Origin: Solwaraspora sp. WMMD792
GTDB taxonomy: Bacteria > Actinomycetota > Actinomycetes > Mycobacteriales > Micromonosporaceae
Length of the DNA: 64,000 nucleotides
Direction: 5' to 3'
Assembly: GCF_029626105.1 (NCBI RefSeq)
Contig: NZ_JARUBH010000009.1
Location: 4,588,001-4,652,000 of the forward strand
Shown here: piece after piece, positions 1 to 64,000 of the stretch
Numbering within the stretch: the first letter of the stretch is position 1
Layout of the letters: each line of letters starts with the position of its first letter
Notes under the pieces: generated by a model
Database searches by the model: none
Told to the model about the DNA's origin: nothing
The model's input: only the letters and a program-made list of their open reading frames with translations
Program-made: the position numbers and the translations under genes

Positions 1-508
1 TGACGACCTCGCCCGGACCGTCCACGTCGGCCAGCTCCAGGGTGACGCCCCGGTCAATGGTCTGCATCACCCGGGGGTCCTGGGTGTTCCAGCCGACCCA
101 CACCACGTCGGGGTGCTGCACCTGCGGCACCACGTGCACGTCGGTGCCGGCCGGCACGCCGAGGAAGCCGTACGTCGGATCGTCCGGGACGGCCCGCAGC
201 GCGGCGTCGGTGACCCGCAGCACGGTCCGGTCCGGATCCCGCCATACCGGCTGCGCGGCGTCGTCGTGGATCAGCAGGGTCCACTCGTCGTCGACGTAGC
301 GCGGCCCCAGGTCGACGTGGCCGGCGTCGAGCACCGCCGGTTCGGCGGCCACCGGCTGGTCCGGGGCGATCGACTGGTCCAGCGCCGGGTCTGGCGACGA
401 GGGCTGGGCGGCGGGCAATGCCGGCTGGGCGGCAGGCAGTGCGGGCTGGGCGGCCGGCGTCATCGCCAGCAGCGCGGAGACGGCCATCGACAGGCCGATC
501 GACTTCAC
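1..508 (-). CDS. secreted surface-anchored (choice-of-anchor M) protein, partial
   Basis: The gene runs off the left edge; about 169 N-terminal residues are visible. A GTG start at 508 has GGAGG just upstream, and that site overlaps the stop codon of the gene before it (519-521), so translation is probably coupled. The product has a short hydrophobic export signal, an Ala/Pro linker with PALPAAQ repeated twice, and then a domain starting LDAGHVDLGPRY that continues with YGFLGVPAGTDVHVVPQ. The same pattern occurs in the two secreted proteins at 2278 and 2961 and in the insert of the neighbouring solute-binding protein. In known anchored-repeat ABC loci such proteins are wall-anchored partners of a metal importer. 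The C-terminus, and so any anchor, is not visible. A role in surface zinc capture is inferred from context. Confidence 0.8.
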   Translation of the reverse strand, partial: MKSIGLSMAVSALLAMTPAAQPALPAAQPALPAAQPSSPDPALDQSIAPDQPVAAEPAVLDAGHVDLGPRYVDDEWTLLIHDDAAQPVWRDPDRTVLRVTDAALRAVPDDPTYGFLGVPAGTDVHVVPQVQHPDVVWVGWNTQDPRVMQTIDRGVTLELADVDGPGEVV

Positions 509-518
509 TGATGCCTCC

Positions 519-2093
519 TCACGGTGCCAGGCAGTCGAGCAGCGACTCGGCGTTGAACCGCATCAGCTCGACGTAGCTGGTCACCCGGTCGTCCAAGGTG
601 TCGCCGTAGATTTCGCAGACCCGCACGTCGAGGTCGTCGGCGAGCTCGGTCAACGTCGACGACCGCGACCGCAGGTTGGGCTCCAGGAACACCGCCGGCA
701 CCCGCAGGTTGCGGATCGTCTCGGTGAGCCGACGCCGGTCGGCCAGGCTCGGTTCGGCCGCCGGATGCGGGGTGACGAAGCCGGAGATCTGCACGTCGTA
801 CGCGGCCCCCAGGTAACCGAACGCGTCGTGGGTGGTGATCAGGTGCCGTCGGCCGGGTGGGATGCGCGCGATGGTCTGGCGGACGTGGTCGTCGAGCACC
901 GACAGTTCGGCGATGTAGGCGGTGGCGCGCCGCCGGTACTCGGCGGCACCGGCCGGGTCGACGCCGGTCAGGGTGTCGCGGATCAGCTCGACGTAGGCGA
1001 TCACGTTGCGGACGTTCTGCCACAGATGCGGGTCGATCTCGCCATGTACGTGCTTGCCGAGCACCGCCTGAGGCAGCTGGAAGATCTCGGCGCCGGGGCG
1101 GCCGAGGAACCGGAAGTCCCGCCCGGCCGGCACCTGGGCGAGGGCCTTGTTCGGCACCTCGATGACGGTGTCGGCCGGGTCGTGCACCTGCTGGTGGGTC
1201 CCGCCGTCGCCGTGCGGGTCGGCGTACAGGTACAGCGCCGGCTCGCCGCGCGCCGCCGCGTCGAGGTCGACGGTGATGTCGGCGTGCCCGCCGCGCAGCA
1301 CCTCGGCACCGGCCATGCCGGGCACGCTGTGCGGGTCGACGCCGACGGCGAAGGTGAAGGTCTGTTCCCCGAGGGCGACCGGGCGGCTGTCGGGGCTGAC
1401 CGCCAGCCGCGCCGACATGGTCAGCCGGTAGACGCCCGGCTCGGTGAAGGCCCAGCTCATGTGGGTGTGCGCGTCGGCCGGCAGGGTGGCGGTGTCGTCC
1501 CGGTAACCGGTGGCGGCGTCGAACCCGTCGGCCGAGTCGAGGTAGACGGCCGGGTTGCCGAACGACTCGGTGAGGTAGGCGGCCATCGTGCCGGGGCCGG
1601 TCACGGCGGTGCTCTGCAGCAGGATGTCGGAGGCCCGGTCGGCGCCGTAGGTCTCGCCGGTGCCACGTACCCGCATGCCGAGCCAGATGGTGTCGAGCGC
1701 GACGTCCTCGACCAGCGGGATGATCTCGGCGGCGTACTTGACGGCACCTTCGGCGAGCGAGATGTTCGGTACGCCGTCGGGCAGGTTGGCGTCGAGCGCC
1801 TTGATGATGGCGTGCTCCTCCAGCAGCAGGTAGTTGCTGAAGGCGACGTCGGCGTAGACGACGTTGCGCACGTCGCGCAACGACGGCTCGTACGAGTGGG
1901 GGTCGGCGCCGTCGGGGACGAGCGAGGCGACCGCGACCCGGTCTCCGCCGACGTTGTCGACCAGGTCCCGCAGGATGCCGGTGGTGGTGACGACCTGGAG
2001 ACGGTCGTCGGCGGCGCTCAGCGTCGGCGGGACCGCGCAGCCGGTCAGGCCGACCGCCAGCAGGACCGACCCGACGAGTCCCCGTCCGCGCAC
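519..2093 (-). CDS. anchored repeat-type zinc ABC transporter substrate-binding lipoprotein
   Basis: A 524-residue metal-binding lipoprotein of the ZnuA-like cluster A-I family with a large insert. The GTG start at 2093 gives a compact lipoprotein signal ending in LTGC (Cys19); an upstream in-frame GTG at 2126 is less likely. The N-lobe contains DPHSYEP (His about 66), and the C-lobe contains DPHLWQN (His about 356) and TTHDAFGY (His about 422), which are likely zinc ligands. Between them, residues about 130-345 form a choice-of-anchor M domain with HTHMSWAF, the motif also found in the adjacent secreted proteins. This matches the architecture described for anchored-repeat ABC transporter binding proteins (TIGR03772). 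A Zur-like box lies at 2142-2160, upstream of the start. The cognate ATPase and permease are not in the window and are expected beyond the left edge. Confidence 0.9.
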   Translation of the reverse strand: MRGRGLVGSVLLAVGLTGCAVPPTLSAADDRLQVVTTTGILRDLVDNVGGDRVAVASLVPDGADPHSYEPSLRDVRNVVYADVAFSNYLLLEEHAIIKALDANLPDGVPNISLAEGAVKYAAEIIPLVEDVALDTIWLGMRVRGTGETYGADRASDILLQSTAVTGPGTMAAYLTESFGNPAVYLDSADGFDAATGYRDDTATLPADAHTHMSWAFTEPGVYRLTMSARLAVSPDSRPVALGEQTFTFAVGVDPHSVPGMAGAEVLRGGHADITVDLDAAARGEPALYLYADPHGDGGTHQQVHDPADTVIEVPNKALAQVPAGRDFRFLGRPGAEIFQLPQAVLGKHVHGEIDPHLWQNVRNVIAYVELIRDTLTGVDPAGAAEYRRRATAYIAELSVLDDHVRQTIARIPPGRRHLITTHDAFGYLGAAYDVQISGFVTPHPAAEPSLADRRRLTETIRNLRVPAVFLEPNLRSRSSTLTELADDLDVRVCEIYGDTLDDRVTSYVELMRFNAESLLDCLAP

Positions 2094-2141
2094 TGTCCCA
2101 CCTGTCTCCCCATCGTCCCCGCGCACCGCACGTTAGCACGC

Positions 2142-2160
2142 AAACGATAACCGTTGTCAT
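2142..2160 (-). promoter_or_regulatory. Zur-like box upstream of the zinc-binding lipoprotein
   Basis: The plus-strand sequence AAACGATAACCGTTGTCAT is an imperfect palindrome around AACG/CGTT. It closely matches two further sites at 3692 and 5238 in front of other metal genes, giving the consensus WAACGRTARYCGTTKTCAT. It lies about 50 bp upstream of the GTG at 2093. Assignment to Zur rests on the regulated genes and on similarity to known actinobacterial Zur sites. Confidence 0.8.
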
Positions 2161-2277
2161 CCCCGTTGCGGTGTCCAGCCGGTGCCGAAGAGGTGATGAT
2201 CGGCACCGGCCGGACGATGGATCGGCGGACACCCGCCGGTTCGTCTGCCGGGGGTCGGCAGAGGATCAGCCGAGGGG

Positions 2278-2931
2278 TCAGCCGACCTCGAAGGTGAACT
2301 CCTCGGTGGCGCTCACCGTCTGCCCGTTCGACGTCCGGACCCCGCTGACCTCGAACGTCGCCACGTACGTGCCGGCGGCGTCGAAGCCCCAGTTGACGTG
2401 GGCGTGGGTGTTGCGGCTGACGTTCAGGCTGTCCGGCAGCCCGTTGCCACTGTCGAACAGCACGGTGGGGGTGCCGCCGGAGGCGGTGAAGACGCTGAAC
2501 CCACCGGGCCCCTGCACGTCGGTCAGCTTGACCGTGACCCGGTTGAACTGCAGGGCGCCGCTGGCCACCCCGGTGGTGTCCCAGCCGGCCCAGAGCAGGC
2601 CGGCGGTGTTGGTCTGCGGCAGGACGTAGGCGTACCCGCCGGTGCCGAGGAACGACCACGCGGAACTGGACGGTACGGCGGTGTAGGCCGCGGTCGGCAC
2701 CACGAAGACCACGGTGGACGGATCCCGCTCGACGAAGGTCGACCCGGTGTCGTCACCGACAGTGAGCTCGATCGGCCCGCCTGCGACGTGATCGATGTCC
2801 AGGATGTCGACGTGGCCGCTGGTCAACTCGACGACCGTGGCCTGCGCCGTGGCCGGTACGGCGACCGCGAGCGCCGCCGCGAGCGTGCTCGACGCGACCG
2901 CGGCCAGCAACCGACGGGTGGAGGTGTTCAT
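2278..2931 (-). CDS. secreted choice-of-anchor M domain protein
   Basis: A 217-residue secreted protein. The ATG at 2931 is preceded by GGGAG at good spacing; a GTG one codon earlier is also possible. Residues about 1-30 form a Sec signal peptide ending near ATAQA, followed by one surface-anchored family domain opening VVELTSGHVDILDI and containing FLGTGGYAYVLPQ and HAHVNWGF. There is no LPXTG motif or C-terminal membrane segment, so it is probably released or held by another protein. It lies 29 bp downstream of the related gene at 2961-3647 and is probably co-transcribed with it. The HxHxNW motif could bind metal, but that is inference. Its position between Zur-like boxes suggests expression during zinc starvation. 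Confidence 0.85.
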   Translation of the reverse strand: MNTSTRRLLAAVASSTLAAALAVAVPATAQATVVELTSGHVDILDIDHVAGGPIELTVGDDTGSTFVERDPSTVVFVVPTAAYTAVPSSSAWSFLGTGGYAYVLPQTNTAGLLWAGWDTTGVASGALQFNRVTVKLTDVQGPGGFSVFTASGGTPTVLFDSGNGLPDSLNVSRNTHAHVNWGFDAAGTYVATFEVSGVRTSNGQTVSATEEFTFEVG

Positions 2932-2960
2932 CACGCTGCTCCCTTCCGATCCGGCCCGAA

Positions 2961-3647
2961 TCAGGGCAGGACGACGAATCGCAGGTAGACCGAGTCGGAC
3001 TCGACGACGGTCGTGGTGCCGGCCAGCGTGGCACTGGCCTTGACCTTGAGCAGGTACCCGCCGGCCTTACTGAACGCCCAGTTGACGTGCAGGTGCTCGC
3101 CGACCGACAGGTCGACGACGTCCGGCAGCCCGTCGCGGCTGTTGGCCAGCACGGTCGGCTGCCCGAACAGGTCCTCGGTGTAGATCGCCATCTTGGCGGA
3201 GCTGGGGGCGCTGATCAGCTGCTGCACGGTCAGGTCGACCGTGTCGCCCTCGAAGACGCCCGCTTCCAGTTCCTCGGTGGCGATGCCGGCGAAGAGCAGG
3301 TCCTCGTTCTCCACCTGCGGCAGGATCCAGACCGGCGCGCCAGCGGTGCCGAGGAAGGCGAAGGCCGAGTCGCTGGGCACAGTGGTCTTCGCCTCGGGCT
3401 TGACGACGAAGATCACGTCGTCGTGGTGGCGGTGCTCGCCGGGCTCGACGGTGTCGTCGTGGACGCCGAGCTCCATCTCCCCGTCCTCGTACTCCACTTC
3501 GATCACGTCGACATGGCCGGCGGAGAGGACCACCGGCAGGCCGGCGCCGTGGGCCTGTGCCGGCGCGGCCGAGACGACCAGTGCGGCGATCATCGCCGAT
3601 GCGGTGACGAGCGCACCGGTGGCCCGACGGCGGGTTGCGGTCAACAC
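2961..3647 (-). CDS. secreted choice-of-anchor M domain protein, His/Asp-rich
   Basis: A 228-residue secreted protein from a GTG at 3647 with GGGAGGGAG upstream; in-frame starts further upstream would run into the Zur-like box. The signal peptide ends at APAQA. The domain opens LPVVLSAGHVDVIEVEYEDG, contains an acidic/His stretch (HDDTVEPGEHRHHDD) and ends with HLHVNWAF. It is a paralogue of the product at 2278-2931. The extra His/Asp cluster is absent from that paralogue and is a plausible metal-binding patch (inference). It is the first gene of a two-gene unit controlled by the box at 3692-3710. Confidence 0.85.
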   Translation of the reverse strand: MLTATRRRATGALVTASAMIAALVVSAAPAQAHGAGLPVVLSAGHVDVIEVEYEDGEMELGVHDDTVEPGEHRHHDDVIFVVKPEAKTTVPSDSAFAFLGTAGAPVWILPQVENEDLLFAGIATEELEAGVFEGDTVDLTVQQLISAPSSAKMAIYTEDLFGQPTVLANSRDGLPDVVDLSVGEHLHVNWAFSKAGGYLLKVKASATLAGTTTVVESDSVYLRFVVLP

Positions 3648-3691
3648 GAGACAGACTCCCTCCCGGTGATCCCCGATGGACCACCGGGAGC

Positions 3692-3706
3692 TAACGGTAA
3701 TCGTTT

Positions 3707-3710
<4 letters not shown>
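3692..3710 (-). promoter_or_regulatory. Zur-like box upstream of secreted protein pair
   Basis: The sequence TAACGGTAATCGTTTTCAT is a near-copy of the boxes at 2142 and 5238. It sits about 45 bp upstream of the GTG at 3647 and overlaps the stop codon of the GTPase gene (3707-3709), so the promoter of the secreted-protein unit is embedded in the end of the upstream gene. Confidence 0.85.
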
Positions 3711-5025
<1,315 letters not shown>

Positions 5026-5029
<4 letters not shown>

Positions 5030-5205
5030 CGCGGATCCTCGACCTGACGGCCCCGGTAGAGACCACAGTGTGCGCAGGCCCGGTGCGGCAGGATCTTCTC
5101 CTGACGTGGGCAGGGGCAGGTGACCAGCGTCGGTGCCGCCGCCTTCCACCGGGCGCGGCGGTGGCGGGTGTTCGACCGCGAGGTGCGGCGCTTCGGTACG
5201 GCCAT
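5026..5205 (-). CDS. rpmF: 50S ribosomal protein L32, zinc-regulated paralogue
   Basis: A 59-residue protein starting [20 protein letters not shown], typical of L32. The ATG at 5205 has GGAGAGG upstream, and an in-frame ATG at 5256 would fall inside the Zur-like box. The C-terminal zinc-ribbon region reads [20 protein letters not shown] followed by CG: the second pair is a normal CxxC but the first is CxC, so one cysteine is out of register. Zur-repressed duplicate ribosomal proteins usually replace zinc-binding versions during starvation. This copy may therefore be on the way to zinc independence, although it still has four cysteines. It shares the ATGA overlap with the GTPase gene. Confidence 0.9.
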
Positions 5206-5237
5206 GGAACGGCCTCCTCTCATCTCCGCACAGAAGA

Positions 5238-5256
5238 TAACGGTAGCCGTTTTCAT
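5238..5256 (-). promoter_or_regulatory. Zur-like box upstream of L32-GTPase operon
   Basis: The sequence TAACGGTAGCCGTTTTCAT has perfect AACGG/CCGTT arms and differs from the 3692-3710 box at only two positions. It lies about 33 bp upstream of the L32 start at 5205. Confidence 0.85.
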
Positions 5257-5330
5257 TAAGATCGTCGGCCGGGCGACCGAAACCGCCGACCGACCGCAAA
5301 GCCGGTCGACCCGTCACCTGCCGTGGCCGG

Positions 5331-5699
5331 TCACCCGTCGTGGTCGGGGACCCGCTCCCCCAGGCCGTGATCGGGCAGGTCACGATCGGCGTGGTCGGCG
5401 TGGAACAGCGCCTCGGCCAGCAACTGCCGGACGTGCACGTCGGCGGCCGAGTAGTAGACGAAGGTGCCTTCCCGGCGACCCCGGACCAGCCCGGCCAGCC
5501 GCAGCTTGGCCAGATGCTGGCTGACCGCCGTCGGCGCGGCACCGACCAGCTCGGCCAGGCAGGCGACCGACGACTCACCCTGCAGCAGCGCCCAGAGAAT
5601 CTTGATCCGGGTGGGGTCGGCGAGCAGGCGGAACGTCTCCGCGGCCAGGTGCACCTGCTCCTCGACCGGCATCCGGAAATCCGGAATCGAGGTGTGCAT
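5331..5699 (-). CDS. ArsR/SmtB family metal-sensing repressor
   Basis: A 122-residue winged-helix regulator with recognition region [20 protein letters not shown]. Near the C-terminus Asp87, His89, His100 and His103 form D-x-H-x10-H-x2-H, the alpha-5 metal site of SmtB, CzrA and NmtR sensors of Zn, Co or Ni. A lone Cys47 in the alpha-3 region does not make the CVC-type alpha-3 site. It is divergently transcribed from the P1B-type ATPase at 5760, its likely target. The C-terminal extension is rich in His, Asp and Arg. It probably releases DNA when metal is in excess. Confidence 0.92.
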
Positions 5700-5740
5700 G
5701 CCGGTCAGACTAGTCGAGGCCGCCTACTTGCTTACCTGCG

Positions 5741-5754
5741 TAGCTGCGCAGCTA
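5741..5754. promoter_or_regulatory. perfect 14-bp palindrome, candidate ArsR operator
   Basis: TAGCTGCGCAGCTA is a perfect palindrome in the 60-bp divergent promoter between the ArsR gene and the ATPase. It ends 5 bp before the ATPase ATG, leaving no room for a ribosome binding site, so a bound repressor would cover the transcription start of a probably leaderless mRNA. Confidence 0.6.
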
Positions 5755-5759
5755 TTGTA

Positions 5760-7721
5760 ATGGCCGTGCTGACCGAGACTGCGCCACTTGCGCCCCTGCC
5801 ACGCGCCGAGCGCCTGACCGACGCCACCCGCCGTACCCCGGTCTGGTCGCTGCCCGAGGTCCGCTGGGCGACGGCCGCCACCGGCCTGTTCGCCCTCGGC
5901 GGCGCACTGCACCTGGCCGGAGCCCCGGCGTGGAGCTGGTGGGCCGCCTACCTGGCCTGCTACGTCGCCGGCGGTTGGGAACCGGGCTGGTCCGGGCTGC
6001 GGGCACTACGCGAACGCACCCTCGACGTCGACCTGCTGATGGTGGTCGCCGCGATCGGTGCCGCCGCCGTCGGTCAGGTCTTCGACGGCGCCCTGCTGAT
6101 CGTCATCTTCGCCACCTCCGGCGCGCTGGAAGCGCTCGCCACCCGACGCACCGCCGACGCCGTACACAGCCTGCTCGACCTCGCCCCACCCCAGGCGACC
6201 CGGATCACCGACGACGCCGAACAGCGGGTCGACACCGTCTCGCTGCGCGTCGGCGACCTGATCCTGGTCCGCCCCGGCGAGCGGATCGGTGCCGACGGGC
6301 AGGTCGTCGACGGCACCAGCGAGGTGGACCAGGCCACCATCACCGGCGAACCGCTCCCGGTGGACCGCCGTCCCGGTGACGACGTGTACGCCGGCACCCT
6401 CAACGGCACCGGCGTGCTACGGGTCCGGGTGACCACACCCGCCGGGGATACCGTCGTCGCCCGCATCGCGGCCATGGTCGAGGAGGCCGCCGCCAGCAAG
6501 GCACCCACCCAGTTGTTCATCGAAAGGATCGAGCAGCGCTACTCGGTAGGGGTCGTGGTGGCGACCCTGGCCCTGTTCGGCATCCCGCTCGCCCTCGGCG
6601 ACAGCCTCACCGACGCCCTGCTCCGGGCGATGACCTTCATGATCGTCGCTTCCCCCTGTGCCGTGGTGCTGGCGACCATGCCGCCGCTGCTCGCCGCGAT
6701 CGCCACCGCCGGCCGACACGGCGTACTGGTCAAATCCGCCGGTGCGATCGAACGTCTCAGCCGCGCCGACCTGGTCGCCTTCGACAAGACCGGCACCCTC
6801 ACCGAAGGCCGGCCCCGGGTCACCGCCGTGCACCCCGTACCGGGCAATCCGGCCACCGACGATGCCGACCAGCTGTTGGCCCTGGCCGCCGCCGCCGAAC
6901 TACCCAGCGAGCATCCGATCGGCGCCGCCGTGGTCGCGGCGGCCCGCGACCGCCGGCTCGCGATCGCCGCCACCGACGCGTTCGCCGCACTACCAGGGCG
7001 CGGCGTCACCGCCCGCATCGGTGACCGGCAGCTAGCGGTGGCCAGCCCGGCCCAACTGCTGACCACCACCGACGACGAGGCCCGCCGGCTGGTCGCCGAA
7101 GTGGAGTCCGCCGGGCAGACCGCCGTCGTGGTCGCCGTCGACGGCACTCCGGCAGCCGTACTCGCGCTGACCGACCGGTTGCGCCCCGGCGCGGCCTCGG
7201 TCACCGCCGCGCTGCGAGTCCTGACCGGGCGGTCGCCGGTGCTGCTCACCGGCGACAACCCGCAGGCAGCCGGCAGACTCGCCGGTGAGGTCGGCATCGA
7301 CGAGGTACGGGCCGGCCTGCTACCACAGGACAAGGTCGCGGCGGTACGGCAACTGCAGTCCGCCGGCCGGCAGGTGCTGGTGGTCGGCGACGGAGTCAAC
7401 GACGCGCCCGCACTGGCCACCGCGCACACCAGTGTCGCGATGGGCGGCGTCGGCGCCGACCTCGCCCTGGAGACCGCGGACACCGTCATCGTCCGCGACG
7501 ACCTGACCACCGTCCCCGCGCTCGTCGCCCTCGCCCGGCGGGCCCGGCGCTGTGTCGTCGCCAACCTGGCGATCGCCGGCACCGTCATCGTGGTCCTGGC
7601 GACCTGGGACATCGTCGGCCACCTACCGCTGCCGCTCGGCGTGGCCGGCCACGAAGGATCCACGGTGCTGGTCGCGCTCAACGGCATGCGACTGCTGCGC
7701 CGCTCGGCCTGGCAGCGTTGA
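5760..7721 (+). CDS. P1B-4 type heavy-metal exporting ATPase
   Basis: A 653-residue P-type ATPase. It has the actuator TGE (residues 195-197), transmembrane SPC (298-300), phosphorylation motif DKTGT (Asp342), the SEHPIG motif, hinge GDGVND (543-548) and a last-helix HEGST (631-635). SPC combined with HEGGT-like residues is the signature of P1B-4 pumps (CoaT/CtpD/CtpJ), which export Co, Zn, Ni or Fe(II). There is no N-terminal CxxC metal-binding domain. The ATG at 5760 has no ribosome binding site and the upstream palindrome abuts it, suggesting a leaderless transcript. With the ArsR gene it forms an efflux pair next to a zinc-uptake regulon. The exact metal cannot be decided from sequence. 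Confidence 0.93.
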   Translation: MAVLTETAPLAPLPRAERLTDATRRTPVWSLPEVRWATAATGLFALGGALHLAGAPAWSWWAAYLACYVAGGWEPGWSGLRALRERTLDVDLLMVVAAIGAAAVGQVFDGALLIVIFATSGALEALATRRTADAVHSLLDLAPPQATRITDDAEQRVDTVSLRVGDLILVRPGERIGADGQVVDGTSEVDQATITGEPLPVDRRPGDDVYAGTLNGTGVLRVRVTTPAGDTVVARIAAMVEEAAASKAPTQLFIERIEQRYSVGVVVATLALFGIPLALGDSLTDALLRAMTFMIVASPCAVVLATMPPLLAAIATAGRHGVLVKSAGAIERLSRADLVAFDKTGTLTEGRPRVTAVHPVPGNPATDDADQLLALAAAAELPSEHPIGAAVVAAARDRRLAIAATDAFAALPGRGVTARIGDRQLAVASPAQLLTTTDDEARRLVAEVESAGQTAVVVAVDGTPAAVLALTDRLRPGAASVTAALRVLTGRSPVLLTGDNPQAAGRLAGEVGIDEVRAGLLPQDKVAAVRQLQSAGRQVLVVGDGVNDAPALATAHTSVAMGGVGADLALETADTVIVRDDLTTVPALVALARRARRCVVANLAIAGTVIVVLATWDIVGHLPLPLGVAGHEGSTVLVALNGMRLLRRSAWQR

Positions 7722-7732
7722 CGGGCCAGGCG

Positions 7733-7752
7733 CCGTCGGTGTGCCCCGACGG
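7733..7752. terminator. short hairpin between convergent genes
   Basis: CCGTCGG and CCGACGG form a 7-bp stem with a 6-nt loop between the ATPase and AraC stop codons. There is no T-run. Its role as a bidirectional terminator is inferred from position. Confidence 0.4.
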
Positions 7753-7764
7753 TCCGGTCGCCCC

Positions 7765-8676
7765 TCAGCCGCCTGCCGGCGACGGCCCCGACGCTGCCGA
7801 CGCCAGGTCGCCGGCACGCAGCCGGGCCGCGTCGCGACCTGGCGGTACGCCGTACGCCCGCCGGTACTCGCGGTTGAACTGCGTCGCGCTGACGTACCCG
7901 ACCGTCCTGGCCACTCCAGCGGCCGAGTCGGCGCCGGTGACCAGCAGTCGCCGGGCCTGCTGCAGCCGCAGGGCCTTCTGGAACCGCATCGGGCTCATCC
8001 CGGTCACCGCCTTGAAGTGCCGGTGCAGGGTCGCCACGCTCAGGTGGGCCGCCGCCGCGATCTGCTCGACCGTCAACGGCTCGGCGTACCGGGCCCGGAT
8101 CAGCCCGGCCGCCGCCCGGACCTGCGACAACCGGGACTCGGCGACGGTGAGCTGACGCAGCGCCGGCCCGAGCGGGCTGCCCAACAGCCGGTACAGGATC
8201 TCGCCCTCCATCCGGGCGGCGAGCGGCCGGATGTCGGCCGGGTCGTCGAGCAGCCGCACCCACCGGGTGACCGCCTCGACGATCCCCGGGGTCATCGCCG
8301 CGGTGGTCAACGCGGCCGGCTCCGCCGACCCGGCCGGCGGCGACGGTGGCTCATCCAGCTCCAGCAGCAGGTCGGCGAGCATCCGTCCGTCCAGACGCAG
8401 CACCGCCGACCGGTACGGCACCTGCTCGAACACGGCGGTCACCGGCAGCTCCACCGAGCTGAGGAACATCGTCCCACGGCCGACCAGCCAGCTGCGCTCA
8501 CCAGCGGTACTGCGTTTGGCGCCTTGAGCCACGAAGCAGATCATCGGCTCGTACAGCAGATCGGTCGGCCCGGCCTGCTCGTCGTCGAAGCGGACCAGCC
8601 GCAGCCGCGGCACCGCGGTCTCGACCGCCCGCGCCGGGCAGTGCCGGGCGACGACCCGCGCCAGCTCGTCGATCAT
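7765..8676 (-). CDS. AraC family transcriptional regulator
   Basis: A 303-residue regulator. Residues about 10-150 match the AraC_N sensor domain (LYEPMICFVAQGAKRS), and the C-terminal 100 residues contain two helix-turn-helix units (VEQIAAAAHLSVATLHRHFK and GVARTVGYVSATQFNREYRR). The ATG at 8676 follows GGAGCG. It is divergent from the aldo/keto reductase at 8767 with a 90-bp shared promoter, an arrangement common for AraC regulators activated by small metabolites or stress compounds that control a reductase. The inducer cannot be read from the sequence. Confidence 0.9.
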   Translation of the reverse strand: MIDELARVVARHCPARAVETAVPRLRLVRFDDEQAGPTDLLYEPMICFVAQGAKRSTAGERSWLVGRGTMFLSSVELPVTAVFEQVPYRSAVLRLDGRMLADLLLELDEPPSPPAGSAEPAALTTAAMTPGIVEAVTRWVRLLDDPADIRPLAARMEGEILYRLLGSPLGPALRQLTVAESRLSQVRAAAGLIRARYAEPLTVEQIAAAAHLSVATLHRHFKAVTGMSPMRFQKALRLQQARRLLVTGADSAAGVARTVGYVSATQFNREYRRAYGVPPGRDAARLRAGDLASAASGPSPAGG

Positions 8677-8766
8677 CGGTCGCTCCGTCGTCGGTGAGAG
8701 GATCAGGCAAGAGTACGCGGAGCGCGCCCCATGCCGGCGCCCCCGGGGCGGACATAGCGTCGGGTC

Positions 8767-9780
8767 ATGACACAGACAGCGAACGGCCGGCAGCTGCCCC
8801 GGCGCAACCTGGGATCGCAGGGGCTCGAAGTCGGCGCGATCGGCCTCGGCACGATGGGCATGACCATGGCGTACGGTCCGGCCGACCCGGCCAGCGGCAT
8901 CGCCACCATCGGTCGGGCGTACGAACTCGGCGTCACCATGTTCGACACCGCCGAGCTGTACGGAATGGGCACCGGCAGCAACGAGCAACTGCTCGGCAAG
9001 GCGGTACGCGGCTTCCGTGACGAGGTGGTGCTCGCCACCAAGTTCGGCCTCGACCTGACCGACCCGAGCCGGTTCGGCACCGCGTTCGACAGCCGGCCGG
9101 AACACATCCGCGAGGTCACCGACAACAGTCTGCGCCACCTCGGCACCGACCACATCGACCTGCTCTACCAACACCGGGTCGACCCGAACGTGCCGATCGA
9201 GGACGTCGCCGGCACTGTCGGGGAGCTGATCGCCGAAGGCAAGGTGCGCTACTTCGGGCTGAGTGAGGCCGGCCCGGACATCATCCGGCGTGCGCACGCC
9301 GTCCACCCGGTGTCGGTGCTGCAGACCGAGTACTCGGTGTTCGAGCGGACGGTGGAGCCGCAGGTGCTGCCGACGGTCCGCGAGCTGGGCATCGGGTTCG
9401 TGGCGTACTCGCCGCTCGGCCGCGGCTTCCTGACCGGCGCGGTCCGGCCCGCCGCCGAATACCCGGACGGTGACATGCGGACCTGGGACGAACGCTGGCA
9501 GCCGGGCAACTACGAACAGAACCTGGCGGCGGTGCGTGAGCTGACCGCGATGGCCGCCGCCAAGGGCGTCGCGGTCACCCAGCTCGCCCTGGCCTGGCTG
9601 CTCGCCCAGGGCGAGGACATCGTGCCGATCCCGGGTACCCGCAACCCGCAACGGCTCGCCGAGAACGTGGCGGCGGCCACCGTACAGCTCAGCGCGGCCG
9701 AGGTCGACCGGATCCGCCAGATCCTGCCGCACGGCGCGGCCGGCTCCCGATACCCGGCCGCCCGGATGCCGGTCTGGTGA
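8767..9780 (+). CDS. aldo/keto reductase
   Basis: A 337-residue NADPH-dependent oxidoreductase with the aldo/keto reductase barrel. The catalytic tetrad is visible as Asp60, Tyr65 (FDTAELYG), Lys92 (LATKFG) and His136 (YQHRVDP). The cofactor-binding end has PIPGTRNPQRLAEN. Length and pattern fit the AKR13/YakC-like group, which reduces small aldehydes and ketones. It is probably regulated by the divergent AraC gene. The natural substrate is unknown. Confidence 0.93.
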   Translation: MTQTANGRQLPRRNLGSQGLEVGAIGLGTMGMTMAYGPADPASGIATIGRAYELGVTMFDTAELYGMGTGSNEQLLGKAVRGFRDEVVLATKFGLDLTDPSRFGTAFDSRPEHIREVTDNSLRHLGTDHIDLLYQHRVDPNVPIEDVAGTVGELIAEGKVRYFGLSEAGPDIIRRAHAVHPVSVLQTEYSVFERTVEPQVLPTVRELGIGFVAYSPLGRGFLTGAVRPAAEYPDGDMRTWDERWQPGNYEQNLAAVRELTAMAAAKGVAVTQLALAWLLAQGEDIVPIPGTRNPQRLAENVAAATVQLSAAEVDRIRQILPHGAAGSRYPAARMPVW

Positions 9781-9811
9781 CATTCGACGCGCCGCCCGGT
9801 CTGCTCGTGGT

Positions 9812-10312
9812 TCAGGCCACGAGCAGGCCGAGCAGCCACAGTCCGGCAATCGCGAGCGCGGCACCCAGCTCGATCAGCATCGCCAGCCCGACCGCCAGCA
9901 CCGCCCGCTTCGTGGCCGGCCAGGCGGCGGCGAAGTCGCCGAGCCGCTGCCGCTCGGCCAGCCAGACGCCGAGCACGAAGCCGATCACCAGGCCGAGCAC
10001 CGGGACGACGAAGAAGCCGACCAGGCCCAGCGCGCCGCCGACCAGCAGCGACCGGTTGGGTACGCCGGCCCGTTTCAGGTCCCGTCCCGGCCACAGATAT
10101 TTGATCACCGTGCCGCCGACGGCGATCAGGGTCGCCACGGCGACGATCAGCCACCGGCCGCCACCGGCGTCGCTGAAGACCGCCCAGCCGAGCACCCCGG
10201 CCCAGCAGAGCAGCAGACCGGGCAGGATCGGCACGATCACGCCGATCAGCCCGACCAGGATGGCCAGGCCGCTGAGCAGGGTGACCAGCGTCTGTGTGTC
10301 GTCGAGATCCAC
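9812..10312 (-). CDS. DUF456 family membrane protein
   Basis: A 166-residue integral membrane protein with about five hydrophobic segments and the Gly/Pro-rich motif GVIVPILPGLLLCWAGVLGW near the N-terminus, characteristic of DUF456. Start is GTG at 10312 with only a weak ribosome binding site. It is convergent with the aldo/keto reductase and divergent from the GH67 gene. The function of the family is not established. Confidence 0.88.
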   Translation of the reverse strand: MDLDDTQTLVTLLSGLAILVGLIGVIVPILPGLLLCWAGVLGWAVFSDAGGGRWLIVAVATLIAVGGTVIKYLWPGRDLKRAGVPNRSLLVGGALGLVGFFVVPVLGLVIGFVLGVWLAERQRLGDFAAAWPATKRAVLAVGLAMLIELGAALAIAGLWLLGLLVA

Positions 10313-10418
10313 ACCGACAGGGTGACCGACGGCCGCCAGCAGGTCGAACCCGGCGTCATCCGAGGGCTGCGATTCGGCTACGGATCCGAAACAATGTCGG
10401 AAACCTCGGGAGGATCGC

Positions 10419-12497
10419 GTGGCCGTTGCTGCACCGGCAGACCATGTTCATCCGGCCTGGCTGCCCGCCCAGGCGTGGCGCGCCATCGGGTCGCGGCACA
10501 CTCTGGTCTCCGGCACCGAAAAGTCCGTCGCCACCGTGTACGCCGAGGTGCGGGCGGCCTGCGACCGGTTCGGCGGATCGGTGACCCGGCTGTCGGTCGA
10601 CGGCGAGGCGGACCTGATGCTGGCATTGACCGGTGCCGCCGGTCCCGGTGCGACAGCCGGTGCGGTCGACGACCTCGGCGAGGAGGGCTACACCCTCGGC
10701 CGGACCGGCGGTCTCACCACGGTCACCGCCGACGCCCCCGCGGGGCTGCTGTACGGGCTGTTCCACGTGGTCCGGCTCGGCGAGTCGGCGTTCGGCGACG
10801 ACATGGCGACGCGGACGCACCGGCCGGCGATCCGGCGGCGGATGCTCGACCACTGGGACAACGTCGACGTGCACCCGGTGATGGGGCAGGTGGAGCGGGG
10901 CTACTCCGGCGGGTCGATCTTCTGGCGGGACGGCGCGATCACCGACGACCTCGACCGGGTCCGGGCGTACGCCCGGTTGCTCGCCGCCAGCGGCGTCAAC
11001 GCGGTCACCATCAACAACGTCAACGTGGGGCGTACCGAGGCGCGGCTGCTCACCGACCGGCTCGACGACGTCGCCACGTTCGCCGACATCTTCCGCCCGT
11101 ACGGCATCCGGTTGCACCTGTCGGTGACCTTCGCCGCGCCGATGGTGCTCGGCGGCCTGGCCACGGCCGACCCGCTCGACGAGGCGGTACGCGACTGGTG
11201 GGCGGCCACCACCGCCCAGGTCTACGCCAGGGTGCCCGACTTCGGCGGGTACGTGGTGAAGGCCGACTCAGAGGGCCAGCCCGGCCCGTTCGCGTACGGG
11301 CGCAGCCACGCCGACGGCGCCAACCTGCTCGCCGACGCCCTCGCCCCGTACGGCGGGGTGGTGCACTGGCGGGCGTTCGTCTACAACCACCGGCAGGACT
11401 GGCGGGACCGCACCACTGACCGGGCGCGGGCCGCGTACGACCATTTCGCCCCGCTCGACGGCCAGTTCCGTGACAACGCGATCGTGCAGGTCAAGTACGG
11501 GCCGGTCGACTTCCAACCCCGCGAGCCGGTGTCGCCGGTGATCGGCGCGATGCCAGCCACCCGGCTGGCCGTGGAGCTGCAGGTCACCCAGGAGTACACC
11601 GGGCACCAGCTGCACGTCTGCTATCTACCTCCGCTGTGGAGTGAGGTCCTCGGCTTCCGGTTCGACGGCGACAGCCTGGAAGCCGACGGTGACGTCAGCG
11701 GTGACCTGGGCTCGTCGGTCGCCGCAATCGCCGGGCGTGGCGGCACCCTGGCCGCCGTGTCGAACGTCGGCGACGACCCGTTCTGGTGCGGGCATCCGCT
11801 GGCCCAGGCCAACCTGTACGCGTTCGGCAGGCTCGGCTGGGATCCGACCGCCGACCCGACCGCGCTGCTCGACGAGTGGATCGACCTGACCTTCCCCGCC
11901 GGCGACGCGGCCGGCACCGTCGCCGATCCGGGGCGGTTGCGGCAGGCGCTGCACGCGATGATGGACGGCTCGTGGCGTACCTACGAGCGGTACACCGCGC
12001 CGCTGGGTGTCGGCTTCATGGTCAACCCCGGCAACCACTACGGTCCGTCCGTTGACGGGTACGAGTACTCCCGATGGGGCACCTACCACTTCGCCGACCG
12101 CGACGGCGTCGGCGTGGACCGGACCCGGGCCACCGGCACCGGCTACACCGGCCAGTACCCGAAGCCCTGGTCGGAGGTGTACGAGTCGTTGACCGACTGC
12201 CCCGACGAGCTGCTGCTGTTCTTCCACCACGTGCCGTACGACCACCTGCTGCACAGCGGCTCGACGGTCATCCAGCACATCTACGACACCCACTTCGCCG
12301 GGGTCGACGAGGCGATCGCCATGCGGGAGCGGTGGCTGGACATCGCCGACGCCGGTCTCGACCCGGCCCTGTACGCCAGGGTCGCCGACCGCCTCGACGA
12401 GCAGGTCCGCTCGGCGCGGGAGTGGCGCGACCAGATCAACACCTACTTCTTCCGCAGATCCGGTATCCCCGACGCGCACGGCCGCCGGATCCACTGA
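10419..12497 (+). CDS. GH67 alpha-glucuronidase
   Basis: A 692-residue enzyme of glycoside hydrolase family 67, which removes (4-O-methyl)-glucuronic acid from the ends of xylo-oligosaccharides. GTG start with GGGAGGATC upstream. The order is an N-terminal alpha/beta domain, then a barrel with DHWDNVDVHPVMGQVERGYS, the family motif region GGYVVKADSEGQPGPF and HWRAFVYNH, and a helical C-terminal part with NHYGPSVDGYEYSRWGTYHF. There is no signal peptide, consistent with intracellular action on imported aldouronic acids. No transporter or xylanase is adjacent. Its promoter region (10313-10418) is shared with the divergent DUF456 gene. Confidence 0.93.
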   Translation: MAVAAPADHVHPAWLPAQAWRAIGSRHTLVSGTEKSVATVYAEVRAACDRFGGSVTRLSVDGEADLMLALTGAAGPGATAGAVDDLGEEGYTLGRTGGLTTVTADAPAGLLYGLFHVVRLGESAFGDDMATRTHRPAIRRRMLDHWDNVDVHPVMGQVERGYSGGSIFWRDGAITDDLDRVRAYARLLAASGVNAVTINNVNVGRTEARLLTDRLDDVATFADIFRPYGIRLHLSVTFAAPMVLGGLATADPLDEAVRDWWAATTAQVYARVPDFGGYVVKADSEGQPGPFAYGRSHADGANLLADALAPYGGVVHWRAFVYNHRQDWRDRTTDRARAAYDHFAPLDGQFRDNAIVQVKYGPVDFQPREPVSPVIGAMPATRLAVELQVTQEYTGHQLHVCYLPPLWSEVLGFRFDGDSLEADGDVSGDLGSSVAAIAGRGGTLAAVSNVGDDPFWCGHPLAQANLYAFGRLGWDPTADPTALLDEWIDLTFPAGDAAGTVADPGRLRQALHAMMDGSWRTYERYTAPLGVGFMVNPGNHYGPSVDGYEYSRWGTYHFADRDGVGVDRTRATGTGYTGQYPKPWSEVYESLTDCPDELLLFFHHVPYDHLLHSGSTVIQHIYDTHFAGVDEAIAMRERWLDIADAGLDPALYARVADRLDEQVRSAREWRDQINTYFFRRSGIPDAHGRRIH

Positions 12498-12588
12498 CCG
12501 GCGGTCACCCCGTCGTGCCCTGTCACCCGCCGTGCCCGGTCACCCGTCGAGCAGCGCGCCGGAGTCGGACAGCGGAGCTCCCCCGCGC

Positions 12589-12655
12589 CATGATCATTTG
12601 ATGCCCTGCTGGGCGACACGCCGGGATTCTCCCAGCAGGGCATCAAATGATCATG
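12589..12655. terminator. 25-bp-arm perfect inverted repeat between convergent genes
   Basis: Arms 12589-12613 and 12631-12655 are perfect reverse complements around a 17-nt loop. The outer part is AT-rich (CATGATCATTTGATG) and the inner part is CCCTGCTGGG. It lies between the convergent GH67 and DinB-type genes, so it is a plausible bidirectional terminator, although no T-run follows. Its length and AT content are unlike the other hairpins here, and it could be a dispersed palindromic element. Confidence 0.7.
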
Positions 12656-12669
12656 AGGACGACGAACCG

Positions 12670-13269
12670 CTATGCCGACCGTTTCCAGGCTCGCGGGTCA
12701 CGGCCCAGCAGGGCGAGCAGTTGGATCTGGCGGTCCGTGGTGGGACCCACCTCCGGTGCCGTCGCGAAGTACCGCCTCGGCAGGGAGCCCGCTACCGGTG
12801 CGAGATACGCGTGGGCGGCTTCGACCAGCACCGGGTCGAGGGCCGCGTCGACGCCGATCGCCTGGGCCAGATCCCAGCCGTGCACCAGGTTGTCGTTGAA
12901 ACACAGCCCGGCCAGCCGCCGGCCCCGCATGTCGCCGGCCGGATGATGGACGACGGTGTCGAGCACCCCGGGGCGGGCGAACGCCTCGACCGCGACGTCG
13001 ACCGAGCGGCGGACCGCCGTGAGCGGATCATGGCCCAGTACGTCGAAGTCTGGCCGGGCGATGTCGAGCCTGCCGAGTTCGGCAAGGTCGATGCCGTCAA
13101 GCACCGGGACCACCGCGAGGTTGCCGCGGACCACGTGGTCGACCAGCGCCCGTACGTCCCACTCGGAGCACGGCGTCGGGGCGCTCCACTGGTCGGCACC
13201 GATCTGCGCGACGAGGTCGCAGAAGTACCGGCTGGCCTGTTCGTAGCGAGTGACGAAGTCGGTGGCCAC
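12670..13269 (-). CDS. TIGR03086 family DinB-like metal-binding protein
   Basis: A 199-residue protein of the mycothiol-dependent maleylpyruvate isomerase-like DinB group. GTG start at 13269 with GGAGG six bases upstream; longer in-frame starts lack a ribosome binding site. The family hallmark PTPCSEWDVRALVDHVV is present, plus His residues in FNDNLVHGWDLAQAIG that would complete the metal site. These four-helix proteins often act in mycothiol-dependent thiol chemistry in actinomycetes. It lies back to back with the TetR gene and the first operator at 13461. Confidence 0.88.
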   Translation of the reverse strand: MATDFVTRYEQASRYFCDLVAQIGADQWSAPTPCSEWDVRALVDHVVRGNLAVVPVLDGIDLAELGRLDIARPDFDVLGHDPLTAVRRSVDVAVEAFARPGVLDTVVHHPAGDMRGRRLAGLCFNDNLVHGWDLAQAIGVDAALDPVLVEAAHAYLAPVAGSLPRRYFATAPEVGPTTDRQIQLLALLGRDPRAWKRSA

Positions 13270-13460
13270 GTGGTACCTCCACATCGCGGATCTGGACCGG
13301 CACCGCGCCGAGATCGTCCGCAAGGGATCGAAGATCGCTCGGTCGTAGCGCTGACTCGACGACGATTGACTCGACGACGATCGTGCCAGAGGCACAGCCG
13401 CCCGTCACATCCCCTGCGGGTGGGCTGGCTGCCACCTCGGCGAGACAGACACCTCGCTCT

Positions 13461-13478
13461 CTTGACCGTACGGTCAAG
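13461..13478. promoter_or_regulatory. TetR operator 1
   Basis: CTTGACCGTACGGTCAAG is a perfect 18-bp palindrome 45 bp upstream of the TetR start. It shares TTGACCG-n-GGTCAA with two further copies at 13492 and 14159, all flanking the TetR and redoxin genes. Confidence 0.85.
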
Positions 13479-13491
13479 TTTCCATAGGCTG

Positions 13492-13507
13492 TTGACCGGA
13501 CAGTCAA
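13492..13507. promoter_or_regulatory. TetR operator 2
   Basis: TTGACCGGACAGTCAA is an imperfect copy of operator 1, centred 30 bp (about three helical turns) downstream of it and 17 bp before the TetR start codon. Confidence 0.8.
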
Positions 13508-13523
13508 GAGGATGAGGAAGCCG

Positions 13524-14117
13524 ATGGCGAGAGACACCCGGGAGCGCCTGCTGCGCACGGCACGCGACCTCGTGCACGGCACCTCGCTGGCCGAGGTGAG
13601 CATTGAGGACATCTGCGCGGGAGCCGGCGTCCACCGGGGCAGCCTCTACCACTTCTTCCCGTCGAAGGAGGCGCTCGGCCTGGCGGTGCTCGACCTCAAC
13701 TGGACGATGATGCAGGCCGTACTGGACGAGGCGTTCCAGGCCGAGGTCGAGCCACTCGCCCGCATCGACCGTTTCATCGACGGCTTCGCCCGAATGCTCG
13801 GGCTGATGCGCGAGAAGATGGGTGCGACGCCCGGCTGCCCGTTGGGTGATCTGACCACGGAGTTGTCCGCCCAGCCGGGGCCGGGCCGCGACCGTTCGCA
13901 GAACGTCCTACGGGCCTGGACCCGCTACTTCGTCGACGCCATCCGGGAGGCTCGGGCACGCGGTCAGTTGACCCGGACCACCGACCCGGAGGCGGCGGCC
14001 CTGCGCGTCCTGGCCTACCTGCAGGGCATGGCGCTGCTGGCGAAGGTCTACGACGATCCGGCCCTCGTGGCTACCACCCGTACCGCCGTCCGGTCACTCA
14101 TCGACCAGACCGACTGA
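13524..14117 (+). CDS. TetR/AcrR family repressor
   Basis: A 197-residue regulator. The ATG at 13524 has GAGGAAG upstream; an ATG at 13512 is in frame but too close to any ribosome binding site. The helix-turn-helix reads SIEDICAGAGVHRGSLYHFF (residues about 27-46). The C-terminal ligand-binding part resembles TetR_C_11 with CPLGDLTTELSAQ. Two operators lie just upstream and a third precedes the redoxin gene, so autoregulation and control of the redoxin are likely. Ligand unknown. Confidence 0.93.
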   Translation: MARDTRERLLRTARDLVHGTSLAEVSIEDICAGAGVHRGSLYHFFPSKEALGLAVLDLNWTMMQAVLDEAFQAEVEPLARIDRFIDGFARMLGLMREKMGATPGCPLGDLTTELSAQPGPGRDRSQNVLRAWTRYFVDAIREARARGQLTRTTDPEAAALRVLAYLQGMALLAKVYDDPALVATTRTAVRSLIDQTD

Positions 14118-14143
14118 GCCGCACGTCAACGGTGACGTGCGGC
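14118..14143 (+). terminator. hairpin terminator after TetR gene
   Basis: A perfect 11-bp stem (GCCGCACGTCA with TGACGTGCGGC) and 4-nt loop start directly at the TetR stop codon and are followed by TTCGCGT. It would separate the TetR transcript from the redoxin gene, which has its own operator. Confidence 0.7.
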
Positions 14144-14158
14144 TTCGCGTACCCGCTC

Positions 14159-14178
14159 AGTTGACCGAATGGTCAACT
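14159..14178. promoter_or_regulatory. TetR operator 3, upstream of redoxin
   Basis: AGTTGACCGAATGGTCAACT is a palindrome with 8-bp arms, matching the two operators upstream of the TetR gene. It ends 33 bp before the redoxin ATG. Confidence 0.85.
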
Positions 14179-14211
14179 ACCGTACGGCACGACGCCCCAG
14201 GAGGACCAACC

Positions 14212-15045
14212 ATGGACAGGCCAGCGACCACGACCGGCAGCCGACCCACAGCCACGCCACAGTCCGCGTACCGGTTCGAGCGCTTCACCACCGCGTTGCT
14301 CATCGACGACATGTTCTTCCGTGCCGACGCGCCCGGCGCCGGCGACCCGGTGCCGGCCTTCGATCTGCCCACCCTGGATGGTGGGCGGTTTCGCAGTGAC
14401 GACCTGGGGCCACTGCCGGTGCTGATGATCTTCGGGTCACGCACCTGCCCGGTCACCGAGAGCGCCGCCCCGATCCTGCGCGCCCTGCACGCCGAATTCG
14501 CCGGACAGGTACGGTTCGTGCTGGTCAACACCCGCGAAGCACATCCCGGCGACGTGTTCACCCAGCCACGGACCACGCCGGAGAAGTGGGCACACGCTCA
14601 GGAACTGCGTACCCACCACGGGTTCACCTTCGAGGTCGCGGTCGACGACATCGACGGCGACCTGCACCGGGCCATGACCCCGAAACCCAACTCGGCCTAT
14701 CTGCTGAGCCCTACCGGCGTCATCGTCTACCGGGCACACTGGGCCAACGACGAGCGCGGGTTGCGGTCCGCACTGACCCGGGCACTCGCCGGCCAACCGC
14801 CCGTACGGGGTGCCAGCAGGGCGATGGTGCGACCGTTGCTGCGGGCGGTCGGCCACCTGCCTGGCGTGGTGGCCTTCGCCGGACGCGGCGTCGAACGCGA
14901 CGTCTGGCGCGCGGCGGCACCGCTGGCGGTGCTCGGTCGACTGTCGCGGCTGTTCCGTGGCCTCCCCGCCGACCACCGCGGCCCAGCTGCAGCGGGGCTG
15001 CTGCTGATCATCGTCGCAGTCGTCGGAGGTCTGCTGCTGCGGTGA
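14212..15045 (+). CDS. deiodinase-like redoxin domain protein with C-terminal membrane anchor
   Basis: A 277-residue protein starting at an ATG with AGGAGG upstream. The thioredoxin-fold domain (about 45-190) contains FGSRTCPVTESAAP, where Cys sits at the position used by selenocysteine in iodothyronine deiodinases, followed by VNTREAHPGDVF as in that family. A C-terminal hydrophobic segment (LLLIIVAVVGGLLLR) suggests a membrane tail. Bacterial members are thought to be thiol peroxidases or reductases, and the substrate is unknown. The codon is TGC, so no selenocysteine is involved. It is under operator 3 of the adjacent TetR repressor. Confidence 0.85.
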   Translation: MDRPATTTGSRPTATPQSAYRFERFTTALLIDDMFFRADAPGAGDPVPAFDLPTLDGGRFRSDDLGPLPVLMIFGSRTCPVTESAAPILRALHAEFAGQVRFVLVNTREAHPGDVFTQPRTTPEKWAHAQELRTHHGFTFEVAVDDIDGDLHRAMTPKPNSAYLLSPTGVIVYRAHWANDERGLRSALTRALAGQPPVRGASRAMVRPLLRAVGHLPGVVAFAGRGVERDVWRAAAPLAVLGRLSRLFRGLPADHRGPAAAGLLLIIVAVVGGLLLR

Positions 15046-15077
15046 ACGCCGCCGCCCGCCGTCGTGTCCGCCGCCCG

Positions 15078-15121
15078 CCATCGGGTGCCCGCCGTCGTGT
15101 CCGGCGGCGGGCACCCGATGG
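15078..15121. terminator. bidirectional hairpin terminator
   Basis: Arms of 17 bp (15078-15094 and 15105-15121) pair perfectly around a 10-nt loop between the convergent redoxin and hydrolase genes; the distal arm ends 4 bp from the hydrolase stop codon. Confidence 0.8.
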
Positions 15122-15125
15122 CCAG

Positions 15126-16061
15126 TCACGCTCCGGCTGGATGGTCCGGGACGCGGGCATCCTCGCCGGTCAGGAACCGCTGGACGAATCCGGTGTACCC
15201 GATGGGGATGTGCCCGGTGCCGGGCAGCAGGACGACGGCAGCATGCGGCAGCAGTCGGCGCACCCGGCGGGCGGTCTGCCGGGAGTCCAGCAGCCGGTCC
15301 TTCGCTCCGGCGACGACCAGCACCGGGACGGCGAGACGGCGCAGTCCATCATCGCTGAAGATCGGTAGCCGGTTGCGTCGCGACCGGCAGCTCCGCTGGA
15401 TGAGCAGCAGGAAGTCGGCCAGCTCCGCCGACTCGGACGTCTGCGTGACATCGGACGTCTGCGTGACATCGGACGTCGCCGTGACATCGGACGTCGCCGG
15501 GGACGGGCCGAGCACGAGTCGGACGGCCGCGCGCCGGCCCCACTCGCCGAACGGCAGGAGGAAGAGCGACCCGATGATCGCGCCGTACCTCTGCCGACCG
15601 ATGCCGCCCGGCACGAGCAACGCGAGCCGGGTGATCCGCCCCGGTCGACGCTGCGCGTAGTCGAGCGCCAGCCACCCGCCCAACGAGGCGCCGACGAACG
15701 CCGCCTGGCCGATGTCGAACGCGGCCAGCACGTCGTCGAGCCAATCGGCGTAGCTACCGGAGGTGAGCGGGGGTCGCGACGGTGCGCTGAGTCCGGGTTC
15801 GCCGATGACGTCGACGGCGTACACCCGGTGGGTCTGCGCCCAGGTCGCGACGTCACCGGTCCACGCCGCCGAGTTGAAGCTGCCGCCGTGCAGCGCGACG
15901 ACCGGCGGGGCGTCCCGGGGACCGCTCACGATGACGAACGTATCGCCGTGCCGGGTGGGGACCGTCGACTCCGTCGCCGGCACCGGCCAGCGCCGCAGAA
16001 ACGCCCGGTACCGCTGCTCGACCGCGCGGCGCGCGTCCTCGGACTGGTAGATCGGGCTCAT
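15126..16061 (-). CDS. alpha/beta hydrolase with in-frame tandem repeat
   Basis: A 311-residue alpha/beta-hydrolase fold protein. The oxyanion region is VVALHGGSFNSAAW, the nucleophile elbow GASLGGW (Ser126), and the catalytic acid and His are probably in VVAGAKDRLLD and LPGTGHIPIG. Between the core and cap, residues about 190-209 are a repeat TSDVTA/TSDVTQ encoded by an 18-bp tandem repeat at 15433-15500, absent from ordinary family members. The linker is predicted to be flexible and surface exposed, so the enzyme may still fold. Its substrate is unknown. It lies downstream of the GIDE-domain gene on the same strand, with a hairpin between them. Confidence 0.88.
   Translation of the reverse strand: MSPIYQSEDARRAVEQRYRAFLRRWPVPATESTVPTRHGDTFVIVSGPRDAPPVVALHGGSFNSAAWTGDVATWAQTHRVYAVDVIGEPGLSAPSRPPLTSGSYADWLDDVLAAFDIGQAAFVGASLGGWLALDYAQRRPGRITRLALLVPGGIGRQRYGAIIGSLFLLPFGEWGRRAAVRLVLGPSPATSDVTATSDVTQTSDVTQTSESAELADFLLLIQRSCRSRRNRLPIFSDDGLRRLAVPVLVVAGAKDRLLDSRQTARRVRRLLPHAAVVLLPGTGHIPIGYTGFVQRFLTGEDARVPDHPAGA
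15433..15500. repeat. 18-bp tandem repeat, about 3.8 copies, in hydrolase gene
   Basis: Units TCGGACGTCTGCGTGACA at 15433 and 15451, then two variants with GCC for TGC at 15469 and 15487. A period of 18 keeps the frame, adding six residues per unit. Near-identity of units implies recent expansion by slippage. Confidence 0.9.
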
Positions 16062-16112
16062 CGCCGACCTCGGCGAGGACCAACATTTAGCAACACCATG
16101 TGCGCCAAGCTA

Positions 16113-16155
16113 CCCTATGCTTCCCAATCGAACAACAAGATAAGGAAGGATAGGG
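16113..16155 (-). terminator. hairpin in AT-rich spacer after GIDE gene
   Basis: CCCTATGCTTCC (16113-16124) pairs with GGAAGGATAGGG (16144-16155) with one mismatch and a 19-nt AT-rich loop, in the 122-bp spacer between the GIDE-domain gene and the hydrolase gene. It could terminate the former or lie in the promoter of the latter. Confidence 0.45.
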
Positions 16156-16183
16156 AACCATGGGCCGCTCTGGTCTGGCTCGT

Positions 16184-16999
16184 CTAGGCACTTACCAGGC
16201 AGAAGCCGACGACGAGCAGGACAGTGCCGAGGAGCAGCAGCGGCAGCCAGAGTCGCTGGGGCAGCACGATCGCCCGTGCGACGTGCGCGCGGATCTGCTC
16301 GGCGGTCGCGGTCGTCGCGCCGCTGCCACCCCGGACCGGTTCGAGCGCCACCGTGTCGCCGTACGGTCGGGGCCGACCGATGGCGAGTACGGGTCGATCG
16401 GCCCGGACGACGTACTCGGTGACCATGAAACCCCGGGTGTCGCGCCCGGGTCGCAACTGCTCCGGACCGATTGCGCCGGACCGTTGCAGCTCGGCCAGCC
16501 AAGGAGCCGGCGGTACCGGGTCGGAGCGGGTCCGCGCGGTGTGCTCCGTCACGCTGACCTCGAACAACGAACCGGCCCACGGCGCCAACGCCTGCCCAGC
16601 CAGCTCCGCCGTGACGTGGAGCAGCAGACCTTGCGGCTCGTCGGCCACCGGGATCGACTCGGTTCCACCCGACGTGGTGTAGAGCTCGACCGAGCCGACG
16701 CCCTCGTTGGAGCCGACGGTGTCCTGCCGGGTGACGACGATCCGGTACCAGACGCAGTCGATGCCCGACAAAGGAGCCTGCACCAGCCCGCCGGGCCCGG
16801 CGACCGTACGCCCGACCACGGCCACCCGCCCCGCCGCCACCGTCGCCACCGTCGACGCGTTGCCCTCAGCGGTCAGCCTCGGCGTACCGGAGACGAGCTC
16901 CGCCGGCCTGCGCAGCGTCAGTATCCGGTCACCCAGATAGAAGGACACCATTATCGTCGCCACGCTGGCCGCGAGGACGGCCAGGACGATTATCTCCAC
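16184..16999 (-). CDS. GIDE domain membrane protein
   Basis: A 271-residue protein with an N-terminal membrane helix (EIIVLAVLAASVATIMVSFY) and a second one near the C-terminus (LPLLLLGTVLLVVGFCL). Between them is the GIDE pattern VVGRTVAGPGGLVQAPLSGI ending in CVWYRIVV. The eukaryotic family members (MUL1-type E3 ligases) have a C-terminal RING finger, and none is present here. The GTG at 16999 has GGAG at good spacing; a GTG two codons earlier is also possible. It is upstream of the hydrolase and 33 bp from the next membrane protein gene on the same strand, so the two may form an operon. Function unknown. Confidence 0.8.
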   Translation of the reverse strand: MEIIVLAVLAASVATIMVSFYLGDRILTLRRPAELVSGTPRLTAEGNASTVATVAAGRVAVVGRTVAGPGGLVQAPLSGIDCVWYRIVVTRQDTVGSNEGVGSVELYTTSGGTESIPVADEPQGLLLHVTAELAGQALAPWAGSLFEVSVTEHTARTRSDPVPPAPWLAELQRSGAIGPEQLRPGRDTRGFMVTEYVVRADRPVLAIGRPRPYGDTVALEPVRGGSGATTATAEQIRAHVARAIVLPQRLWLPLLLLGTVLLVVGFCLVSA

Positions 17000-17032
17000 A
17001 GGCACCGCTCCGTTGACTCGAACATCCGCCGG

Positions 17033-17770
17033 TCAGGTACCTGCCGGCGCCGGGTCGTCGGTGCCGGCCGTCGACAGCGCGGCGGCGAGTTCGATGGTGG
17101 CGGTCAGTCGTTCGCTGATCGCCGGTAGCCGTGGCCAGCCGTACAGGACGACGCGCATCGCCCGGCCTTCCAACCGGATCGGCTCATGGTCCAGCCCGCC
17201 CAACTCGTGCAGTCGATGCAGGGCGCGACGCACCGGGCCGGTCGACAGCCGACGGAGGGCATCGGGATCGGCGTACGACACGATCTTGAAGGTCCGCTCG
17301 AACCGAGCGTCCTCGTCGGTCTCCTGACCGGTCGGCCTGGACCGGGGCAGGGAGAGAATCTTGAACCGGCGGCGGATCTCCATGGCCGGCACCGGGACGG
17401 CCAGCCCGACGAGCAGCACCGTGTAACGTGTCGTCCCGTCGTTGTCGTCGTGCACGCACCAGACCAGGGCTACCGGTTGACCCGCCTGCTGGCTGGCGAG
17501 CGAACAGCAGCGCTTCTCGTCCGGCACGACCGTGCCGAGGCCCCACCGGGTCAGCTCCGGAGCGGGCTCGGACTCGACCCATCCGGTCCGGGCGGCCTCC
17601 GGTAGCAGATCGGCCCGCAGCTGCTGGACGAGCTGGGCGTCGCGCGACTGCTCGCCGCGTACGAGCAGCCAGATCAGCCCCAACACCAGGAGACCACCAC
17701 CGGCGGCGATCGCGACGACCCACCCGAGCGCCGCCCACCCCGATACCGCTTCTTCGGCTGCATGGACCAT
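17033..17770 (-). CDS. membrane protein of unknown function
   Basis: A 245-residue protein from an ATG at 17770. One strong hydrophobic helix (residues about 13-35, WVVAIAAGGGLLVLGLIWLL) is followed by a soluble domain with VPDEKRCC and VWCVHDDNDGTTRYTVLLV. No known catalytic motif is seen. It lies upstream of the GIDE-domain gene with a 33-bp gap and is probably co-transcribed with it. An earlier in-frame start at 17944 would add a basic, low-complexity stretch and is unlikely. Confidence 0.7.
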   Translation of the reverse strand: MVHAAEEAVSGWAALGWVVAIAAGGGLLVLGLIWLLVRGEQSRDAQLVQQLRADLLPEAARTGWVESEPAPELTRWGLGTVVPDEKRCCSLASQQAGQPVALVWCVHDDNDGTTRYTVLLVGLAVPVPAMEIRRRFKILSLPRSRPTGQETDEDARFERTFKIVSYADPDALRRLSTGPVRRALHRLHELGGLDHEPIRLEGRAMRVVLYGWPRLPAISERLTATIELAAALSTAGTDDPAPAGT

Positions 17771-17853
17771 TGGCGCCGACCCACCTTCACACCGGTGACC
17801 GCTCTGCGCCCACAGTGACGCATCGATGCAACAGCGCATGCCAGGATGTGGCG

Positions 17854-18342
17854 ATGTCGTACCCCCCTCACCATCCCGGCTACCCGCCGATGCCCGGTGC
17901 CGTGTCTCTCCTGGTCGCCTACCCGCAGCCGATCGCACCGCCACCGGGCTGCGCCGTGCTGGTCGTCTCGGTCAACCGGGGACCGTACCTGGTGCCGGCG
18001 ACGGCGGCGGGCAGGTTCAAGGTCGACGGCCGCGATGTCCCGATCCCCCGGGAAGGCACCTGGTACGTGGCGGTGCCGGCCGGGCAGCACGACGTCCGGT
18101 ACACCGACTTCATGGGAGTGCCGGTGATCACCACAACGGTCGTCGCACACCCCGGCGCGGCGCATCCGCTGTCGTTCCGATTCGGCGGCTGGCGCAACCG
18201 CGTCCACGACGGGTACGGCACCGACGTGACGAAGTTCGGGATGTGGTCGAACTATCTGATCGCGTTGATCGCGCTCGTCGTGGTCGGGGTGCTGTGCTGC
18301 GGCGGCTTCGGGCTCATCGGCGCGCTGTCGGGATCGTCCTGA
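17854..18342 (+). CDS. small membrane protein with Pro-rich N-terminus
   Basis: A 162-residue protein starting MSYPPHHPGYPPMPGA, followed by a predicted beta-rich domain (residues about 30-110, with FKVDGRDVPIPREGTWYVAV and a repeated HPGAAHPLSF element) and one C-terminal membrane helix (LIALIALVVVGVLCCGGFGL). The start ATG at 17854 has AGGA upstream. It is divergent from the membrane protein at 17033-17770. No family is recognised with confidence. Confidence 0.7.
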   Translation: MSYPPHHPGYPPMPGAVSLLVAYPQPIAPPPGCAVLVVSVNRGPYLVPATAAGRFKVDGRDVPIPREGTWYVAVPAGQHDVRYTDFMGVPVITTTVVAHPGAAHPLSFRFGGWRNRVHDGYGTDVTKFGMWSNYLIALIALVVVGVLCCGGFGLIGALSGSS

Positions 18343-18453
18343 CCGGCTGAGGCTACGCGGCAGCTGGGCTACGGCCGCTGGCCAGGGAACCGAAGTCGCT
18401 GCGTACGCGTCCAATCGCTATCTGATCCGACGCCCCTCGCCAAGGAGGTGGCC

Positions 18454-19068
18454 ATGCAGCACCATCGGAGGTACCCGGGAAGGCTCGCTCTTCTCCCGCT
18501 CGTCGTGGCGCTCGCCGCCGCTGGCTGCGCGGGCCCCGGCGCAGGTAGCTCACCCGGCACGGATGGGTCTCCCGGTCCGGTCGAAGCTGCCAGCTCCGGA
18601 CCGGTTCCCGAGGAGGGGGCGACCATCAATCCTGCTCCGACCGCCAGCACCGACCCGCTCGGCTGCGGGCAACCGTTCGAGACGCCGGGCGACGACGTGC
18701 TGACCGTCGATGGGCGGTTCCCGTCGACGGCGTCCGGCACCGACCGCGCCGTCACCGGCACCGTCGAGGTGACCAGTCGACGCGCCGTCCGTGGCGTGGT
18801 CAGCCCCCGGGCCGAGGTGTTCCTGGTCCGGCAGGGCAGGGTGGCGGCGGTGCCGGCGGCGCAGGACCTGATCGGTGTCCAGTGGGATCTGGCGGCCGGC
18901 GACGTCGAGCAGTTGCCCGGCGACGTACCGCTGGTTTCCTGCGACCCGGCCGGCGGACCGGTTCCGGCTGGTGACTACGAGCTGTACGCGCGGGTGGTCA
19001 TCTTCCCGGACGACGGCACGGACCGGCTGGTGTCCTTCGGTGGCCCGTGGCCACTGCAGGTCACCTGA
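18454..19068 (+). CDS. secreted lipoprotein, unknown function
   Basis: A 204-residue protein. The ATG at 18454 follows AAGGAGG by five bases. The lipobox is LAAAGC (Cys about 26), followed by a Ser/Gly/Pro-rich linker and a globular domain (residues about 65-200) with one Cys pair candidate (LGCGQPF and VSCDPAG). There is no enzyme motif. It ends at a strong convergent terminator with the protease gene. Confidence 0.75.
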   Translation: MQHHRRYPGRLALLPLVVALAAAGCAGPGAGSSPGTDGSPGPVEAASSGPVPEEGATINPAPTASTDPLGCGQPFETPGDDVLTVDGRFPSTASGTDRAVTGTVEVTSRRAVRGVVSPRAEVFLVRQGRVAAVPAAQDLIGVQWDLAAGDVEQLPGDVPLVSCDPAGGPVPAGDYELYARVVIFPDDGTDRLVSFGGPWPLQVT

Positions 19069-19095
19069 GGACGCGACCGAGGGCCGGACGAGGCT

Positions 19096-19126
19096 GGGCC
19101 GGGGACCGCTGGATGGTCCCCGGCCC
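19096..19126. terminator. bidirectional hairpin terminator
   Basis: GGGCCGGGGACC and GGTCCCCGGCCC form a perfect 12-bp stem with a 7-nt loop between the convergent lipoprotein and protease genes, 20 bp before the protease stop. Confidence 0.85.
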
Positions 19127-19145
19127 TTCAGCGGTCGGTACGGAG

Positions 19146-20201
19146 TCAGCCAGTGACGATGCTGATGCCGTACGCGGCAGCGACGTCGATGTAGCGCTCC
19201 GCGTAGCTGGTGACGCCGTTGCCGGCAATCACGTTGCCCCGGATCCAGGCGCGGCCCGAGGAGTCCTTCACGTAGAACGGGCTGCCGGAGTCGCCGCCCG
19301 CCGGCTGGGTGCCGCCGTTGAAGACGATGACCGGCGACTTGCAGCCGGTCGAGGTGCACACCTGGCCGGTGATGCTGGTCGCGGTGTGCCCGCAGTGCTC
19401 ACCGGTGGTACGGCCGCTGTGGCAGTAGTCGGTGAAGCCGACGTACGCGGTGCCGGCCGCCACCACCGGGACGCTGGAGGTGCTGGTAACCCCACCGGTG
19501 AAGATCCGACCCGAGTAGGACCGGCCGCCAACCAGCTCCATGTCCTGGGCGTGGCCGCTCACCGTGGGCAGCCGCCGGTTCGACACCACGCCGTACGGGT
19601 TGGCACCCGACTCGGTGAGCACGTTGACGCCGTTGGCGAAGCAGTGCCCGGCGGTGACCGAGAACCGGGTGCCGGCGCCGTTCTGCACCGCGTACCCGGC
19701 CGAGCACCAGGCGACCCCGGCGGTCTGAGTGATGCCGCCGCCGCCCCAGTACGGCTGGATGTCGTCCCGGCGGTGCCAGAAGTCGCTGATGGTGGACCGG
19801 CCCACCTGTACCTCGCTGGCCGCCCGCAGGTGCGCCGCCGTGGTGCCGGCCGGCTTGATCAGGGTGGCCACCAGGTCGGCGGGTGCGTCGGTGTCGACGA
19901 CGATCCTGCCGGTGGTGGCGTCGAGGTAGCTGCCGAACGTGTACTTGGTGCCGTGGGTGGCGACGTAGTCGGCGATCCGGCGTTGGATCGTCTCCAACGT
20001 CGCCGTCGCCGCAGCGGAGGCGGCGACCGTGGCGCGGGCGGTCCGGTCCGGTGCCAGCCGGTCGTCGAGCCGGGCGACGGCTGAGCCGGTGGACTCCTTG
20101 CCGCCCTCCGGCGCGGCGTGCGCCGCACTGGTGCCGAGCGTGGCCAGCGCGACGGCTGCCGCCGCGACGGCGCTGGCGAGCGTTCTCTTCCTCACGTACA
20201 T
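19146..20201 (-). CDS. secreted trypsin-like serine protease (S1 family)
   Basis: A 351-residue secreted protease with a strong start (GGAGGAATC then ATG). The signal peptide ends at AAHA (about 29). A propeptide of about 120 residues follows, as in streptogrisin/alpha-lytic-like enzymes, then a catalytic domain with TAGHC (His186), DMEL (Asp220) and GDSGSP (Ser305). Several paired cysteines are consistent with an exported disulfide-stabilised protease. It is preceded by a 365-bp AT-richer region holding its promoter. Function: extracellular protein degradation (family knowledge). Confidence 0.93.
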   Translation of the reverse strand: MYVRKRTLASAVAAAAVALATLGTSAAHAAPEGGKESTGSAVARLDDRLAPDRTARATVAASAAATATLETIQRRIADYVATHGTKYTFGSYLDATTGRIVVDTDAPADLVATLIKPAGTTAAHLRAASEVQVGRSTISDFWHRRDDIQPYWGGGGITQTAGVAWCSAGYAVQNGAGTRFSVTAGHCFANGVNVLTESGANPYGVVSNRRLPTVSGHAQDMELVGGRSYSGRIFTGGVTSTSSVPVVAAGTAYVGFTDYCHSGRTTGEHCGHTATSITGQVCTSTGCKSPVIVFNGGTQPAGGDSGSPFYVKDSSGRAWIRGNVIAGNGVTSYAERYIDVAAAYGISIVTG

Positions 20202-20566
20202 GATTCCTCCGTATACATTGCGGCCGGTTACCGCAGCTTCTCGAATAAGAGTCGACGAACCAACAAGATCAATAGCGATATGTCAATGTTGAGACAGTCC
20301 GGATACACCCACCGATGCGAACGTGACAAAACATTCTCATTTACGACCGCGCCGGCGACCACTGGAAACAATCATGTTCCTGCTCGCCGAGCGAAGAAAT
20401 CTGTCACACCGCGATCGGAAACGCGCCACTCGCCGTCCAGAACTGCGGCGTACTGTCCCGATCCGGGCGACGGGCCGGGCCGCCGGCACCGCCGGTAGGG
20501 TGGCCTGATCCGCGCGGCATCCGCGCGACCGACAGCATCCCGCGCAACCAGCAACTGGAGGACGAG
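20202..20566. other. AT-richer intergenic region without gene
   Basis: 365 bp between the divergent protease and DUF1963-like genes. The protease-proximal half (20205-20400) is clearly richer in A and T than the surrounding DNA and should hold the protease promoter. Near 20510-20530 a GC-rich inverted repeat (CCGCGCGG) precedes the right-hand gene. I see no convincing reading frame or RNA here. Confidence 0.5.
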
Positions 20567-21547
20567 TTGGCGCGACCGTCGGATCCTGCGGCCGGGTCAC
20601 CGCTGGCCGACATCGAAGAGCTGTTCCCCGAGCTGAGGGAGTACGCGGCCACCGCCACCCGGCTGCACCCCCGCCCCGGGCAGCCGGGCCCGCTCGACAG
20701 CTCGATCGGCGGTCCGCTGCGCTGGCCGGCCGACGAGTCCTGGCCGTACTGCACCGGCCGGGAGCACTACGTCGATCGGCTGCTGACCCCGGAGACGGTA
20801 CGCCGGATGCGCCGGGTCTATGCGGCGGCGACCGCCCGCGCGGCAGCCACCGGCCTGCCTTACCGGCTGACCGACGCGGAGGATGCCGACGTGCCGGAGT
20901 TCGACTACACCGAGCCGGTGTCGTTGGCGAAGACGCCGATCGCGCTGGTACCGGTGGCCCAGGTGTACCGGCACGATGTCGCGGACCTCACCGGCCCACC
21001 GGACGCGGACCTGCTGCAGGTGCTGTGGTGCCCGCTGGACCACCCCGACAACGGGTACAGCCCGTGGGTGGAGCTCCGCTGGCGGCGGACCGCCGACCTC
21101 GGCGAGCAGCTGGCAACGGCGCCGGACCCAGTGGTGGTCAACGAGAACTACCTGCCGACGCCGTGCCTGGTGCGCCCGGAACAGGTCCGCGAGTACCAGT
21201 ACGTCGGACTTCTGCCAGAGAATCTCAAGAAGCGACTGTACGCCTGGGAAAAGCAGTCCGGGCACAGTTATCAGACAGATTTGTCGCTCGCACCTGGCTG
21301 GAAGATCGGCGGTTTTGCCAACTGGTCACTCTCCGACTGGCACCCGGTCGACTGCACCGAGTGCGGGGCGGCCATGACGTTGCTGCTCACCGCGAGCTCG
21401 GGCGAACAGAACGGCAGCGCCCGCTGGCGGTCCGCCGACGATCCGGATGGCAACCCGGTTGATGTACTCATCGGTCGGGGTTACGCCCTGCACGTCTTCG
21501 CCTGCCCGACCGCACCGACGCATCCGCCGGCCACCGTGATGCAGTGA
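20567..21547 (+). CDS. DUF1963-like (YwqG family) protein
   Basis: A 326-residue cytosolic protein with a TTG start supported by GGAGG five bases upstream. The C-terminal part contains KIGGFANWSLSDWHPVDCTE followed by CGAAMTLLLTASSGE, the layout of DUF1963 proteins, where a CxxC pair follows a KIGG-x-W segment. In this family the function is unknown. The upstream 365-bp spacer contains its own promoter. No partner genes are linked. Confidence 0.8.
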   Translation: MARPSDPAAGSPLADIEELFPELREYAATATRLHPRPGQPGPLDSSIGGPLRWPADESWPYCTGREHYVDRLLTPETVRRMRRVYAAATARAAATGLPYRLTDAEDADVPEFDYTEPVSLAKTPIALVPVAQVYRHDVADLTGPPDADLLQVLWCPLDHPDNGYSPWVELRWRRTADLGEQLATAPDPVVVNENYLPTPCLVRPEQVREYQYVGLLPENLKKRLYAWEKQSGHSYQTDLSLAPGWKIGGFANWSLSDWHPVDCTECGAAMTLLLTASSGEQNGSARWRSADDPDGNPVDVLIGRGYALHVFACPTAPTHPPATVMQ

Positions 21548-21634
21548 GGGCGGTCGCCCGGCGGGGCAACCTCGGCGCGGCTGTCGCCTGGTCCTGCTAC
21601 CTTCCGGTGGGGATCGTCGAGTGATGGAGGCCAG

Positions 21635-21988
21635 GTGGGCTATCGAGGGCCGTTGCCGCAGCGACTCGTCGGCCGAGTAAACGCCTGTGCCGTGGCGCTG
21701 CGTTCGTCGCCGCGATGGGGGCGGCTGGTCCGCCGGCACCTCACGGTGGTCACCTACACCGGACGCCGATCCGGGCGCACCTTCAGCACCCCGGTCGGCT
21801 ACCGCCGTACCGGCGGCACCGTCACGATCGCCGTCAAGATGCCGGACGCCAAGAAGTGGTGGCACAACTTCACCGGTGCCGGCGGGCCGATCTCGCTGCA
21901 CCTGGACGGGGTCGACCGGTCCGGTCACGCCGTCGCCCACCGCGACGACCGTGGCCGGGTCACGGTGACCGTCGAACTGGGCTCCTGA
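21635..21988 (+). CDS. F420-dependent quinone reductase-like (Ddn family) protein
   Basis: A 117-residue protein with a GTG start and GGAGG upstream. It carries the split beta-barrel pattern of deazaflavin (F420)-dependent nitroreductase/quinone reductases: VVTYTGRRSGRTFSTPVGYR and MPDAKKWWHNFTG. These small enzymes use reduced F420 to reduce quinones or nitro compounds. The gene is isolated, about 60 bp upstream of the sigma factor gene. Confidence 0.85.
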   Translation: MGYRGPLPQRLVGRVNACAVALRSSPRWGRLVRRHLTVVTYTGRRSGRTFSTPVGYRRTGGTVTIAVKMPDAKKWWHNFTGAGGPISLHLDGVDRSGHAVAHRDDRGRVTVTVELGS

Positions 21989-22049
21989 CCGACGGGCGGC
22001 TCCCGACGGGCGGGCGTCACAAACTGTGTGGCGGCGGTGCTTAGCAGAT

Positions 22050-22589
22050 GTGAGCAGGCAAGCCGAGCAGAGGGACACCGCGACCGTGCCGAAACCTCCG
22101 GCACCGGGTGCGGTCCGACCCGACCTCGAACAGGTCTTCCGCGCCAGTTACCCACGGGTCGTCGCGGTGGCCGCCAAGGTTCTCGGCTGCCAGAACGAAG
22201 CTGAGGACGTCGCACAGGAGGTGTTCCTGGCCTTCGGCCGGTCCTCGGTGCCGGCCGGGGCAGCGGCCGGGTGGTTGTCCGTCGCGGCCGCGCACACCGC
22301 GCTGAACCACATCCGTGCCGGCCGGCGGCGCGCTGACCGCGAGGAGGCCGCCGGGGTCGACGGCCTGGTGGCCCCGGACGTCGCTGACACGGTGGTGGCC
22401 TCCGAGGACCGCCGCCGGGTACGGGCCGCGCTGGCGCGGTTACCCCGCAGGCAGGCCGTCGCCCTCGTGCTCCGGCACAGCGGACTCAGCTACGCCGAGG
22501 TCGCCGCAGCTCTCGGTCTTTCCCCTGGCAGCGTCGGCACCACGATACGTCGTGCCGAGACCGCCCTACGTGAGGAGTTGGAATCCTGA
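22050..22589 (+). CDS. ECF-type RNA polymerase sigma factor
   Basis: About 179 residues. The sigma-2 region includes LEQVFRASYPRVVAVAAKVL and EDVAQEVFLAF; sigma-4 includes LPRRQAVALVLRHSGLSYAE. The start is uncertain: GTG at 22050 or GTG at 22086, which has AGAGGGA upstream. The stop overlaps the start of the zinc-finger anti-sigma-like gene by one base (TGATG). The sigma, anti-sigma, ABC ATPase and permease genes then overlap one after another, so they form one operon and the sigma factor probably drives its own exporter. Confidence 0.92.
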   Translation: MSRQAEQRDTATVPKPPAPGAVRPDLEQVFRASYPRVVAVAAKVLGCQNEAEDVAQEVFLAFGRSSVPAGAAAGWLSVAAAHTALNHIRAGRRRADREEAAGVDGLVAPDVADTVVASEDRRRVRAALARLPRRQAVALVLRHSGLSYAEVAAALGLSPGSVGTTIRRAETALREELES

Positions 22590-23695
22590 TGCCTCATCCA
22601 ACTGACGGCACGCTTCGCCGGCTGCTGGACGAACCGGTAGGTGTCGCCGACGGCGACCGGGCGCACGTGGCCGGCTGTCCCGGATGCCTGTCCCGCCTCG
22701 CCGCCACGCAGCAGGATGCGGCAGTCGCCGGTGCAGCCCTGCAAATCGAGACCGCCGCCGACGTGGACGCGGGCTGGCAACGGCTGTCACACGCGGTCAC
22801 CGCTGAGCGAACCCGACGGGCGGTGTCGTCGGCCGGCTCCGGCGCTCGGCGGCGGCCGGACGGGCGGTGGAGGGCGTGGCGCAGCCCGATCGTCGCTGTG
22901 GCCGGGGTGGTCGCCCTGCTGGCCGGCGCCGGCACCGCTGCCGCCACGAACTGGCTGCAGATCTTCCACACCGAGCGGATCGCCCCGGTCACCGCGCCCC
23001 AGGCCGACCTGATCAGCATGCCCGACCTGTCGGACTTCGGGGAGCTGGTGGTGACCGAGCCGATCGACGTTCGCCCGGTCGCCGACGCGGCCGCCGCGGC
23101 GCAGGCAACCGGACTCTCCGTCCCGCAGGTGAGCGAGCTGCCCCGTGGTGTCACGGGTGAGCCCCAATATCACGTCAGCGGCCGGGTGAGCGCGGTTTTC
23201 ACCTTCTCGGCGGAGCAGACCGCACGGACCGCAGCGGCGGCGGGCGAGACGGTGCCGCCACCGCCACCAGGACTGGACGGCAGCCAGTTCCGGCTGGTCG
23301 CCGGCCCCGGGTTCGCGGCGTTCTGGTCGCAGGACCGGCCCGTGCCGGCGTTGGTCGTGGCCCGTGCCGGCGCCCCCACCGCGCAATCCTCGGGCGTACC
23401 GTTCGACGCGGCCCGGGACTATCTGCTCTCGCTGCCGATCCTGCCGGAAAACGTCGCGACTCAGTTGCGCGGATTCTCCGCCGACGGGACGACGTTGCCA
23501 TTGTTCATGTCGGCCGAGAAGCTGACCAGCTCCACCGCCGACGTCAACGGAATGCCGGCCACCGTCTTCGCCTCCCGGGCCGGCACGATGGCCGGCGTCG
23601 TCTGGGTGGACGACGGCGCCGTCAACGCCGTGGCCGGCTCGCTGAGCAGCGACGAGGTGCTGTCGGTGGCCCGGAATCTACGGTGGCGACGGTGA
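22589..23695 (+). CDS. membrane anti-sigma factor-like protein
   Basis: A 368-residue protein with an N-terminal zinc anti-sigma motif (HVAGCPGC, HxxxCxxC) in residues about 25-40, one membrane helix (residues about 103-123, IVAVAGVVALLAGAGTAAAT) and a roughly 240-residue extracytoplasmic domain. The layout fits a transmembrane anti-sigma factor that holds the preceding sigma factor until an envelope signal arrives. The outside domain contains a run of prolines (PPPPPPG) and has no known enzymatic motif. It is coupled to its neighbours by start-stop overlaps on both sides. Confidence 0.85.
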   Translation: MPHPTDGTLRRLLDEPVGVADGDRAHVAGCPGCLSRLAATQQDAAVAGAALQIETAADVDAGWQRLSHAVTAERTRRAVSSAGSGARRRPDGRWRAWRSPIVAVAGVVALLAGAGTAAATNWLQIFHTERIAPVTAPQADLISMPDLSDFGELVVTEPIDVRPVADAAAAAQATGLSVPQVSELPRGVTGEPQYHVSGRVSAVFTFSAEQTARTAAAAGETVPPPPPGLDGSQFRLVAGPGFAAFWSQDRPVPALVVARAGAPTAQSSGVPFDAARDYLLSLPILPENVATQLRGFSADGTTLPLFMSAEKLTSSTADVNGMPATVFASRAGTMAGVVWVDDGAVNAVAGSLSSDEVLSVARNLRWRR

Positions 23696-24678
23696 CTGAT
23701 ACGCCATCGCTGGACGCCGCCCGGCAACTGCTCGCCGAACTGCCACCGGCGCCAGCGGTGTGGTGCTCCGGCCTAGGCAAGCGGTACCGACGGCGAACCG
23801 TCGTAACCGGGGTGTCCTTCACCGTCGACCGCGGCGAAGTTGTCGGTCTGTTAGGTCCAAACGGTGCCGGCAAGACCACCGTCATCAAGATGCTGCTGGG
23901 CCTGGTCCGGCCCGACGCCGGTGAGGTGATGCTGCTGGGACGGCCGGCGCAGGACCATCGATCCCGGGCACGCGTCGGCTACCTGCCGGAACTCTTCCGC
24001 TATCAGCCGTGGCTCACCGCCGCCGAGGTGCTGGACCTGCACGTACGCCTCGCCGGCGAGAAGGTGCCGGCCAGCGAGCGGCGGGCTTGCCTGGCCATGG
24101 TCGGTCTCGCCGATCGAGCCGACGACCGGGTCGGCGGCTTCTCGAAGGGCATGCAGCAGCGACTCGGGCTGGCGGTCGCTCTGGTGGCCCGCCCGGAACT
24201 GATCGTGCTGGACGAGCCGACGAGTGCCCTCGATCCGGTCGGTAGGGCCGACGTACGGGACCTGTTGCTGGCGCTCCGGACCCGTGGGGTCGCCGTCCTG
24301 CTCAACTCGCATCTCATCGGCGAGGTGGAGCGGGTCTGCGACCGGGTCGTCATCCTCGACAAGGGTCAGGTCGCCGCCGCCGGCACTCTCGCCGAGCTGC
24401 TCGGCCAGCGGGAGCTGCGGCTGCGGCTGACCGAGGTCGGCCCGCAGGCGCAGGCCCGGCTGGCGGAGGCCGGCCGGCTGACCCGCAGCGGCGACGAGTT
24501 CACCGTGACGCTGTCCGCCACGCCAGCCGAGGTCGACGACGGTACGGTGCCCGACCTGGTCGCCGACCTGGTCGGTCTCGGGGTGCGGGTGCACGCTGTG
24601 GAGCAGACACGGATCAGCTTGGAGGAACGGTTGCTGGCCATCCTCCGTACCGAATCGGGCGAGAAGGACCAACATTGA
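23692..24678 (+). CDS. ABC transporter ATP-binding protein
   Basis: A 328-residue ATPase of the drug/lipid exporter type. Walker A GPNGAGKTT, signature FSKGMQQRLGLA, Walker B LIVLDEPTSALD and switch His in LLNSHL. GTG at 23692 makes a GTGA overlap with the preceding gene; GTG at 23683 is also in frame. The C-terminal 80 residues form the accessory domain seen in CcmA-type ATPases. It pairs with the permease that starts inside its stop codon. Regulation by the upstream sigma/anti-sigma pair is likely. Confidence 0.92.
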   Translation: MTDTPSLDAARQLLAELPPAPAVWCSGLGKRYRRRTVVTGVSFTVDRGEVVGLLGPNGAGKTTVIKMLLGLVRPDAGEVMLLGRPAQDHRSRARVGYLPELFRYQPWLTAAEVLDLHVRLAGEKVPASERRACLAMVGLADRADDRVGGFSKGMQQRLGLAVALVARPELIVLDEPTSALDPVGRADVRDLLLALRTRGVAVLLNSHLIGEVERVCDRVVILDKGQVAAAGTLAELLGQRELRLRLTEVGPQAQARLAEAGRLTRSGDEFTVTLSATPAEVDDGTVPDLVADLVGLGVRVHAVEQTRISLEERLLAILRTESGEKDQH

Positions 24679-25523
24679 CGCTCCGGACCGTATTCGTCGT
24701 CGCCGCGCTCACCCTCCGAGAGGCCGCCCGGCGGCGGGTGCTGCGCTCGCTGGCCGTGCTGACGGCGGTGCTCCTCGGGCTGAGTGCCTGGGGTTTCACC
24801 CGGATCGACGCCACATTCGGCGGACTGACCAGCGGTGAGTCCCGGTTGGCCGCAGCCATGGTGCTCAACCTGGTGATGTTCGGCCTGAGCCTGATCGCCG
24901 CGCTCGGTACGGCGTTCCTCGCCGGCCCTACCCTCGCCGGCGAGACCGAATCCGGGATGGCGCTGGCCGTCCTGGCCCGGCCGGTACGCCGCTCGGCGGT
25001 ACTGGTCGGCAAGTGGCTCGGGTTGGTGGCATTCGGCAGTGGTTTCGTGGCGGCCGCCGGATCCGCTCAGCTGTTCATCGTCTGGGTCACGGTGGGCTAC
25101 TGGCCGCCCCGGCCGCTGGCCGGGCTGGCGTTGCTCGCCGCCCAGGCCATCGTGCTGCTCACCCTCGGCCTGCTGTTGTCCACTGCCGTCTCGCCGATGG
25201 CGTCGGGCATCGTCGCGGTCGGGCTGTTCGGTGCCGGGTGGGTCGCGGGCGTGATCGGCGGGGTCGGCGAGGCCTTCGACAATGAGGGCGTGGCTCGGGT
25301 CGGTGCCGTGTCACAGATGCTGCTGCCGACCGACGGCCTGTGGCGCGGGGCGATGAACGCCTTTCAGGACTCCACCCTGCTGACGCAGTTCGGGCCAGCA
25401 TTCGAGGGCCACCCGTTTCTGAGCGCGGCGGCTCCGACGACCACCTACCTTGCCTGGGTGGGCCTGTGGATCGCGCTGGTCCTCGGCCTTGCCGTGGTGG
25501 TGTTCCAGCGGCGGGATCAATGA
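24675..25523 (+). CDS. ABC-2 type transporter permease
   Basis: A 282-residue membrane protein with about six hydrophobic helices and a TTG start overlapping the ATPase stop (TTGA), with AGAAGGA upstream. The conserved ETESGMALAVLARPVRRSA segment is typical of ABC-2 exporter permeases. It completes a one-ATPase/one-permease exporter; the substrate is unknown. It is the last gene of the sigma operon, which ends near the convergent MmcQ gene. Confidence 0.9.
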   Translation: MTLRTVFVVAALTLREAARRRVLRSLAVLTAVLLGLSAWGFTRIDATFGGLTSGESRLAAAMVLNLVMFGLSLIAALGTAFLAGPTLAGETESGMALAVLARPVRRSAVLVGKWLGLVAFGSGFVAAAGSAQLFIVWVTVGYWPPRPLAGLALLAAQAIVLLTLGLLLSTAVSPMASGIVAVGLFGAGWVAGVIGGVGEAFDNEGVARVGAVSQMLLPTDGLWRGAMNAFQDSTLLTQFGPAFEGHPFLSAAAPTTTYLAWVGLWIALVLGLAVVVFQRRDQ

Positions 25524-25539
25524 CGGCTGATGCAGCGGC

Positions 25540-25902
25540 TCAGCCCGCCGGGAGGTCCACCCCGTCCGGGGCGCGCATCCGCCAGGCGTCGGTGACCAGC
25601 TCGGCGAGCCGGTCGACGTCGACCCGCGCCAGCCGGAGCATCACCAGCGGCAGCCCGTCGTAGCCGGGTGTGGTGAAGAAAAGCTCCGGCTCCCCGAGCA
25701 GCAGCGCCTGCTTCTCCGCCTCGTCGCCGACGTACAGCACGGCGACGTCGGTCCGGATCACCCGTGGCTTGCCGGGCCGGCGCTCCGGATAGGACCAGAC
25801 GAAGCCCTTGCCGGCGACCCGGAAGTCGAAGCCGTCGCTGTCGATCTCGACGACCTGCGGCAGCGCCGACGCCAGTCGGCGCACGTCGTCCGCGTCAGCC
25901 AT
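25540..25902 (-). CDS. MmcQ/YjbR family protein
   Basis: A 120-residue protein of the MmcQ/YjbR fold, with GKGFVWSYPERRPGKPR and ELFFTTPGYDGLPLVMLRLA typical of the family. These small proteins resemble DNA-binding CyaY-like folds, but their cellular role is unsettled. It is the last gene of a minus-strand group with the methyltransferase (gap 40 bp) and acetyltransferase. Confidence 0.88.
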   Translation of the reverse strand: MADADDVRRLASALPQVVEIDSDGFDFRVAGKGFVWSYPERRPGKPRVIRTDVAVLYVGDEAEKQALLLGEPELFFTTPGYDGLPLVMLRLARVDVDRLAELVTDAWRMRAPDGVDLPAG

Positions 25903-25942
25903 CGAGGCGCCCACAGCGCACCGCACTCCGCACACCCACAGG

Positions 25943-26728
25943 TTAGCCAGTCGGCTTCGTCGCCACCACGAACACCCGTCGGAACGGGAACGCGACGAGC
26001 CCGTCCCGGACCGGGTACCGGGCCGCCAACTCCTCGCCGAGCCGCCGACGGAACGCAGCCCAGCCCGCGTCGTCGAGGGCGGCCCGGACCGGTCGGGCGG
26101 CGGTCCCCTCGACCCAGGCCAGCACCGGATGCGTCGCCGGGTCGGCGGCCACGGCCGGCAGCAGATGCAGGTACGTGGACTCCCAAGCGTCGACCGTACA
26201 GCCGGAGCGCAGCAGTCGGGTGGCGTAGCCGGCCGGGTCGAGCACCACGTCGCCGCCGCGGATCTCCGGCAACCGATCCCGCCAGCGAGCGTCCGCCGCG
26301 ACCGAACGGATCGCCTGGTGCGACGGGGCGTCGAAGTTGCCCGGCACCTGGAAGGCCAGCACCGCCCCCGGCCGCAACCGCGCCGCCCACCGGTCGAGCA
26401 GGGCGGGATGCTCGGGCACCCATTGCAGTACGGCGTTGCAGATCGCCACATCGACGTCCGGGCCGGGCTCCCAGTCGGTCACGTCGCCGACGTCGAACCG
26501 GACCGGTGACCCGAGCGCCCGGGCGGCGGTGATCATCTCGGTCGACGAGTCGATCCCGGTCACGGTGGCTCCCGGCCAGCGGTCGGCCAGGTGGACGGTG
26601 AGGGTGCCCGGCCCGCAGCCGAGGTCGACGACCACGGCCGGGTCGGCGACGGCGACCCTGGCCAGCAGATCAGCGAACGGGCGGGAGCGGTGGTCGGTGA
26701 AGCGCAGGTAGGCGGCCGGATCCCACAT
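25943..26728 (-). CDS. tam: trans-aconitate 2-methyltransferase
   Basis: A 261-residue class I SAM-dependent methyltransferase. It starts [10 protein letters not shown] like characterised trans-aconitate methyltransferases, with GGAGGAGAC upstream of the ATG. The SAM motif I is [12 protein letters not shown], and [10 protein letters not shown] and [15 protein letters not shown] match the Tam subgroup. It methylates trans-aconitate, a by-product that inhibits aconitase (family knowledge). It probably shares an operon with the acetyltransferase upstream (38-bp gap) and MmcQ downstream. Confidence 0.9.
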
Positions 26729-26766
26729 CGCTGTCTCCTCCCGGCCGATCCGATGTCCGACCGGCG

Positions 26767-27402
26767 TCACTGCCGATCCGGCGTCCGGGCGTCACGGTAC
26801 GCCGCCCACTCCTCGGCGAGCATCGCGAAGTCGAGTTCCGTACTCCATTCACCTTTGAACAGTTCGCTGCGCACCAGCCGGGCTTCCTGACGCATTCCGA
26901 GGCGCCGGGCCAGCCGGGCCGACGACTCGTTGCGCTCGTCCACCCGGGCCACGATCCGGTGCAGGCCGAGCTGGTCGAAGCCGAGGGCGAGCAGCGCCCG
27001 TGCCGCCTCGGTGGCGTAGCCCTGGCCGGCGGCGTCCGGATGTACGACGTACCCGATCTCGCCGCCGCGATGGACCCGGCTGCGCCAGAAGAGCACGACG
27101 TCCCCGATCAGCCGACCGGTGGCCGCAACCTCGACGCCGAGGGTGAGGGCCTGACCTTCGTCGGTGAGGCCGGTGTTGGCCCACTGGGTGGCGAGCCGTT
27201 GGACGACGACGTCGCGGGTCATCGGCTCGAACGGCACGTACCGGCAGACGTCCGGCAGGCTGCGGTAGGCGAGCAGCGCGTTGACGTCGTCGCCGGTCAG
27301 CGGTCGCAGCAGCAGCCGCTCGGTGCGGACCGGATATTCGGGATGCAGGGCAGAATATTCGGGACGCAGGGCGGACGGCTGCACGGTCGGCACGCCGCCC
27401 AT
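26767..27402 (-). CDS. GNAT family N-acetyltransferase
   Basis: A 211-residue acetyltransferase similar to the RimJ/RimL group: [15 protein letters not shown] at the start of the domain, acetyl-CoA loop [15 protein letters not shown] and [16 protein letters not shown]. The N-terminal tail contains a seven-residue repeat ([14 protein letters not shown]) from a 21-bp duplication at 27334-27375. The ATG at 27402 is the most likely start; one upstream at 27441 would add a basic tail. The substrate is unknown. First gene of the Tam-MmcQ operon. Confidence 0.87.
27334..27375. repeat. 21-bp direct repeat, two copies, in acetyltransferase N-terminus
   Basis: ATATTCGGGATGCAGGGC at 27334 is repeated as ATATTCGGGACGCAGGGC at 27355, a period of 21 bp that duplicates seven codons. 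Confidence 0.85.
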
Positions 27403-27497
27403 CCTGCCACCACGCCCACCGTCGATCGCCTGCCGCCACACCCGCCGCCATCCGATTTGCCGGGCCGTCCAGCGGTCAGGCCAGCCGGTCGACAGAG

Positions 27498-27513
27498 GTG
27501 AGATTCAGCTCAC
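27498..27513. promoter_or_regulatory. inverted repeat upstream of 27.6 kb gene, candidate operator
   Basis: GTGAGATTCAGCTCAC is a 16-bp inverted repeat (5-bp arms) in the 198-bp divergent spacer between the acetyltransferase and the 27601 gene. The regulator is unknown. Confidence 0.35.
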
Positions 27514-27561
27514 ACCTACGCCCAAAGCCGGGCCCGTTGCCCGGTCCGTCTTGCCGGTTGT

Positions 27562-27585
27562 GAACGACGACAGGAACGACGACAG
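27562..27585. repeat. 12-bp direct repeat upstream of membrane protein gene
   Basis: GAACGACGACAG is repeated exactly at 27562 and 27574, followed by GAACGG, just before the GTG at 27601. It lies where the ribosome binding site should be, and no good Shine-Dalgarno sequence is visible. Confidence 0.8.
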
Positions 27586-27600
27586 GAACGGTGCGACGAC

Positions 27601-28920
27601 GTGACGGGTCGGATTCTCTTCGTGGAACTGCGCCGTACCGCAGTGGTGTGGTTCGGTGTCGGGTTGGCGTTCGCGGCGGCCTGGTGGGCCGCCGACGGAG
27701 AACGCTGGGACGGGTACTGGATGGCCGGGGTACTGGCCCACCACAGCGCGCTGGACCTGATCTGGCCGCTCGCGGTCGCGGTCGGCGCCTGGCATGGCCG
27801 CCGGGACCAGGCCAGCAGGATGACCGAACTGGTCGCGACCAGCGCCCGACCGAGCCTGGTCCGGGTCGCGCCCCGAGCGGTCGCGGTCGTCGGCTGCCTC
27901 GCCGGCGGGTACACCGGCGGAGTGCTCGAGGTGCTGGCCCGCGCGGTGCTGGCCGCCGACCATCAGCCGACCGGCTGGGTGTGGCCGATACTGCTCGGCG
28001 CGGCGAGCGTCGCGGCGGCCGGTCTACTCGGCCTCGGCCTGGGACGGCTGCTGCCGTCCCGGCTGACCGCCCCGCTGCTCGCCGTGGGTGCGCTCGCCGC
28101 CGTCGTCGGGCTGCAACTGCTCACCGACGGCTCCGACAGCCGAGCCGCGCTGCTCAGTCCGGCGTCACTCGGGCCGGCCGACGGCTACTCCACGATCGAC
28201 GGCCGAGCCGTCGCGGGCAAGCTGGTGTGGTCCGTCGCCCTGGCGGCCACCGGATGGGCGCTGTACGCCGCCGCAACCCGCCGCTCCCGGCTGCTCGCCA
28301 CGCTACCGACCGTCGCCGGGCTGCTCGTCGCCCTGATCGTGCTGCCACCGGTCGACGAGGCAGCCCGCCCCGACCTGCAGGCCACCGGGCTGGTCTGTGC
28401 CGACGGGACGCCCCGGGTCTGCGTCAGCCGGGTCGACGCGTCGGTCCTGCCGGAGCTGGTAGGGCCGGCCCGGCGGGCGTTGACTCTGCTGGCCAAACTG
28501 CCCGACCCGCCGACCGCCGTGGTGCAGCAGGTCAGCCCGCACGGCGCGACGATCGCGCAGCGCCGGGACACCGTCCACTTCGAGCTGCTCATCTACGGCG
28601 ACGGGACGATCGCCACCGGGCTGCCCTCGCTCGAAGCCGAAATCCTCGACGGCGCCGGCACCTGGGCCTGCGGTGCCGCCCTCGACGACGTCGAGGGCTG
28701 GGAGCCGATCCAGGCGGCCCGGGCGGCGGCCGGCCTCTGGCTGCAGGGCCGGGACGCGGCACCGGACGAGTTCTGGCAACCCGTACAGGGCATGGTCGAG
28801 GAGGCGCTGGCCACGCTGCGGTCGCTGCCGGCGGACGAGCAACTGGCCCGGGTCGCCGCACTGCGGGAGGCCGCGCTGGACTGTCGACCCGACCTCTACG
28901 AGGTGCTAACCGCCACCTGA
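27601..28920 (+). CDS. polytopic membrane protein, unknown function
   Basis: A 439-residue protein with about six membrane helices in residues 10-260 and a soluble, probably extracytoplasmic C-terminal domain (about 270-439) with two Cys-containing spots (LVCADGTPRVCVSR). It is reminiscent of ABC-2 type permease-like proteins, but no ATPase gene is adjacent. The GTG at 27601 lacks a clear ribosome binding site and is preceded by a 12-bp repeat. No function is assigned. Confidence 0.75.
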   Translation: MTGRILFVELRRTAVVWFGVGLAFAAAWWAADGERWDGYWMAGVLAHHSALDLIWPLAVAVGAWHGRRDQASRMTELVATSARPSLVRVAPRAVAVVGCLAGGYTGGVLEVLARAVLAADHQPTGWVWPILLGAASVAAAGLLGLGLGRLLPSRLTAPLLAVGALAAVVGLQLLTDGSDSRAALLSPASLGPADGYSTIDGRAVAGKLVWSVALAATGWALYAAATRRSRLLATLPTVAGLLVALIVLPPVDEAARPDLQATGLVCADGTPRVCVSRVDASVLPELVGPARRALTLLAKLPDPPTAVVQQVSPHGATIAQRRDTVHFELLIYGDGTIATGLPSLEAEILDGAGTWACGAALDDVEGWEPIQAARAAAGLWLQGRDAAPDEFWQPVQGMVEEALATLRSLPADEQLARVAALREAALDCRPDLYEVLTAT

Positions 28921-29120
28921 CGCGGACCGAAACTGACCGATGTCAGGGCGCACGTCTTGTTGCGGCACGGTCCACAATACGACGATGGCGCAGAGGTCTG
29001 ACCACGACCAGCCGACACGCACCCGGGGGCGCGAGTTCTTTCAGCTGGCGATGGTCGCGGCGGGTTCGACTGCTTCGCCGACCCCTGCCAGGTCCGATGG
29101 ACACTGGGTGACGGCTGGCA

Positions 29121-30218
29121 GTGGGTAGGTTGAGGCACGACCGGGCACGGGCAGCCCGGCACCGTACGGTCGGCGCCCGGCTGGCCGCGCTCGACGACGA
29201 CGAACTTGCCGACCTACTGACCGGAGCGACCCCGATCGGCACGGGCATGGGCGGGGAGTCGGCGACCATGTCGGTCGCCGGCGTACCGGTGTTCGTCAAG
29301 CGGGTACCGCTGACCGAGGTGGAGCAGCGGCCAGGCAACATCGGCTCGACCCGCAACGTCTTCGGGCTTCCGACCTTCTACCAGTACGGCTTCGGCTCCA
29401 CCGGATTCGGCGCATGGCGGGAACTGGCGGCGCATCAGCTGGTCTCGGGCTGGGTACGGCAGGGCCGGTTCGCCGGCTTCCCGCTGCTGCACCACTGGCG
29501 CAGACTGCCGCGACCGGCGGTGGCCCCGGCGCCCGCACCGTTGTCGACACCGGACGCGATCGACACCTGGGTACGCCGCTGGGGCGACTCGGCGGCGGTG
29601 CGGGACCGGCTCACCGCAGTCGCCGAGGCGTCGGCCAGCCTCGTGCTGTTCATCGAACACATCCCGTACCAGGTGGACACCTGGCTGGCCGAGCAGGCCC
29701 GCTCGGACGATCGGGCTGGTCCTGCGGGTCAGACCAGCCCGGCGGAGCGGATCGCCGCCGCGTACGACCTGGTCGACCGGTCGTTGCGGGCTGGGACGCG
29801 GGTCATGTCGGCGCACGGTTTCGTGCACTTCGACGCACATTTCCGCAACCTGCTGACGGATGGCCGGCGGATCTACTTCGCCGACTTCGGCCTGGCTGTC
29901 CACTCCGGATTCGAACTCAGCCCGGCAGAGTCGGACTTCCTGCACCGGCATCGCGACTACGACCGGTGCTACACCGCCGCCCACCTGACGTTCTCGCTGA
30001 TCGGCAACGCACTCGGGCTGGCCTGGCCGGACGGCCTCGAATACCTGCGGGCCGGCCGGGCGGCCGGCTATCCGGACCTGCCGGCGTCGACCCGGGCGCT
30101 GGTGCGGCGGGACGCGCGGATCACCGAGATCATGGGGAGCTTCTGGCACCGGATGCTAAGGGACCGGACGTCGTCCTACCCGTACGTCGAACTCGATGCG
30201 GCGCTCGCGGCGCGGTGA
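29121..30218 (+). CDS. phosphotransferase/protein kinase-fold protein
   Basis: A 365-residue protein with a kinase-like catalytic core. HGFVHFDAHFRNLL (residues about 232-245) holds the catalytic Asp and Asn, and YFADFGLA (about 253-260) the metal-binding DFG. An FVKRVPL segment near residue 58 probably supplies the ATP-binding Lys. No transmembrane helix or known substrate motif is seen, so it may phosphorylate a small molecule or another protein. The start (GTG at 29121) is uncertain. The upstream 200 bp holds no convincing gene. Confidence 0.75.
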   Translation: MGRLRHDRARAARHRTVGARLAALDDDELADLLTGATPIGTGMGGESATMSVAGVPVFVKRVPLTEVEQRPGNIGSTRNVFGLPTFYQYGFGSTGFGAWRELAAHQLVSGWVRQGRFAGFPLLHHWRRLPRPAVAPAPAPLSTPDAIDTWVRRWGDSAAVRDRLTAVAEASASLVLFIEHIPYQVDTWLAEQARSDDRAGPAGQTSPAERIAAAYDLVDRSLRAGTRVMSAHGFVHFDAHFRNLLTDGRRIYFADFGLAVHSGFELSPAESDFLHRHRDYDRCYTAAHLTFSLIGNALGLAWPDGLEYLRAGRAAGYPDLPASTRALVRRDARITEIMGSFWHRMLRDRTSSYPYVELDAALAAR

Positions 30219-30411
30219 CCACCGGTCGGGGACACCGACAGTCGGCCACCGGCGCCGGCTCCGGCCTGCCGATCGACGTCGAGTCGCCCCCGTTTCGGAT
30301 CGTGAGGGGTTGACGGCGGGGAGTCATCGACATCAACATGTTCGCCATTGGCGTTCAGCGATCTTCGATGCCAACCGGTTGATCCCGGCCCTGCGATCCA
30401 GGAGACGATCG

Positions 30412-33400
30412 ATGTCAGGACGCAAGCCCTCCCTACCACGACTATTGCCCCGGGCACGCCGCCTGCTGGCCGTCACCGCTGGTGCCGTGCTGGCCGGCGG
30501 GCTGCTCGGCGTACCGCTGCCCGTCTCGGCCGCGCCCACCGACGGCGGTGCCGACGCCCCCGGTGCCGGCACCGCCGCAGTCGCCGAGGAGTTACAGGCC
30601 ACAGTCGCCGAATCGACCGGCGACCGGGTCCAGGCGCTGCTGATGCTGCCCAACCCGCAGCGCTATCCGACCAACCCGGACACCGCCGTCGACCAACTGC
30701 GCGCCCACTCCGAGGAGATCCAGGCCGAGGTCGAAACGGCGCTGGAAGAGCACGCCGAGACCGCCGGCGACGTACGGGTGGTCAACCGCTTCTGGATCAC
30801 CAACATGCTGCTCGTCGAGTTCACCGCCGACGCCTCCCGGCTGTCGGCGCTGGCGAGCCTGCCCGGCGTGCAACGGGTGCTGCCGAACTTCACCCTGAGC
30901 GTGCCGGAGACCGAGATGACCGCCGCCGCCGACCCGGCCGCGTCGATCATCGACGACCGGATCACCTGGGGCATGGACCGCATCGGCGTCGAAAAGGTCT
31001 GGACCGAGCTCGGTCTGGACGGCACCGGCGTCCGGGTGGTCACTCTGGACACCGGGGTCGCCATCGACCACCCCGACCTGGTCGGCAAGATGGCCACCGA
31101 CGACCCGACCGACCCGACCTACCCGGGTGGCTGGATGGAGTTCAGCTCCGCCGGCGGTCTGGTCTCCTCGGAGCCGCACGACTCGTCCACTCACGGTACG
31201 CACGTCTCCGGCACCATCCACGGTGGTGCGGCGTCCGGCGTGATCATCGGCGGCGCGCCCGGTGCCGAGATGGCGCACGGCCTGGTGATCCCCGGCGGAA
31301 GCGGCTCCTTCGCCCAGGTCGCCGCCGGCATGCAGTGGGCTGTCGCACCGACCGACTCGGCCGGCAACCCGGCGGGCCGCCCGGCCGACGTGGTCAGCAT
31401 GTCGCTCGGGGCACCGAGCTACTCGACGGAAATGGTCGCCCCGACCCGGGCGATCGTCGCCGCCGGTGCGTTCCCGTCGTTCGCCATCGGCAACGAGGAC
31501 ATCCTCGGCAGCTGCGGCGTCGGTTCGTCCAGCCCCGGCAACGTGTACGAGGCCGTCGGCGTCGGTGCCACCGACATCGACGACAACGTCGCCGACTTCT
31601 CCTGCGGCAACGTGGTCAACAAGTCCAGCTGGGCCAGCCCACCCGCGGACTGGCCGGACAGCTGGGTCACCCCGGACCTGTCCGCCCCGGGCGACGAGGT
31701 GTGGTCGGCCCACCCGGACGGCAGCTACCGCTACGCCAGCGGCACCTCGATGGCCACCCCGCACACCAGCGCGGTCGCCGCGCTGCTGCTGCAGGGCGCG
31801 CCGGAGCTCAGCGTCGACGCGACCCGCACCGCACTGATCGACACCGCGTTCTGGGACGACCGGTACGCCGACGTGGCACCGGACACCCGGTACGGCCACG
31901 GCCGGATCGACGCGTACGCCGCCGCCGTGCAGGTGGCGCTCGACAGCGGCGTCACCGGCCAGGTCACCACCGCCGGCACCGGTGCCCCGGTCGCCGACGC
32001 CACGGTCACCGTCACGCCGGGCGGGGCCTCGGTGCGTACCGGTGACGACGGCAGCTTCACCCTGCGGCTGGCGCCCGGCAGCTACACGCTGACCGCCACC
32101 GCGTTCGGTCACGAGACCGCCAGCGTCGCCGACGTCGTTGTGGTCGAGGAGTCGTTCACCACCGTCGACCTGGCGATGGTGCCGCTGCCGATCGGGGTGG
32201 TCACCGGCGCCGCGACGTTCAACGAGAGCGGCCACGGCGTACCCGGGGTGACGGTCACGGTCTCCGCCGACGGCGCGCCGGTCGGCAGCCCGGTGGTCAC
32301 CGGCACCGACGGCAGCTACCGGCTCGAACTGCCGGCCGGCAGCTACCGGATCACCGCCGACCATCCCCGGTTCGACGTCTCCCCGGCCGTCGAGGTGACC
32401 ATTCCGGAAGGCGGCGCGGTCACCGCCGACTTCACGCTCAGCCCGCCGCCGCAGACGGTCGCCCTGGTCGGCAGCTACGTCGACACGTACGCCGACGAGA
32501 TCTTCGCCCCGCGCGGCATCGAGACGGTGATCTACGACTGGGACGAGCTGGTGGCCGCCGCCGACCATCCGGTCGTGGTGCTCGGCTACGGGGTGAGCAG
32601 CGACTACGACGAGGCGACCTTCCAGGCGTTCCTGGACGCCACCGACGCCGCCGGCACCGGGGTGATCTTCACCGACCACGCCTACAGCACCGGCAACGGC
32701 ATCCGGCAGCTGTCCCAGCACACCGGGCAGCCCGTCTCGACCGGCTCCAACACCGGCGGCACCGGCGTGGCCGAGTCGTACTACGAGGTGACCGCCGAAC
32801 ACCCGATCCTCGACGGGTACGCCGTCGGTGACCGGATTCCGCTGGACAACAGCACCCAGGCCAAGTGGATCGCCTGGTTCGGCGACTACTCCGGCGACGG
32901 CCGGCAGACCCTCGCCGACCTGGGCCGCAGCGACACCACCGGGATCTACGGCGGCGGCATCGGCGTCGACCAGCGGGCCACCAACCGGCACGTGCTGCTG
33001 TCCACCCACGGTGTGTCGGTGACCCGTGGCCCGGTCGACTGGACCGAGCAGGCCACCCAGGTGTTCCTCGACGCCATCGACTGGGCGGCCCGCCCGGCCG
33101 AGGAAGGGCAGCCGTACTTCGCCGTGCACGGGTTGACGGTCGACCCGGAGGTGGTGAAGAGCAACGAACCGGTACGGGTCACCGCCCAGGTGAAGAACAT
33201 CGGCGCGGCCGCCGGGCCGTACCAGGCGGTGCTGCGGGTCGACGGCGAGTCGGCGGCGACGACCACGGTCAACCTCGGCTCCGGCGTCAACCAGACGGTC
33301 AGCTGGACGGTCCAGCGGGCAGAGCTGGGCAACTACGCCGTGACGCTCGAGTACCTGACCGGGTCGTTCCGGGTGCGTCCGCCCCGGGTGAGCCTCACCG

Positions 33401-34716
33401 CGCGTACCGTCGATGCTCCGGACGCCGAGCCCGGCCCCCTGGCCGGTGCCGCGGTCGAGCTGGTCCACGACGGCGCGGTGATCCCGGTCGGTGCCACCGA
33501 CGACGCCGGCACCCTCACCTTCGAGACGCCGGCCGCCGTCGACCGCTACACCCTGGTGGTGCGCAAGGCCGCGGCCGACGGTGGTACGTCGTACCTGCTG
33601 CACAAGGTGATCACGGTGTTCGACGACGACGAGGTGCTGTTCGCGCCCCGGGTGCTGGCCGGTGGGCCGGCCGGGGCCGAGGCGGCCCAGGACCTGTCGA
33701 CCCGGGTGGACCTCGCCGCCGACCTGGTCGGCGGCAACCATGCGGCGACCGTCTACCTGCGCCCGGCCGGCACCGCTCCGTGGGCGTACTCGTTCGGGCC
33801 CGGACCGCTGGTCGCGACGCTGGACAGCTACCAGGCGGTCACCGTGCACCAGTTGCCCCGGTTGGAACGCGACTGGTGGCTGGTCAGCGAGATCCTGCCG
33901 GAGATGGACTGGATCGACCCGTTCGACGCCACGTTCGGCTTCGGCGGCGCGGCGCAGGTCGAACTGGCCGCGTCGACCCCGGAACCCGGCTCGGTCGAGG
34001 TGGACTGGTCGGTGACCGACGCGCACGGACACCCGTTCGCGACGGTGCGCGCCACCGACGTGCGGCCGTTCGCCGACCTGCCGGCGGTGACCCGCCTGGA
34101 GGACGTCGTGCCGGCGGTCCGGGCGTTGGCGCCCAACGAGGCCCGGCCGGTGCTGCGGCTGTCCGACCCGGACGGGGCCGAGATCCGGGCCGGCTACCTC
34201 GACTGGGCGGCCCAGCCGTACGGGTTCGAGGTCGACGACCCGCAACCCGGCCGGTACCAGCTCCAGCTGGAGCTGGACACCGGTTGGTACAGCGGGCTGG
34301 TCGACGCCGAGTCGTCCCTGGTGCTGGCCGAGGCGGCGACGATCACCTCGACCTACCCGCAGACCGCCGAGGTGGACGGCTGGTTCCACCCGGAGGTCCG
34401 GGTGGTCAACCCGAGCGGCGTCGACCAGGGCACCGCTGAGTCGACGCTGACGGTCACCCATCCCGACGGTGACCTGCTGGCCCGCGACGTCGCGGTGCAG
34501 CTGCGGGTCGACGGGGCCTGGGTCCGGGTGCCGATGTCGGTGCAGGACGGCACCCTGGTCGGCACCATCTCGCCGGAGGTGGCGCTGACCGCCGGCACCG
34601 ACCTGACCTGGGAGCTGCACGTACGCACCCGCCGGCCCGGCGAGTTCACCTTCACCCACCAGCTGACCGGCGGTGCGGTGGCGGTGACCGCCAGCTCGGC
34701 GGTGACGGTGGGCTGA
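30412..34716 (+). CDS. large multidomain secreted subtilase (S8 family)
   Basis: A 1434-residue exported protease. The ATG at 30412 has AGGAGA upstream. A signal peptide ends near VSAA (about residue 42). An I9-like propeptide (about 60-160) precedes an S8 domain with Asp213 (TLDTG), His261 (STHGTHVSG) and Ser446 (GTSMATP). After it come two carboxypeptidase-regulatory-like beta-domains (about 512-680), a domain beginning VALVGSYVDTYADEIF that resembles ThuA/amidotransferase-like folds, a CARDB-like domain (about 900-985), and further beta-rich segments to the end. There is no LPXTG. A palindromic terminator follows immediately. Confidence 0.92.
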   Translation: MSGRKPSLPRLLPRARRLLAVTAGAVLAGGLLGVPLPVSAAPTDGGADAPGAGTAAVAEELQATVAESTGDRVQALLMLPNPQRYPTNPDTAVDQLRAHSEEIQAEVETALEEHAETAGDVRVVNRFWITNMLLVEFTADASRLSALASLPGVQRVLPNFTLSVPETEMTAAADPAASIIDDRITWGMDRIGVEKVWTELGLDGTGVRVVTLDTGVAIDHPDLVGKMATDDPTDPTYPGGWMEFSSAGGLVSSEPHDSSTHGTHVSGTIHGGAASGVIIGGAPGAEMAHGLVIPGGSGSFAQVAAGMQWAVAPTDSAGNPAGRPADVVSMSLGAPSYSTEMVAPTRAIVAAGAFPSFAIGNEDILGSCGVGSSSPGNVYEAVGVGATDIDDNVADFSCGNVVNKSSWASPPADWPDSWVTPDLSAPGDEVWSAHPDGSYRYASGTSMATPHTSAVAALLLQGAPELSVDATRTALIDTAFWDDRYADVAPDTRYGHGRIDAYAAAVQVALDSGVTGQVTTAGTGAPVADATVTVTPGGASVRTGDDGSFTLRLAPGSYTLTATAFGHETASVADVVVVEESFTTVDLAMVPLPIGVVTGAATFNESGHGVPGVTVTVSADGAPVGSPVVTGTDGSYRLELPAGSYRITADHPRFDVSPAVEVTIPEGGAVTADFTLSPPPQTVALVGSYVDTYADEIFAPRGIETVIYDWDELVAAADHPVVVLGYGVSSDYDEATFQAFLDATDAAGTGVIFTDHAYSTGNGIRQLSQHTGQPVSTGSNTGGTGVAESYYEVTAEHPILDGYAVGDRIPLDNSTQAKWIAWFGDYSGDGRQTLADLGRSDTTGIYGGGIGVDQRATNRHVLLSTHGVSVTRGPVDWTEQATQVFLDAIDWAARPAEEGQPYFAVHGLTVDPEVVKSNEPVRVTAQVKNIGAAAGPYQAVLRVDGESAATTTVNLGSGVNQTVSWTVQRAELGNYAVTLEYLTGSFRVRPPRVSLTARTVDAPDAEPGPLAGAAVELVHDGAVIPVGATDDAGTLTFETPAAVDRYTLVVRKAAADGGTSYLLHKVITVFDDDEVLFAPRVLAGGPAGAEAAQDLSTRVDLAADLVGGNHAATVYLRPAGTAPWAYSFGPGPLVATLDSYQAVTVHQLPRLERDWWLVSEILPEMDWIDPFDATFGFGGAAQVELAASTPEPGSVEVDWSVTDAHGHPFATVRATDVRPFADLPAVTRLEDVVPAVRALAPNEARPVLRLSDPDGAEIRAGYLDWAAQPYGFEVDDPQPGRYQLQLELDTGWYSGLVDAESSLVLAEAATITSTYPQTAEVDGWFHPEVRVVNPSGVDQGTAESTLTVTHPDGDLLARDVAVQLRVDGAWVRVPMSVQDGTLVGTISPEVALTAGTDLTWELHVRTRRPGEFTFTHQLTGGAVAVTASSAVTVG

Positions 34717-34741
34717 CGACACCTGACAGGTGAGGTCCGCG

Positions 34742-34781
34742 CCGGCCGCGCGACCCCCGGGCCAGGGGGTCGCGCGGCCGG
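34742..34781 (+). terminator. strong GC hairpin terminator after subtilase
   Basis: Arms of 17 bp (34742-34758, 34765-34781) pair perfectly around a 6-nt loop, 26 bp after the subtilase stop and 18 bp before the next start codon. Confidence 0.85.
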
Positions 34782-34799
34782 TGAGGATAAGGTCTGGCC

Positions 34800-35729
34800 G
34801 TGCGGACCAAGCAGGAGTTGAGCGACGCCATCCGGCAGCGGCAGCGGGCGGTGCTGATCGTCAACGCCAAGTCCCGCCGGGGCCGCCAGTTCTACACCGA
34901 CGCCGTCCGACGGCTGACCGACGCCGGCTTCGAGCTGATCGCCAGCTACCCGGTCGACGAGCCGGGCGAGCTGGAACGCAGCCTGGACGAGGCGGTCCGG
35001 ATGGCCCCGGACCTGCTGATCGCCGGCGGTGGGGACGGCACCATCGGGGCCGCCGCCCGGCTGCTCGCCCACCGTGACATCGCGCTCGGGCTGCTGCCGT
35101 TGGGCACCACCAACAACTTCGCCCGTACGCTCGGGATCCCGATCGACCTGGACGCGGCGGTCCGGATCATCAGCTCCGGCAAGGTGATCGACGTCGATCT
35201 CGGCCTCGCCGGTGACCTGCCGTTCGCCAACCATGTCGGCATCGGGTTGTCCGCCGAGGTGATGCTGCGCACCCCGCCCCGGCTGAAACGGGTGGTCGGC
35301 AAGTTCGCCTATCCGACGACGGCGGCGGCGTTGATGGCCCGGCACCGTCCGCTACGGGTCAGCGTCCGCACCGCCAGCAGCAACCGGGACTTCCAGACCC
35401 ACCAGCTGTACGTCGCCAACGGCGGTCACCAGGCCGGCCGGCCGATCACCGCGGACGCCAACGCCGACGACCGGCTGCTGGTGGCGTACCCGGTCGGTGG
35501 TGCGACCCGGCACAGCCTGCTGGGCGCGACGGTACGCAACGCGGCGACCGGTCACCGGCGTACCCTGCGGCACGATCCGTTCCTCGCGGTCGGCGAGCTG
35601 CTGGTCGAGACGGACCGGCCGGCGCCGGTGGAGATCGACGGTGAGGTGTGTGGTGAGACCCCGATCCGGCTGCGGGTCGACGCCAACGCGTTGCGGGTGA
35701 TGGCCGCAGCCGGGACCATCGACCACTGA
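34800..35729 (+). CDS. diacylglycerol kinase-like lipid kinase
   Basis: A 309-residue protein of the DAGK/YegS/LCB5 family: nucleotide-binding motif LLIAGGGDGTIGAAARLL (residues about 76-93) and conserved LPLGTTNNFARTLGIP. These soluble or peripheral kinases phosphorylate diacylglycerol or related lipids using ATP. GTG start 18 bp after the subtilase terminator. It is convergent with the GH127 gene, with a GC hairpin between. Confidence 0.9.
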   Translation: MRTKQELSDAIRQRQRAVLIVNAKSRRGRQFYTDAVRRLTDAGFELIASYPVDEPGELERSLDEAVRMAPDLLIAGGGDGTIGAAARLLAHRDIALGLLPLGTTNNFARTLGIPIDLDAAVRIISSGKVIDVDLGLAGDLPFANHVGIGLSAEVMLRTPPRLKRVVGKFAYPTTAAALMARHRPLRVSVRTASSNRDFQTHQLYVANGGHQAGRPITADANADDRLLVAYPVGGATRHSLLGATVRNAATGHRRTLRHDPFLAVGELLVETDRPAPVEIDGEVCGETPIRLRVDANALRVMAAAGTIDH

Positions 35730-35736
35730 CAGAGAC

Positions 35737-35755
35737 CGCGCGGCCGGGCCGCGCG
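35737..35755. terminator. GC hairpin after lipid kinase gene
   Basis: CGCGCGGCCGGGCCGCGCG is a near-perfect palindrome just after the kinase stop at 35729, in the 108-bp convergent spacer. Further GC-rich repeats (CCGGCCGG) follow towards the GH127 stop at 35838. Confidence 0.65.
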
Positions 35756-35837
35756 AGTCCGGCCGGCAGCACGACTCCGGCCGGCTGCCGGGTGGGCCGG
35801 CCGCCGGGTGAGGGCGACCGGCCCGAGCCGGTACGGG

Positions 35838-38594
35838 TCAGACGAACCGCCAGAGCGTGTCGTTCTGGCCGTAGTCGTCCGAGGTCACGATCTGTGCCCC
35901 CTGCGCGGTGGACCCGCCGCTGACCCCGAGCACCTTGCCGCCGTTGGCGCACTGCAGTCGGAAGTAGCCGTCACTGCGGTACCGCAGCCGCCACCGGTGG
36001 TCGGCGGTGCCGTTGTCGTCCCACTGCAGCACCCGGGCCCCGGTCGCCGTCGACATGTTCTCCACACCGAGCACCTTGCCGCTGTGCGAGTTGCGCAGCC
36101 GCAGGTAGCCGCCGGTGTCGGTGACCGCCGTCCAGAGATGGTCGGCGGTGCCGGTGTCGCCCCACTGGATGGCCAGGCCGCCGTTGGCGGTGGACATGTT
36201 CTGCACCCCCAGCACCAGCCCGCTGGCCCGGTTCTGGATCCGCCGGGTGCCGTTCGGCAGGAACCGCCACTGGTTGTCCAGGCTGCCGTTGTCCGGGTCC
36301 TGCACCGCCTGGGCGCCGCGGGCGGTCGATCCGCCGGTGATGGCCAGCAGCTTGCCGGTGTGCACGTTGCGCAGCTTGTGGGTGCCGTCGCCGACGTCGA
36401 CGACCGTCCAGCGGTGGTCGGCGGTGCCGGTGTCGGACCACTGCAGGATGCGGGCACCGTCGGCGGTCGACATGTTCTCCACACCGAGCACCTTGCCGCT
36501 GTGCACGTTGCGCAGCCGGATCGCGCCACCGTCGACGATGATCTCCCAGTCGTGGTCGGCGGTGCCGTTGTCGTCCCACTGCAGGGCCAGGCCACCGTCG
36601 GCGGTGGACATGTTCTGCACCCCGAGCACCAGGTTGCTGTTGGCGTTGACCAGCCGGAAGCTGGCCGTGCCAGGGTTGCCGCCGCCGGAGCCGACACTCC
36701 AGTAGACGGTGTAGTTGTGCCCGTGCGCGTCGTGGAACGGGCCGAGGCCGACCGCCGAGCCGTTCGCGGTGGCGGTGAACGCGAGGGTGCTGGCGCTGGT
36801 CCGGGTGATCGACGCGGTGTCGAGCGACGGAAGCCCGCTCAGCGTGCTGTTGCCGTAGTTGCCGGAGAGCACCACCGGACCGTAGGTGATCGCGGCGACG
36901 TCGGGATTGTCGTTGGCCGGCACCATGATCACCCGCATCGGCAGCTGGACGGTGACCGTGTCGCCGGCGGACCAGGACCGGGTGAGGGTGGCGTAGCTGC
37001 CCGGTGTGGTGGCGATGCCCTGCTGTACGCCGTTGACGCTGACCGTCGCCCCGCTGGTCCAGGCCGGGATCCGGATCCGCATCGTCCACGACCCGGCGAC
37101 GTTGCCGGTGACCGTGAGGGTGGTCGTGTCGCTGACCGGGTAGCTGGTGGTCTGGGTGACGGTGATGCCCCGCTGCGACCAGTTCAGCACCGACGGCATG
37201 AACAGGTTCACCGTCAGCGTGCTGCCGTCGTGGAAGTAGATGGAGTCGGTCAGCGCGGTGTTGACCTCCAGACCGGTGCCCTGGCAGCACCAGAAGGAGT
37301 CGTAGTCGGTGCTGTAGGTCCCGCCGCCCCAGGCCGGGCCGACGCCGCGTCGGCCGCCCGGGTTCAACGGGGTGAAGTAGGTGATGTGTCCGTGGTTGCT
37401 GGCCGGGTTCTGGATGCCGAGCACATGGTTGAGCAGCGCCCGTTCGTAGAAGTCGAAGTACGCCGCCCGGCCCGGGTCGAGCAGCCACAGCTCCCGGGTG
37501 AGTTTCAGCATGTTGTACGTGTTGCACGCCTCGCAGGTGTCGTTGCGCAGGTAGCCGGCGATGGCGTCGGGCGCCCGGAAGTGCTCGGCCTGGCTGTTGC
37601 CACCGATCGCGTAGGTGTGCGCGTCGACGGTGATGTTCCAGGCGTTGCTGGCGATGTCCCGGTAGCGGGTGGTCCCGGTGGCCTTGTACTCCCGGGCGGC
37701 ACCGATCCACTTCGGCACCTGGGTGTTGGCGTGCAGCCCGTTGAGCTGGTCGGAGTTGGCTGCGAGCGGGTTGAACACGGCGGCGTGGTCGAACCGCTGC
37801 GCGGTGGTGAGCCACCGGCTGTCGCCGGTCTGCTGGTAGATGTCGGTCAGGACGGCGTTCATCCCGCCGAACTCGGTGCCGAGCATGTTCTGCATCTGGC
37901 TGCTGGACAGCCGGCCGGTGCGCCAGTCGACCCAGCCGGCGAGCGAGAGCAGGACGTCGCGGGCCTGGTTGTTGCCGAGGTAGCGCCACGCGTCGAGCAG
38001 GCCGGCAAGGGTCTTGTGGATGCAGTAGTACGGCACGTTTCCGTTGTTCAGCGTCCGGGCCTCGAGGCTGGTGAAGTCGGACTCGGGGAACCCGGACAGG
38101 TAGCCGGCGGCGAAGCCGGCCGCCCCGTTGTTGGCCTGGCACTTGGCGAGTTCGGCCACCATGTAGTTGGCCTTGTCCCGGAAGACGTTGTCACCGGTCA
38201 CCGCCCACGCGAACGCCCAGGCGCTCAGGAAATGGCCCTGCATGTGGGTGCGGAACGGAAACGTCGGGCTGTCCCAACCGCCGTTGGACGCGGCGCCGTT
38301 GGTGGACAGCCGGTGGTTGGCCCGGAAGTTGCGCAGCATCCGGTCGACGTCGACGAAGCGCAGGTAGTTGATGGTGCGGTTCTGGTTGTCCAGCCATCGG
38401 CTGGCGCTCAGCCGGGCCTGGCCGACGTCGAATCCGTAGGCCCCCACGCCGATGTCGGGCCGCGCCGGCGGCAGGGCCGCGGCGGCCGGAGCGGCACCGA
38501 CGACCGCACCGGTGGTGACGCCGGTGGCGGAGACCACCGCGGTCGCGCCGGCGGCCTGCAGCAGGCGACGACGGCTGAGAGATGATGAGCTCAT
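35838..38594 (-). CDS. secreted GH127 beta-L-arabinofuranosidase with ricin-type domains
   Basis: A 918-residue exported enzyme with a Tat-like signal (SRRRLLQAAGA). The alpha/alpha-barrel of glycoside hydrolase family 127 carries TCEACNTYNMLK (Cys354-Cys357) and FWCCQGTG (Cys436, Cys437); these match the zinc-bound cysteines and cysteine nucleophile of characterised bifidobacterial beta-L-arabinofuranosidase. A beta-sandwich follows, then two C-terminal ricin-type (CBM13) domains from about 640 with repeated SGKVLGVENMSTA units. It removes beta-linked L-arabinofuranose from plant glycoproteins or polysaccharides (family knowledge). It starts 19 bp after the GH43 stop, so both are in one operon. 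Confidence 0.92.
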   Translation of the reverse strand: MSSSSLSRRRLLQAAGATAVVSATGVTTGAVVGAAPAAAALPPARPDIGVGAYGFDVGQARLSASRWLDNQNRTINYLRFVDVDRMLRNFRANHRLSTNGAASNGGWDSPTFPFRTHMQGHFLSAWAFAWAVTGDNVFRDKANYMVAELAKCQANNGAAGFAAGYLSGFPESDFTSLEARTLNNGNVPYYCIHKTLAGLLDAWRYLGNNQARDVLLSLAGWVDWRTGRLSSSQMQNMLGTEFGGMNAVLTDIYQQTGDSRWLTTAQRFDHAAVFNPLAANSDQLNGLHANTQVPKWIGAAREYKATGTTRYRDIASNAWNITVDAHTYAIGGNSQAEHFRAPDAIAGYLRNDTCEACNTYNMLKLTRELWLLDPGRAAYFDFYERALLNHVLGIQNPASNHGHITYFTPLNPGGRRGVGPAWGGGTYSTDYDSFWCCQGTGLEVNTALTDSIYFHDGSTLTVNLFMPSVLNWSQRGITVTQTTSYPVSDTTTLTVTGNVAGSWTMRIRIPAWTSGATVSVNGVQQGIATTPGSYATLTRSWSAGDTVTVQLPMRVIMVPANDNPDVAAITYGPVVLSGNYGNSTLSGLPSLDTASITRTSASTLAFTATANGSAVGLGPFHDAHGHNYTVYWSVGSGGGNPGTASFRLVNANSNLVLGVQNMSTADGGLALQWDDNGTADHDWEIIVDGGAIRLRNVHSGKVLGVENMSTADGARILQWSDTGTADHRWTVVDVGDGTHKLRNVHTGKLLAITGGSTARGAQAVQDPDNGSLDNQWRFLPNGTRRIQNRASGLVLGVQNMSTANGGLAIQWGDTGTADHLWTAVTDTGGYLRLRNSHSGKVLGVENMSTATGARVLQWDDNGTADHRWRLRYRSDGYFRLQCANGGKVLGVSGGSTAQGAQIVTSDDYGQNDTLWRFV

Positions 38595-38612
38595 GATCGT
38601 CTACTCCAAAAA

Positions 38613-40721
38613 TCAGGGGGTCGAGAGTTCGAACCGTCGGACGGTGACGGCGCCGCCGAGTGCCTGCGTCGCATAATTGAATATCCCGAACCGATAACCC
38701 ATGAAGAACTGCCACTCATTGTTCAACGTGAACGCCGGCCCGAACGACGTGAAGTTCACCCCGTCCGTGCTGTACGAGAACCGCGCCTGCCGCCCCGCAC
38801 CCGGCCGAATATCGGCATTCGCCCGCAACCAGACCCGACCACCCGACACCGGCGCACTCGCCACTTCAGTCCCGGTCCCCGTCGTGTTCCAGTTACTGTC
38901 CATCGTCAACCCGTTCGTCATCACCACCCGGGTCGAACCATTGTCCCGACGCACCCCGACCCACGCCGACGACTGCCGCAACATCACCAACCCCGACCGG
39001 TCACCATCCCGCATCGACGAATAATCCAACTCGACCGTCGCCGTCGACGTCGGCCCCTGAATCCGATGCGTCAACGTGTTCCGCGCACTGTAGAGGTCAT
39101 TCGTCACCGTCGCGGTGGACAACCGCAACCCGTCGTTCACCGACCACCGCGAATTGTCCGGGTTGTGGTTCCACTCCCACTGCGGCCCCAACGCCGTCCC
39201 CGCGAACGTGTCCACCCCGGTCAACGGCTTCACCACCCGCGGCGGCGCCGGCAGATTCGGCACCGGGTAGTTCACCCCCCACCGACCGTTCACCGTCCGC
39301 AACTGCGGCCAACCGTCACCCGTCCAACTGATCGGCGCCAACGCCGGCATCCGCCCACCCGGATACGCGTCCACGAACGCCATGTAGTACCAGTCACCGT
39401 TCTGCGTCTGCACCAGACCACCCTGATGCGGCACCCCGCCACCCGAGATCGGCCCCGGCAGATCCAACAGCACCTGCCGCATCTCGTACGGCCCGAACGG
39501 CCCGTTCGTCGACCGCAACACATACTGACCGTTCGCCGGCCGCGTCAACCAGATGTAATAGCTACCGTTGCGCTTGTAGAACCGGGCACCCTCCAAGGTC
39601 CCCACACTCGACGGCGTCTGGAACACCTGCTGCGCCCGCACCTGCGACCGACCATCCGCCGACAACTGCGCCACACTGATCGTCCCGTTACCGTACGCCA
39701 CATACGGCGTGTCGTCATCGTCGAACAACAACCCCGCGTCGTAATAACACGGCAACGTCGCATGCTTCGTCCACGGACCCTCCACCGACCGCGACGTGTA
39801 CATGTGCGTCTGACTGAAATCGATACAACCCGCCCAGTAGTACGTCCCGTTGCTCCGCCGGTAGTTCAACGTCGACGCCCAGATCCCCCGCACATACCCC
39901 CGCTGCGCCCCCGACAGGTCATACTTCGACCCGAACTCCAACCTCGGCACCGCATGACCCGCGAACTCCCAGTTCACCAGATCGTACGACCGCAGAATCG
40001 GCGCACCCGGCGAGTAGTGCATCGTCGACGCCGTCATGTAGTACGTGTCGTCGACCCGGATCACCTCCACATCCGCGAAGTCCTGCCACACCACCGGATT
40101 CGTGTACTCCCCCGACGGCGGCGGTGTCGTGGGGTTGGGGGTCGGGTTGCCGCCGCCGTCGACGCGGACGAGTTGCCACTGCTGGTTGGCGCCGCCCCAG
40201 TCGTCGTACTGGACGATGTTGCCGCCGTCGGCGGTCGACGCGTTCTGGACTTCGAGGGCCTTGTTGCTGTGTCGGCTGATCAGCCGGACGTGACCGCCGT
40301 CGGAGTCGGCGAGGCGCCACTGCTGGTTGTTGCCGTTGTGGTCGCTCCATTGGACGATGGCCGCGCCGTTGGCGGTGGACCACTCGTAGACGTCGAGGAC
40401 CTTGCCGGACAGGCGGGACTTCAGCCGGTAGTAGCCGCCGCCGGAGTCGACGAACTGCCACTGCTGCTGGTTGCCGTTGTTGCGGGACCACTGGGTGATC
40501 CGGGCGCCGTCGTTGGTGGCGAGGTTGTACACGTCGAGGGCTTTGCCGCTGTTGCGGTTGAGCAGCACGTACCACGCGCTGGTGTCGACCGTCGCCGCCG
40601 ATGCCGCAGTCGTCGTCAGCGCGACGAGGCCGCCGCCGACCAGGACCGCTGCGGTCGCCGCCGCGATGCGGCGGGTCCATCTCCGGTCGGTGGTCCGACC
40701 GGCCTGGGCTGTTTCTGCCAT
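38613..40721 (-). CDS. secreted GH43 glycosidase with N-terminal CBM13
   Basis: A 702-residue exported protein. The ATG at 40721 has GGAGGAAGAC upstream. A signal peptide (about 1-45) is followed by a ricin-type domain with three QxW repeats (NQQQWQF, NNQQWRL, NQQWQLV; about 50-180), a Pro/Thr linker, a five-bladed GH43 domain (base near Asp217, DFADVEVI; GTLEGARFYKRNGSYYIWL) and a C-terminal beta-sandwich typical of beta-xylosidase/arabinofuranosidase members. The likely substrate is arabinoxylan or arabinan. Codon use changes sharply near 40130: the catalytic part is G-ending, the CBM part C-ending. It heads an operon with GH127. Confidence 0.9.
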   Translation of the reverse strand: MAETAQAGRTTDRRWTRRIAAATAAVLVGGGLVALTTTAASAATVDTSAWYVLLNRNSGKALDVYNLATNDGARITQWSRNNGNQQQWQFVDSGGGYYRLKSRLSGKVLDVYEWSTANGAAIVQWSDHNGNNQQWRLADSDGGHVRLISRHSNKALEVQNASTADGGNIVQYDDWGGANQQWQLVRVDGGGNPTPNPTTPPPSGEYTNPVVWQDFADVEVIRVDDTYYMTASTMHYSPGAPILRSYDLVNWEFAGHAVPRLEFGSKYDLSGAQRGYVRGIWASTLNYRRSNGTYYWAGCIDFSQTHMYTSRSVEGPWTKHATLPCYYDAGLLFDDDDTPYVAYGNGTISVAQLSADGRSQVRAQQVFQTPSSVGTLEGARFYKRNGSYYIWLTRPANGQYVLRSTNGPFGPYEMRQVLLDLPGPISGGGVPHQGGLVQTQNGDWYYMAFVDAYPGGRMPALAPISWTGDGWPQLRTVNGRWGVNYPVPNLPAPPRVVKPLTGVDTFAGTALGPQWEWNHNPDNSRWSVNDGLRLSTATVTNDLYSARNTLTHRIQGPTSTATVELDYSSMRDGDRSGLVMLRQSSAWVGVRRDNGSTRVVMTNGLTMDSNWNTTGTGTEVASAPVSGGRVWLRANADIRPGAGRQARFSYSTDGVNFTSFGPAFTLNNEWQFFMGYRFGIFNYATQALGGAVTVRRFELSTP

Positions 40722-40806
40722 GTCTTCCTCCGTCACCGCAGGCCCAGGCGGTCGGCCGCACGCCTGGCGGCACCACCCGGCCCGCTGGCCGCTGTAGGCC
40801 TAGCCA

Positions 40807-40820
40807 GTGAGCGTTAACAT
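40807..40820. promoter_or_regulatory. LacI-like operator 1
   Basis: GTGAGCGTTAACAT, read on the other strand as ATGTTAACGCTCAC, matches TGTTAnCGnTnAC found twice more upstream. It lies about 90 bp before the GH43 start. Confidence 0.65.
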
Positions 40821-40915
40821 GCGGCCCCACCAGCCCGGTTGGCGGAGCTGGCACCCGGTCGGGACAGCGACAGCCGGCTCACTCCCGATCGCGCCCCAAC
40901 GGGTGTCCATCGACT

Positions 40916-40929
40916 GTGAACGATAACAC
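40916..40929. promoter_or_regulatory. LacI-like operator 2
   Basis: GTGAACGATAACAC (reverse GTGTTATCGTTCAC) shares the TGTTAnCGnTnAC pattern with the sites at 40807 and 41064. Confidence 0.65.
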
Positions 40930-41063
40930 CATCGTCGTCAAGAGGTAACAGGCGTGTTTCGTGGTGCCGACGCAGTGGGCGTCACCCGGATGGCGTTTCG
41001 CACGGAGGGCAGCAACGTTTCACCAGACCGGTACCGGACCGCAGACGCCCAACCGGACACTAC

Positions 41064-41077
41064 TGTTATCGATAACA
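41064..41077. promoter_or_regulatory. LacI-like operator 3, perfect palindrome
   Basis: TGTTATCGATAACA is a perfect 14-bp palindrome with the central CG usual for LacI-family operators. It is the best copy of the motif shared with 40807 and 40916. Confidence 0.7.
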
Positions 41078-41125
41078 TCGTCCATCGACGATGCACGGCC
41101 AAAGGCTTGACGGCGGACCCGCCAG

Positions 41126-41716
41126 CTACCAACGCCACCGCCAGAACCGGTACTCGTACCGCACCGACAAGGTGCCGGCCGCGATACTGCCGGTGATGAC
41201 GACGTGCGGGGCCGTCGCGCCCGGCTCCGGCACCGCCGGCACCTTCATCCGCGCCGAGCCCGCCGACGTGGTCACCCCGTCGATGTTCGCGGTCGCCCCG
41301 CGCGGCAGCACGACGGTCGCCGACCCGGCCTGCGCAAACAACTCGATCTCCACCACCCGGTGGCCGAAGACGGCGTGCCGCATGTCCAGCAGCACCGAAC
41401 CCGCCTTCGCGAGCACCACGAGCCGCCGCGGCACTCTCCACCGACCGGTACGCCGCAACTGCCCCGCCTGGCTGCGCAACTCGACCACATCGGCGGCGGC
41501 GATCGGGGCGACCGGGTCGACCGCAGGCAGATCGGCGACGAAGGGTTCCACGTCGCCGAAGGTCCGCGACCGCAACACCGCGTCCACCCGGTCGGAGAAC
41601 TCGGCGAGCGTCAGTCGGCCCTCAGCGACGGCCGCGTTCAACCGGGCGACGACCGCTTCCCGGTCCGCATCGGACATCCGCAGTTCCCGCCGCGACGGCA
41701 CGACCTCGCCACTCAT
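41126..41716 (-). CDS. DUF1707 domain-containing protein
   Basis: A 196-residue protein. The N-terminal DUF1707 segment (about 12-65) reads RMSDADREAVVARLNAAVAE and LTLAEFSDRVDAVLRSRT, as is common in actinomycetes. The remaining part resembles the cell-wall-active antibiotic response C-terminal domain, a right-handed beta-helix (GSATVVLPRGATANIDGV). It has no signal or membrane helix. Often associated with cell-envelope stress, but the role is unproven. It ends close to LacI-like operator 3. Confidence 0.85.
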   Translation of the reverse strand: MSGEVVPSRRELRMSDADREAVVARLNAAVAEGRLTLAEFSDRVDAVLRSRTFGDVEPFVADLPAVDPVAPIAAADVVELRSQAGQLRRTGRWRVPRRLVVLAKAGSVLLDMRHAVFGHRVVEIELFAQAGSATVVLPRGATANIDGVTTSAGSARMKVPAVPEPGATAPHVVITGSIAAGTLSVRYEYRFWRWRW

Positions 41717-41800
41717 CTGACCACTCTACGACGCGTCCGCCCAGCCCCGGCCGCTCGTGACGCGGTCCGGACCGCAGCCTCGGGCCGGACCGCGCCGACG

Positions 41801-42880
41801 TCATTGCCGGATCGGCATCAGCAGCGAACAGCTGCGGTCGTCGTCAGGCAGTCGCACGGCCAACGGCCGGATCGGCCCGTCCAGGTCCAGCACCAACTGA
41901 CCGCCGCCGGCTGCCGCCACCGCCTGCAGCAGGAACTCCCGGTTCACCGCGACGTACCGATCCGGTGCGGCGCGCCAGGCCGCCTCGTCGACGCATTCGA
42001 CGGCGCCGTCGTCGGTCGCCGCCAGCACCGCGACCGGGTGGGTGACGCCGAGGTGTTCGCGTACCACCGCCGGGGCCCGGCCCGGCTCCAGCGCCCGTCG
42101 CAACTCGGTGGCGTCCACAGTGACCTGCCGTCGGCCCTCGGCGCCCCGGACCGGCAGCAACGGCCGGTAGTCGGGAAAGTCGTGGTCCAGCGGGTCGGTG
42201 GTGATCCGCCAGCCCGGGGCGCGGGCGTCAACGCCGTCCGGACCGAAGGCCAGTTCCGCTGTTGGGTTACGGTCGACCTGGCTACGTACGCCGGTCACGA
42301 AGCCGCCGGGCACCAGGACCGTCACCGCCGGGCCGTCGACCGCCGTCGGGACGAGTTCGGCGACCGCCATGCGGTAACGGTCGGTCGCGGCGAACCGTAC
42401 GGTGTCGGCGGAGACCTCGACGTGCACCCCGGCCAGGGCGGGAATCTCGGGGTCGGTGCCGACGGCGAACCGTACGGCGTCCAGCGCGTCGGCCAGGTCG
42501 GCGGCGTCGACGGTGACGCGGGTGGTGGTGGTCATGATCGTCCGATTCTCCTCGGCATCGAGCAGGGCATGGATGCGGGAGAGCTCCCGACGGGCATCGG
42601 CCAGCCCGTCCTGCAGCCGGCGCAGGTGCACGTCGAGCAGCCGTCGGGCCACCGTGACGTCGGGCAACGCCCGGACCGCCTCGGTGATCTCGACCAGCGG
42701 CAGGCCGACCCGGCGCAGCCCGGCCAGCAGCCGGGCGGCGCGCAGCTGACTCGCGGCGTACCACCGATAGCCGGTGTGCGGATCCACCGCAGCCGGCACC
42801 AGCACGCCAGCGGAGTCGTAGAACCGCAGCGCGCTGACGGTGAGCCCGCTGGCGCGGGCCGTCTCGCCGATGCTGTGCAT
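41801..42880 (-). CDS. MerR-type regulator fused to sliding-clamp (DnaN-like) domains
   Basis: A 359-residue protein. Residues 1-70 are a MerR winged helix (MHSIGETARASGLTVSALRF, then GYRWYAASQLRAARLLAGL), followed by a helical dimerisation segment to about 115. From about 122 the sequence matches two domains of the DNA polymerase III beta clamp: domain 2-like (VDAADLADALDAVRFAVGTD, FAATDRYRMAVAEL) and domain 3-like (VAVNREFLLQAVAAAGGGQ), ending SLLMPIRQ like the LLMPVRL terminus of true clamps. The ATG at 42880 has GGAGAG upstream; starts at 42898 and 42937 lack one. A clamp normally has three domains; here the first is replaced by the regulator. Role unknown. Confidence 0.88.
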   Translation of the reverse strand: MHSIGETARASGLTVSALRFYDSAGVLVPAAVDPHTGYRWYAASQLRAARLLAGLRRVGLPLVEITEAVRALPDVTVARRLLDVHLRRLQDGLADARRELSRIHALLDAEENRTIMTTTTRVTVDAADLADALDAVRFAVGTDPEIPALAGVHVEVSADTVRFAATDRYRMAVAELVPTAVDGPAVTVLVPGGFVTGVRSQVDRNPTAELAFGPDGVDARAPGWRITTDPLDHDFPDYRPLLPVRGAEGRRQVTVDATELRRALEPGRAPAVVREHLGVTHPVAVLAATDDGAVECVDEAAWRAAPDRYVAVNREFLLQAVAAAGGGQLVLDLDGPIRPLAVRLPDDDRSCSLLMPIRQ

Positions 42881-42924
42881 GTCGCTCTCCACGTCCATGA
42901 ACTCTGTGGCCTCGACCAGGTCGA

Positions 42925-42989
42925 GGGTCAAGGCCAACCGGGGGGCAATGCCGGCCGGGGGTCAAGGCCAGCCCGGGTCAAGGCCAGCC
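42925..42989. repeat. three 15-bp direct repeats upstream of MerR-clamp gene
   Basis: GGGTCAAGGCCARCC occurs at 42925-42939, 42959-42973 and 42975-42989. On the coding strand each contains CCTTGACC, which includes a -35-like TTGACC. They lie 45-110 bp upstream of the start and may be regulator binding sites. Confidence 0.8.
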
Positions 42990-43107
42990 GCGTACCGGAG
43001 CCGACGGGCCGGGCCAGCGGCGGGATGCCGGCCCGTGGCAGCATTGCAGTTCCGACCAGATCGATGTACGCGTCCAACGAGACCGACATGCCCCGCCGGG
43101 AGGCAGG

Positions 43108-43734
43108 ATGACCCCGCAGGCACCTCCGCCGCCCGCGATCGCCGGGCTGCCGCCGCTCGCCTGGCAGCACACACCGGTGGCGGCAGAGCATCACGCCGGT
43201 CGGCAGGCCCTGTCGCTCACCGCCGGTGCCGGCACCGACTGGTTCGTCGACCCGGTCGGCGAGTACCGCACCCACAACGCACCGGCGCTGCTGTTCGACT
43301 GCCCGGACGGCGAGTTCGCGCTCTCCGCCCGGGTCACGGCCGACTTCACGGCCGCGTTCGACGCCGGCGTGCTGTGCCTGCGTATCGACGAGGAACACTG
43401 GGCAAAGCTGTGCTTCGAGTATTCACCGCAGGGCCGGCCGATGGTGGTGACCGTGGTGACCAACGGCACCTCCGACGACGCCAACGCGGTCACCGTCGAA
43501 GCGTCCAGCGTCCACCTCCGGGTGCTGCGCAAAGGGTCGGCGTACGCGTTCCACTACTCACTCGACGGCTTCACCTGGCAGTTCGCCCGACTGTTCCAGC
43601 TGACCGATGCCGCCGACGCGCCGACCCGGGTCGGCTTCCTTTCCCAGTCGCCTACCGGTGACCGCTGCACCGCCACGTTCGAGCAGATCAGCCTGGTCGA
43701 CGTGGTCCCCGACGACCTACGCGGTGGCCAGTGA
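43108..43734 (+). CDS. DUF1349 family beta-sandwich protein
   Basis: A 208-residue cytosolic protein with a concanavalin-like beta-sandwich: LTAGAGTDWFVDPVGEYRTH, ALLFDCPDGEFALSARVTADF and LRIDEEHWAKLCFEYSPQGR are the family hallmarks. Start ATG with GGGAGGCAGG. It may bind carbohydrate, but no activity is known for intracellular members. Its stop overlaps the start of the next gene (GTGA), forming a two-gene operon divergent from the MerR-clamp gene. Confidence 0.88.
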   Translation: MTPQAPPPPAIAGLPPLAWQHTPVAAEHHAGRQALSLTAGAGTDWFVDPVGEYRTHNAPALLFDCPDGEFALSARVTADFTAAFDAGVLCLRIDEEHWAKLCFEYSPQGRPMVVTVVTNGTSDDANAVTVEASSVHLRVLRKGSAYAFHYSLDGFTWQFARLFQLTDAADAPTRVGFLSQSPTGDRCTATFEQISLVDVVPDDLRGGQ

Positions 43735-45035
43735 CCCGGACGGTGGTCCCGGACCGGCCGGCCGAGTCACGCATCGACGAGCTGGTCGGCGAGTCGGTTG
43801 ACCACAGCCGACGGGGCGACTGGTCGACGGCGGTCCGCTGCCAGCGGCAGGCCGTCGAGCTGGCCGGTGAGCTGCTCGACGACGCGCCGGACGACGTGTC
43901 CCGGCGGACCGGACTGGGTGGGCTGTGCTACCGGCTCGGCGCGCTGCATCTCGCCGACCGGGATCCGGCGGCGGCGGTAGCGGCGCTGGACGACGCGGTA
44001 CGCGCGTACGCCGGACTGGTCGGTGCCGTGCCCGACGCGGAGCTGTCGTTGGCCGACGTGCTGGCCCGCCGTGGTCTCGCCCAGTCGGTACGGGGGTGGG
44101 CTGCCTCGGCGGAGGTCGACGCCGACGCGGCGGTCCTGGCCTATCTGTCGGTGACCGGCGGCGATCCGGCCCATCCGCGACGCCGGGACCTGGCCCGGGT
44201 GCTGGCATCGAACGCCGCAACGCTGGCACCGGCCGGTGACCCGCAGCTCGCGATCGCCTCGGCCAACGCGGCACTGGGCTACTACGGCCACGGCGACGCG
44301 GCCGACGCGGGCGGGGACGGGTCGGACGGCACCGTCGACAGTGGGTACGTACACAGCGCAGCGGTGGTGTCGGCACTGCTGAACTTCGTCGACGGCCGGG
44401 TCGTCGAGGGCTTCGTTCCGGCGGCGGTGATCGCCGCCGGCCTGCCACCGGGCCAGGCGCGGCAGGCGCTGGAGGCCGAGTTGCGGGTGGTCGACGGGCT
44501 GCTCTCGATGGCCGGCGGACCGGTGCCGTTCCCACCGGAGATGGGTCGCAGCCTGGCGCGGCTGGTGCTGCCGACCGTGCGGGACCGGGGCCTGCTGTGG
44601 GTGCCGGCGGACGACTGGTTGGACCGGGCGGCCCAGCCGACGCTGACAGCGGTGATGCAGCGGCACACCGCCGGAGCCGGGCAGGCGACGCCGCTGGCGA
44701 CGGCGACGCCGGGCAGCGATCCGGCGTTGCTCTGGACCACTTCGATGCGCTGGCTGTCCGGGCTGCCGTTGCAGGCGGCGGTGCAGCTGGTGACAGTCGC
44801 CGTCGACGTGCTGCTCACCGGGTCGGCGTACGCCGACGGACGGCGGCTGGCGCTGGCCGCGCACGCGTTGCTCGCCAGTGCGTACCGGGCCGCCCCTGAC
44901 CGGCCACCGCAGGACCCGGCGGCGTACCTGCCGGTCTGGCAGCGGCTGCTGGAGGTGGCCACCGACAGCTGCCGGGCGGCCGGTGACCACGCGCTCGCCG
45001 AAGACTTCGACGCATGGCGCGCCCGGTTGCGGTGA
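43731..45035 (+). CDS. TPR-like helical protein, unknown function
   Basis: A 434-residue, predominantly helical protein. An N-terminal tetratricopeptide-like region (residues about 10-190) has repeats such as AVRCQRQAVELAGELLDDAP and AVAALDDAVRAYAGLVGAVP. The C-terminal half is also helical, without recognisable motifs. No signal peptide or membrane segment. Coupled with the DUF1349 gene by a GTGA overlap, suggesting the products work together. It ends just before the convergent DUF4345 gene. Confidence 0.72.
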   Translation: MTRTVVPDRPAESRIDELVGESVDHSRRGDWSTAVRCQRQAVELAGELLDDAPDDVSRRTGLGGLCYRLGALHLADRDPAAAVAALDDAVRAYAGLVGAVPDAELSLADVLARRGLAQSVRGWAASAEVDADAAVLAYLSVTGGDPAHPRRRDLARVLASNAATLAPAGDPQLAIASANAALGYYGHGDAADAGGDGSDGTVDSGYVHSAAVVSALLNFVDGRVVEGFVPAAVIAAGLPPGQARQALEAELRVVDGLLSMAGGPVPFPPEMGRSLARLVLPTVRDRGLLWVPADDWLDRAAQPTLTAVMQRHTAGAGQATPLATATPGSDPALLWTTSMRWLSGLPLQAAVQLVTVAVDVLLTGSAYADGRRLALAAHALLASAYRAAPDRPPQDPAAYLPVWQRLLEVATDSCRAAGDHALAEDFDAWRARLR

Positions 45036-45058
45036 CCGGGCGCGCACCTGCACAGCGG

Positions 45059-45517
45059 TTACGGTGCACGACTCGCACCTGCGCGGCGGTTGCGGTACAG
45101 GACATGTCCGCAGGCCGCGCCGAGGACCAGCTCGGCGACGGCAGCGGCGATCAGATTGGTGGCCGGCATCCCGTCCAGTGCGATGCTGAGCAGCCGGGAC
45201 AGCCCGTACGCCAGATAGACGGTCGCGCCGATCAGTGCCGCGGCGAAGGTCAACCGGCGGACGAACGCCCCGAGGGTGACCAGGATCCCGGTGGCCAGCA
45301 GCGCCCCGCCGGCCGCGCGGATCTCGCTGAGCAGGCTGCTGTTGCCGGCGAAGTCGATGCCGTTGCCGGCGTGGAAGGTGTCCGGTGTGGTCAGGACCGC
45401 GCCGCCGATACCGACCACGACCAGGCCGGCGACGACGAGAATCACCTTCTGACTGCGGCTGCCGGTGCGGGTGTTGGTGTGGGGCGCCTCCGGCACCGGG
45501 CCGGCGACGGTGGTCAC
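45059..45517 (-). CDS. DUF4345 family membrane protein
   Basis: A 152-residue protein with four hydrophobic helices and SSLLSEIRAAGGALLATGIL plus VYLAYGLSRLLSIALDGMPA, the DUF4345 signature. The GTG start at 45517 overlaps the stop of the NAD(P)-binding gene (GTGA), so the two are an operon. The function of the family is unknown. An upstream in-frame ATG at 45526 is possible. Confidence 0.85.
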   Translation of the reverse strand: MTTVAGPVPEAPHTNTRTGSRSQKVILVVAGLVVVGIGGAVLTTPDTFHAGNGIDFAGNSSLLSEIRAAGGALLATGILVTLGAFVRRLTFAAALIGATVYLAYGLSRLLSIALDGMPATNLIAAAVAELVLGAACGHVLYRNRRAGASRAP

Positions 45518-46335
45518 TGCTGCCACGCCCCGGCGGCGGCCGCCTGCCGGCAGAAGGCGGCGAAGTCCCGCGGCGCGCGGCCCAGCGCCCGCTCGACGCC
45601 GTCACCGAGCGAGGCGTTACGCCCGTCGAACACCTCGACGCACAGGTCGGTGAGCAGCCGCGCGTAGTCCGGACCGACCTGCGACACCAGGGCGAGATGA
45701 AACTGCTCGGCGGTGACCGGCAGGTAGCCGACGGCCCGGCCGCTGGCCGCGGCGATCTCCGCCGCCGCCTGCGCGAACGTGAGCAGGCGTGGCCCGGTGA
45801 CGTCGTACGTCCGGCCGTCGTGCCGGCGGTCGGTGAGCAGCGCCACCGCGACGTCGGCGACGTCGTCGACGTCCACGAACGGCTCGGCCACCTCGCCAGC
45901 GGGCAGGGCCACCGTCCCGGCCAGGATTGGGCCGAGCAGGTGTCCTTCGGTGAAGTTCTGGTTGAACCAGCTGGCCCGCACGATGCCGTAGGTCAGCCCG
46001 GAACTGGCGACGATCGCCTCACAGCGGCCGGCGTTGGTCTCGCCCCGACCGGAGAGCAGGACCAGTTTGCGGACACCAGCGTCGCGGGCGGCGGCGGTGA
46101 ACTTTTCGACCACGGTGGGCGCTTCGGGTGCGGCGAGGTCCGGCGAGTACGACAGGTACACGGCGTCCACCCCGCGCAGCGCGGCGGGCCAACTGGCCGG
46201 CTCCGCCCACTGGAACGGCTGCTCGCCCTGGCGGCTGGCCCGGACCACGGGGTGGCCGAGTGTGGTGAGCTGGTCGGCGATGCGCCGGCCGGTCTTGCCG
46301 GTCGCCCCGGTGACGAGCACTGACGGTCGTGACAT
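45514..46335 (-). CDS. NmrA-like NAD(P)H-binding protein
   Basis: A 273-residue Rossmann-fold protein. SVLVTGATGKTGRRIADQLT gives the GxxGxxG cofactor loop. FVDVDDVADVAVALLTDRRH and YDVTGPRLLTFAQAAAEIAA match NmrA/ergot-type reductases in the atypical SDR class. Start ATG at 46335. It is divergent from an AraC gene 253 bp away that probably controls it, and it overlaps DUF4345. It may act as a redox sensor or quinone/NADPH reductase; the substrate is unknown. Confidence 0.87.
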   Translation of the reverse strand: MSRPSVLVTGATGKTGRRIADQLTTLGHPVVRASRQGEQPFQWAEPASWPAALRGVDAVYLSYSPDLAAPEAPTVVEKFTAAARDAGVRKLVLLSGRGETNAGRCEAIVASSGLTYGIVRASWFNQNFTEGHLLGPILAGTVALPAGEVAEPFVDVDDVADVAVALLTDRRHDGRTYDVTGPRLLTFAQAAAEIAAASGRAVGYLPVTAEQFHLALVSQVGPDYARLLTDLCVEVFDGRNASLGDGVERALGRAPRDFAAFCRQAAAAGAWQQ

Positions 46336-46588
46336 GGCGTGGAACTCCCGTTCGGTCTGAAGTGTCGTGGACGGCCTTCTACCGCCCACTGCTGGCCACC
46401 GCCCGGATCGGCGAATCGTCCGACTCGGGCAGGTGATGTCTTGACGACCAGCCTGCCGGGGTGTCTTCGGCGGAACAATGATCCTGATTCCTGATTTCTT
46501 TGCTCATCGTCCAGACCAGTGGACGTTCGGCATACTCTCCGGGAAGCTGGGCAGGGTGTGGACGACACCCAGCTGCGCGATCCCGGCG

Positions 46589-47530
46589 ATGAGCGACCCG
46601 CTCGGCGAGACCCTGCACATGTTCCGGCTGACCGGCACCCTCTACTGCCGGGCCGAGCTGACCGCCCCGTGGGGCATCGACGTGCCGGCCCTGCCGGGCT
46701 GTATGACGTTGCAGGTCGTCACCGCCGGCCGGTGCTGGCTGGAGGTGGGCGACGCCCAGCCGTACCTGATCGGGCCGGGCAGTCTGACGCTGATCCCGGA
46801 CGGTGTCCCGCACCGGTTCCGCAGCGCCCCGGCCGCATCGACGCGGCCGTTGTTCGACATCCCGGTGCAGCAGCTCAGCGAGCGCTACGAGATCATGCGG
46901 CACGGGGGCGGCGGCGAGCTCACCCAGGTGACGTACGCGGTGCTGCGCCCGGACCACGTCGCCGCCCGGCGGCTGATCGCCCAGCTGCCACCGGTGCTGC
47001 ATCTCGACCGGTTCGACGACGACGAGTCGGGGTGGCTGCACAGCACGTTGCGGCTGGTCACCCGGGAGGCACAGGCGCTGCGACCGGGCGGTGAGACGAT
47101 GCTGACCCGGCTGGCCGACGTACTGGTGATCCAGGCCATCCGGTCCTGGTTGGACGCCGCTCCGGAGGCGCGCCAGGGTTGGCTGGCCGCGCTCCGCGAC
47201 GACCAGATCGGCCGGGCGCTGACCGCACTGCACCGCGAGCCGGACCGGGACTGGACGGTCGGCACCCTGGCTCAGCAGGCCGGCATGTCCCGGTCGGCGT
47301 TCGCCGCCCGGTTCACCGAGCTGGTCGGTGAACCGGTGATCCGCTACCTGGCGACCTGGCGGCTGCAGCTGGCCCACGACCATCTGCAGCGCTGCGCAGA
47401 CCCGCTGCCGGTGGTCGCCCGCCGGTTCGGCTATCAGTCGGAGGCCGCGTTCTGCCGGGCCTTCAAACGGGCGTACGGGGTTGCGCCGGGCCAGGTCCGT
47501 CGGGAACGGCGCGGCGCCGGGAACGACTGA
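46589..47530 (+). CDS. AraC family regulator with cupin sensor domain
   Basis: A 313-residue protein with an N-terminal cupin-like sensor (TLYCRAELTAPWGIDVPALP, VGDAQPYLIGPGSLTLIPDG) and a C-terminal AraC pair of HTH motifs (VGTLAQQAGMSRSAFAARFT, PVVARRFGYQSEAAFCRAFK). It belongs to the cupin_6 group of AraC proteins. The start codon has a weak ribosome binding site. It is divergent from the NmrA-like/DUF4345 operon, its probable target. The ligand is unknown. Confidence 0.9.
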   Translation: MSDPLGETLHMFRLTGTLYCRAELTAPWGIDVPALPGCMTLQVVTAGRCWLEVGDAQPYLIGPGSLTLIPDGVPHRFRSAPAASTRPLFDIPVQQLSERYEIMRHGGGGELTQVTYAVLRPDHVAARRLIAQLPPVLHLDRFDDDESGWLHSTLRLVTREAQALRPGGETMLTRLADVLVIQAIRSWLDAAPEARQGWLAALRDDQIGRALTALHREPDRDWTVGTLAQQAGMSRSAFAARFTELVGEPVIRYLATWRLQLAHDHLQRCADPLPVVARRFGYQSEAAFCRAFKRAYGVAPGQVRRERRGAGND

Positions 47531-47573
47531 CCCGGCCAGCGGCCGCCGTCCGGTGAACCGGCACACTGGGCGG

Positions 47574-48344
47574 ATGGCACATCTGCGGGTCGACTTCTAC
47601 TCCGACGTGCTGGAGCAGGCCACCTCGATGACCGTCCTGCTACCCCAGCACACCAGGACCCGGATCGGCGCTCCGGCGCGGGCCGGCGACACCGATTCCC
47701 CGGTGCTCTATCTGCTGCACGGGCTCACCGACGATGCCACCGCGTGGACCCGGTACAGCTCCATCGAGCGGTACGCCGAGGAGCGCGGCCTGGCCGTGGT
47801 GATGCCCCAGGTGCACCGCAGCATGTACGCCGACGAGGTGCACGGAGCACCGTTCTGGACGTTCCTGTCCACCGAACTGCCGGCCGTGGTCGACTCGTTC
47901 TTCCGGGTCTCCCGGCGGCGGGAGGACACCTTCGTCGCGGGCCTGTCGATGGGCGGGTACGGGGCGTTGCGCTGGGCGCTGCGCCAGCCGCACCGGTTCG
48001 CGGCGGCGGCCAGCCTGTCCGGCGTACTCGACGTGGCCGCCCGCCAGCACGGACCGTCGGTGTCCGCCACCGACCCGCTGATGCGGCGGGTCTTCGGCGA
48101 GCAGGACATCGCCGGCAGCGACGACGACCTGCTCGCGGTGCTCGACCGGGCCGACCCGGCGGCGTTGCCGCAGCTCTGGCTGTGCTGCGGCACTGAGGAC
48201 GTGCTGTACCCGGACAACGTCCGGTTCCGCGACGCCTGCGTGGCCCGGGGTGTTCCACTCACCGTCGACTTCGAAGCCGGTGACCACGTGTGGAGCTACT
48301 GGGACGCCAAGATCCGGGACGTACTCGCCTGGCTGCCGCTGTGA
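47574..48344 (+). CDS. esterase (S-formylglutathione hydrolase-like)
   Basis: A 256-residue alpha/beta-hydrolase of the esterase D/tributyrin esterase group: YLLHGLTDDATAW, nucleophile GLSMGGYGA (Ser about 123), and Asp and His in the C-terminal half (CCGTEDVLYPDN; AGDHVWSYWDAK). It has no signal peptide. Such enzymes split short acyl esters or acyl thioesters. The stop overlaps the start of the downstream hypothetical gene (GTGA). Confidence 0.88.
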   Translation: MAHLRVDFYSDVLEQATSMTVLLPQHTRTRIGAPARAGDTDSPVLYLLHGLTDDATAWTRYSSIERYAEERGLAVVMPQVHRSMYADEVHGAPFWTFLSTELPAVVDSFFRVSRRREDTFVAGLSMGGYGALRWALRQPHRFAAAASLSGVLDVAARQHGPSVSATDPLMRRVFGEQDIAGSDDDLLAVLDRADPAALPQLWLCCGTEDVLYPDNVRFRDACVARGVPLTVDFEAGDHVWSYWDAKIRDVLAWLPL

Positions 48345-48901
48345 CCGATGGCACCGACGCGGCGCGAGTGGCCGCCGGGCTGGACGATCAGTTGGCCACG
48401 CTGACCTTCACCGATCTCGGCACCGAACAGGTCACCAGGACGATCATCGACGCCGTGGTGCGGTGGGGTAACGAGCAGGGCTGGCGGGTGTACCGGCGGG
48501 CAGCCAGCGTACTGCCGCTGCCGCCGCCGATGCACGGCCGGCACTCGGTCGTCGACGTGGCCTGCGCCCGGCCCGACGCGCCGCCGCTGGTGGTCGAGGT
48601 GGACCACACCGACCGGCACCGTACGGTGGAGAAACTGCTCGCCGAAGCTGCCGCTGGTCGGGTGGCGATCTGGGTCCGATGGGGCAGCCGTGGCTTCACC
48701 GCCCCGCCCGAGCCGGTGCGGATGGTCACCCTGCCGGTCACCGTCCGGACGACCACGGCACGATCGGGCGTACGGTTGTTCAGCCGGCAGCCGGAGCGGC
48801 CGTTGGCGCCGCCCAGTCACCGGCCCGGCCCAGTGGCTGCGGCCGGGCCTCCGTCGTCCCTGTTCGACCCGGCCGACGGAGCGCCGCCCGCTGGCGGCTG
48901 A
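48341..48901 (+). CDS. hypothetical protein
   Basis: A 186-residue protein with GTG start overlapping the esterase stop. Its core (about 70-115) reads SVVDVACARPDAPPLVVEVD, then HTDRHRTVEKLLAEAAAGRV; this loosely recalls PD-(D/E)xK nuclease folds, but the EVD does not fit the usual ExK, so no function is assigned. The C-terminal 40 residues are Pro/Gly-rich and disordered. Confidence 0.65.
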   Translation: MTDGTDAARVAAGLDDQLATLTFTDLGTEQVTRTIIDAVVRWGNEQGWRVYRRAASVLPLPPPMHGRHSVVDVACARPDAPPLVVEVDHTDRHRTVEKLLAEAAAGRVAIWVRWGSRGFTAPPEPVRMVTLPVTVRTTTARSGVRLFSRQPERPLAPPSHRPGPVAAAGPPSSLFDPADGAPPAGG

Positions 48902-49200
48902 CCGTCTGGCGGGGCGGACCGGGTGGCCGGATCTTCCCGCTGCGGGCGTCGGAGCCGTCCCCGCTGCGGGTACCGGAGCCATCCCCGTTGTCCACGCGCT
49001 GACCACGTGAACCGGTCCCGGCACCCACAGATCGGGACACGGAGGCACGGCGGCTCACGCCCTTCCGCGCAGGAGCGGACCACGCCGGATCTCGCTGCGA
49101 CCAGTCTCGGCCACCGTGAACGTCCGCAAAAGTCGCATCGCGTGACAGAATCTGGTGCTGATGTCACGGCGAGGACAAGGTGACTCGCTCAGGAAGGACG
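48902..49200. other. gene-free spacer with short repeats
   Basis: 299 bp with no credible gene. Near 48948-49000 the words GGAGCCGTCCCCGCTGCGGGTACC and GGAGCCATCCCCGTTG are variants of one repeat. The AGGAAGGACG at the right end is the ribosome binding site of the next gene. Confidence 0.45.
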
Positions 49201-50175
49201 GTGACATCCGTGTCCGCTGTGGAGGTCAAGTCGGAGCTGCGCACCCTGCGGGCCGGTCGCGGCGTGTCGGCACCTGATCTGTCCGGTCGGCTCGGCGACC
49301 ACCTGCGTACGCTCTGCGGCAACAGTGCGGTGAACCGCGACGACGAGCCCGCCGAGTTGCGCGAGCGGGTGATAGCCGAGCTGAACAGCCAGGTCCGACG
49401 CCTACCGGACGACATGGCGCTGGCAGCGCGGGTCGCGCTGGGGCTGCACCCGCAGGCGCAGGACGCGCACTTCCGTGGCCGGGTCGCCTGGCTGGCCCGA
49501 CGGCTGGGTCGCGAAGACCGGACCGCGCTGCGCCGGATCAACGAAGCGGAAGTGCTGCTGGCCGAGGCGATCGGCCAGGAGCTGGGCCGACGCAGCTCCA
49601 GCCCGGTCGGAGCCGGCTGGCACGTCGCCGGGCTGCGGGTGCTGGTCCGGCTGGACACCCCGACGATGGAGGCGTACGAGGAACGGCGGATCGTCGCCGA
49701 CCGGGACGGCGTCGACGAGATCATGCTCGGCATGTCGCTGCCCTGCCCGCCGGGCAGCGACGGGCTCGACATCCGGGCAGACGTGCACTGGGGCGGGCGG
49801 CTGATCAGACACGAACGACCGCTGCCGCAGCGGTCACAGTTGGTCATCGGCCTGCCCCGGCCACTCGACGCCGGTGAGTCGTGCGACTTCAGTGTGGTCA
49901 CTCGACTGGGTCCGAGCCAGATCGCCTCACCGCACTACGTGCTGACGGCCACCCGACGGTGCCGACGGTTCGAGCTGCGAGTGAGATTCGACCCGGACCG
50001 GTTGCCCAAGTGGGTGCGGCGGGTGACCGGGGAGCCCGTTCGGTTACTGGACACACCGCAGCCCGGCAGCGAACTGCTGCAGCCGGACGCGGTCGGCGAG
50101 GTCTACACGGATTTCGACGATCCGGAACTGTATCTCGCGTACGGCATCCAGTGGTTTCCGGCACTTCAGCCGTGA
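49201..50175 (+). CDS. conserved actinobacterial protein, unknown function
   Basis: A 324-residue soluble protein. The N-terminal part (about 1-140) is helical with SELRTLRAGRGVSAPDLSGR and LALGLHPQAQDAHFRGRVAW, similar in style to N-terminal regions of actinomycete regulator-like proteins. The C-terminal half is beta-rich with no known motif. The start may be GTG at 49201 or 49210. No helix-turn-helix can be assigned with confidence. Confidence 0.6.
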   Translation: MTSVSAVEVKSELRTLRAGRGVSAPDLSGRLGDHLRTLCGNSAVNRDDEPAELRERVIAELNSQVRRLPDDMALAARVALGLHPQAQDAHFRGRVAWLARRLGREDRTALRRINEAEVLLAEAIGQELGRRSSSPVGAGWHVAGLRVLVRLDTPTMEAYEERRIVADRDGVDEIMLGMSLPCPPGSDGLDIRADVHWGGRLIRHERPLPQRSQLVIGLPRPLDAGESCDFSVVTRLGPSQIASPHYVLTATRRCRRFELRVRFDPDRLPKWVRRVTGEPVRLLDTPQPGSELLQPDAVGEVYTDFDDPELYLAYGIQWFPALQP

Positions 50176-50956
50176 CGCAGGATCGGAACGGTCGAAACGG
50201 GTCAGTCGGTCTCCATCACGCATCACCTCCGCTGACGTCGACAGGCAGAATCCGACGGAACTGCCATTGGCAGACAGCGATCGACGGCGACTCTCCGGAC
50301 GGTGCCGGGAATCGCGCCGATCAGACGGGACAGGTAGTGGTTGGTCGACAACGGTTGCCCGGCATAGGCCCGGCAAGTGCCGGTAGCCGACGCCAGGCGG
50401 TCGGGTCCCGACCAGGGTGTGACGCTGGCCGGGGTCTGCACACAGATGGACTGCACCGCGGACCGGCTGGGCCGGGCGGCGGACACGGACACCAGGAACG
50501 TCGCGCAACGCGACGAACCGCTGATTCCTCGTGGCCGGCTTTCCGGCCACCGATAGGTCAGTTACCGCTGACCGAGGCTACGACAGCGCGATCTGGCCGG
50601 CACGGCCGTCGACCGCCAGGCGAAACAGCGTCGAATCGCTGGGCCGGGTCGTCGGACAATGAATGCATCGGGCAATGAATGCACGTGGCTCAAGGTTAAT
50701 CATGATCTGTCTCCCCGTGAGTCGCCGTACAGTAACCTTATCACCGCCCGCCAAGTTTGCCATCGTAAATACGGCGACAACCTGGTCACAGTCCTCTGTC
50801 CACAAGGCTGGCCGGTCCGGACAGGCCGGTCGGTCCGGGCGACATCTGATAACCTCGCCGCAGCGTCGCGTGCCGGTGGCAGTCCGTGTCAGGCATGGAG
50901 GCGCCGGACCGAAGGGAGCACGACGATGACAAGCGTCGTCCCTTCGCCCTCCACAA
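50176..50956. other. 781-bp region without convincing gene
   Basis: The left part is ordinary GC-rich DNA with only short reading frames of atypical composition; the best, minus strand 50223-50492, has no ribosome binding site or homologue I recognise. Around 50650-50790 the composition is AT-richer, consistent with a promoter. At 50926 a short 12-codon reading frame with GGGAGC upstream ends inside the start of the hemerythrin gene. Confidence 0.5.
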
Positions 50957-51427
50957 GTGAGTGAGGGCGACGAAGCCAGGCTGGTGGCCTGGAGCCGCGA
51001 ACTGCGCGGTGTACACAACCGGCTCCGCGAGGCGCTGACCGTCACCCGGGAGGCGTTGGCCGCCGGCCGGCCGGCGGAGCCGGCGACCCGGGACCTGCTG
51101 CTGTTCTGTCACGGATTCTGCGCCGCCCTGACCGCCCACCATGAGGGCGAGGACGGTCGACTGTTCCCGGCCATCGCCGCACAGCATCCCGAGCTGCACG
51201 ACACGCTACGCAACCTGCGGCAGGACCATTCGATGATCGCGTACCTGCTGACCGGGCTGCAGGCCGCCGTGGCGCGAGCCGCGCCGCCCGCCGAGCTGGA
51301 CCGGCACCTGGACGGCCTGGCCGCGATCATGGAGTCCCACTTCAGGTACGAGGAACGCCAACTGCTCACGGTGCTGGAGACGCTGGCGCTGGACGCGGAT
51401 CCGGGCAGCGTGCTGGGGCCGCTGTAA
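50957..51427 (+). CDS. hemerythrin domain protein
   Basis: A 156-residue helical protein with HGFCAALTAHHEGEDGRLFP, DHSMIAYLL and SHFRYEERQLL, giving the His and Glu ligands of an HHE/hemerythrin di-iron site. Such proteins bind oxygen or sense redox state. The GTG at 50957 has no ribosome binding site; instead a 12-codon reading frame from ATG 50926 with GGGAGC overlaps it. Deleting one copy of a tandem GTGA here would fuse that peptide in frame with this gene, so the true N-terminus may be longer or the locus frameshifted. Confidence 0.88.
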   Translation: MSEGDEARLVAWSRELRGVHNRLREALTVTREALAAGRPAEPATRDLLLFCHGFCAALTAHHEGEDGRLFPAIAAQHPELHDTLRNLRQDHSMIAYLLTGLQAAVARAAPPAELDRHLDGLAAIMESHFRYEERQLLTVLETLALDADPGSVLGPL

Positions 51428-51430
51428 CCC

Positions 51431-51501
51431 GGCCGGTTGGACGCCGGCCGGTTGGACGCCGGCCTGCTGTCGGCCGGCTGCGGCCCGGCCGGCTGGACGC
51501 C
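51431..51501. repeat. GGCCGGTTGGACGCC repeats between convergent genes
   Basis: The 15-bp unit GGCCGGTTGGACGCC occurs exactly at 51431 and 51446, with a variant at 51487 (GGCCGGCTGGACGCC). The block lies between the hemerythrin and TetR stop codons and can form several GC hairpins that may terminate both genes. Confidence 0.7.
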
Positions 51502-51509
51502 GGCGCCCG

Positions 51510-52175
51510 TCAGCTCCGGCCGCCCGGCGGGACCCGACCCCGGCTACGGCGAGCGAGCCGGCCCTGCAACGCCCGACGGGCGACCGGCCCCAGGTCGTCG
51601 ACGACGTCAACCAACACCGCCAACTGTTCCAACGCGGCCAACGCGTCGTCGGCACCGGCCCGGTCGACCCCTTCGTACAGCTCCAAGCCGACGAACCCGG
51701 CGGCGACAGCGCGGGCCAGGCCAGGCGGGTCCGCCAACGCGGCCAACGGCGATCCGGCCAGCACCCGGCGGAGCACCAGCTCGATCTCGTCGGTCCACAG
51801 CCGCAGCGCGGCCGCCGCAGCCGGAGCGAGCCGCCCGTCGGTCTGCGCACCGGCGAGCACCTGGGCCAGCACCGCGAGATTGCCGGCCTGACGTTCCTGC
51901 TCGTGCAGTTCACGGCCCAGGTCGAGCAGTTCGCTGAGGGACCGTACGGCGGCAAACCGGCCCCGGTAGTCGGCCACCCGCTCGGCGGTCGCCGCCTGGC
52001 AGGCCGCGACGAGCAGTTCGTCGAGGGTCCCGAAGTGGTAGAAGACCAGGGCCTGGTTGACCCCGGCGCAGCCGGCGACGGTACGGGCGGACACTCCGGC
52101 GATGCCGTACCGGCGGATCGCCTCCACCGCCCCGTCCATCAACCGTTGCCGGGTGGAGATGGAGGCACTGTTCAT
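51510..52175 (-). CDS. TetR/AcrR family repressor
   Basis: A 221-residue TetR protein. The HTH is GVSARTVAGCAGVNQALVFY followed by HFGTLDELL. Its start overlaps the stop of the DUF4166 gene (ATGA). It is the last gene of a three-gene operon led by an SRPBCC protein whose promoter contains two TTGAGC palindromes, so autorepression is likely. Confidence 0.9.
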   Translation of the reverse strand: MNSASISTRQRLMDGAVEAIRRYGIAGVSARTVAGCAGVNQALVFYHFGTLDELLVAACQAATAERVADYRGRFAAVRSLSELLDLGRELHEQERQAGNLAVLAQVLAGAQTDGRLAPAAAAALRLWTDEIELVLRRVLAGSPLAALADPPGLARAVAAGFVGLELYEGVDRAGADDALAALEQLAVLVDVVDDLGPVARRALQGRLARRSRGRVPPGGRS

Positions 52176-52843
52176 ACCCGGGCATCCTCCCGCAGGGGGC
52201 GTACCGCGGCGGGTACCGGGGCCGTCCCCGTGTCCACGTACTGTGCCGTGAACCGGCCCCGGTACCCGAAGACCGGGCCGAGGAAGCGGTTGGTCACCCG
52301 TACCTCGATCCGGAAACACCCGTCGGAGCCGTCCCACCACTCGTGCACCTCGGCGCAGCCGGACAGAGCGCGGGGAAAACGCCGGCCGGCGTAGCGCTGC
52401 TCGCCGGTACGGATCACCAGCCCGCCGCGCCGGTCGACGGCGAGACTCAGCAGCACCGCGTAGTGCTGATGGGTTCCGAGATAGTCCACGATGGCCGACC
52501 GGGCCGGGCTGTAGACCATCGTCGCGTCGAACCGACGGCGGCGGTGCGCGGCGACGTCGAAGGTGCGGACGAAGCTGACCGTCTCCCGGCCGAAGCTGTC
52601 CCGGTACGCGTAGTTGCCGATGCTGAACGGAACGTCGGTGCCCTGCTCGGGAAAGAGGATGTGGCGGGTCGCGCCGAGGTGCAGCAACGGCACGGTGACC
52701 GCCCGGCCGTGCCAGATCCGGTCCATCACCCCGGTGCCGACGCAGCCGGTGGACTGCTCGCTGCTGATCCCGAAGCGTTGCCGCAGTCGCGGGTGCAGCC
52801 GGTGGAAGTCGTCGCCGAGCGCCTGCTGGAAGATCGAGGTCAC
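52172..52843 (-). CDS. DUF4166 domain-containing protein
   Basis: A 223-residue protein starting at a GTG that overlaps the SRPBCC gene stop. The DUF4166 pattern is visible: SIFQQALGDDFHRLHPRLRQ, MDRIWHGRAVTVPLLHLGA, FVRTFDV and GRFTAQYVDTG at the C-terminus. The family is of unknown biochemical function and often occurs next to lipid- or polyketide-like (SRPBCC) proteins. It is translationally coupled on both sides in the operon. Confidence 0.87.
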   Translation of the reverse strand: MTSIFQQALGDDFHRLHPRLRQRFGISSEQSTGCVGTGVMDRIWHGRAVTVPLLHLGATRHILFPEQGTDVPFSIGNYAYRDSFGRETVSFVRTFDVAAHRRRRFDATMVYSPARSAIVDYLGTHQHYAVLLSLAVDRRGGLVIRTGEQRYAGRRFPRALSGCAEVHEWWDGSDGCFRIEVRVTNRFLGPVFGYRGRFTAQYVDTGTAPVPAAVRPLREDARV

Positions 52844-53508
52844 CGGGGCACCGCCCGGGTCGCGTGGACGGTGGTGGTCCGCCGGTAGCGGCGCGGCCGG
52901 CACCGTCGGGCCGCCGGTGTGCCGGGCAGTGGCGGCACGAGCGCGACCAGCGGTACGGCCAGCAGCGCCAGCCGGTGATCGAGTGCGGCGGCGGCGACCA
53001 CCAGGGTGAGCCGGGCCGCGACCTCGGCGAGTGCCCGGTCGCGGCCGCGCTCCGGCGGTACGCCGTGCTCCAGCCACAGTCGCAGCCGGTCGAACGACCA
53101 GGCGGTGGCCCAGCCGAAGGCGGGGCGGAAGATCCGGTCGGCCACCGGGCCGAGGCGACCCCACCCGGGCGTGTAGTCGTAGCCGGTCCAGAACCGGACG
53201 CCGTCAGGGGTCGGCTGATAGCGCCAGAAGCCGTGGCCGGCACGGATCAGCGACAGCCGGTGGTCGCAGGTGAACCGCAACGCGGAGGCAGCGGAGCCGT
53301 CCGGCCGGCGGCGCTCGCCGGTGGACTGTCCGGTACCGGCGACGGTCAGGCCGGGTAGCAGCCGGGTGGCGTACCGGAACCGCCCCTGCGACCCGTACGG
53401 CTCGATCCGGGTGAAGCGCAGGTCCCACCGGGCGTGCCGGGCCGGGTCCTGGGTGTACCGCCACACCTGGTCGACCGGGGCCTGGATCAGCGTCTCGATG
53501 TACAGCAC
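52840..53508 (-). CDS. SRPBCC family protein
   Basis: A 222-residue protein with the START/polyketide-cyclase-like ligand pocket fold: MLYIETLIQAPVDQVWRYTQ is a typical first strand-helix, and DPARHARWDLRFTRIEPYG continues it. The C-terminal 50 residues are basic and possibly membrane-associated. First gene of an operon with DUF4166 and a TetR repressor. Twin TTGAGC operators precede it. It probably binds a hydrophobic small molecule. Confidence 0.82.
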   Translation of the reverse strand: MLYIETLIQAPVDQVWRYTQDPARHARWDLRFTRIEPYGSQGRFRYATRLLPGLTVAGTGQSTGERRRPDGSAASALRFTCDHRLSLIRAGHGFWRYQPTPDGVRFWTGYDYTPGWGRLGPVADRIFRPAFGWATAWSFDRLRLWLEHGVPPERGRDRALAEVAARLTLVVAAAALDHRLALLAVPLVALVPPLPGTPAARRCRPRRYRRTTTVHATRAVPR

Positions 53509-53524
53509 ACCAAACCTCCCGGAT

Positions 53525-53540
53525 TTGAGCGAATGCTCAA
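53525..53540. promoter_or_regulatory. TetR operator a upstream of SRPBCC operon
   Basis: TTGAGCGAATGCTCAA has perfect TTGAGC/GCTCAA arms and is 17 bp upstream of the SRPBCC start. Confidence 0.85.
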
Positions 53541-53560
53541 CTGAGAGGTTAGCACGAGTT

Positions 53561-53576
53561 TTGAGCAGTCGCTCAA
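53561..53576. promoter_or_regulatory. TetR operator b upstream of SRPBCC operon
   Basis: TTGAGCAGTCGCTCAA has the same arms as operator a. The two centres are 36 bp apart, so two TetR dimers could bind the promoter. The likely regulator is the TetR gene at 51510. Confidence 0.85.
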
Positions 53577-53610
53577 ATGATCGGTGGCCGCGCTGACCTG
53601 CTGGTGCCGA

Positions 53611-54198
53611 TCAGCCGGCCGGGGCCCACGGACTGACCGCTACCCGGCCGGTGGTGCCGATGTCGAGGCCGCCGTCGGGCTCCAGCACCTGCGCCGGTAC
53701 GCCCGCAGCCGGCGCCACGGCCAGGAAGGTGCCGTGCGTCGGCGGCACCCGTACGTCGTCCACCGTGTTGCGCCAGACCAGGACCGCGCCGGCCCGCTGA
53801 CCGGGCTGCAACGTGATCGGTACCGGGCCGCCGGCCACGGTGTCGACCCGGGCGATCGCCTCGGCACCCTCGATCACCTCGACCGCCAGCGGCTGCAGTT
53901 GCTCGTCGAGGACCGTGAGCTCCGGAAAGCCGTCGACGTGCACCGGTTCCTCGGCACAGTTGGCCAGCCGAATCGGCATCGCCCGCAGACCCATCGCGGC
54001 GTCCACCGCACCCAGACTGAGCAGCGCTCCGGAGTCCGGACAGTCAGGTGACGGGTCCGCCGACGGCACCGGCGTCGGCGTGGGGACGGGTGCCGGATCG
54101 TTGTCCGGTGGCTGCGGCCCCGGTTGCGGCAGCTGACCGGCACAGCCGGCGAGCAGCACCGCCGCCAGCAGCAGCGCACCGGCCCGTCGGCGGATCAC
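53611..54198 (-). CDS. DUF4232-like secreted lipoprotein
   Basis: A 195-residue lipoprotein. The GTG at 54198 overlaps the upstream stop (GTGA). Its lipobox is LLAGC (Cys about 18), then a Pro/Asp linker and a beta-sandwich domain like DUF4232 (IRLANCAEEPVHVDGFPELT, ITLQPGQRAGAVLVWRNTVD). The family is found in actinomycete envelopes; function unknown. It is the downstream partner of the small acidic-tail protein. Confidence 0.83.
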   Translation of the reverse strand: MIRRRAGALLLAAVLLAGCAGQLPQPGPQPPDNDPAPVPTPTPVPSADPSPDCPDSGALLSLGAVDAAMGLRAMPIRLANCAEEPVHVDGFPELTVLDEQLQPLAVEVIEGAEAIARVDTVAGGPVPITLQPGQRAGAVLVWRNTVDDVRVPPTHGTFLAVAPAAGVPAQVLEPDGGLDIGTTGRVAVSPWAPAG

Positions 54199-54620
54199 CG
54201 GACGCCCGCCTGGTTCCCGGAGACAGGCTCGCCGTCGCCGTCGCTGCCGCTGTCCTTCTCGTCCTTCTCGTCCTTCTCGTGCTCGTCGTCCTCGTCGAAC
54301 GGTTCGTCGCTCCACCGCCACCAGGCCTCGTCGCCCTCGACGTGCAGCAGGAACTCCGGCACCGCCACCCCGTCCGGGTCGATCAGCACGACCGCCGCCC
54401 GCACCTGCTGGTACGCCCGTTCCCAGGCGCCGTCATCCGGGCCGTCCTCGACCACCCGCATCGCGCGCAGCTCCGCGTCGAATATCGGCCGCAGCGACGC
54501 GAACGCCTCGGTCGGCCGGAGGGTGGCGTACAACCAGGGGAAGTCGCCGTCGGTCACGGCCAGATCAGCCAGCAGCACGCCGTCGTGGTCGCGCAGCGAC
54601 CAGCTCGCCCCGGATCCCAT
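54195..54620 (-). CDS. small protein with acidic repetitive tail
   Basis: A 141-residue cytosolic protein. Residues 1-95 form a compact domain (VRAAVVLIDPDGVAVPEFLL), followed by an acidic/Lys tail (FDEDDEHEKDEKDEKDSGSD) encoded partly by a 9-bp tandem repeat at 54252-54278. The start ATG at 54620 has AGGTGG upstream. It overlaps the DUF4232-like lipoprotein gene by four bases. No function is recognised. Confidence 0.72.
   Translation of the reverse strand: MGSGASWSLRDHDGVLLADLAVTDGDFPWLYATLRPTEAFASLRPIFDAELRAMRVVEDGPDDGAWERAYQQVRAAVVLIDPDGVAVPEFLLHVEGDEAWWRWSDEPFDEDDEHEKDEKDEKDSGSDGDGEPVSGNQAGVR
54252..54278. repeat. 9-bp tandem repeat, three copies
   Basis: GTCCTTCTC occurs three times in a row (54252, 54261, 54270) and encodes the KDEKDEKDE part of the acidic tail on the minus strand. 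A period of nine keeps frame. Confidence 0.9.
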
Positions 54621-54769
54621 GCCACCCACCTCTTCCGCCGAGCGTCGCCGTCGGCACAGTAGTACGGCCGGGCACCTACCGTGGACGTCCGGTCCCGGGC
54701 CTGAGGTCCGGCCTACCGGGTGCCGTCCGGCCCTGCCGCCGGCCCGGGTCGGCGCGGGACAGTGCAGGT

Positions 54770-54949
54770 ATGACAGCGCGAGTGCACCACCGACGCCCCG
54801 AGGCGAAATGCCCGATCCGGCCGGGCGAGCCCTGCACGCTGTGTCTGCCCGGTGCCACCGGTCCGGCCGACTGCGGCCTCGTCTACCTGGTGATGAGTGA
54901 CGACGAACTCCGCGCCGGGCTGCACGAGAACCGCCGGGTCGCGGCATAA
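54770..54949 (+). CDS. small Cys-containing protein (DUF6767-like)
   Basis: A 59-residue protein, MTARVHHRRPEAKCPIRPGE then PCTLCLPGATGPADCGLVYL. Three cysteines in CPIRPGEPCTLCLPG plus a fourth in ADCGLVYLVM suggest a small metal- or cofactor-binding fold. The conservation-style motif resembles the actinobacterial DUF6767 family. It is divergent from the acidic-tail protein with a 149-bp gap. It is too short for most gene callers. No ribosome binding site stands out. Confidence 0.7.
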   Translation: MTARVHHRRPEAKCPIRPGEPCTLCLPGATGPADCGLVYLVMSDDELRAGLHENRRVAA

Positions 54950-55002
54950 ATTGATCAAGGGCCTAGCGGGTTGACGCCGTCGAGCATCCCGCCGGTCCCG
55001 GT

Positions 55003-55752
55003 TCACCTCCGCTGGCCGGCGCCGATCGGGCGGGTCGGGATCGACCGCTCCACCACTGTCCCGTGCCGTTCGCCCGGCTCGACCCGGTACGCCCCGGCAC
55101 CAGGCAGGCTGCTGACCGCCTCGACCAGTTCGGTGCCGACGTAGTGCAGGCCGACGCCGTCGTCGGTGGCGTACCCGGCCGGCAGGTCGCCAGACGCGAC
55201 GCACTCCAGGTACCGCCTCCGGCGCGGCTGTTCCGCCAGGTCGTGGTGTACGCCGTTGCTGTACGGCAACAACCCCAACGTGTCGGTGACCGGGTCGAGC
55301 CGCTCGGAGAACGAGTCGGTCACCCCGCCGGTGTGCCAGCAGATGCTGCCAGCACTCCCCCCGCCCAGCACCACACCGGCCGCCCAGCACTCGCGAAGGA
55401 TGGCGTCGACCCGGTGCGCCCGCCACACGGCGAGCAGATTCACCACGCTGCCGCCAGTCACCCAGATCAGCTGCTGCTCGCGCAGGAACGCCCCGACGTC
55501 GTCGACGTTCGGCCGAGGAAACAGCTGCAGGTGGGACGGGATCACCTGCTTGGCGTCGCTGACCGCCGCGTAAAAGGACTCGATCACCTCAGACTGGTCA
55601 CCGGTGGCGGTCGGCACCAGGCAGACCTTCGCCACCGGCACACCGGTCAACGAGATCGCGTGGTCGAGCAGTGCGCTGCGGCGCGGAGCCGGTTCACCCG
55701 GCGGCGGATGCAGGATGCCGGAGACGGCGAAGATCTGACGCAGGGGTGCCAT
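55003..55752 (-). CDS. peptidase E (S51 family)
   Basis: A 249-residue cytosolic enzyme of the peptidase E/cyanophycinase-like group: nucleophile region GVVLGGGSAGSICW and QLIWVTGGSVVNLLAVW. In characterised members a Ser in GxSAG acts with His and Glu to split Asp-Xaa dipeptides. Start ATG at 55752. It is divergent from the BlaI gene at 55821 with a 68-bp spacer that contains a candidate BlaI operator. Confidence 0.87.
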   Translation of the reverse strand: MAPLRQIFAVSGILHPPPGEPAPRRSALLDHAISLTGVPVAKVCLVPTATGDQSEVIESFYAAVSDAKQVIPSHLQLFPRPNVDDVGAFLREQQLIWVTGGSVVNLLAVWRAHRVDAILRECWAAGVVLGGGSAGSICWHTGGVTDSFSERLDPVTDTLGLLPYSNGVHHDLAEQPRRRRYLECVASGDLPAGYATDDGVGLHYVGTELVEAVSSLPGAGAYRVEPGERHGTVVERSIPTRPIGAGQRR

Positions 55753-55798
55753 CGGCCAATGATGCGCCGTCGATCCGCTCCGCTGACCGGCGGATCTA

Positions 55799-55811
55799 CT
55801 ACCGGCGGTAG
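55799..55811. promoter_or_regulatory. candidate BlaI operator
   Basis: CTACCGGCGGTAG is a palindrome of two 6-bp arms around one base, 9 bp upstream of the BlaI start. BlaI/MecI operators usually contain TACA/TGTA-type half-sites; this is a related CTACC/GGTAG version. Assignment is by position and symmetry. Confidence 0.5.
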
Positions 55812-55820
55812 GCTTGACCG

Positions 55821-56201
55821 GTGACGCGACTGGGTGACCTCGAACGCGCGGTGATGGACGTGCTGTGGGACCGCGACCCGGCGGCCGATCCGGTCACCGT
55901 CCGCGACGTCGCCGAAGCTCTGCAGGACCGCGACCTGGCGTACACGACGGTGATGACGGTGCTGGACCGGCTGGCCGGCAAGGGCATGGTCAGCCGGGAG
56001 CGGGCCGGCCGGGCCTGGCGCTACCAGCCGGCGGCCAGCCGCGAGGCGTACATCGCCCAGTTGATGCTCGACGCGTTGGACCTGGCCGGCAGCCGAGACG
56101 CGGCCCTGGTCCGGTTCGCCAGGTCGGTCACCGGCACCGAGGCCGAAGTGCTCCGGGCCGCGCTCACCGACCAGGCGCAGGTGGCGGAACGGCGGGGTTG
56201 A
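55821..56201 (+). CDS. BlaI/MecI family repressor
   Basis: A 126-residue winged-helix repressor: LGDLERAVMDVLWDRDPAAD and AYTTVMTVLDRLAGKGMVSR are typical. The C-terminal dimerisation region is present. GTG start. It is immediately followed by the M56 gene (7-bp gap), the standard BlaI/BlaR1 partner, and then by cydD and cydC. It probably represses the whole operon and itself. Confidence 0.92.
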   Translation: MTRLGDLERAVMDVLWDRDPAADPVTVRDVAEALQDRDLAYTTVMTVLDRLAGKGMVSRERAGRAWRYQPAASREAYIAQLMLDALDLAGSRDAALVRFARSVTGTEAEVLRAALTDQAQVAERRG

Positions 56202-56208
56202 CGCTGCC

Positions 56209-57171
56209 ATGGCACACGGCGCGCACTTCGCCGCGGTGATCCTCGCCTGCTACCTCACCGCTCAGGCGTTGACCCGCTCGGTCTGGTTCGGCCCCGGCTG
56301 GACCTGGCGCAGCCCTCGGGTGGCGATCCTCTGCTGGCAGGCGCTCGGCTTGGCGGTCGGACTGGCCGCGATCGGCGTTCCGCTGGCGGTCGGGCTCGCC
56401 CCGTACGGCACCGGGCCAGGCCGCGCCGCCGGGCTGTTCGTCGGTGATCTGGCCGCCGGAGTGACCAGCCTGGCCGCCGGACACGGCTGGCCGACGGGTG
56501 TCCTCCCAGCCGGGCTGGGGCCGGTCCGGCTGACGCTGGTCGGCGTCGCCGCCGCGATCGCCGCCGTCCTGCTCGGATCCACCGTACGCAGCCTGCTCGC
56601 CGCCGTACGGGCCCAGCGTCGCCACCGCGACCTGCTCGCTCTGGTCGGCCGCGCCGATCCGGCCGCACCGGGCGCGCTGGTGCTCGACCACCCGGGGGCG
56701 GCCGCCTACTGCCTGCCCGGGGTCCGGCCGACGGTGGTCGTCAGTGCCGGCACGCTCGACCTGCTCGGCCCCGGCGAGCTGGCCGCCGTGCTCAGCCACG
56801 AGCGGGCGCACGCCGACGAACGACACGATTTGGTGCTGCTGCCGTTCACCGCGCTGTGCCGGGCCCTACCCCGGGTGCGTTGGCTGCGGGCGGCGCACGA
56901 CGCGGTCGCCCTGCTGGTCGAGATGCGCGCCGACGACAAGGCCCGGCGTCAGCACGCCGACGAACCGCTCGCCGCCGCGCTGCGCCGGTTCGCCAGCGCT
57001 GGCAGCCGGATCACCCCGGCCGGTGCCCTCGGCGCCGCCGACCTGGAGCTCGACGCCCGGGTGCAGCGGCTGCTGCTCGACCGTCCGGCACCCCGGCTGC
57101 GGCCGGCGGCCGCGAGTGTGGTCGCCGCCGCGCTACTCCTGCTGCCCGCGTCGCTGTACCTCAGCTGGTGA
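56209..57171 (+). CDS. M56 family membrane metalloprotease (BlaR1/MecR1-like)
   Basis: A 320-residue protein with about four membrane helices and the zinc motif HERAH (LSHERAHADERHD, residues about 199-211). It lacks the extracytoplasmic penicillin-sensor domain of BlaR1, so it may sense another signal or only process BlaI. It overlaps the cydD start (GTGA). In known systems the M56 protease cleaves BlaI to induce transcription, which here would induce the cyd exporter. Confidence 0.9.
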   Translation: MAHGAHFAAVILACYLTAQALTRSVWFGPGWTWRSPRVAILCWQALGLAVGLAAIGVPLAVGLAPYGTGPGRAAGLFVGDLAAGVTSLAAGHGWPTGVLPAGLGPVRLTLVGVAAAIAAVLLGSTVRSLLAAVRAQRRHRDLLALVGRADPAAPGALVLDHPGAAAYCLPGVRPTVVVSAGTLDLLGPGELAAVLSHERAHADERHDLVLLPFTALCRALPRVRWLRAAHDAVALLVEMRADDKARRQHADEPLAAALRRFASAGSRITPAGALGAADLELDARVQRLLLDRPAPRLRPAAASVVAAALLLLPASLYLSW

Positions 57172-58958
57172 GCACCACCGGCACCGCCACCGCACCGGCC
57201 GACCGGGCCGGTCGCCGCCGGCCGTTCGATCCCCGGCTGGTGCGCCAGGTGCCGGCGGTGCGGGTACGGCTCGCGCTGATCGGCGTACTCGGCGTGATCG
57301 CCGCCGGTCTGATCATCGCCCAGGCCACCACGCTGGCACTGGTGCTGGCCGCAGCCGCCGGTGGCGAGCTGGACCGGGCCGCGCTCGGCGGTTTCGTCCT
57401 GGCGGTCACCGGCCGCGCCGCGCTGCTCTGGGCGCAGGGTTACCTCGCCGCCGACGCCGCGGCCACGGTCAAGGCGCAGTTGCGGGCAGACCTGCTGGCC
57501 GCGATCCACCGACGTGGCCCCGCCTGGTTGTCCGGTCAGCGCGCCGGCCAGCTCGCCACCCTGACCGGCCGGGGCGTCGACGCCCTCGACGGCTACTTCA
57601 CCGGCTACCTGCCGCAGCTGGTGCTGAGCGTGACGGTACCGGTGGCGGTGCTCGTCCGGCTGGCGTTCGCCGACTGGAGTTCCGCGCTGATCGTCGCGGT
57701 CACCCTGCCGCTGATCCCGGTCTTCGGCGCGCTGCTCGGCTGGCACGCGCAGGCGGCGACCGAACGGCAGTGGCGGCGGTTGGCCCAGCTCGGTGGCCAC
57801 TTCCTGGACATGGTCGCGGGACTGGCGACGCTGCGGGCCTTCGGGCGGCAGCGGGCGCAGGCCGAGGTGGTACGCCGGATGGCCGACCGGCACCGGGTCG
57901 CCACCATGGGTACGCTGCGCATCGCCTTCCTCTCCGGGCTGGTCCTCGAACTGGTCGCCACCCTGGCGGTGGCGCTGGTCGCGGTGCCGATCGGGCTGCG
58001 GCTGCTCACCGGTGGGATGGCGCTGTCCACCGCGTTGCTGGTGCTGCTGCTCACCCCGGAGGCGTACCTGCCGCTGCGCACGGCGGGCAGCCGGTTCCAC
58101 GCCAGCATGGAGGGTCTGACCGTGCTGGACGAAGCGCTCACCCTGATCGGCGAGGACGATCCGGCGCGCGACGCCAGCGACGGAGAGCCGCTCCGCGACG
58201 CCAACGAGGACGTACCGGCCCGTCATGTCAGCGTCGGCGGGCCGGCGGGCCGAGCGGCACCGGCGGTCGTCGGGTCACCGCCGGCGGAGATCAGGTTCGA
58301 GTCGGTCACCGTGGTCCACCCCCGGACCACGGCGCTGCGGGACGTCGACCTGACGATCCGGGCCGGGGAACGGATCGCCGTGATCGGTCCGAGCGGGGCC
58401 GGCAAGAGCACCCTGCTGCACCTGCTGCTCGGCTTTGTCGCGCCGACCGCCGGCCGGATCACCGTCGACGGGGTCGACCTCGCCGAACTCGACATCGAAC
58501 AGTGGCGGCGACGGCTCGCCTGGGTGCCGCAACACGCGCACCTGTTCGCCGTCTCACTCGCCGACAACATCGCGCTGGGCGCGCCCGCCGCCGACCCGGC
58601 CGAACTGTCGGCCGCGGTACGCGCCGCCGCGCTCACCGATGTGGTGGCGGCGCTGCCCGACGGGCTGGACACCCGGCTCGGCGAACGCGGCCACGGCCTG
58701 TCCAGCGGGCAGCGCCAACGTGTCGCGCTGGCCCGTGCCTTCCTCCGGGACGCGCCGGTGGTCCTGCTCGACGAGCCGACCGCCCGGCTGGACGGCGCCT
58801 CGGAGGCGGCGGTCCTGGCCGGGTCACGGCAACTGGTCACCGGCCGGACCGCGTTGATCGTGGCGCACCGGCCGGCGCTGCTCGACGGCGTCGACCGAGT
58901 CGTCCGGCTCGACGCCGGCCGGATCACCGGACGCGACCTCGCGGCGGCCACCCCGTGA
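57168..58958 (+). CDS. cydD: thiol reductant ABC exporter subunit CydD
   Basis: A 596-residue ABC half-transporter: six-helix membrane domain (about 40-330) with GYLAADAAATVKAQLRADLL and GVDALDGYFTGYLPQL characteristic of CydD, then an ATPase with GPSGAGKST, LSSGQRQRVALARA and VVLLDEPTARLDG. CydDC exports glutathione/cysteine-type thiols (mycothiol in actinomycetes is plausible) and is needed to assemble cytochrome bd oxidase. GTG start overlaps the M56 stop, and the stop overlaps the cydC start. Confidence 0.95.
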   Translation: MSTTGTATAPADRAGRRRPFDPRLVRQVPAVRVRLALIGVLGVIAAGLIIAQATTLALVLAAAAGGELDRAALGGFVLAVTGRAALLWAQGYLAADAAATVKAQLRADLLAAIHRRGPAWLSGQRAGQLATLTGRGVDALDGYFTGYLPQLVLSVTVPVAVLVRLAFADWSSALIVAVTLPLIPVFGALLGWHAQAATERQWRRLAQLGGHFLDMVAGLATLRAFGRQRAQAEVVRRMADRHRVATMGTLRIAFLSGLVLELVATLAVALVAVPIGLRLLTGGMALSTALLVLLLTPEAYLPLRTAGSRFHASMEGLTVLDEALTLIGEDDPARDASDGEPLRDANEDVPARHVSVGGPAGRAAPAVVGSPPAEIRFESVTVVHPRTTALRDVDLTIRAGERIAVIGPSGAGKSTLLHLLLGFVAPTAGRITVDGVDLAELDIEQWRRRLAWVPQHAHLFAVSLADNIALGAPAADPAELSAAVRAAALTDVVAALPDGLDTRLGERGHGLSSGQRQRVALARAFLRDAPVVLLDEPTARLDGASEAAVLAGSRQLVTGRTALIVAHRPALLDGVDRVVRLDAGRITGRDLAAATP

Positions 58959-60751
58959 CCGGCGCCCGGCCGGAGCGGACCGTACTGTCGCTGGCCCGGC
59001 CGTACCTCGGCCGACTGGTCGGTGCCGGCCTGCTGGCCGCAGCGACCGAGGCGGCGGCGCTCGCGTTGATGGCCACCGCCGTGTGGTTGCTGATCACCGC
59101 CGCCGGTCGGCCGCCGCTGGACGCGGTCACCGTGGCGATCGTCGGCGTACGGGCGCTGGCGATCAGCCGGGGCGTGCTGCGCTACACGGAACGGTTGGCC
59201 GGCCACGACGCCACGTTGCGGGTGGTCACCGACGTACGGTTCCGGATCTTCACCGCGCTGGCCGCGCGACGGCCGACCGCCGAGGACCGGTCCGGTGACG
59301 CCCTCAGCCGGTTGGTCTCCGACGTCGAGGCCGTGCAGGACCTGCTGCTGCGGGTGCTGGTGCCCGGTGCCGCCGCAGCCACCGTCGCGGTGCTCGCGGT
59401 CGCCGGTGCCGCGACGGTCAGCCCGGCGGCGGCGCTCGTGTTGGCGGCCGGGCTGGCGGTCGCCGGTGCCGGTCTGCCGGCGGTCGCGGCGCTGCTCACC
59501 CGGCGTACGGCCGACCGGGTGGCGCCGTTGCGCGGCGAACTCGCGGCGGACGGCGCCGATCTGATCCACGGGGCGGCCGACCTGGCGGCGTTCGGCGGCA
59601 CCGCCGCCGCCCTGCGCAAGAGCACCCGCCGGGCCCGGGAACTCGCCCGGCTGGAGCGGCGGCTGGCGGCGACCGGCTGGGCGGTCGACGGTGTCGGTGT
59701 GCTCGTCGCCGGGCTGACCGTGGCGGCGGTGACGGTGACCGCGTTGCGCGCCGGCGTCGGCGGGGTACTGGTCGGCGTTCTCGCGGTCGGCGCCCTGACC
59801 GCCGTCGAGATGAGTCTGGCGCTGGTCGCCGCCGCCCGGCAGTGGGCGCAGCTACGCGGCGGGCTGCGCCGGGTCGCCGACCTGCTGACCGAAGCGGCCC
59901 AGGCCGAGACGGGACAGGCCGAGACAGGACAGGCCGAGACGGGACAGGCCGCAGCCGACCCGGTCGGTGCCGCGACGGCCGACGACCGACGGCGGCCGAC
60001 GATGGTGCTCGACGGCGTCACGGTCCGGTACCGGGCCGGCACGTCACCGGCGTTGGACCGGGTCGATCTGTCGCTGCCGCCCGGACGGCGGATCGCCGTG
60101 GTCGGGCCGAGCGGTGCCGGCAAGAGCACCCTGCTCGGCGTACTCACCGGGGCGGTGCCGCCGGACGACGGCCGGGTGACGGTCGACGACGTGGACCTGA
60201 CCGACGTGCCGGCCGCAGCGCGGCACCGGTTGGTCGGCGGGCTGCTCGCCGAGGCGTACGTGTTCAACGCCACAGTCCGCGACAACCTGCTGCTGGCCCG
60301 GCCCACGGCGACGGACGACGACCTCGCCGCCGCCGCAGCCGCCGCCGGCCTGTTCGACTGGGTACGCGAGCAGCCGGACGGCTGGCAGACCCTGGTCGGG
60401 GCAGCCGGCAGCCGGATCTCCGGTGGGCAGCGGCAGCGACTCGCCCTCGCCCGGGCGCTGCTGGCCGGCCCATCGGTGCTGGTCCTCGACGAACCCACCG
60501 AAGGGCTAGACCCGGCGTCGGCGGACACAGTGCTGGCGTCGGCGCTGGCCGCCGCCGATGACCGCACCGTGGTGCTGGTGACCCACCGGCTGACCGGGCT
60601 CGAATCGATGGATGAGATCCTGGTGTTGGACGCTGGCCGGATCGTCCAACGGGGCGACCACGCCGAGCTGACCGGACGGCCCGGCTGGTACCAGGAACAG
60701 TGGATCATGCAGCGGGCCGCCGAACAGGGTTACCTGACGGCAGCCAACTGA
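58955..60751 (+). CDS. cydC: thiol reductant ABC exporter subunit CydC
   Basis: A 598-residue half-transporter: membrane domain (about 20-310) with SRGVLRYTERLAGHDATLRV, the CydC hallmark, and an ATPase with GPSGAGKST, ISGGQRQRLALARA and VLVLDEPTEGLDP. The linker between them has AETGQ three times (15-bp repeat at 59903-59947). It forms a heterodimer with CydD. No cytochrome bd genes are adjacent. Confidence 0.95.
   Translation: MTGARPERTVLSLARPYLGRLVGAGLLAAATEAAALALMATAVWLLITAAGRPPLDAVTVAIVGVRALAISRGVLRYTERLAGHDATLRVVTDVRFRIFTALAARRPTAEDRSGDALSRLVSDVEAVQDLLLRVLVPGAAAATVAVLAVAGAATVSPAAALVLAAGLAVAGAGLPAVAALLTRRTADRVAPLRGELAADGADLIHGAADLAAFGGTAAALRKSTRRARELARLERRLAATGWAVDGVGVLVAGLTVAAVTVTALRAGVGGVLVGVLAVGALTAVEMSLALVAAARQWAQLRGGLRRVADLLTEAAQAETGQAETGQAETGQAAADPVGAATADDRRRPTMVLDGVTVRYRAGTSPALDRVDLSLPPGRRIAVVGPSGAGKSTLLGVLTGAVPPDDGRVTVDDVDLTDVPAAARHRLVGGLLAEAYVFNATVRDNLLLARPTATDDDLAAAAAAAGLFDWVREQPDGWQTLVGAAGSRISGGQRQRLALARALLAGPSVLVLDEPTEGLDPASADTVLASALAAADDRTVVLVTHRLTGLESMDEILVLDAGRIVQRGDHAELTGRPGWYQEQWIMQRAAEQGYLTAAN
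59903..59947. repeat. 15-bp tandem repeat, three copies, in cydC
   Basis: GCCGAGACGGGACAG at 59903, a one-base variant at 59918, and the first form again at 59933. It encodes AETGQ three times in the linker between the membrane and ATPase domains. Confidence 0.92.
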
Positions 60752-60867
60752 GGCGGGACGGGGTGCGGGCATGCCACACGGCGGGCAGCCCACTAGGGTG
60801 TGCGCAGAGTCACCCACCCGACAGTCCGGGTCTGGGCGCCGTCACCGGAGAACACACGGAGGTCAGC

Positions 60868-61857
60868 GTGGCCAAGTTGCCGAACCAGCCCGATGCCGAC
60901 CGGCGCACGGCCGGAGCCGACGGTCCTGACGACGAGGCGGACGTCGCGACGGCCGATGCCGACGCGACCGCCGATGCCACCTCCGACCCCGACGACGCGG
61001 CGCTCACCGCCGACCGGTCGCTCTGGCAGGACGTACGGATCGACCCGGTCGAGATCGCGTTGCCGGCTGGCGTCGGCTACACACTGCGCGCCTACCGGTC
61101 GTCCGCCGCGTTGACCCCCACCGACATCTCCGAGCGCGAGGAGGACGATCTGTTCGCCGCTCGGCAGCGGGCGGCCGCCGAGGAGGACGAGGACGACGAG
61201 TCCGTCGTCATCCTGGACGAAGAGTTCGCCGCGGCGCTCGCGGAGGAGGAGAACGAGCAACCGGACGGGTCGACGAGCAAGGCCGGCAAGGGTGGCACAG
61301 CCGGTGGGAGTGACGACGCCGACGAAGACGCCGACGCCGACGAAGACGGCACCGAGTCTGCCGACAGCGGTGAAGAGGTGCCGATCTTCCTCAGCCACCG
61401 GGGCAAGCTGCTGCTGTTCCGCGACCCCGAGGCGCTGGTCAGCTTCGTCCGGTCCGGCGCGTCGCACGACCTCGCGCAGCTGGACAGCTGGCCGGATCTG
61501 GTCGACCGGCTGCAGCCGGCGGACGTGGCGGCGCTCCCGGAGGACACCTACGAACTCGACCTCGTGGTGGAGAACCTGCGAGGCGGGCATGACGCCTGGG
61601 ACGCGGCGCTGCTGATCCAGTCCGGCGAGGTCGCGAGGGACCTCGCGTACGCTCTGCGGATGCCCTCGGTGCTGGACATGCTCTCCACCGGATCCAGGCT
61701 GGACGATCTTGACGAGGCGCTAAGGTCGACGGTTGACGGCGGCATCGGCGGTTTCATGGCCCGCCGCAAGTTGAAGAAAATCGGGGCACAAACGGCAAGT
61801 CTCGGCTGGCGCACGATTATCGGCAAGATCTCTGCCGCTGCGGACTGGCGCGACTGA
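60868..61857 (+). CDS. conserved actinobacterial protein with acidic linker
   Basis: A 329-residue protein. GTG at 60868 with GGAGG upstream. An acidic Ala/Asp N-terminus (about 1-50), a small domain (RIDPVEIALPAGVGYTLRAY, about 55-90), an acidic linker with DADEDADADED and a C-terminal domain (about 170-329) with IFLSHRGKLLLFRDPEALVS. No enzyme motif. It follows cydC and precedes the large protein at 61917. Function unknown. Confidence 0.7.
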   Translation: MAKLPNQPDADRRTAGADGPDDEADVATADADATADATSDPDDAALTADRSLWQDVRIDPVEIALPAGVGYTLRAYRSSAALTPTDISEREEDDLFAARQRAAAEEDEDDESVVILDEEFAAALAEEENEQPDGSTSKAGKGGTAGGSDDADEDADADEDGTESADSGEEVPIFLSHRGKLLLFRDPEALVSFVRSGASHDLAQLDSWPDLVDRLQPADVAALPEDTYELDLVVENLRGGHDAWDAALLIQSGEVARDLAYALRMPSVLDMLSTGSRLDDLDEALRSTVDGGIGGFMARRKLKKIGAQTASLGWRTIIGKISAAADWRD

Positions 61858-61916
61858 CCCCTCACCAGGGACCATCAGTCCTTGGCATGACGGGTGTCCG
61901 GGAGGAGGACGGCGCG

Positions 61917-64000
61917 GTGGCGCTCGTGCGGGTGTACTGCGGTCTGGCATCGGCGGACCGGGCTGCCCGGTCGGCTTCGACCGGTCCGGCCCTGTCCGCC
62001 GCGATAGTCGACGACGCCGGCCGGCTGCTCGACGTCTGCGAGATCGGCGACGACCCGGCCGGCTACGCCCGGCTGAGCTGCATGCTCATCGAGCGGTCGG
62101 GCGGTGCGAGCGGAGCTGCCATCGCCGCTGACAGCGACGACCACGTCGTCACCTCGCTGCTGACCGCCGCCGGCCGCCCACTCGCGGTGGCCGACGACGA
62201 CGCCGCGGACGACTACGCCGAACGGTTCGCCGACGACGAGTCGCTGGACGAGATGTCCTCCGCGCCGGCCCAGCGGCGTGCCGTCGGGCTGGCCCGGGCG
62301 CTCCAGGCCGGGGCGATGTCCGCAGTGGCCCTGCCCGTCTCCCGCGACCTCGTCGCGTACAAGCCGGTGCTGGCCGCGCACGCCGCGTTGGCCAACGGCC
62401 GGCAGGCCGCCGCCGTGGCACTGCGCGAGGTGCTCCGGGAGCTGTACCCGGCCGCGCTGCGGGCCTATCCCGACCCGGCCGAGCCGGTCGCGCTCGCGGT
62501 GCTCGACGCCCTGCCGGAGCCGGGCATGCTCAGCGGCACCAGCTCACGCAACCGGGAGCTCACCGTCGCCGCTGACGCGGTCGCCGCTCACCTCGCCTCC
62601 GACGGGGTGGCCGACGCGCAGACCATCGACGCGGCGGTGACCGCCCTACGGGTGGCGATCGTCGAGTCACCCCGCCGCGGCAGCGTCAACAAGGCGCTCA
62701 CCTCCGCCACCGCCGAGACGGTGCGGCACGCCGTCGCCGCCGTCCGGGCCTGCGACGCCGCCGCCGACGCTCTGGTCGCCACCCTGACCGCCCGGGTCGT
62801 CACCCCGACACCGATCGGCGGGCCGCACGCCGCGCGCCGGGCCGCCGACCCGACCTCCGGTCCGCCGTCACCCGGGCTGCACGCGGTACCGCCGGCCCCG
62901 GACGCCGGCCCGAGCCGGACCCCCGCCGGCGGCCGGCGGGCCCGTCCACAGCCGGTCGGCGGCGGCGTTCCCGCCTCCCCCCAGCCGATGACCACACCGC
63001 CGGTGGCACCGGCCCCGGTGGCGCCCCCGCCGAACGCGCCGACGCCACTCACCCCGCTCGCCCCGGTGGCCAGGCGTTCCGCCGATCCGGGCAGCGACCG
63101 TCCGGTGTCCGCCCCTCCCCCGCCACCGCCCGGGATGACCCCGATGCCGGCGCAGCGTCCCGGCATCGCGCCGGCGGACGCCGGCGAGCCGTTCCGCGCC
63201 ACGCTCACCACCGCTGCCATCAACGACGCGCGGGCACAACGCCGGCCGACCCCGATCACTCCTCGGCCCAACACCCGGGCAGGTGCCGGTCCGGCCGGTC
63301 CTGCCCCGGCCGCCGCGCCACGGTCGGCGCCGCCGGCGGGTACGGCACCGATCTCCGGGGCACCGATGTCCGGAGCACCGGCCTCGGCAGCGCCGGTCAG
63401 TGGTTCACCACTTGCCGAGCCGCCGACCGGAGGCTTCTCCGCGACCGATTACAGCCTGCCCGTTCCCGCCCCGCGGCCCGGTCCACCGACGTCGTCACCA
63501 CCCGGTTCCCGGTCCAACTGGCCGCTGGTGCCGCCGGGTCCCGACGGCGGCGACGAATCCGCTCCGGGCTACCCGGGAGGGCACGAGGAGCACCGGCCGG
63601 CCGCGTCCAACGGGCACAGCGGCCGGGTCAAGCCACCGTGGCTGGCCGACGACCTCCCGCCGGAGCCACCGATGCTGCGTCTGGTCGAGCCGCCGGTCGC
63701 CGACCAGGTCCGTCACGACGACTTCCGACCCGACGGCTACGGACGGCCCGAGGACTACAGCCGGCCCGACGCGCCGGTGGAGACGCCACCACTGCGCCTC
63801 GTGGACGCTCCCCAGCCACCCCCCGAGTACGGTCGCGGCCGTCGGGCCGCCGTGGAGCCGCTGAGCGCCCCGCCCGTACCCGATGAGGGCGACGGCGACC
63901 TGCTGATCTTCGCGGCGGCACGGTCGGCCTGGTTCGTCCGGCATCCGGAGGCCGACGGGGCGGAGTTCGCGACGCAGGCGGACAACGGCTGGCGGGCCGC
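61917..64000 (+). CDS. large protein with IS110-like N-terminus and Pro-rich tail, partial
   Basis: At least 694 residues, continuing off the right edge. GTG at 61917 has GGAGGAGG upstream. The first 60 residues (MALVRVYCGLASADRAARSA, SAAIVDDAGRLLDVCEIGDD) resemble the RuvC-like N-terminal domain of IS110 transposases, but no transposase C-terminal domain is visible. The middle (about 60-290) is helical, and from about 310 the sequence is a Pro/Ala/Gly-rich disordered linker. Genes like this are widespread in Micromonosporaceae and may be wrongly labelled as transposase. Function unknown. Confidence 0.6.
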   Translation, partial: MALVRVYCGLASADRAARSASTGPALSAAIVDDAGRLLDVCEIGDDPAGYARLSCMLIERSGGASGAAIAADSDDHVVTSLLTAAGRPLAVADDDAADDYAERFADDESLDEMSSAPAQRRAVGLARALQAGAMSAVALPVSRDLVAYKPVLAAHAALANGRQAAAVALREVLRELYPAALRAYPDPAEPVALAVLDALPEPGMLSGTSSRNRELTVAADAVAAHLASDGVADAQTIDAAVTALRVAIVESPRRGSVNKALTSATAETVRHAVAAVRACDAAADALVATLTARVVTPTPIGGPHAARRAADPTSGPPSPGLHAVPPAPDAGPSRTPAGGRRARPQPVGGGVPASPQPMTTPPVAPAPVAPPPNAPTPLTPLAPVARRSADPGSDRPVSAPPPPPPGMTPMPAQRPGIAPADAGEPFRATLTTAAINDARAQRRPTPITPRPNTRAGAGPAGPAPAAAPRSAPPAGTAPISGAPMSGAPASAAPVSGSPLAEPPTGGFSATDYSLPVPAPRPGPPTSSPPGSRSNWPLVPPGPDGGDESAPGYPGGHEEHRPAASNGHSGRVKPPWLADDLPPEPPMLRLVEPPVADQVRHDDFRPDGYGRPEDYSRPDAPVETPPLRLVDAPQPPPEYGRGRRAAVEPLSAPPVPDEGDGDLLIFAAARSAWFVRHPEADGAEFATQADNGWRA

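Follow-up and report, generated by a model that had tools for sequence, protein, structure and literature searches.

A MerR-type regulator with sliding-clamp domains in actinobacteria, a possible sensor and trap for clamp-binding molecules

The window analysed here, a stretch of 64,000 nucleotides from Solwaraspora sp. WMMD792, contains a gene for a protein in which a MerR-type head is joined to domains of the DNA sliding clamp. The fusion had been proposed in a preliminary description of this DNA, and it is confirmed by Pfam, TIGR00663, AlphaFold2 and Foldseek. The features of the coding region are:

41801-42880, minus strand: MerR-clamp ORF from the ATG start of the preliminary description, 359 aa
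42668-42880, minus strand: MerR winged-helix DNA-binding domain, aa 1-71 (Pfam PF00376/PF13411)
42536-42658, minus strand: long helix of 41 residues, aa 75-115 (AlphaFold2 secondary structure)
42170-42523, minus strand: clamp domain II, aa 120-237 (PF02767, 3.2e-15, and the AlphaFold2 model)
41804-42130, minus strand: clamp domain III, aa 251-359 (TIGR00663 and a weak PF02768 match), ring-interface residues lost
41807-41824, minus strand: C-terminal LLMPIR, the pocket segment equivalent to E. coli 360-365 (residue conservation)

The PF00376 MerR match covers aa 3-41 (E 4.2e-12, over the cut-off) and the MerR_1 match aa 3-71, and this winged-helix domain shows good conservation across an alignment of 32 rows. 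The helix that follows is, in the model, presumably the coiled coil expected of a MerR dimer. DNA_pol3_beta_2 matches aa 124-237 with 56.9 bits against a cut-off of 27, and DNA_pol3_beta_3 (PF02768) matches aa 293-358 with 18.6 bits, under its cut-off of 27. The C-terminal region does match a DnaN profile – TIGR00663 aligns at aa 65-358 (E 2.5e-25, 89.2 bits), though under the equivalog cut-off of 137.65. Domain I of the clamp is absent, and in the Pfam matches and the AlphaFold2 model the MerR domain and the coil occupy its place. The protein is thus as first described, with a DNA-binding head instead of clamp domain I, two clamp domains and a clamp-like C-terminus, LLMPIRQ.

The AlphaFold2 model rests on an alignment of 32 sequences and is confident, with a mean pLDDT of 90.4 and a pTM of 0.73. 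When it was used as a Foldseek query, the matches listed were beta clamps (best E 5.8e-16, query TM about 0.5), superposed with an rmsd of 5-8 A over about 250-285 columns, and they include mycobacterial clamps with a natural product bound. Sequence matches in the PDB to BmrR, EcmrR and other MerR multidrug sensors reflect a homologous DNA-binding domain. The TipAS ligand domain (PF07739) was not among the Pfam matches up to E 1. The true dnaN of the host is a separate gene (G000:C9:5926987-5928117), and these two genes are the two places in the host genome matched by the central clamp-domain family; the clamp part is identical to the host's own DnaN at 54 of 228 aligned residues.

The MerR-clamp protein is an actinobacterial family. 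Near-full-length relatives are found in Micromonospora, Streptomyces, Kitasatospora, Blastococcus, Rhodococcus and Pseudonocardia, so the fusion is not a chance one. Thirty of 394 Actinomycetes genomes (the host's included) contain a match with an E-value of at most 1e-25, and the matches other than the host's own fall into two identity bands, 44-55% and 33-38%. Among 200 genomes of the host's family, a clear relative was found in 108 and a remote one in 4, leaving 88 without any, a division that we made by E-values and identities. Three of the 108 copies (G060, G105 and G198) are split, headless or in pieces. Two of these are among the seven genomes of the host genus – G060 (L016) is split into two frames, and G105 (L013) has neither the MerR head nor the own-promoter site – so the gene is dispensable. 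Six truncated, split, fragmentary or MerR-only sequences (L013, L016, L066, L070, L071 and L072) were left out of the family counts, and of the 59 retained at least two pairs look like one genome taken twice (L029/L039 and L032/L067). Eight plasmid records contain a match; the six that name the gene all call it a 'MerR family transcriptional regulator'. Among the matches listed in open-licence PubMed Central, no title or abstract start mentions a MerR-clamp fusion.

Clustering of flanking ORFs (the 40 largest groups) gave groups common within Micromonospora or within the host genus, and one cross-genus group, about 4 kb away, shared by two Kitasatospora loci and the host genus. A conserved neighbourhood gave no clue to function other than a TPR-like gene in Rhodococcus. 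The flanking genes at 41126-41716 and 43108-43734 encode DUF1707 and DUF1349 domains (Pfam), and by eye these do not recur beside the gene in other genera among the loci listed.

Comparison within the family indicates which parts of the clamp have been kept. Eighteen positions of the clamp's peptide-binding pocket, as given in the consulted part of a review (PMC11139829), average 3.59 bits of conservation against 2.04 over all 245 columns, which none of 20,000 random draws equalled. These statistics cover 49 of the 59 sequences, the ten missed by the search pattern being left out. The equivalents of Thr172, Arg176, Pro242, Met362 and Pro363 are invariant in all 49. Val247 is replaced by Leu throughout, Asn320 is Asn in 44 and Asp in five, and Arg365 is Arg in 43. 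At the ring-contact position Ile272 the residues are Ala (20), Val (10), a gap (8) and Thr (7), and at Leu273 they are Pro (27), Arg (8) and a gap (8), in a part of the alignment that is loose. The published ring-interface set is conserved no better than random (P 0.89), with three of its four positions usable and the same loose alignment.

By these comparisons the protein retains the docking site of the clamp and not its ring contacts. It is therefore not a working clamp, since the pocket is strongly conserved and the ring-closing positions are not, and a ring is unlikely given the missing domain I and the loss of ring contacts in domain III. The conservation of the pocket could partly reflect an inherited core. 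The retained residues suggest a pocket that could bind clamp-binding peptides.

The upstream region contains a conserved promoter. Its features, with the start of the gene, are:

41801-42892, minus strand: MerR-clamp gene from the GTG at 42892, a probable leaderless start, 363 aa
42901-42931, minus strand: predicted MerR-type promoter/operator, 31 bp (conserved position and sequence)
42925-42990, no strand: 17-bp tandem repeat (3.9 copies) that overlaps the -35 and extends upstream

MerR promoters carry the operator palindrome within a lengthened spacer of 19-20 bp. Here a -35 element TTGACC and a -10 element CAGAGT are separated by a 19-bp spacer with the palindrome CTCGACC-T-GGTCGAG, and both the spacer length and the palindrome are conserved across genera by sequence comparison. 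The GTG at 42892, which reads (M)ESDMHSIGE, is 8 nt past the -10. In relatives the distance from the -10 to a GTG or ATG is similar, which suggests a leaderless mRNA and a protein of 363 aa; the mRNA probably begins at the GTG. The sequence TTGAC(C/T)(C/T)T is found at a like place in 58 of 63 upstream regions. The five without it are those of three Rhodococcus, in which the site is about 475-480 nt upstream, and of two relatives that match in the MerR part only. At one Rhodococcus locus (L196) the site is followed by a TPR-like gene, and this gene and the start of the MerR-clamp gene overlap. In the remote band, a weaker site (scores 9.3-30.1) is found at the same distance in 8 of 15 loci, the pattern having missed the other seven; the start pattern used on this set missed 12 of 27 loci. 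From the placement of these sites, the MerR-clamp protein appears to control its own gene. A repeat like that of the host occurs in the upstream region of L009, as repeated TTGACCCCGGCTGG words.

There is also a predicted start within the gene, at the junction of coil and clamp:

42533-42535, minus strand: predicted internal ATG of a 244-aa clamp-only form (start codon and Shine-Dalgarno-like word)
42548-42553, minus strand: GAGGAG, the Shine-Dalgarno-like word, with a 12-nt gap to the internal ATG

The gap of 12 nt in the window compares with 5-9 nt in most relatives. A junction start behind a Shine-Dalgarno word is present in 49 of the 59 sequences (ATG in 38, GTG in eight, TTG in three) and missing in ten, including all three Rhodococcus. 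Counting only ATG and GTG, 46 of 59 have a junction start, against a mean of 16% and a maximum of 29% in other windows of the same genes. Synonymous shuffling, repeated 100 times, gave a mean of 33 of 59 and a maximum of 40; the amino acids thus explain part of this signal and not all of it. Paired forms of this kind are described in the consulted parts of PMC7762955 and PMC6078987 – TipA is made as TipAL and TipAS from two start codons, and AlbA has long and short forms, AlbAL and AlbAS.

In the 7.4 Mb host genome, no exact site other than that of the own promoter was found; relaxed patterns gave 16 matches against 7 for the control and 10 against 9, and those that were not full-length were taken as background, as were the many short ones among the matches listed in a profile search of the host genus. 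The one genome of that genus with another full-length site is G079, where it precedes a TPR-like gene. In the searched genomes of Streptomyces and Kitasatospora, every exact site is at the own promoter. Known variants of the own promoter escape the exact pattern (in 4 of 20 genomes in one set, and in G052 and G110 in another), so the number of second sites is a floor.

Across the 200 genomes of the host's family, a degenerate operator pattern was found in 106, and a reversed control pattern in none. At least one exact site is present in 102 of the 108 genomes with the gene, and 56 of these hold two or more. One site each is found in 3 of the 88 genomes without the gene, and one of the four genomes with a remote relative also has a site; these four sites score 10.5-22.7. 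Four genomes – G180 in genus group g4, G056 and G090 in g30, and G092 in g33 – have neither gene nor site, and their genus mates have both. The genome counts are not independent, because gene and sites share ancestry.

Eighty loci with a site were classified, 23 as the own promoter and 57 as non-self. The non-self sites are before TPR-like genes (18), MFS transporters (15), YunG-family genes (7), dnaN (6), other MerR genes (5) and, in six cases, unassigned sequence; these loci were picked from the matches listed, so the proportions are not a census. The family names of the targets rest on Pfam for five examples, and three of the seven YunG calls come from the second-best frame. A start codon lies 37-39 nt from the site, a leaderless-like arrangement, in 9 of 15 MFS, 6 of 7 YunG and 3 of 18 TPR-like cases. 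The five sites before other MerR genes are perhaps the operators of those genes themselves.

The second target met most often in the fetched loci is the small TPR-like family (L155, L183, L295 and 15 more); in two examples its proteins have no Pfam match over the cut-off. The YunG-family genes that follow an operator are at L156, L160, L189, L190, L158, L178 and L187, with PF24585 matched in one example. Operators resembling CTCCAG/CTGGAG, with the same spacing, occur at L174, L197, L292 and L301 before other MerR genes and unrelated small genes, which hints at a further regulon under a MerR protein. Most sites built as CTCCAG...CTGGAG have matrix scores under 25 and were set aside as the probable operators of another MerR protein, although scores in this range also occur at a few sites that look genuine.

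Nothing obvious connects the TPR-like and YunG targets with antibiotics. Together with the MFS transporters they account for 40 of the 57 fetched non-self sites, which is what might be expected of a multidrug or metabolite sensor of MerR type that has adopted the clamp fold to bind an unrelated ligand and has no functional tie to the replisome. Such a sensor would leave unexplained why the pocket residues are held well above the rest of the protein and why an operator is found at dnaN in the Micromonospora group, and we regard it as rather improbable.

Using a matrix trained on the own promoters only, the 1 kb upstream of dnaN was scanned in 81 genomes, among them all 37 genomes of the Micromonospora group (g4) in the 200-genome draw. 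In this group, 35 of the 36 genomes with the gene have a dnaN site, 688-704 bp upstream of dnaN. The sites score 17.4-48.2, and the best of 20 shuffles per sequence scored at most 14.9 and the opposite strand 13.5; the lowest dnaN-site scores (to 17.4) overlap the range of the sites set aside elsewhere. G003 has the gene and no dnaN site, and the lone genome of the group without the gene has no dnaN site. None was found in 44 genomes of other genera (31 with the gene), the host's included, where the best score was -7.9.

The dnaN operator adjoins oriC in this group. In six loci inspected, the site is 73-367 bp after an ORF with a DnaA-like end, and it is followed by a cluster of words resembling DnaA boxes. 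An ungapped comparison anchored on the site gave identities of 0.68-0.90 at positions 0 to 39, against 0.33-0.38 over the preceding 60 bp and 0.45-0.55 over the following 50 bp; with the best match as its anchor, this comparison is biased towards the site. An open frame 38 nt past the site in three dnaN loci was rejected as a gene, its codon bias not being coding-like. Taken with the sites described above, these positions indicate that in related bacteria the MerR-clamp protein probably controls the real clamp gene and transporters.

In the main rival to the reading that we prefer, the protein would be a sensor of the clamp's endogenous partners, its pocket binding their clamp-binding motifs or reporting replication stress, and it would then adjust dnaN and perhaps initiation at oriC. 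The kept pocket residues agree with this, as does the position of the operator, 688-704 bp upstream of dnaN and, in the six loci, between the dnaA-like ORF and the DnaA-box-like words. It would not explain why MFS transporters are targets or why the gene is patchily distributed (in 30 of 394 Actinomycetes genomes), and the 44 genomes of other genera have no dnaN site. We consider this reading unlikely, if still a serious one.

The preliminary description had suggested a recruitment platform – a DNA-bound half clamp that brings clamp-binding proteins to certain loci and so ties transcription to replication or repair. Its account of the domains stands, the MerR head and the retained pocket could serve such a role, and one genus group has a site beside oriC. 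The platform itself is very improbable: the ring contacts are lost, and the sites look like ordinary MerR-type promoters, in which the -10 is fixed, a start codon often follows closely and the genes are transporters and small genes. A predicted short form with no DNA-binding head would also make little sense. A ligand sensor and trap fits better than a polymerase recruiter, because the operators are of MerR type at few promoters and a short form is predicted.

Considering all of these lines together, the best explanation, which we hold at about even odds, is that the MerR-clamp protein is an autoregulated sensor and trap, like TipA and AlbA, for ligands of the clamp pocket, the likeliest candidates being clamp-directed peptide antibiotics of the griselimycin/mycoplanecin type. 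Its operator pattern and likely clamp-domain sensor suggest the detection of clamp-binding molecules. Transcription would begin at the own promoter, with the palindrome in its 19-bp spacer as at MerR-activated promoters, and yield a leaderless mRNA. A ligand entering the peptide pocket would reshape the dimer and turn this promoter on, and the internal ATG would give a clamp-only short form that sequesters the ligand, as TipAS and AlbAS do. In some relatives, operators before MFS transporters would raise efflux, and in Micromonospora the one upstream of dnaN would raise the supply of the target. In the host genome the protein itself would be the output, since only predicted autoregulation is visible there.

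Raised dnaN expression, export and sequestration would each answer a clamp-directed drug. Resistance to cyclohexyl-griselimycin is associated with amplification of dnaN-bearing segments, as reported in the consulted part of PMC8765428, and mypR and griR, the DnaN genes of two antibiotic pathways, have been proposed to act in self-resistance (PMC10817943, consulted part). Somewhat more tentatively than the sensor itself, the drug target may have become its own alarm and decoy – a piece of clamp that senses clamp blockers, with a short form that soaks up the drug and, in Micromonospora, dnaN raised beside oriC, a feedback from the occupancy of clamps to their supply and possibly to initiation. 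If true, this would show a way in which soil actinomycetes may detect and buffer antibiotics directed at the clamp, provide a ready-made biosensor domain for finding clamp-directed compounds, and offer a testable link of clamp occupancy, dnaN transcription and oriC in Micromonospora.

The protein has points in common with several known systems. With DnaN it shares domains II and III, the pocket residues and the C-terminal MP motif; unlike DnaN it has no domain I, has lost the ring contacts and falls below the NCBIfam DnaN cut-off. With BmrR, EcmrR and other MerR multidrug sensors it shares a homologous DNA-binding domain within a drug-sensing MerR architecture. To our knowledge none of these sensors has a short form. 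The C-terminal sensor of BmrR, GyrI-like in the portion of the source consulted, is unrelated to the clamp domains. GriR and MypR, in the consulted part of PMC10817943, are likewise extra clamp-fold proteins proposed to act against clamp-directed antibiotics, but they are DnaN genes in biosynthetic clusters and not transcription factors. The closest likeness is to TipA and AlbA, which have a MerR head, a coil, a ligand-binding C-terminus, autoregulation and, as described in the consulted parts of PMC7762955 and PMC6078987, a headless short form; the last two of these are predicted here. Their ligand domain is helical and of TipAS type, whereas the presumed ligand domain of the MerR-clamp protein is derived from the sliding clamp, itself a known antibiotic target.
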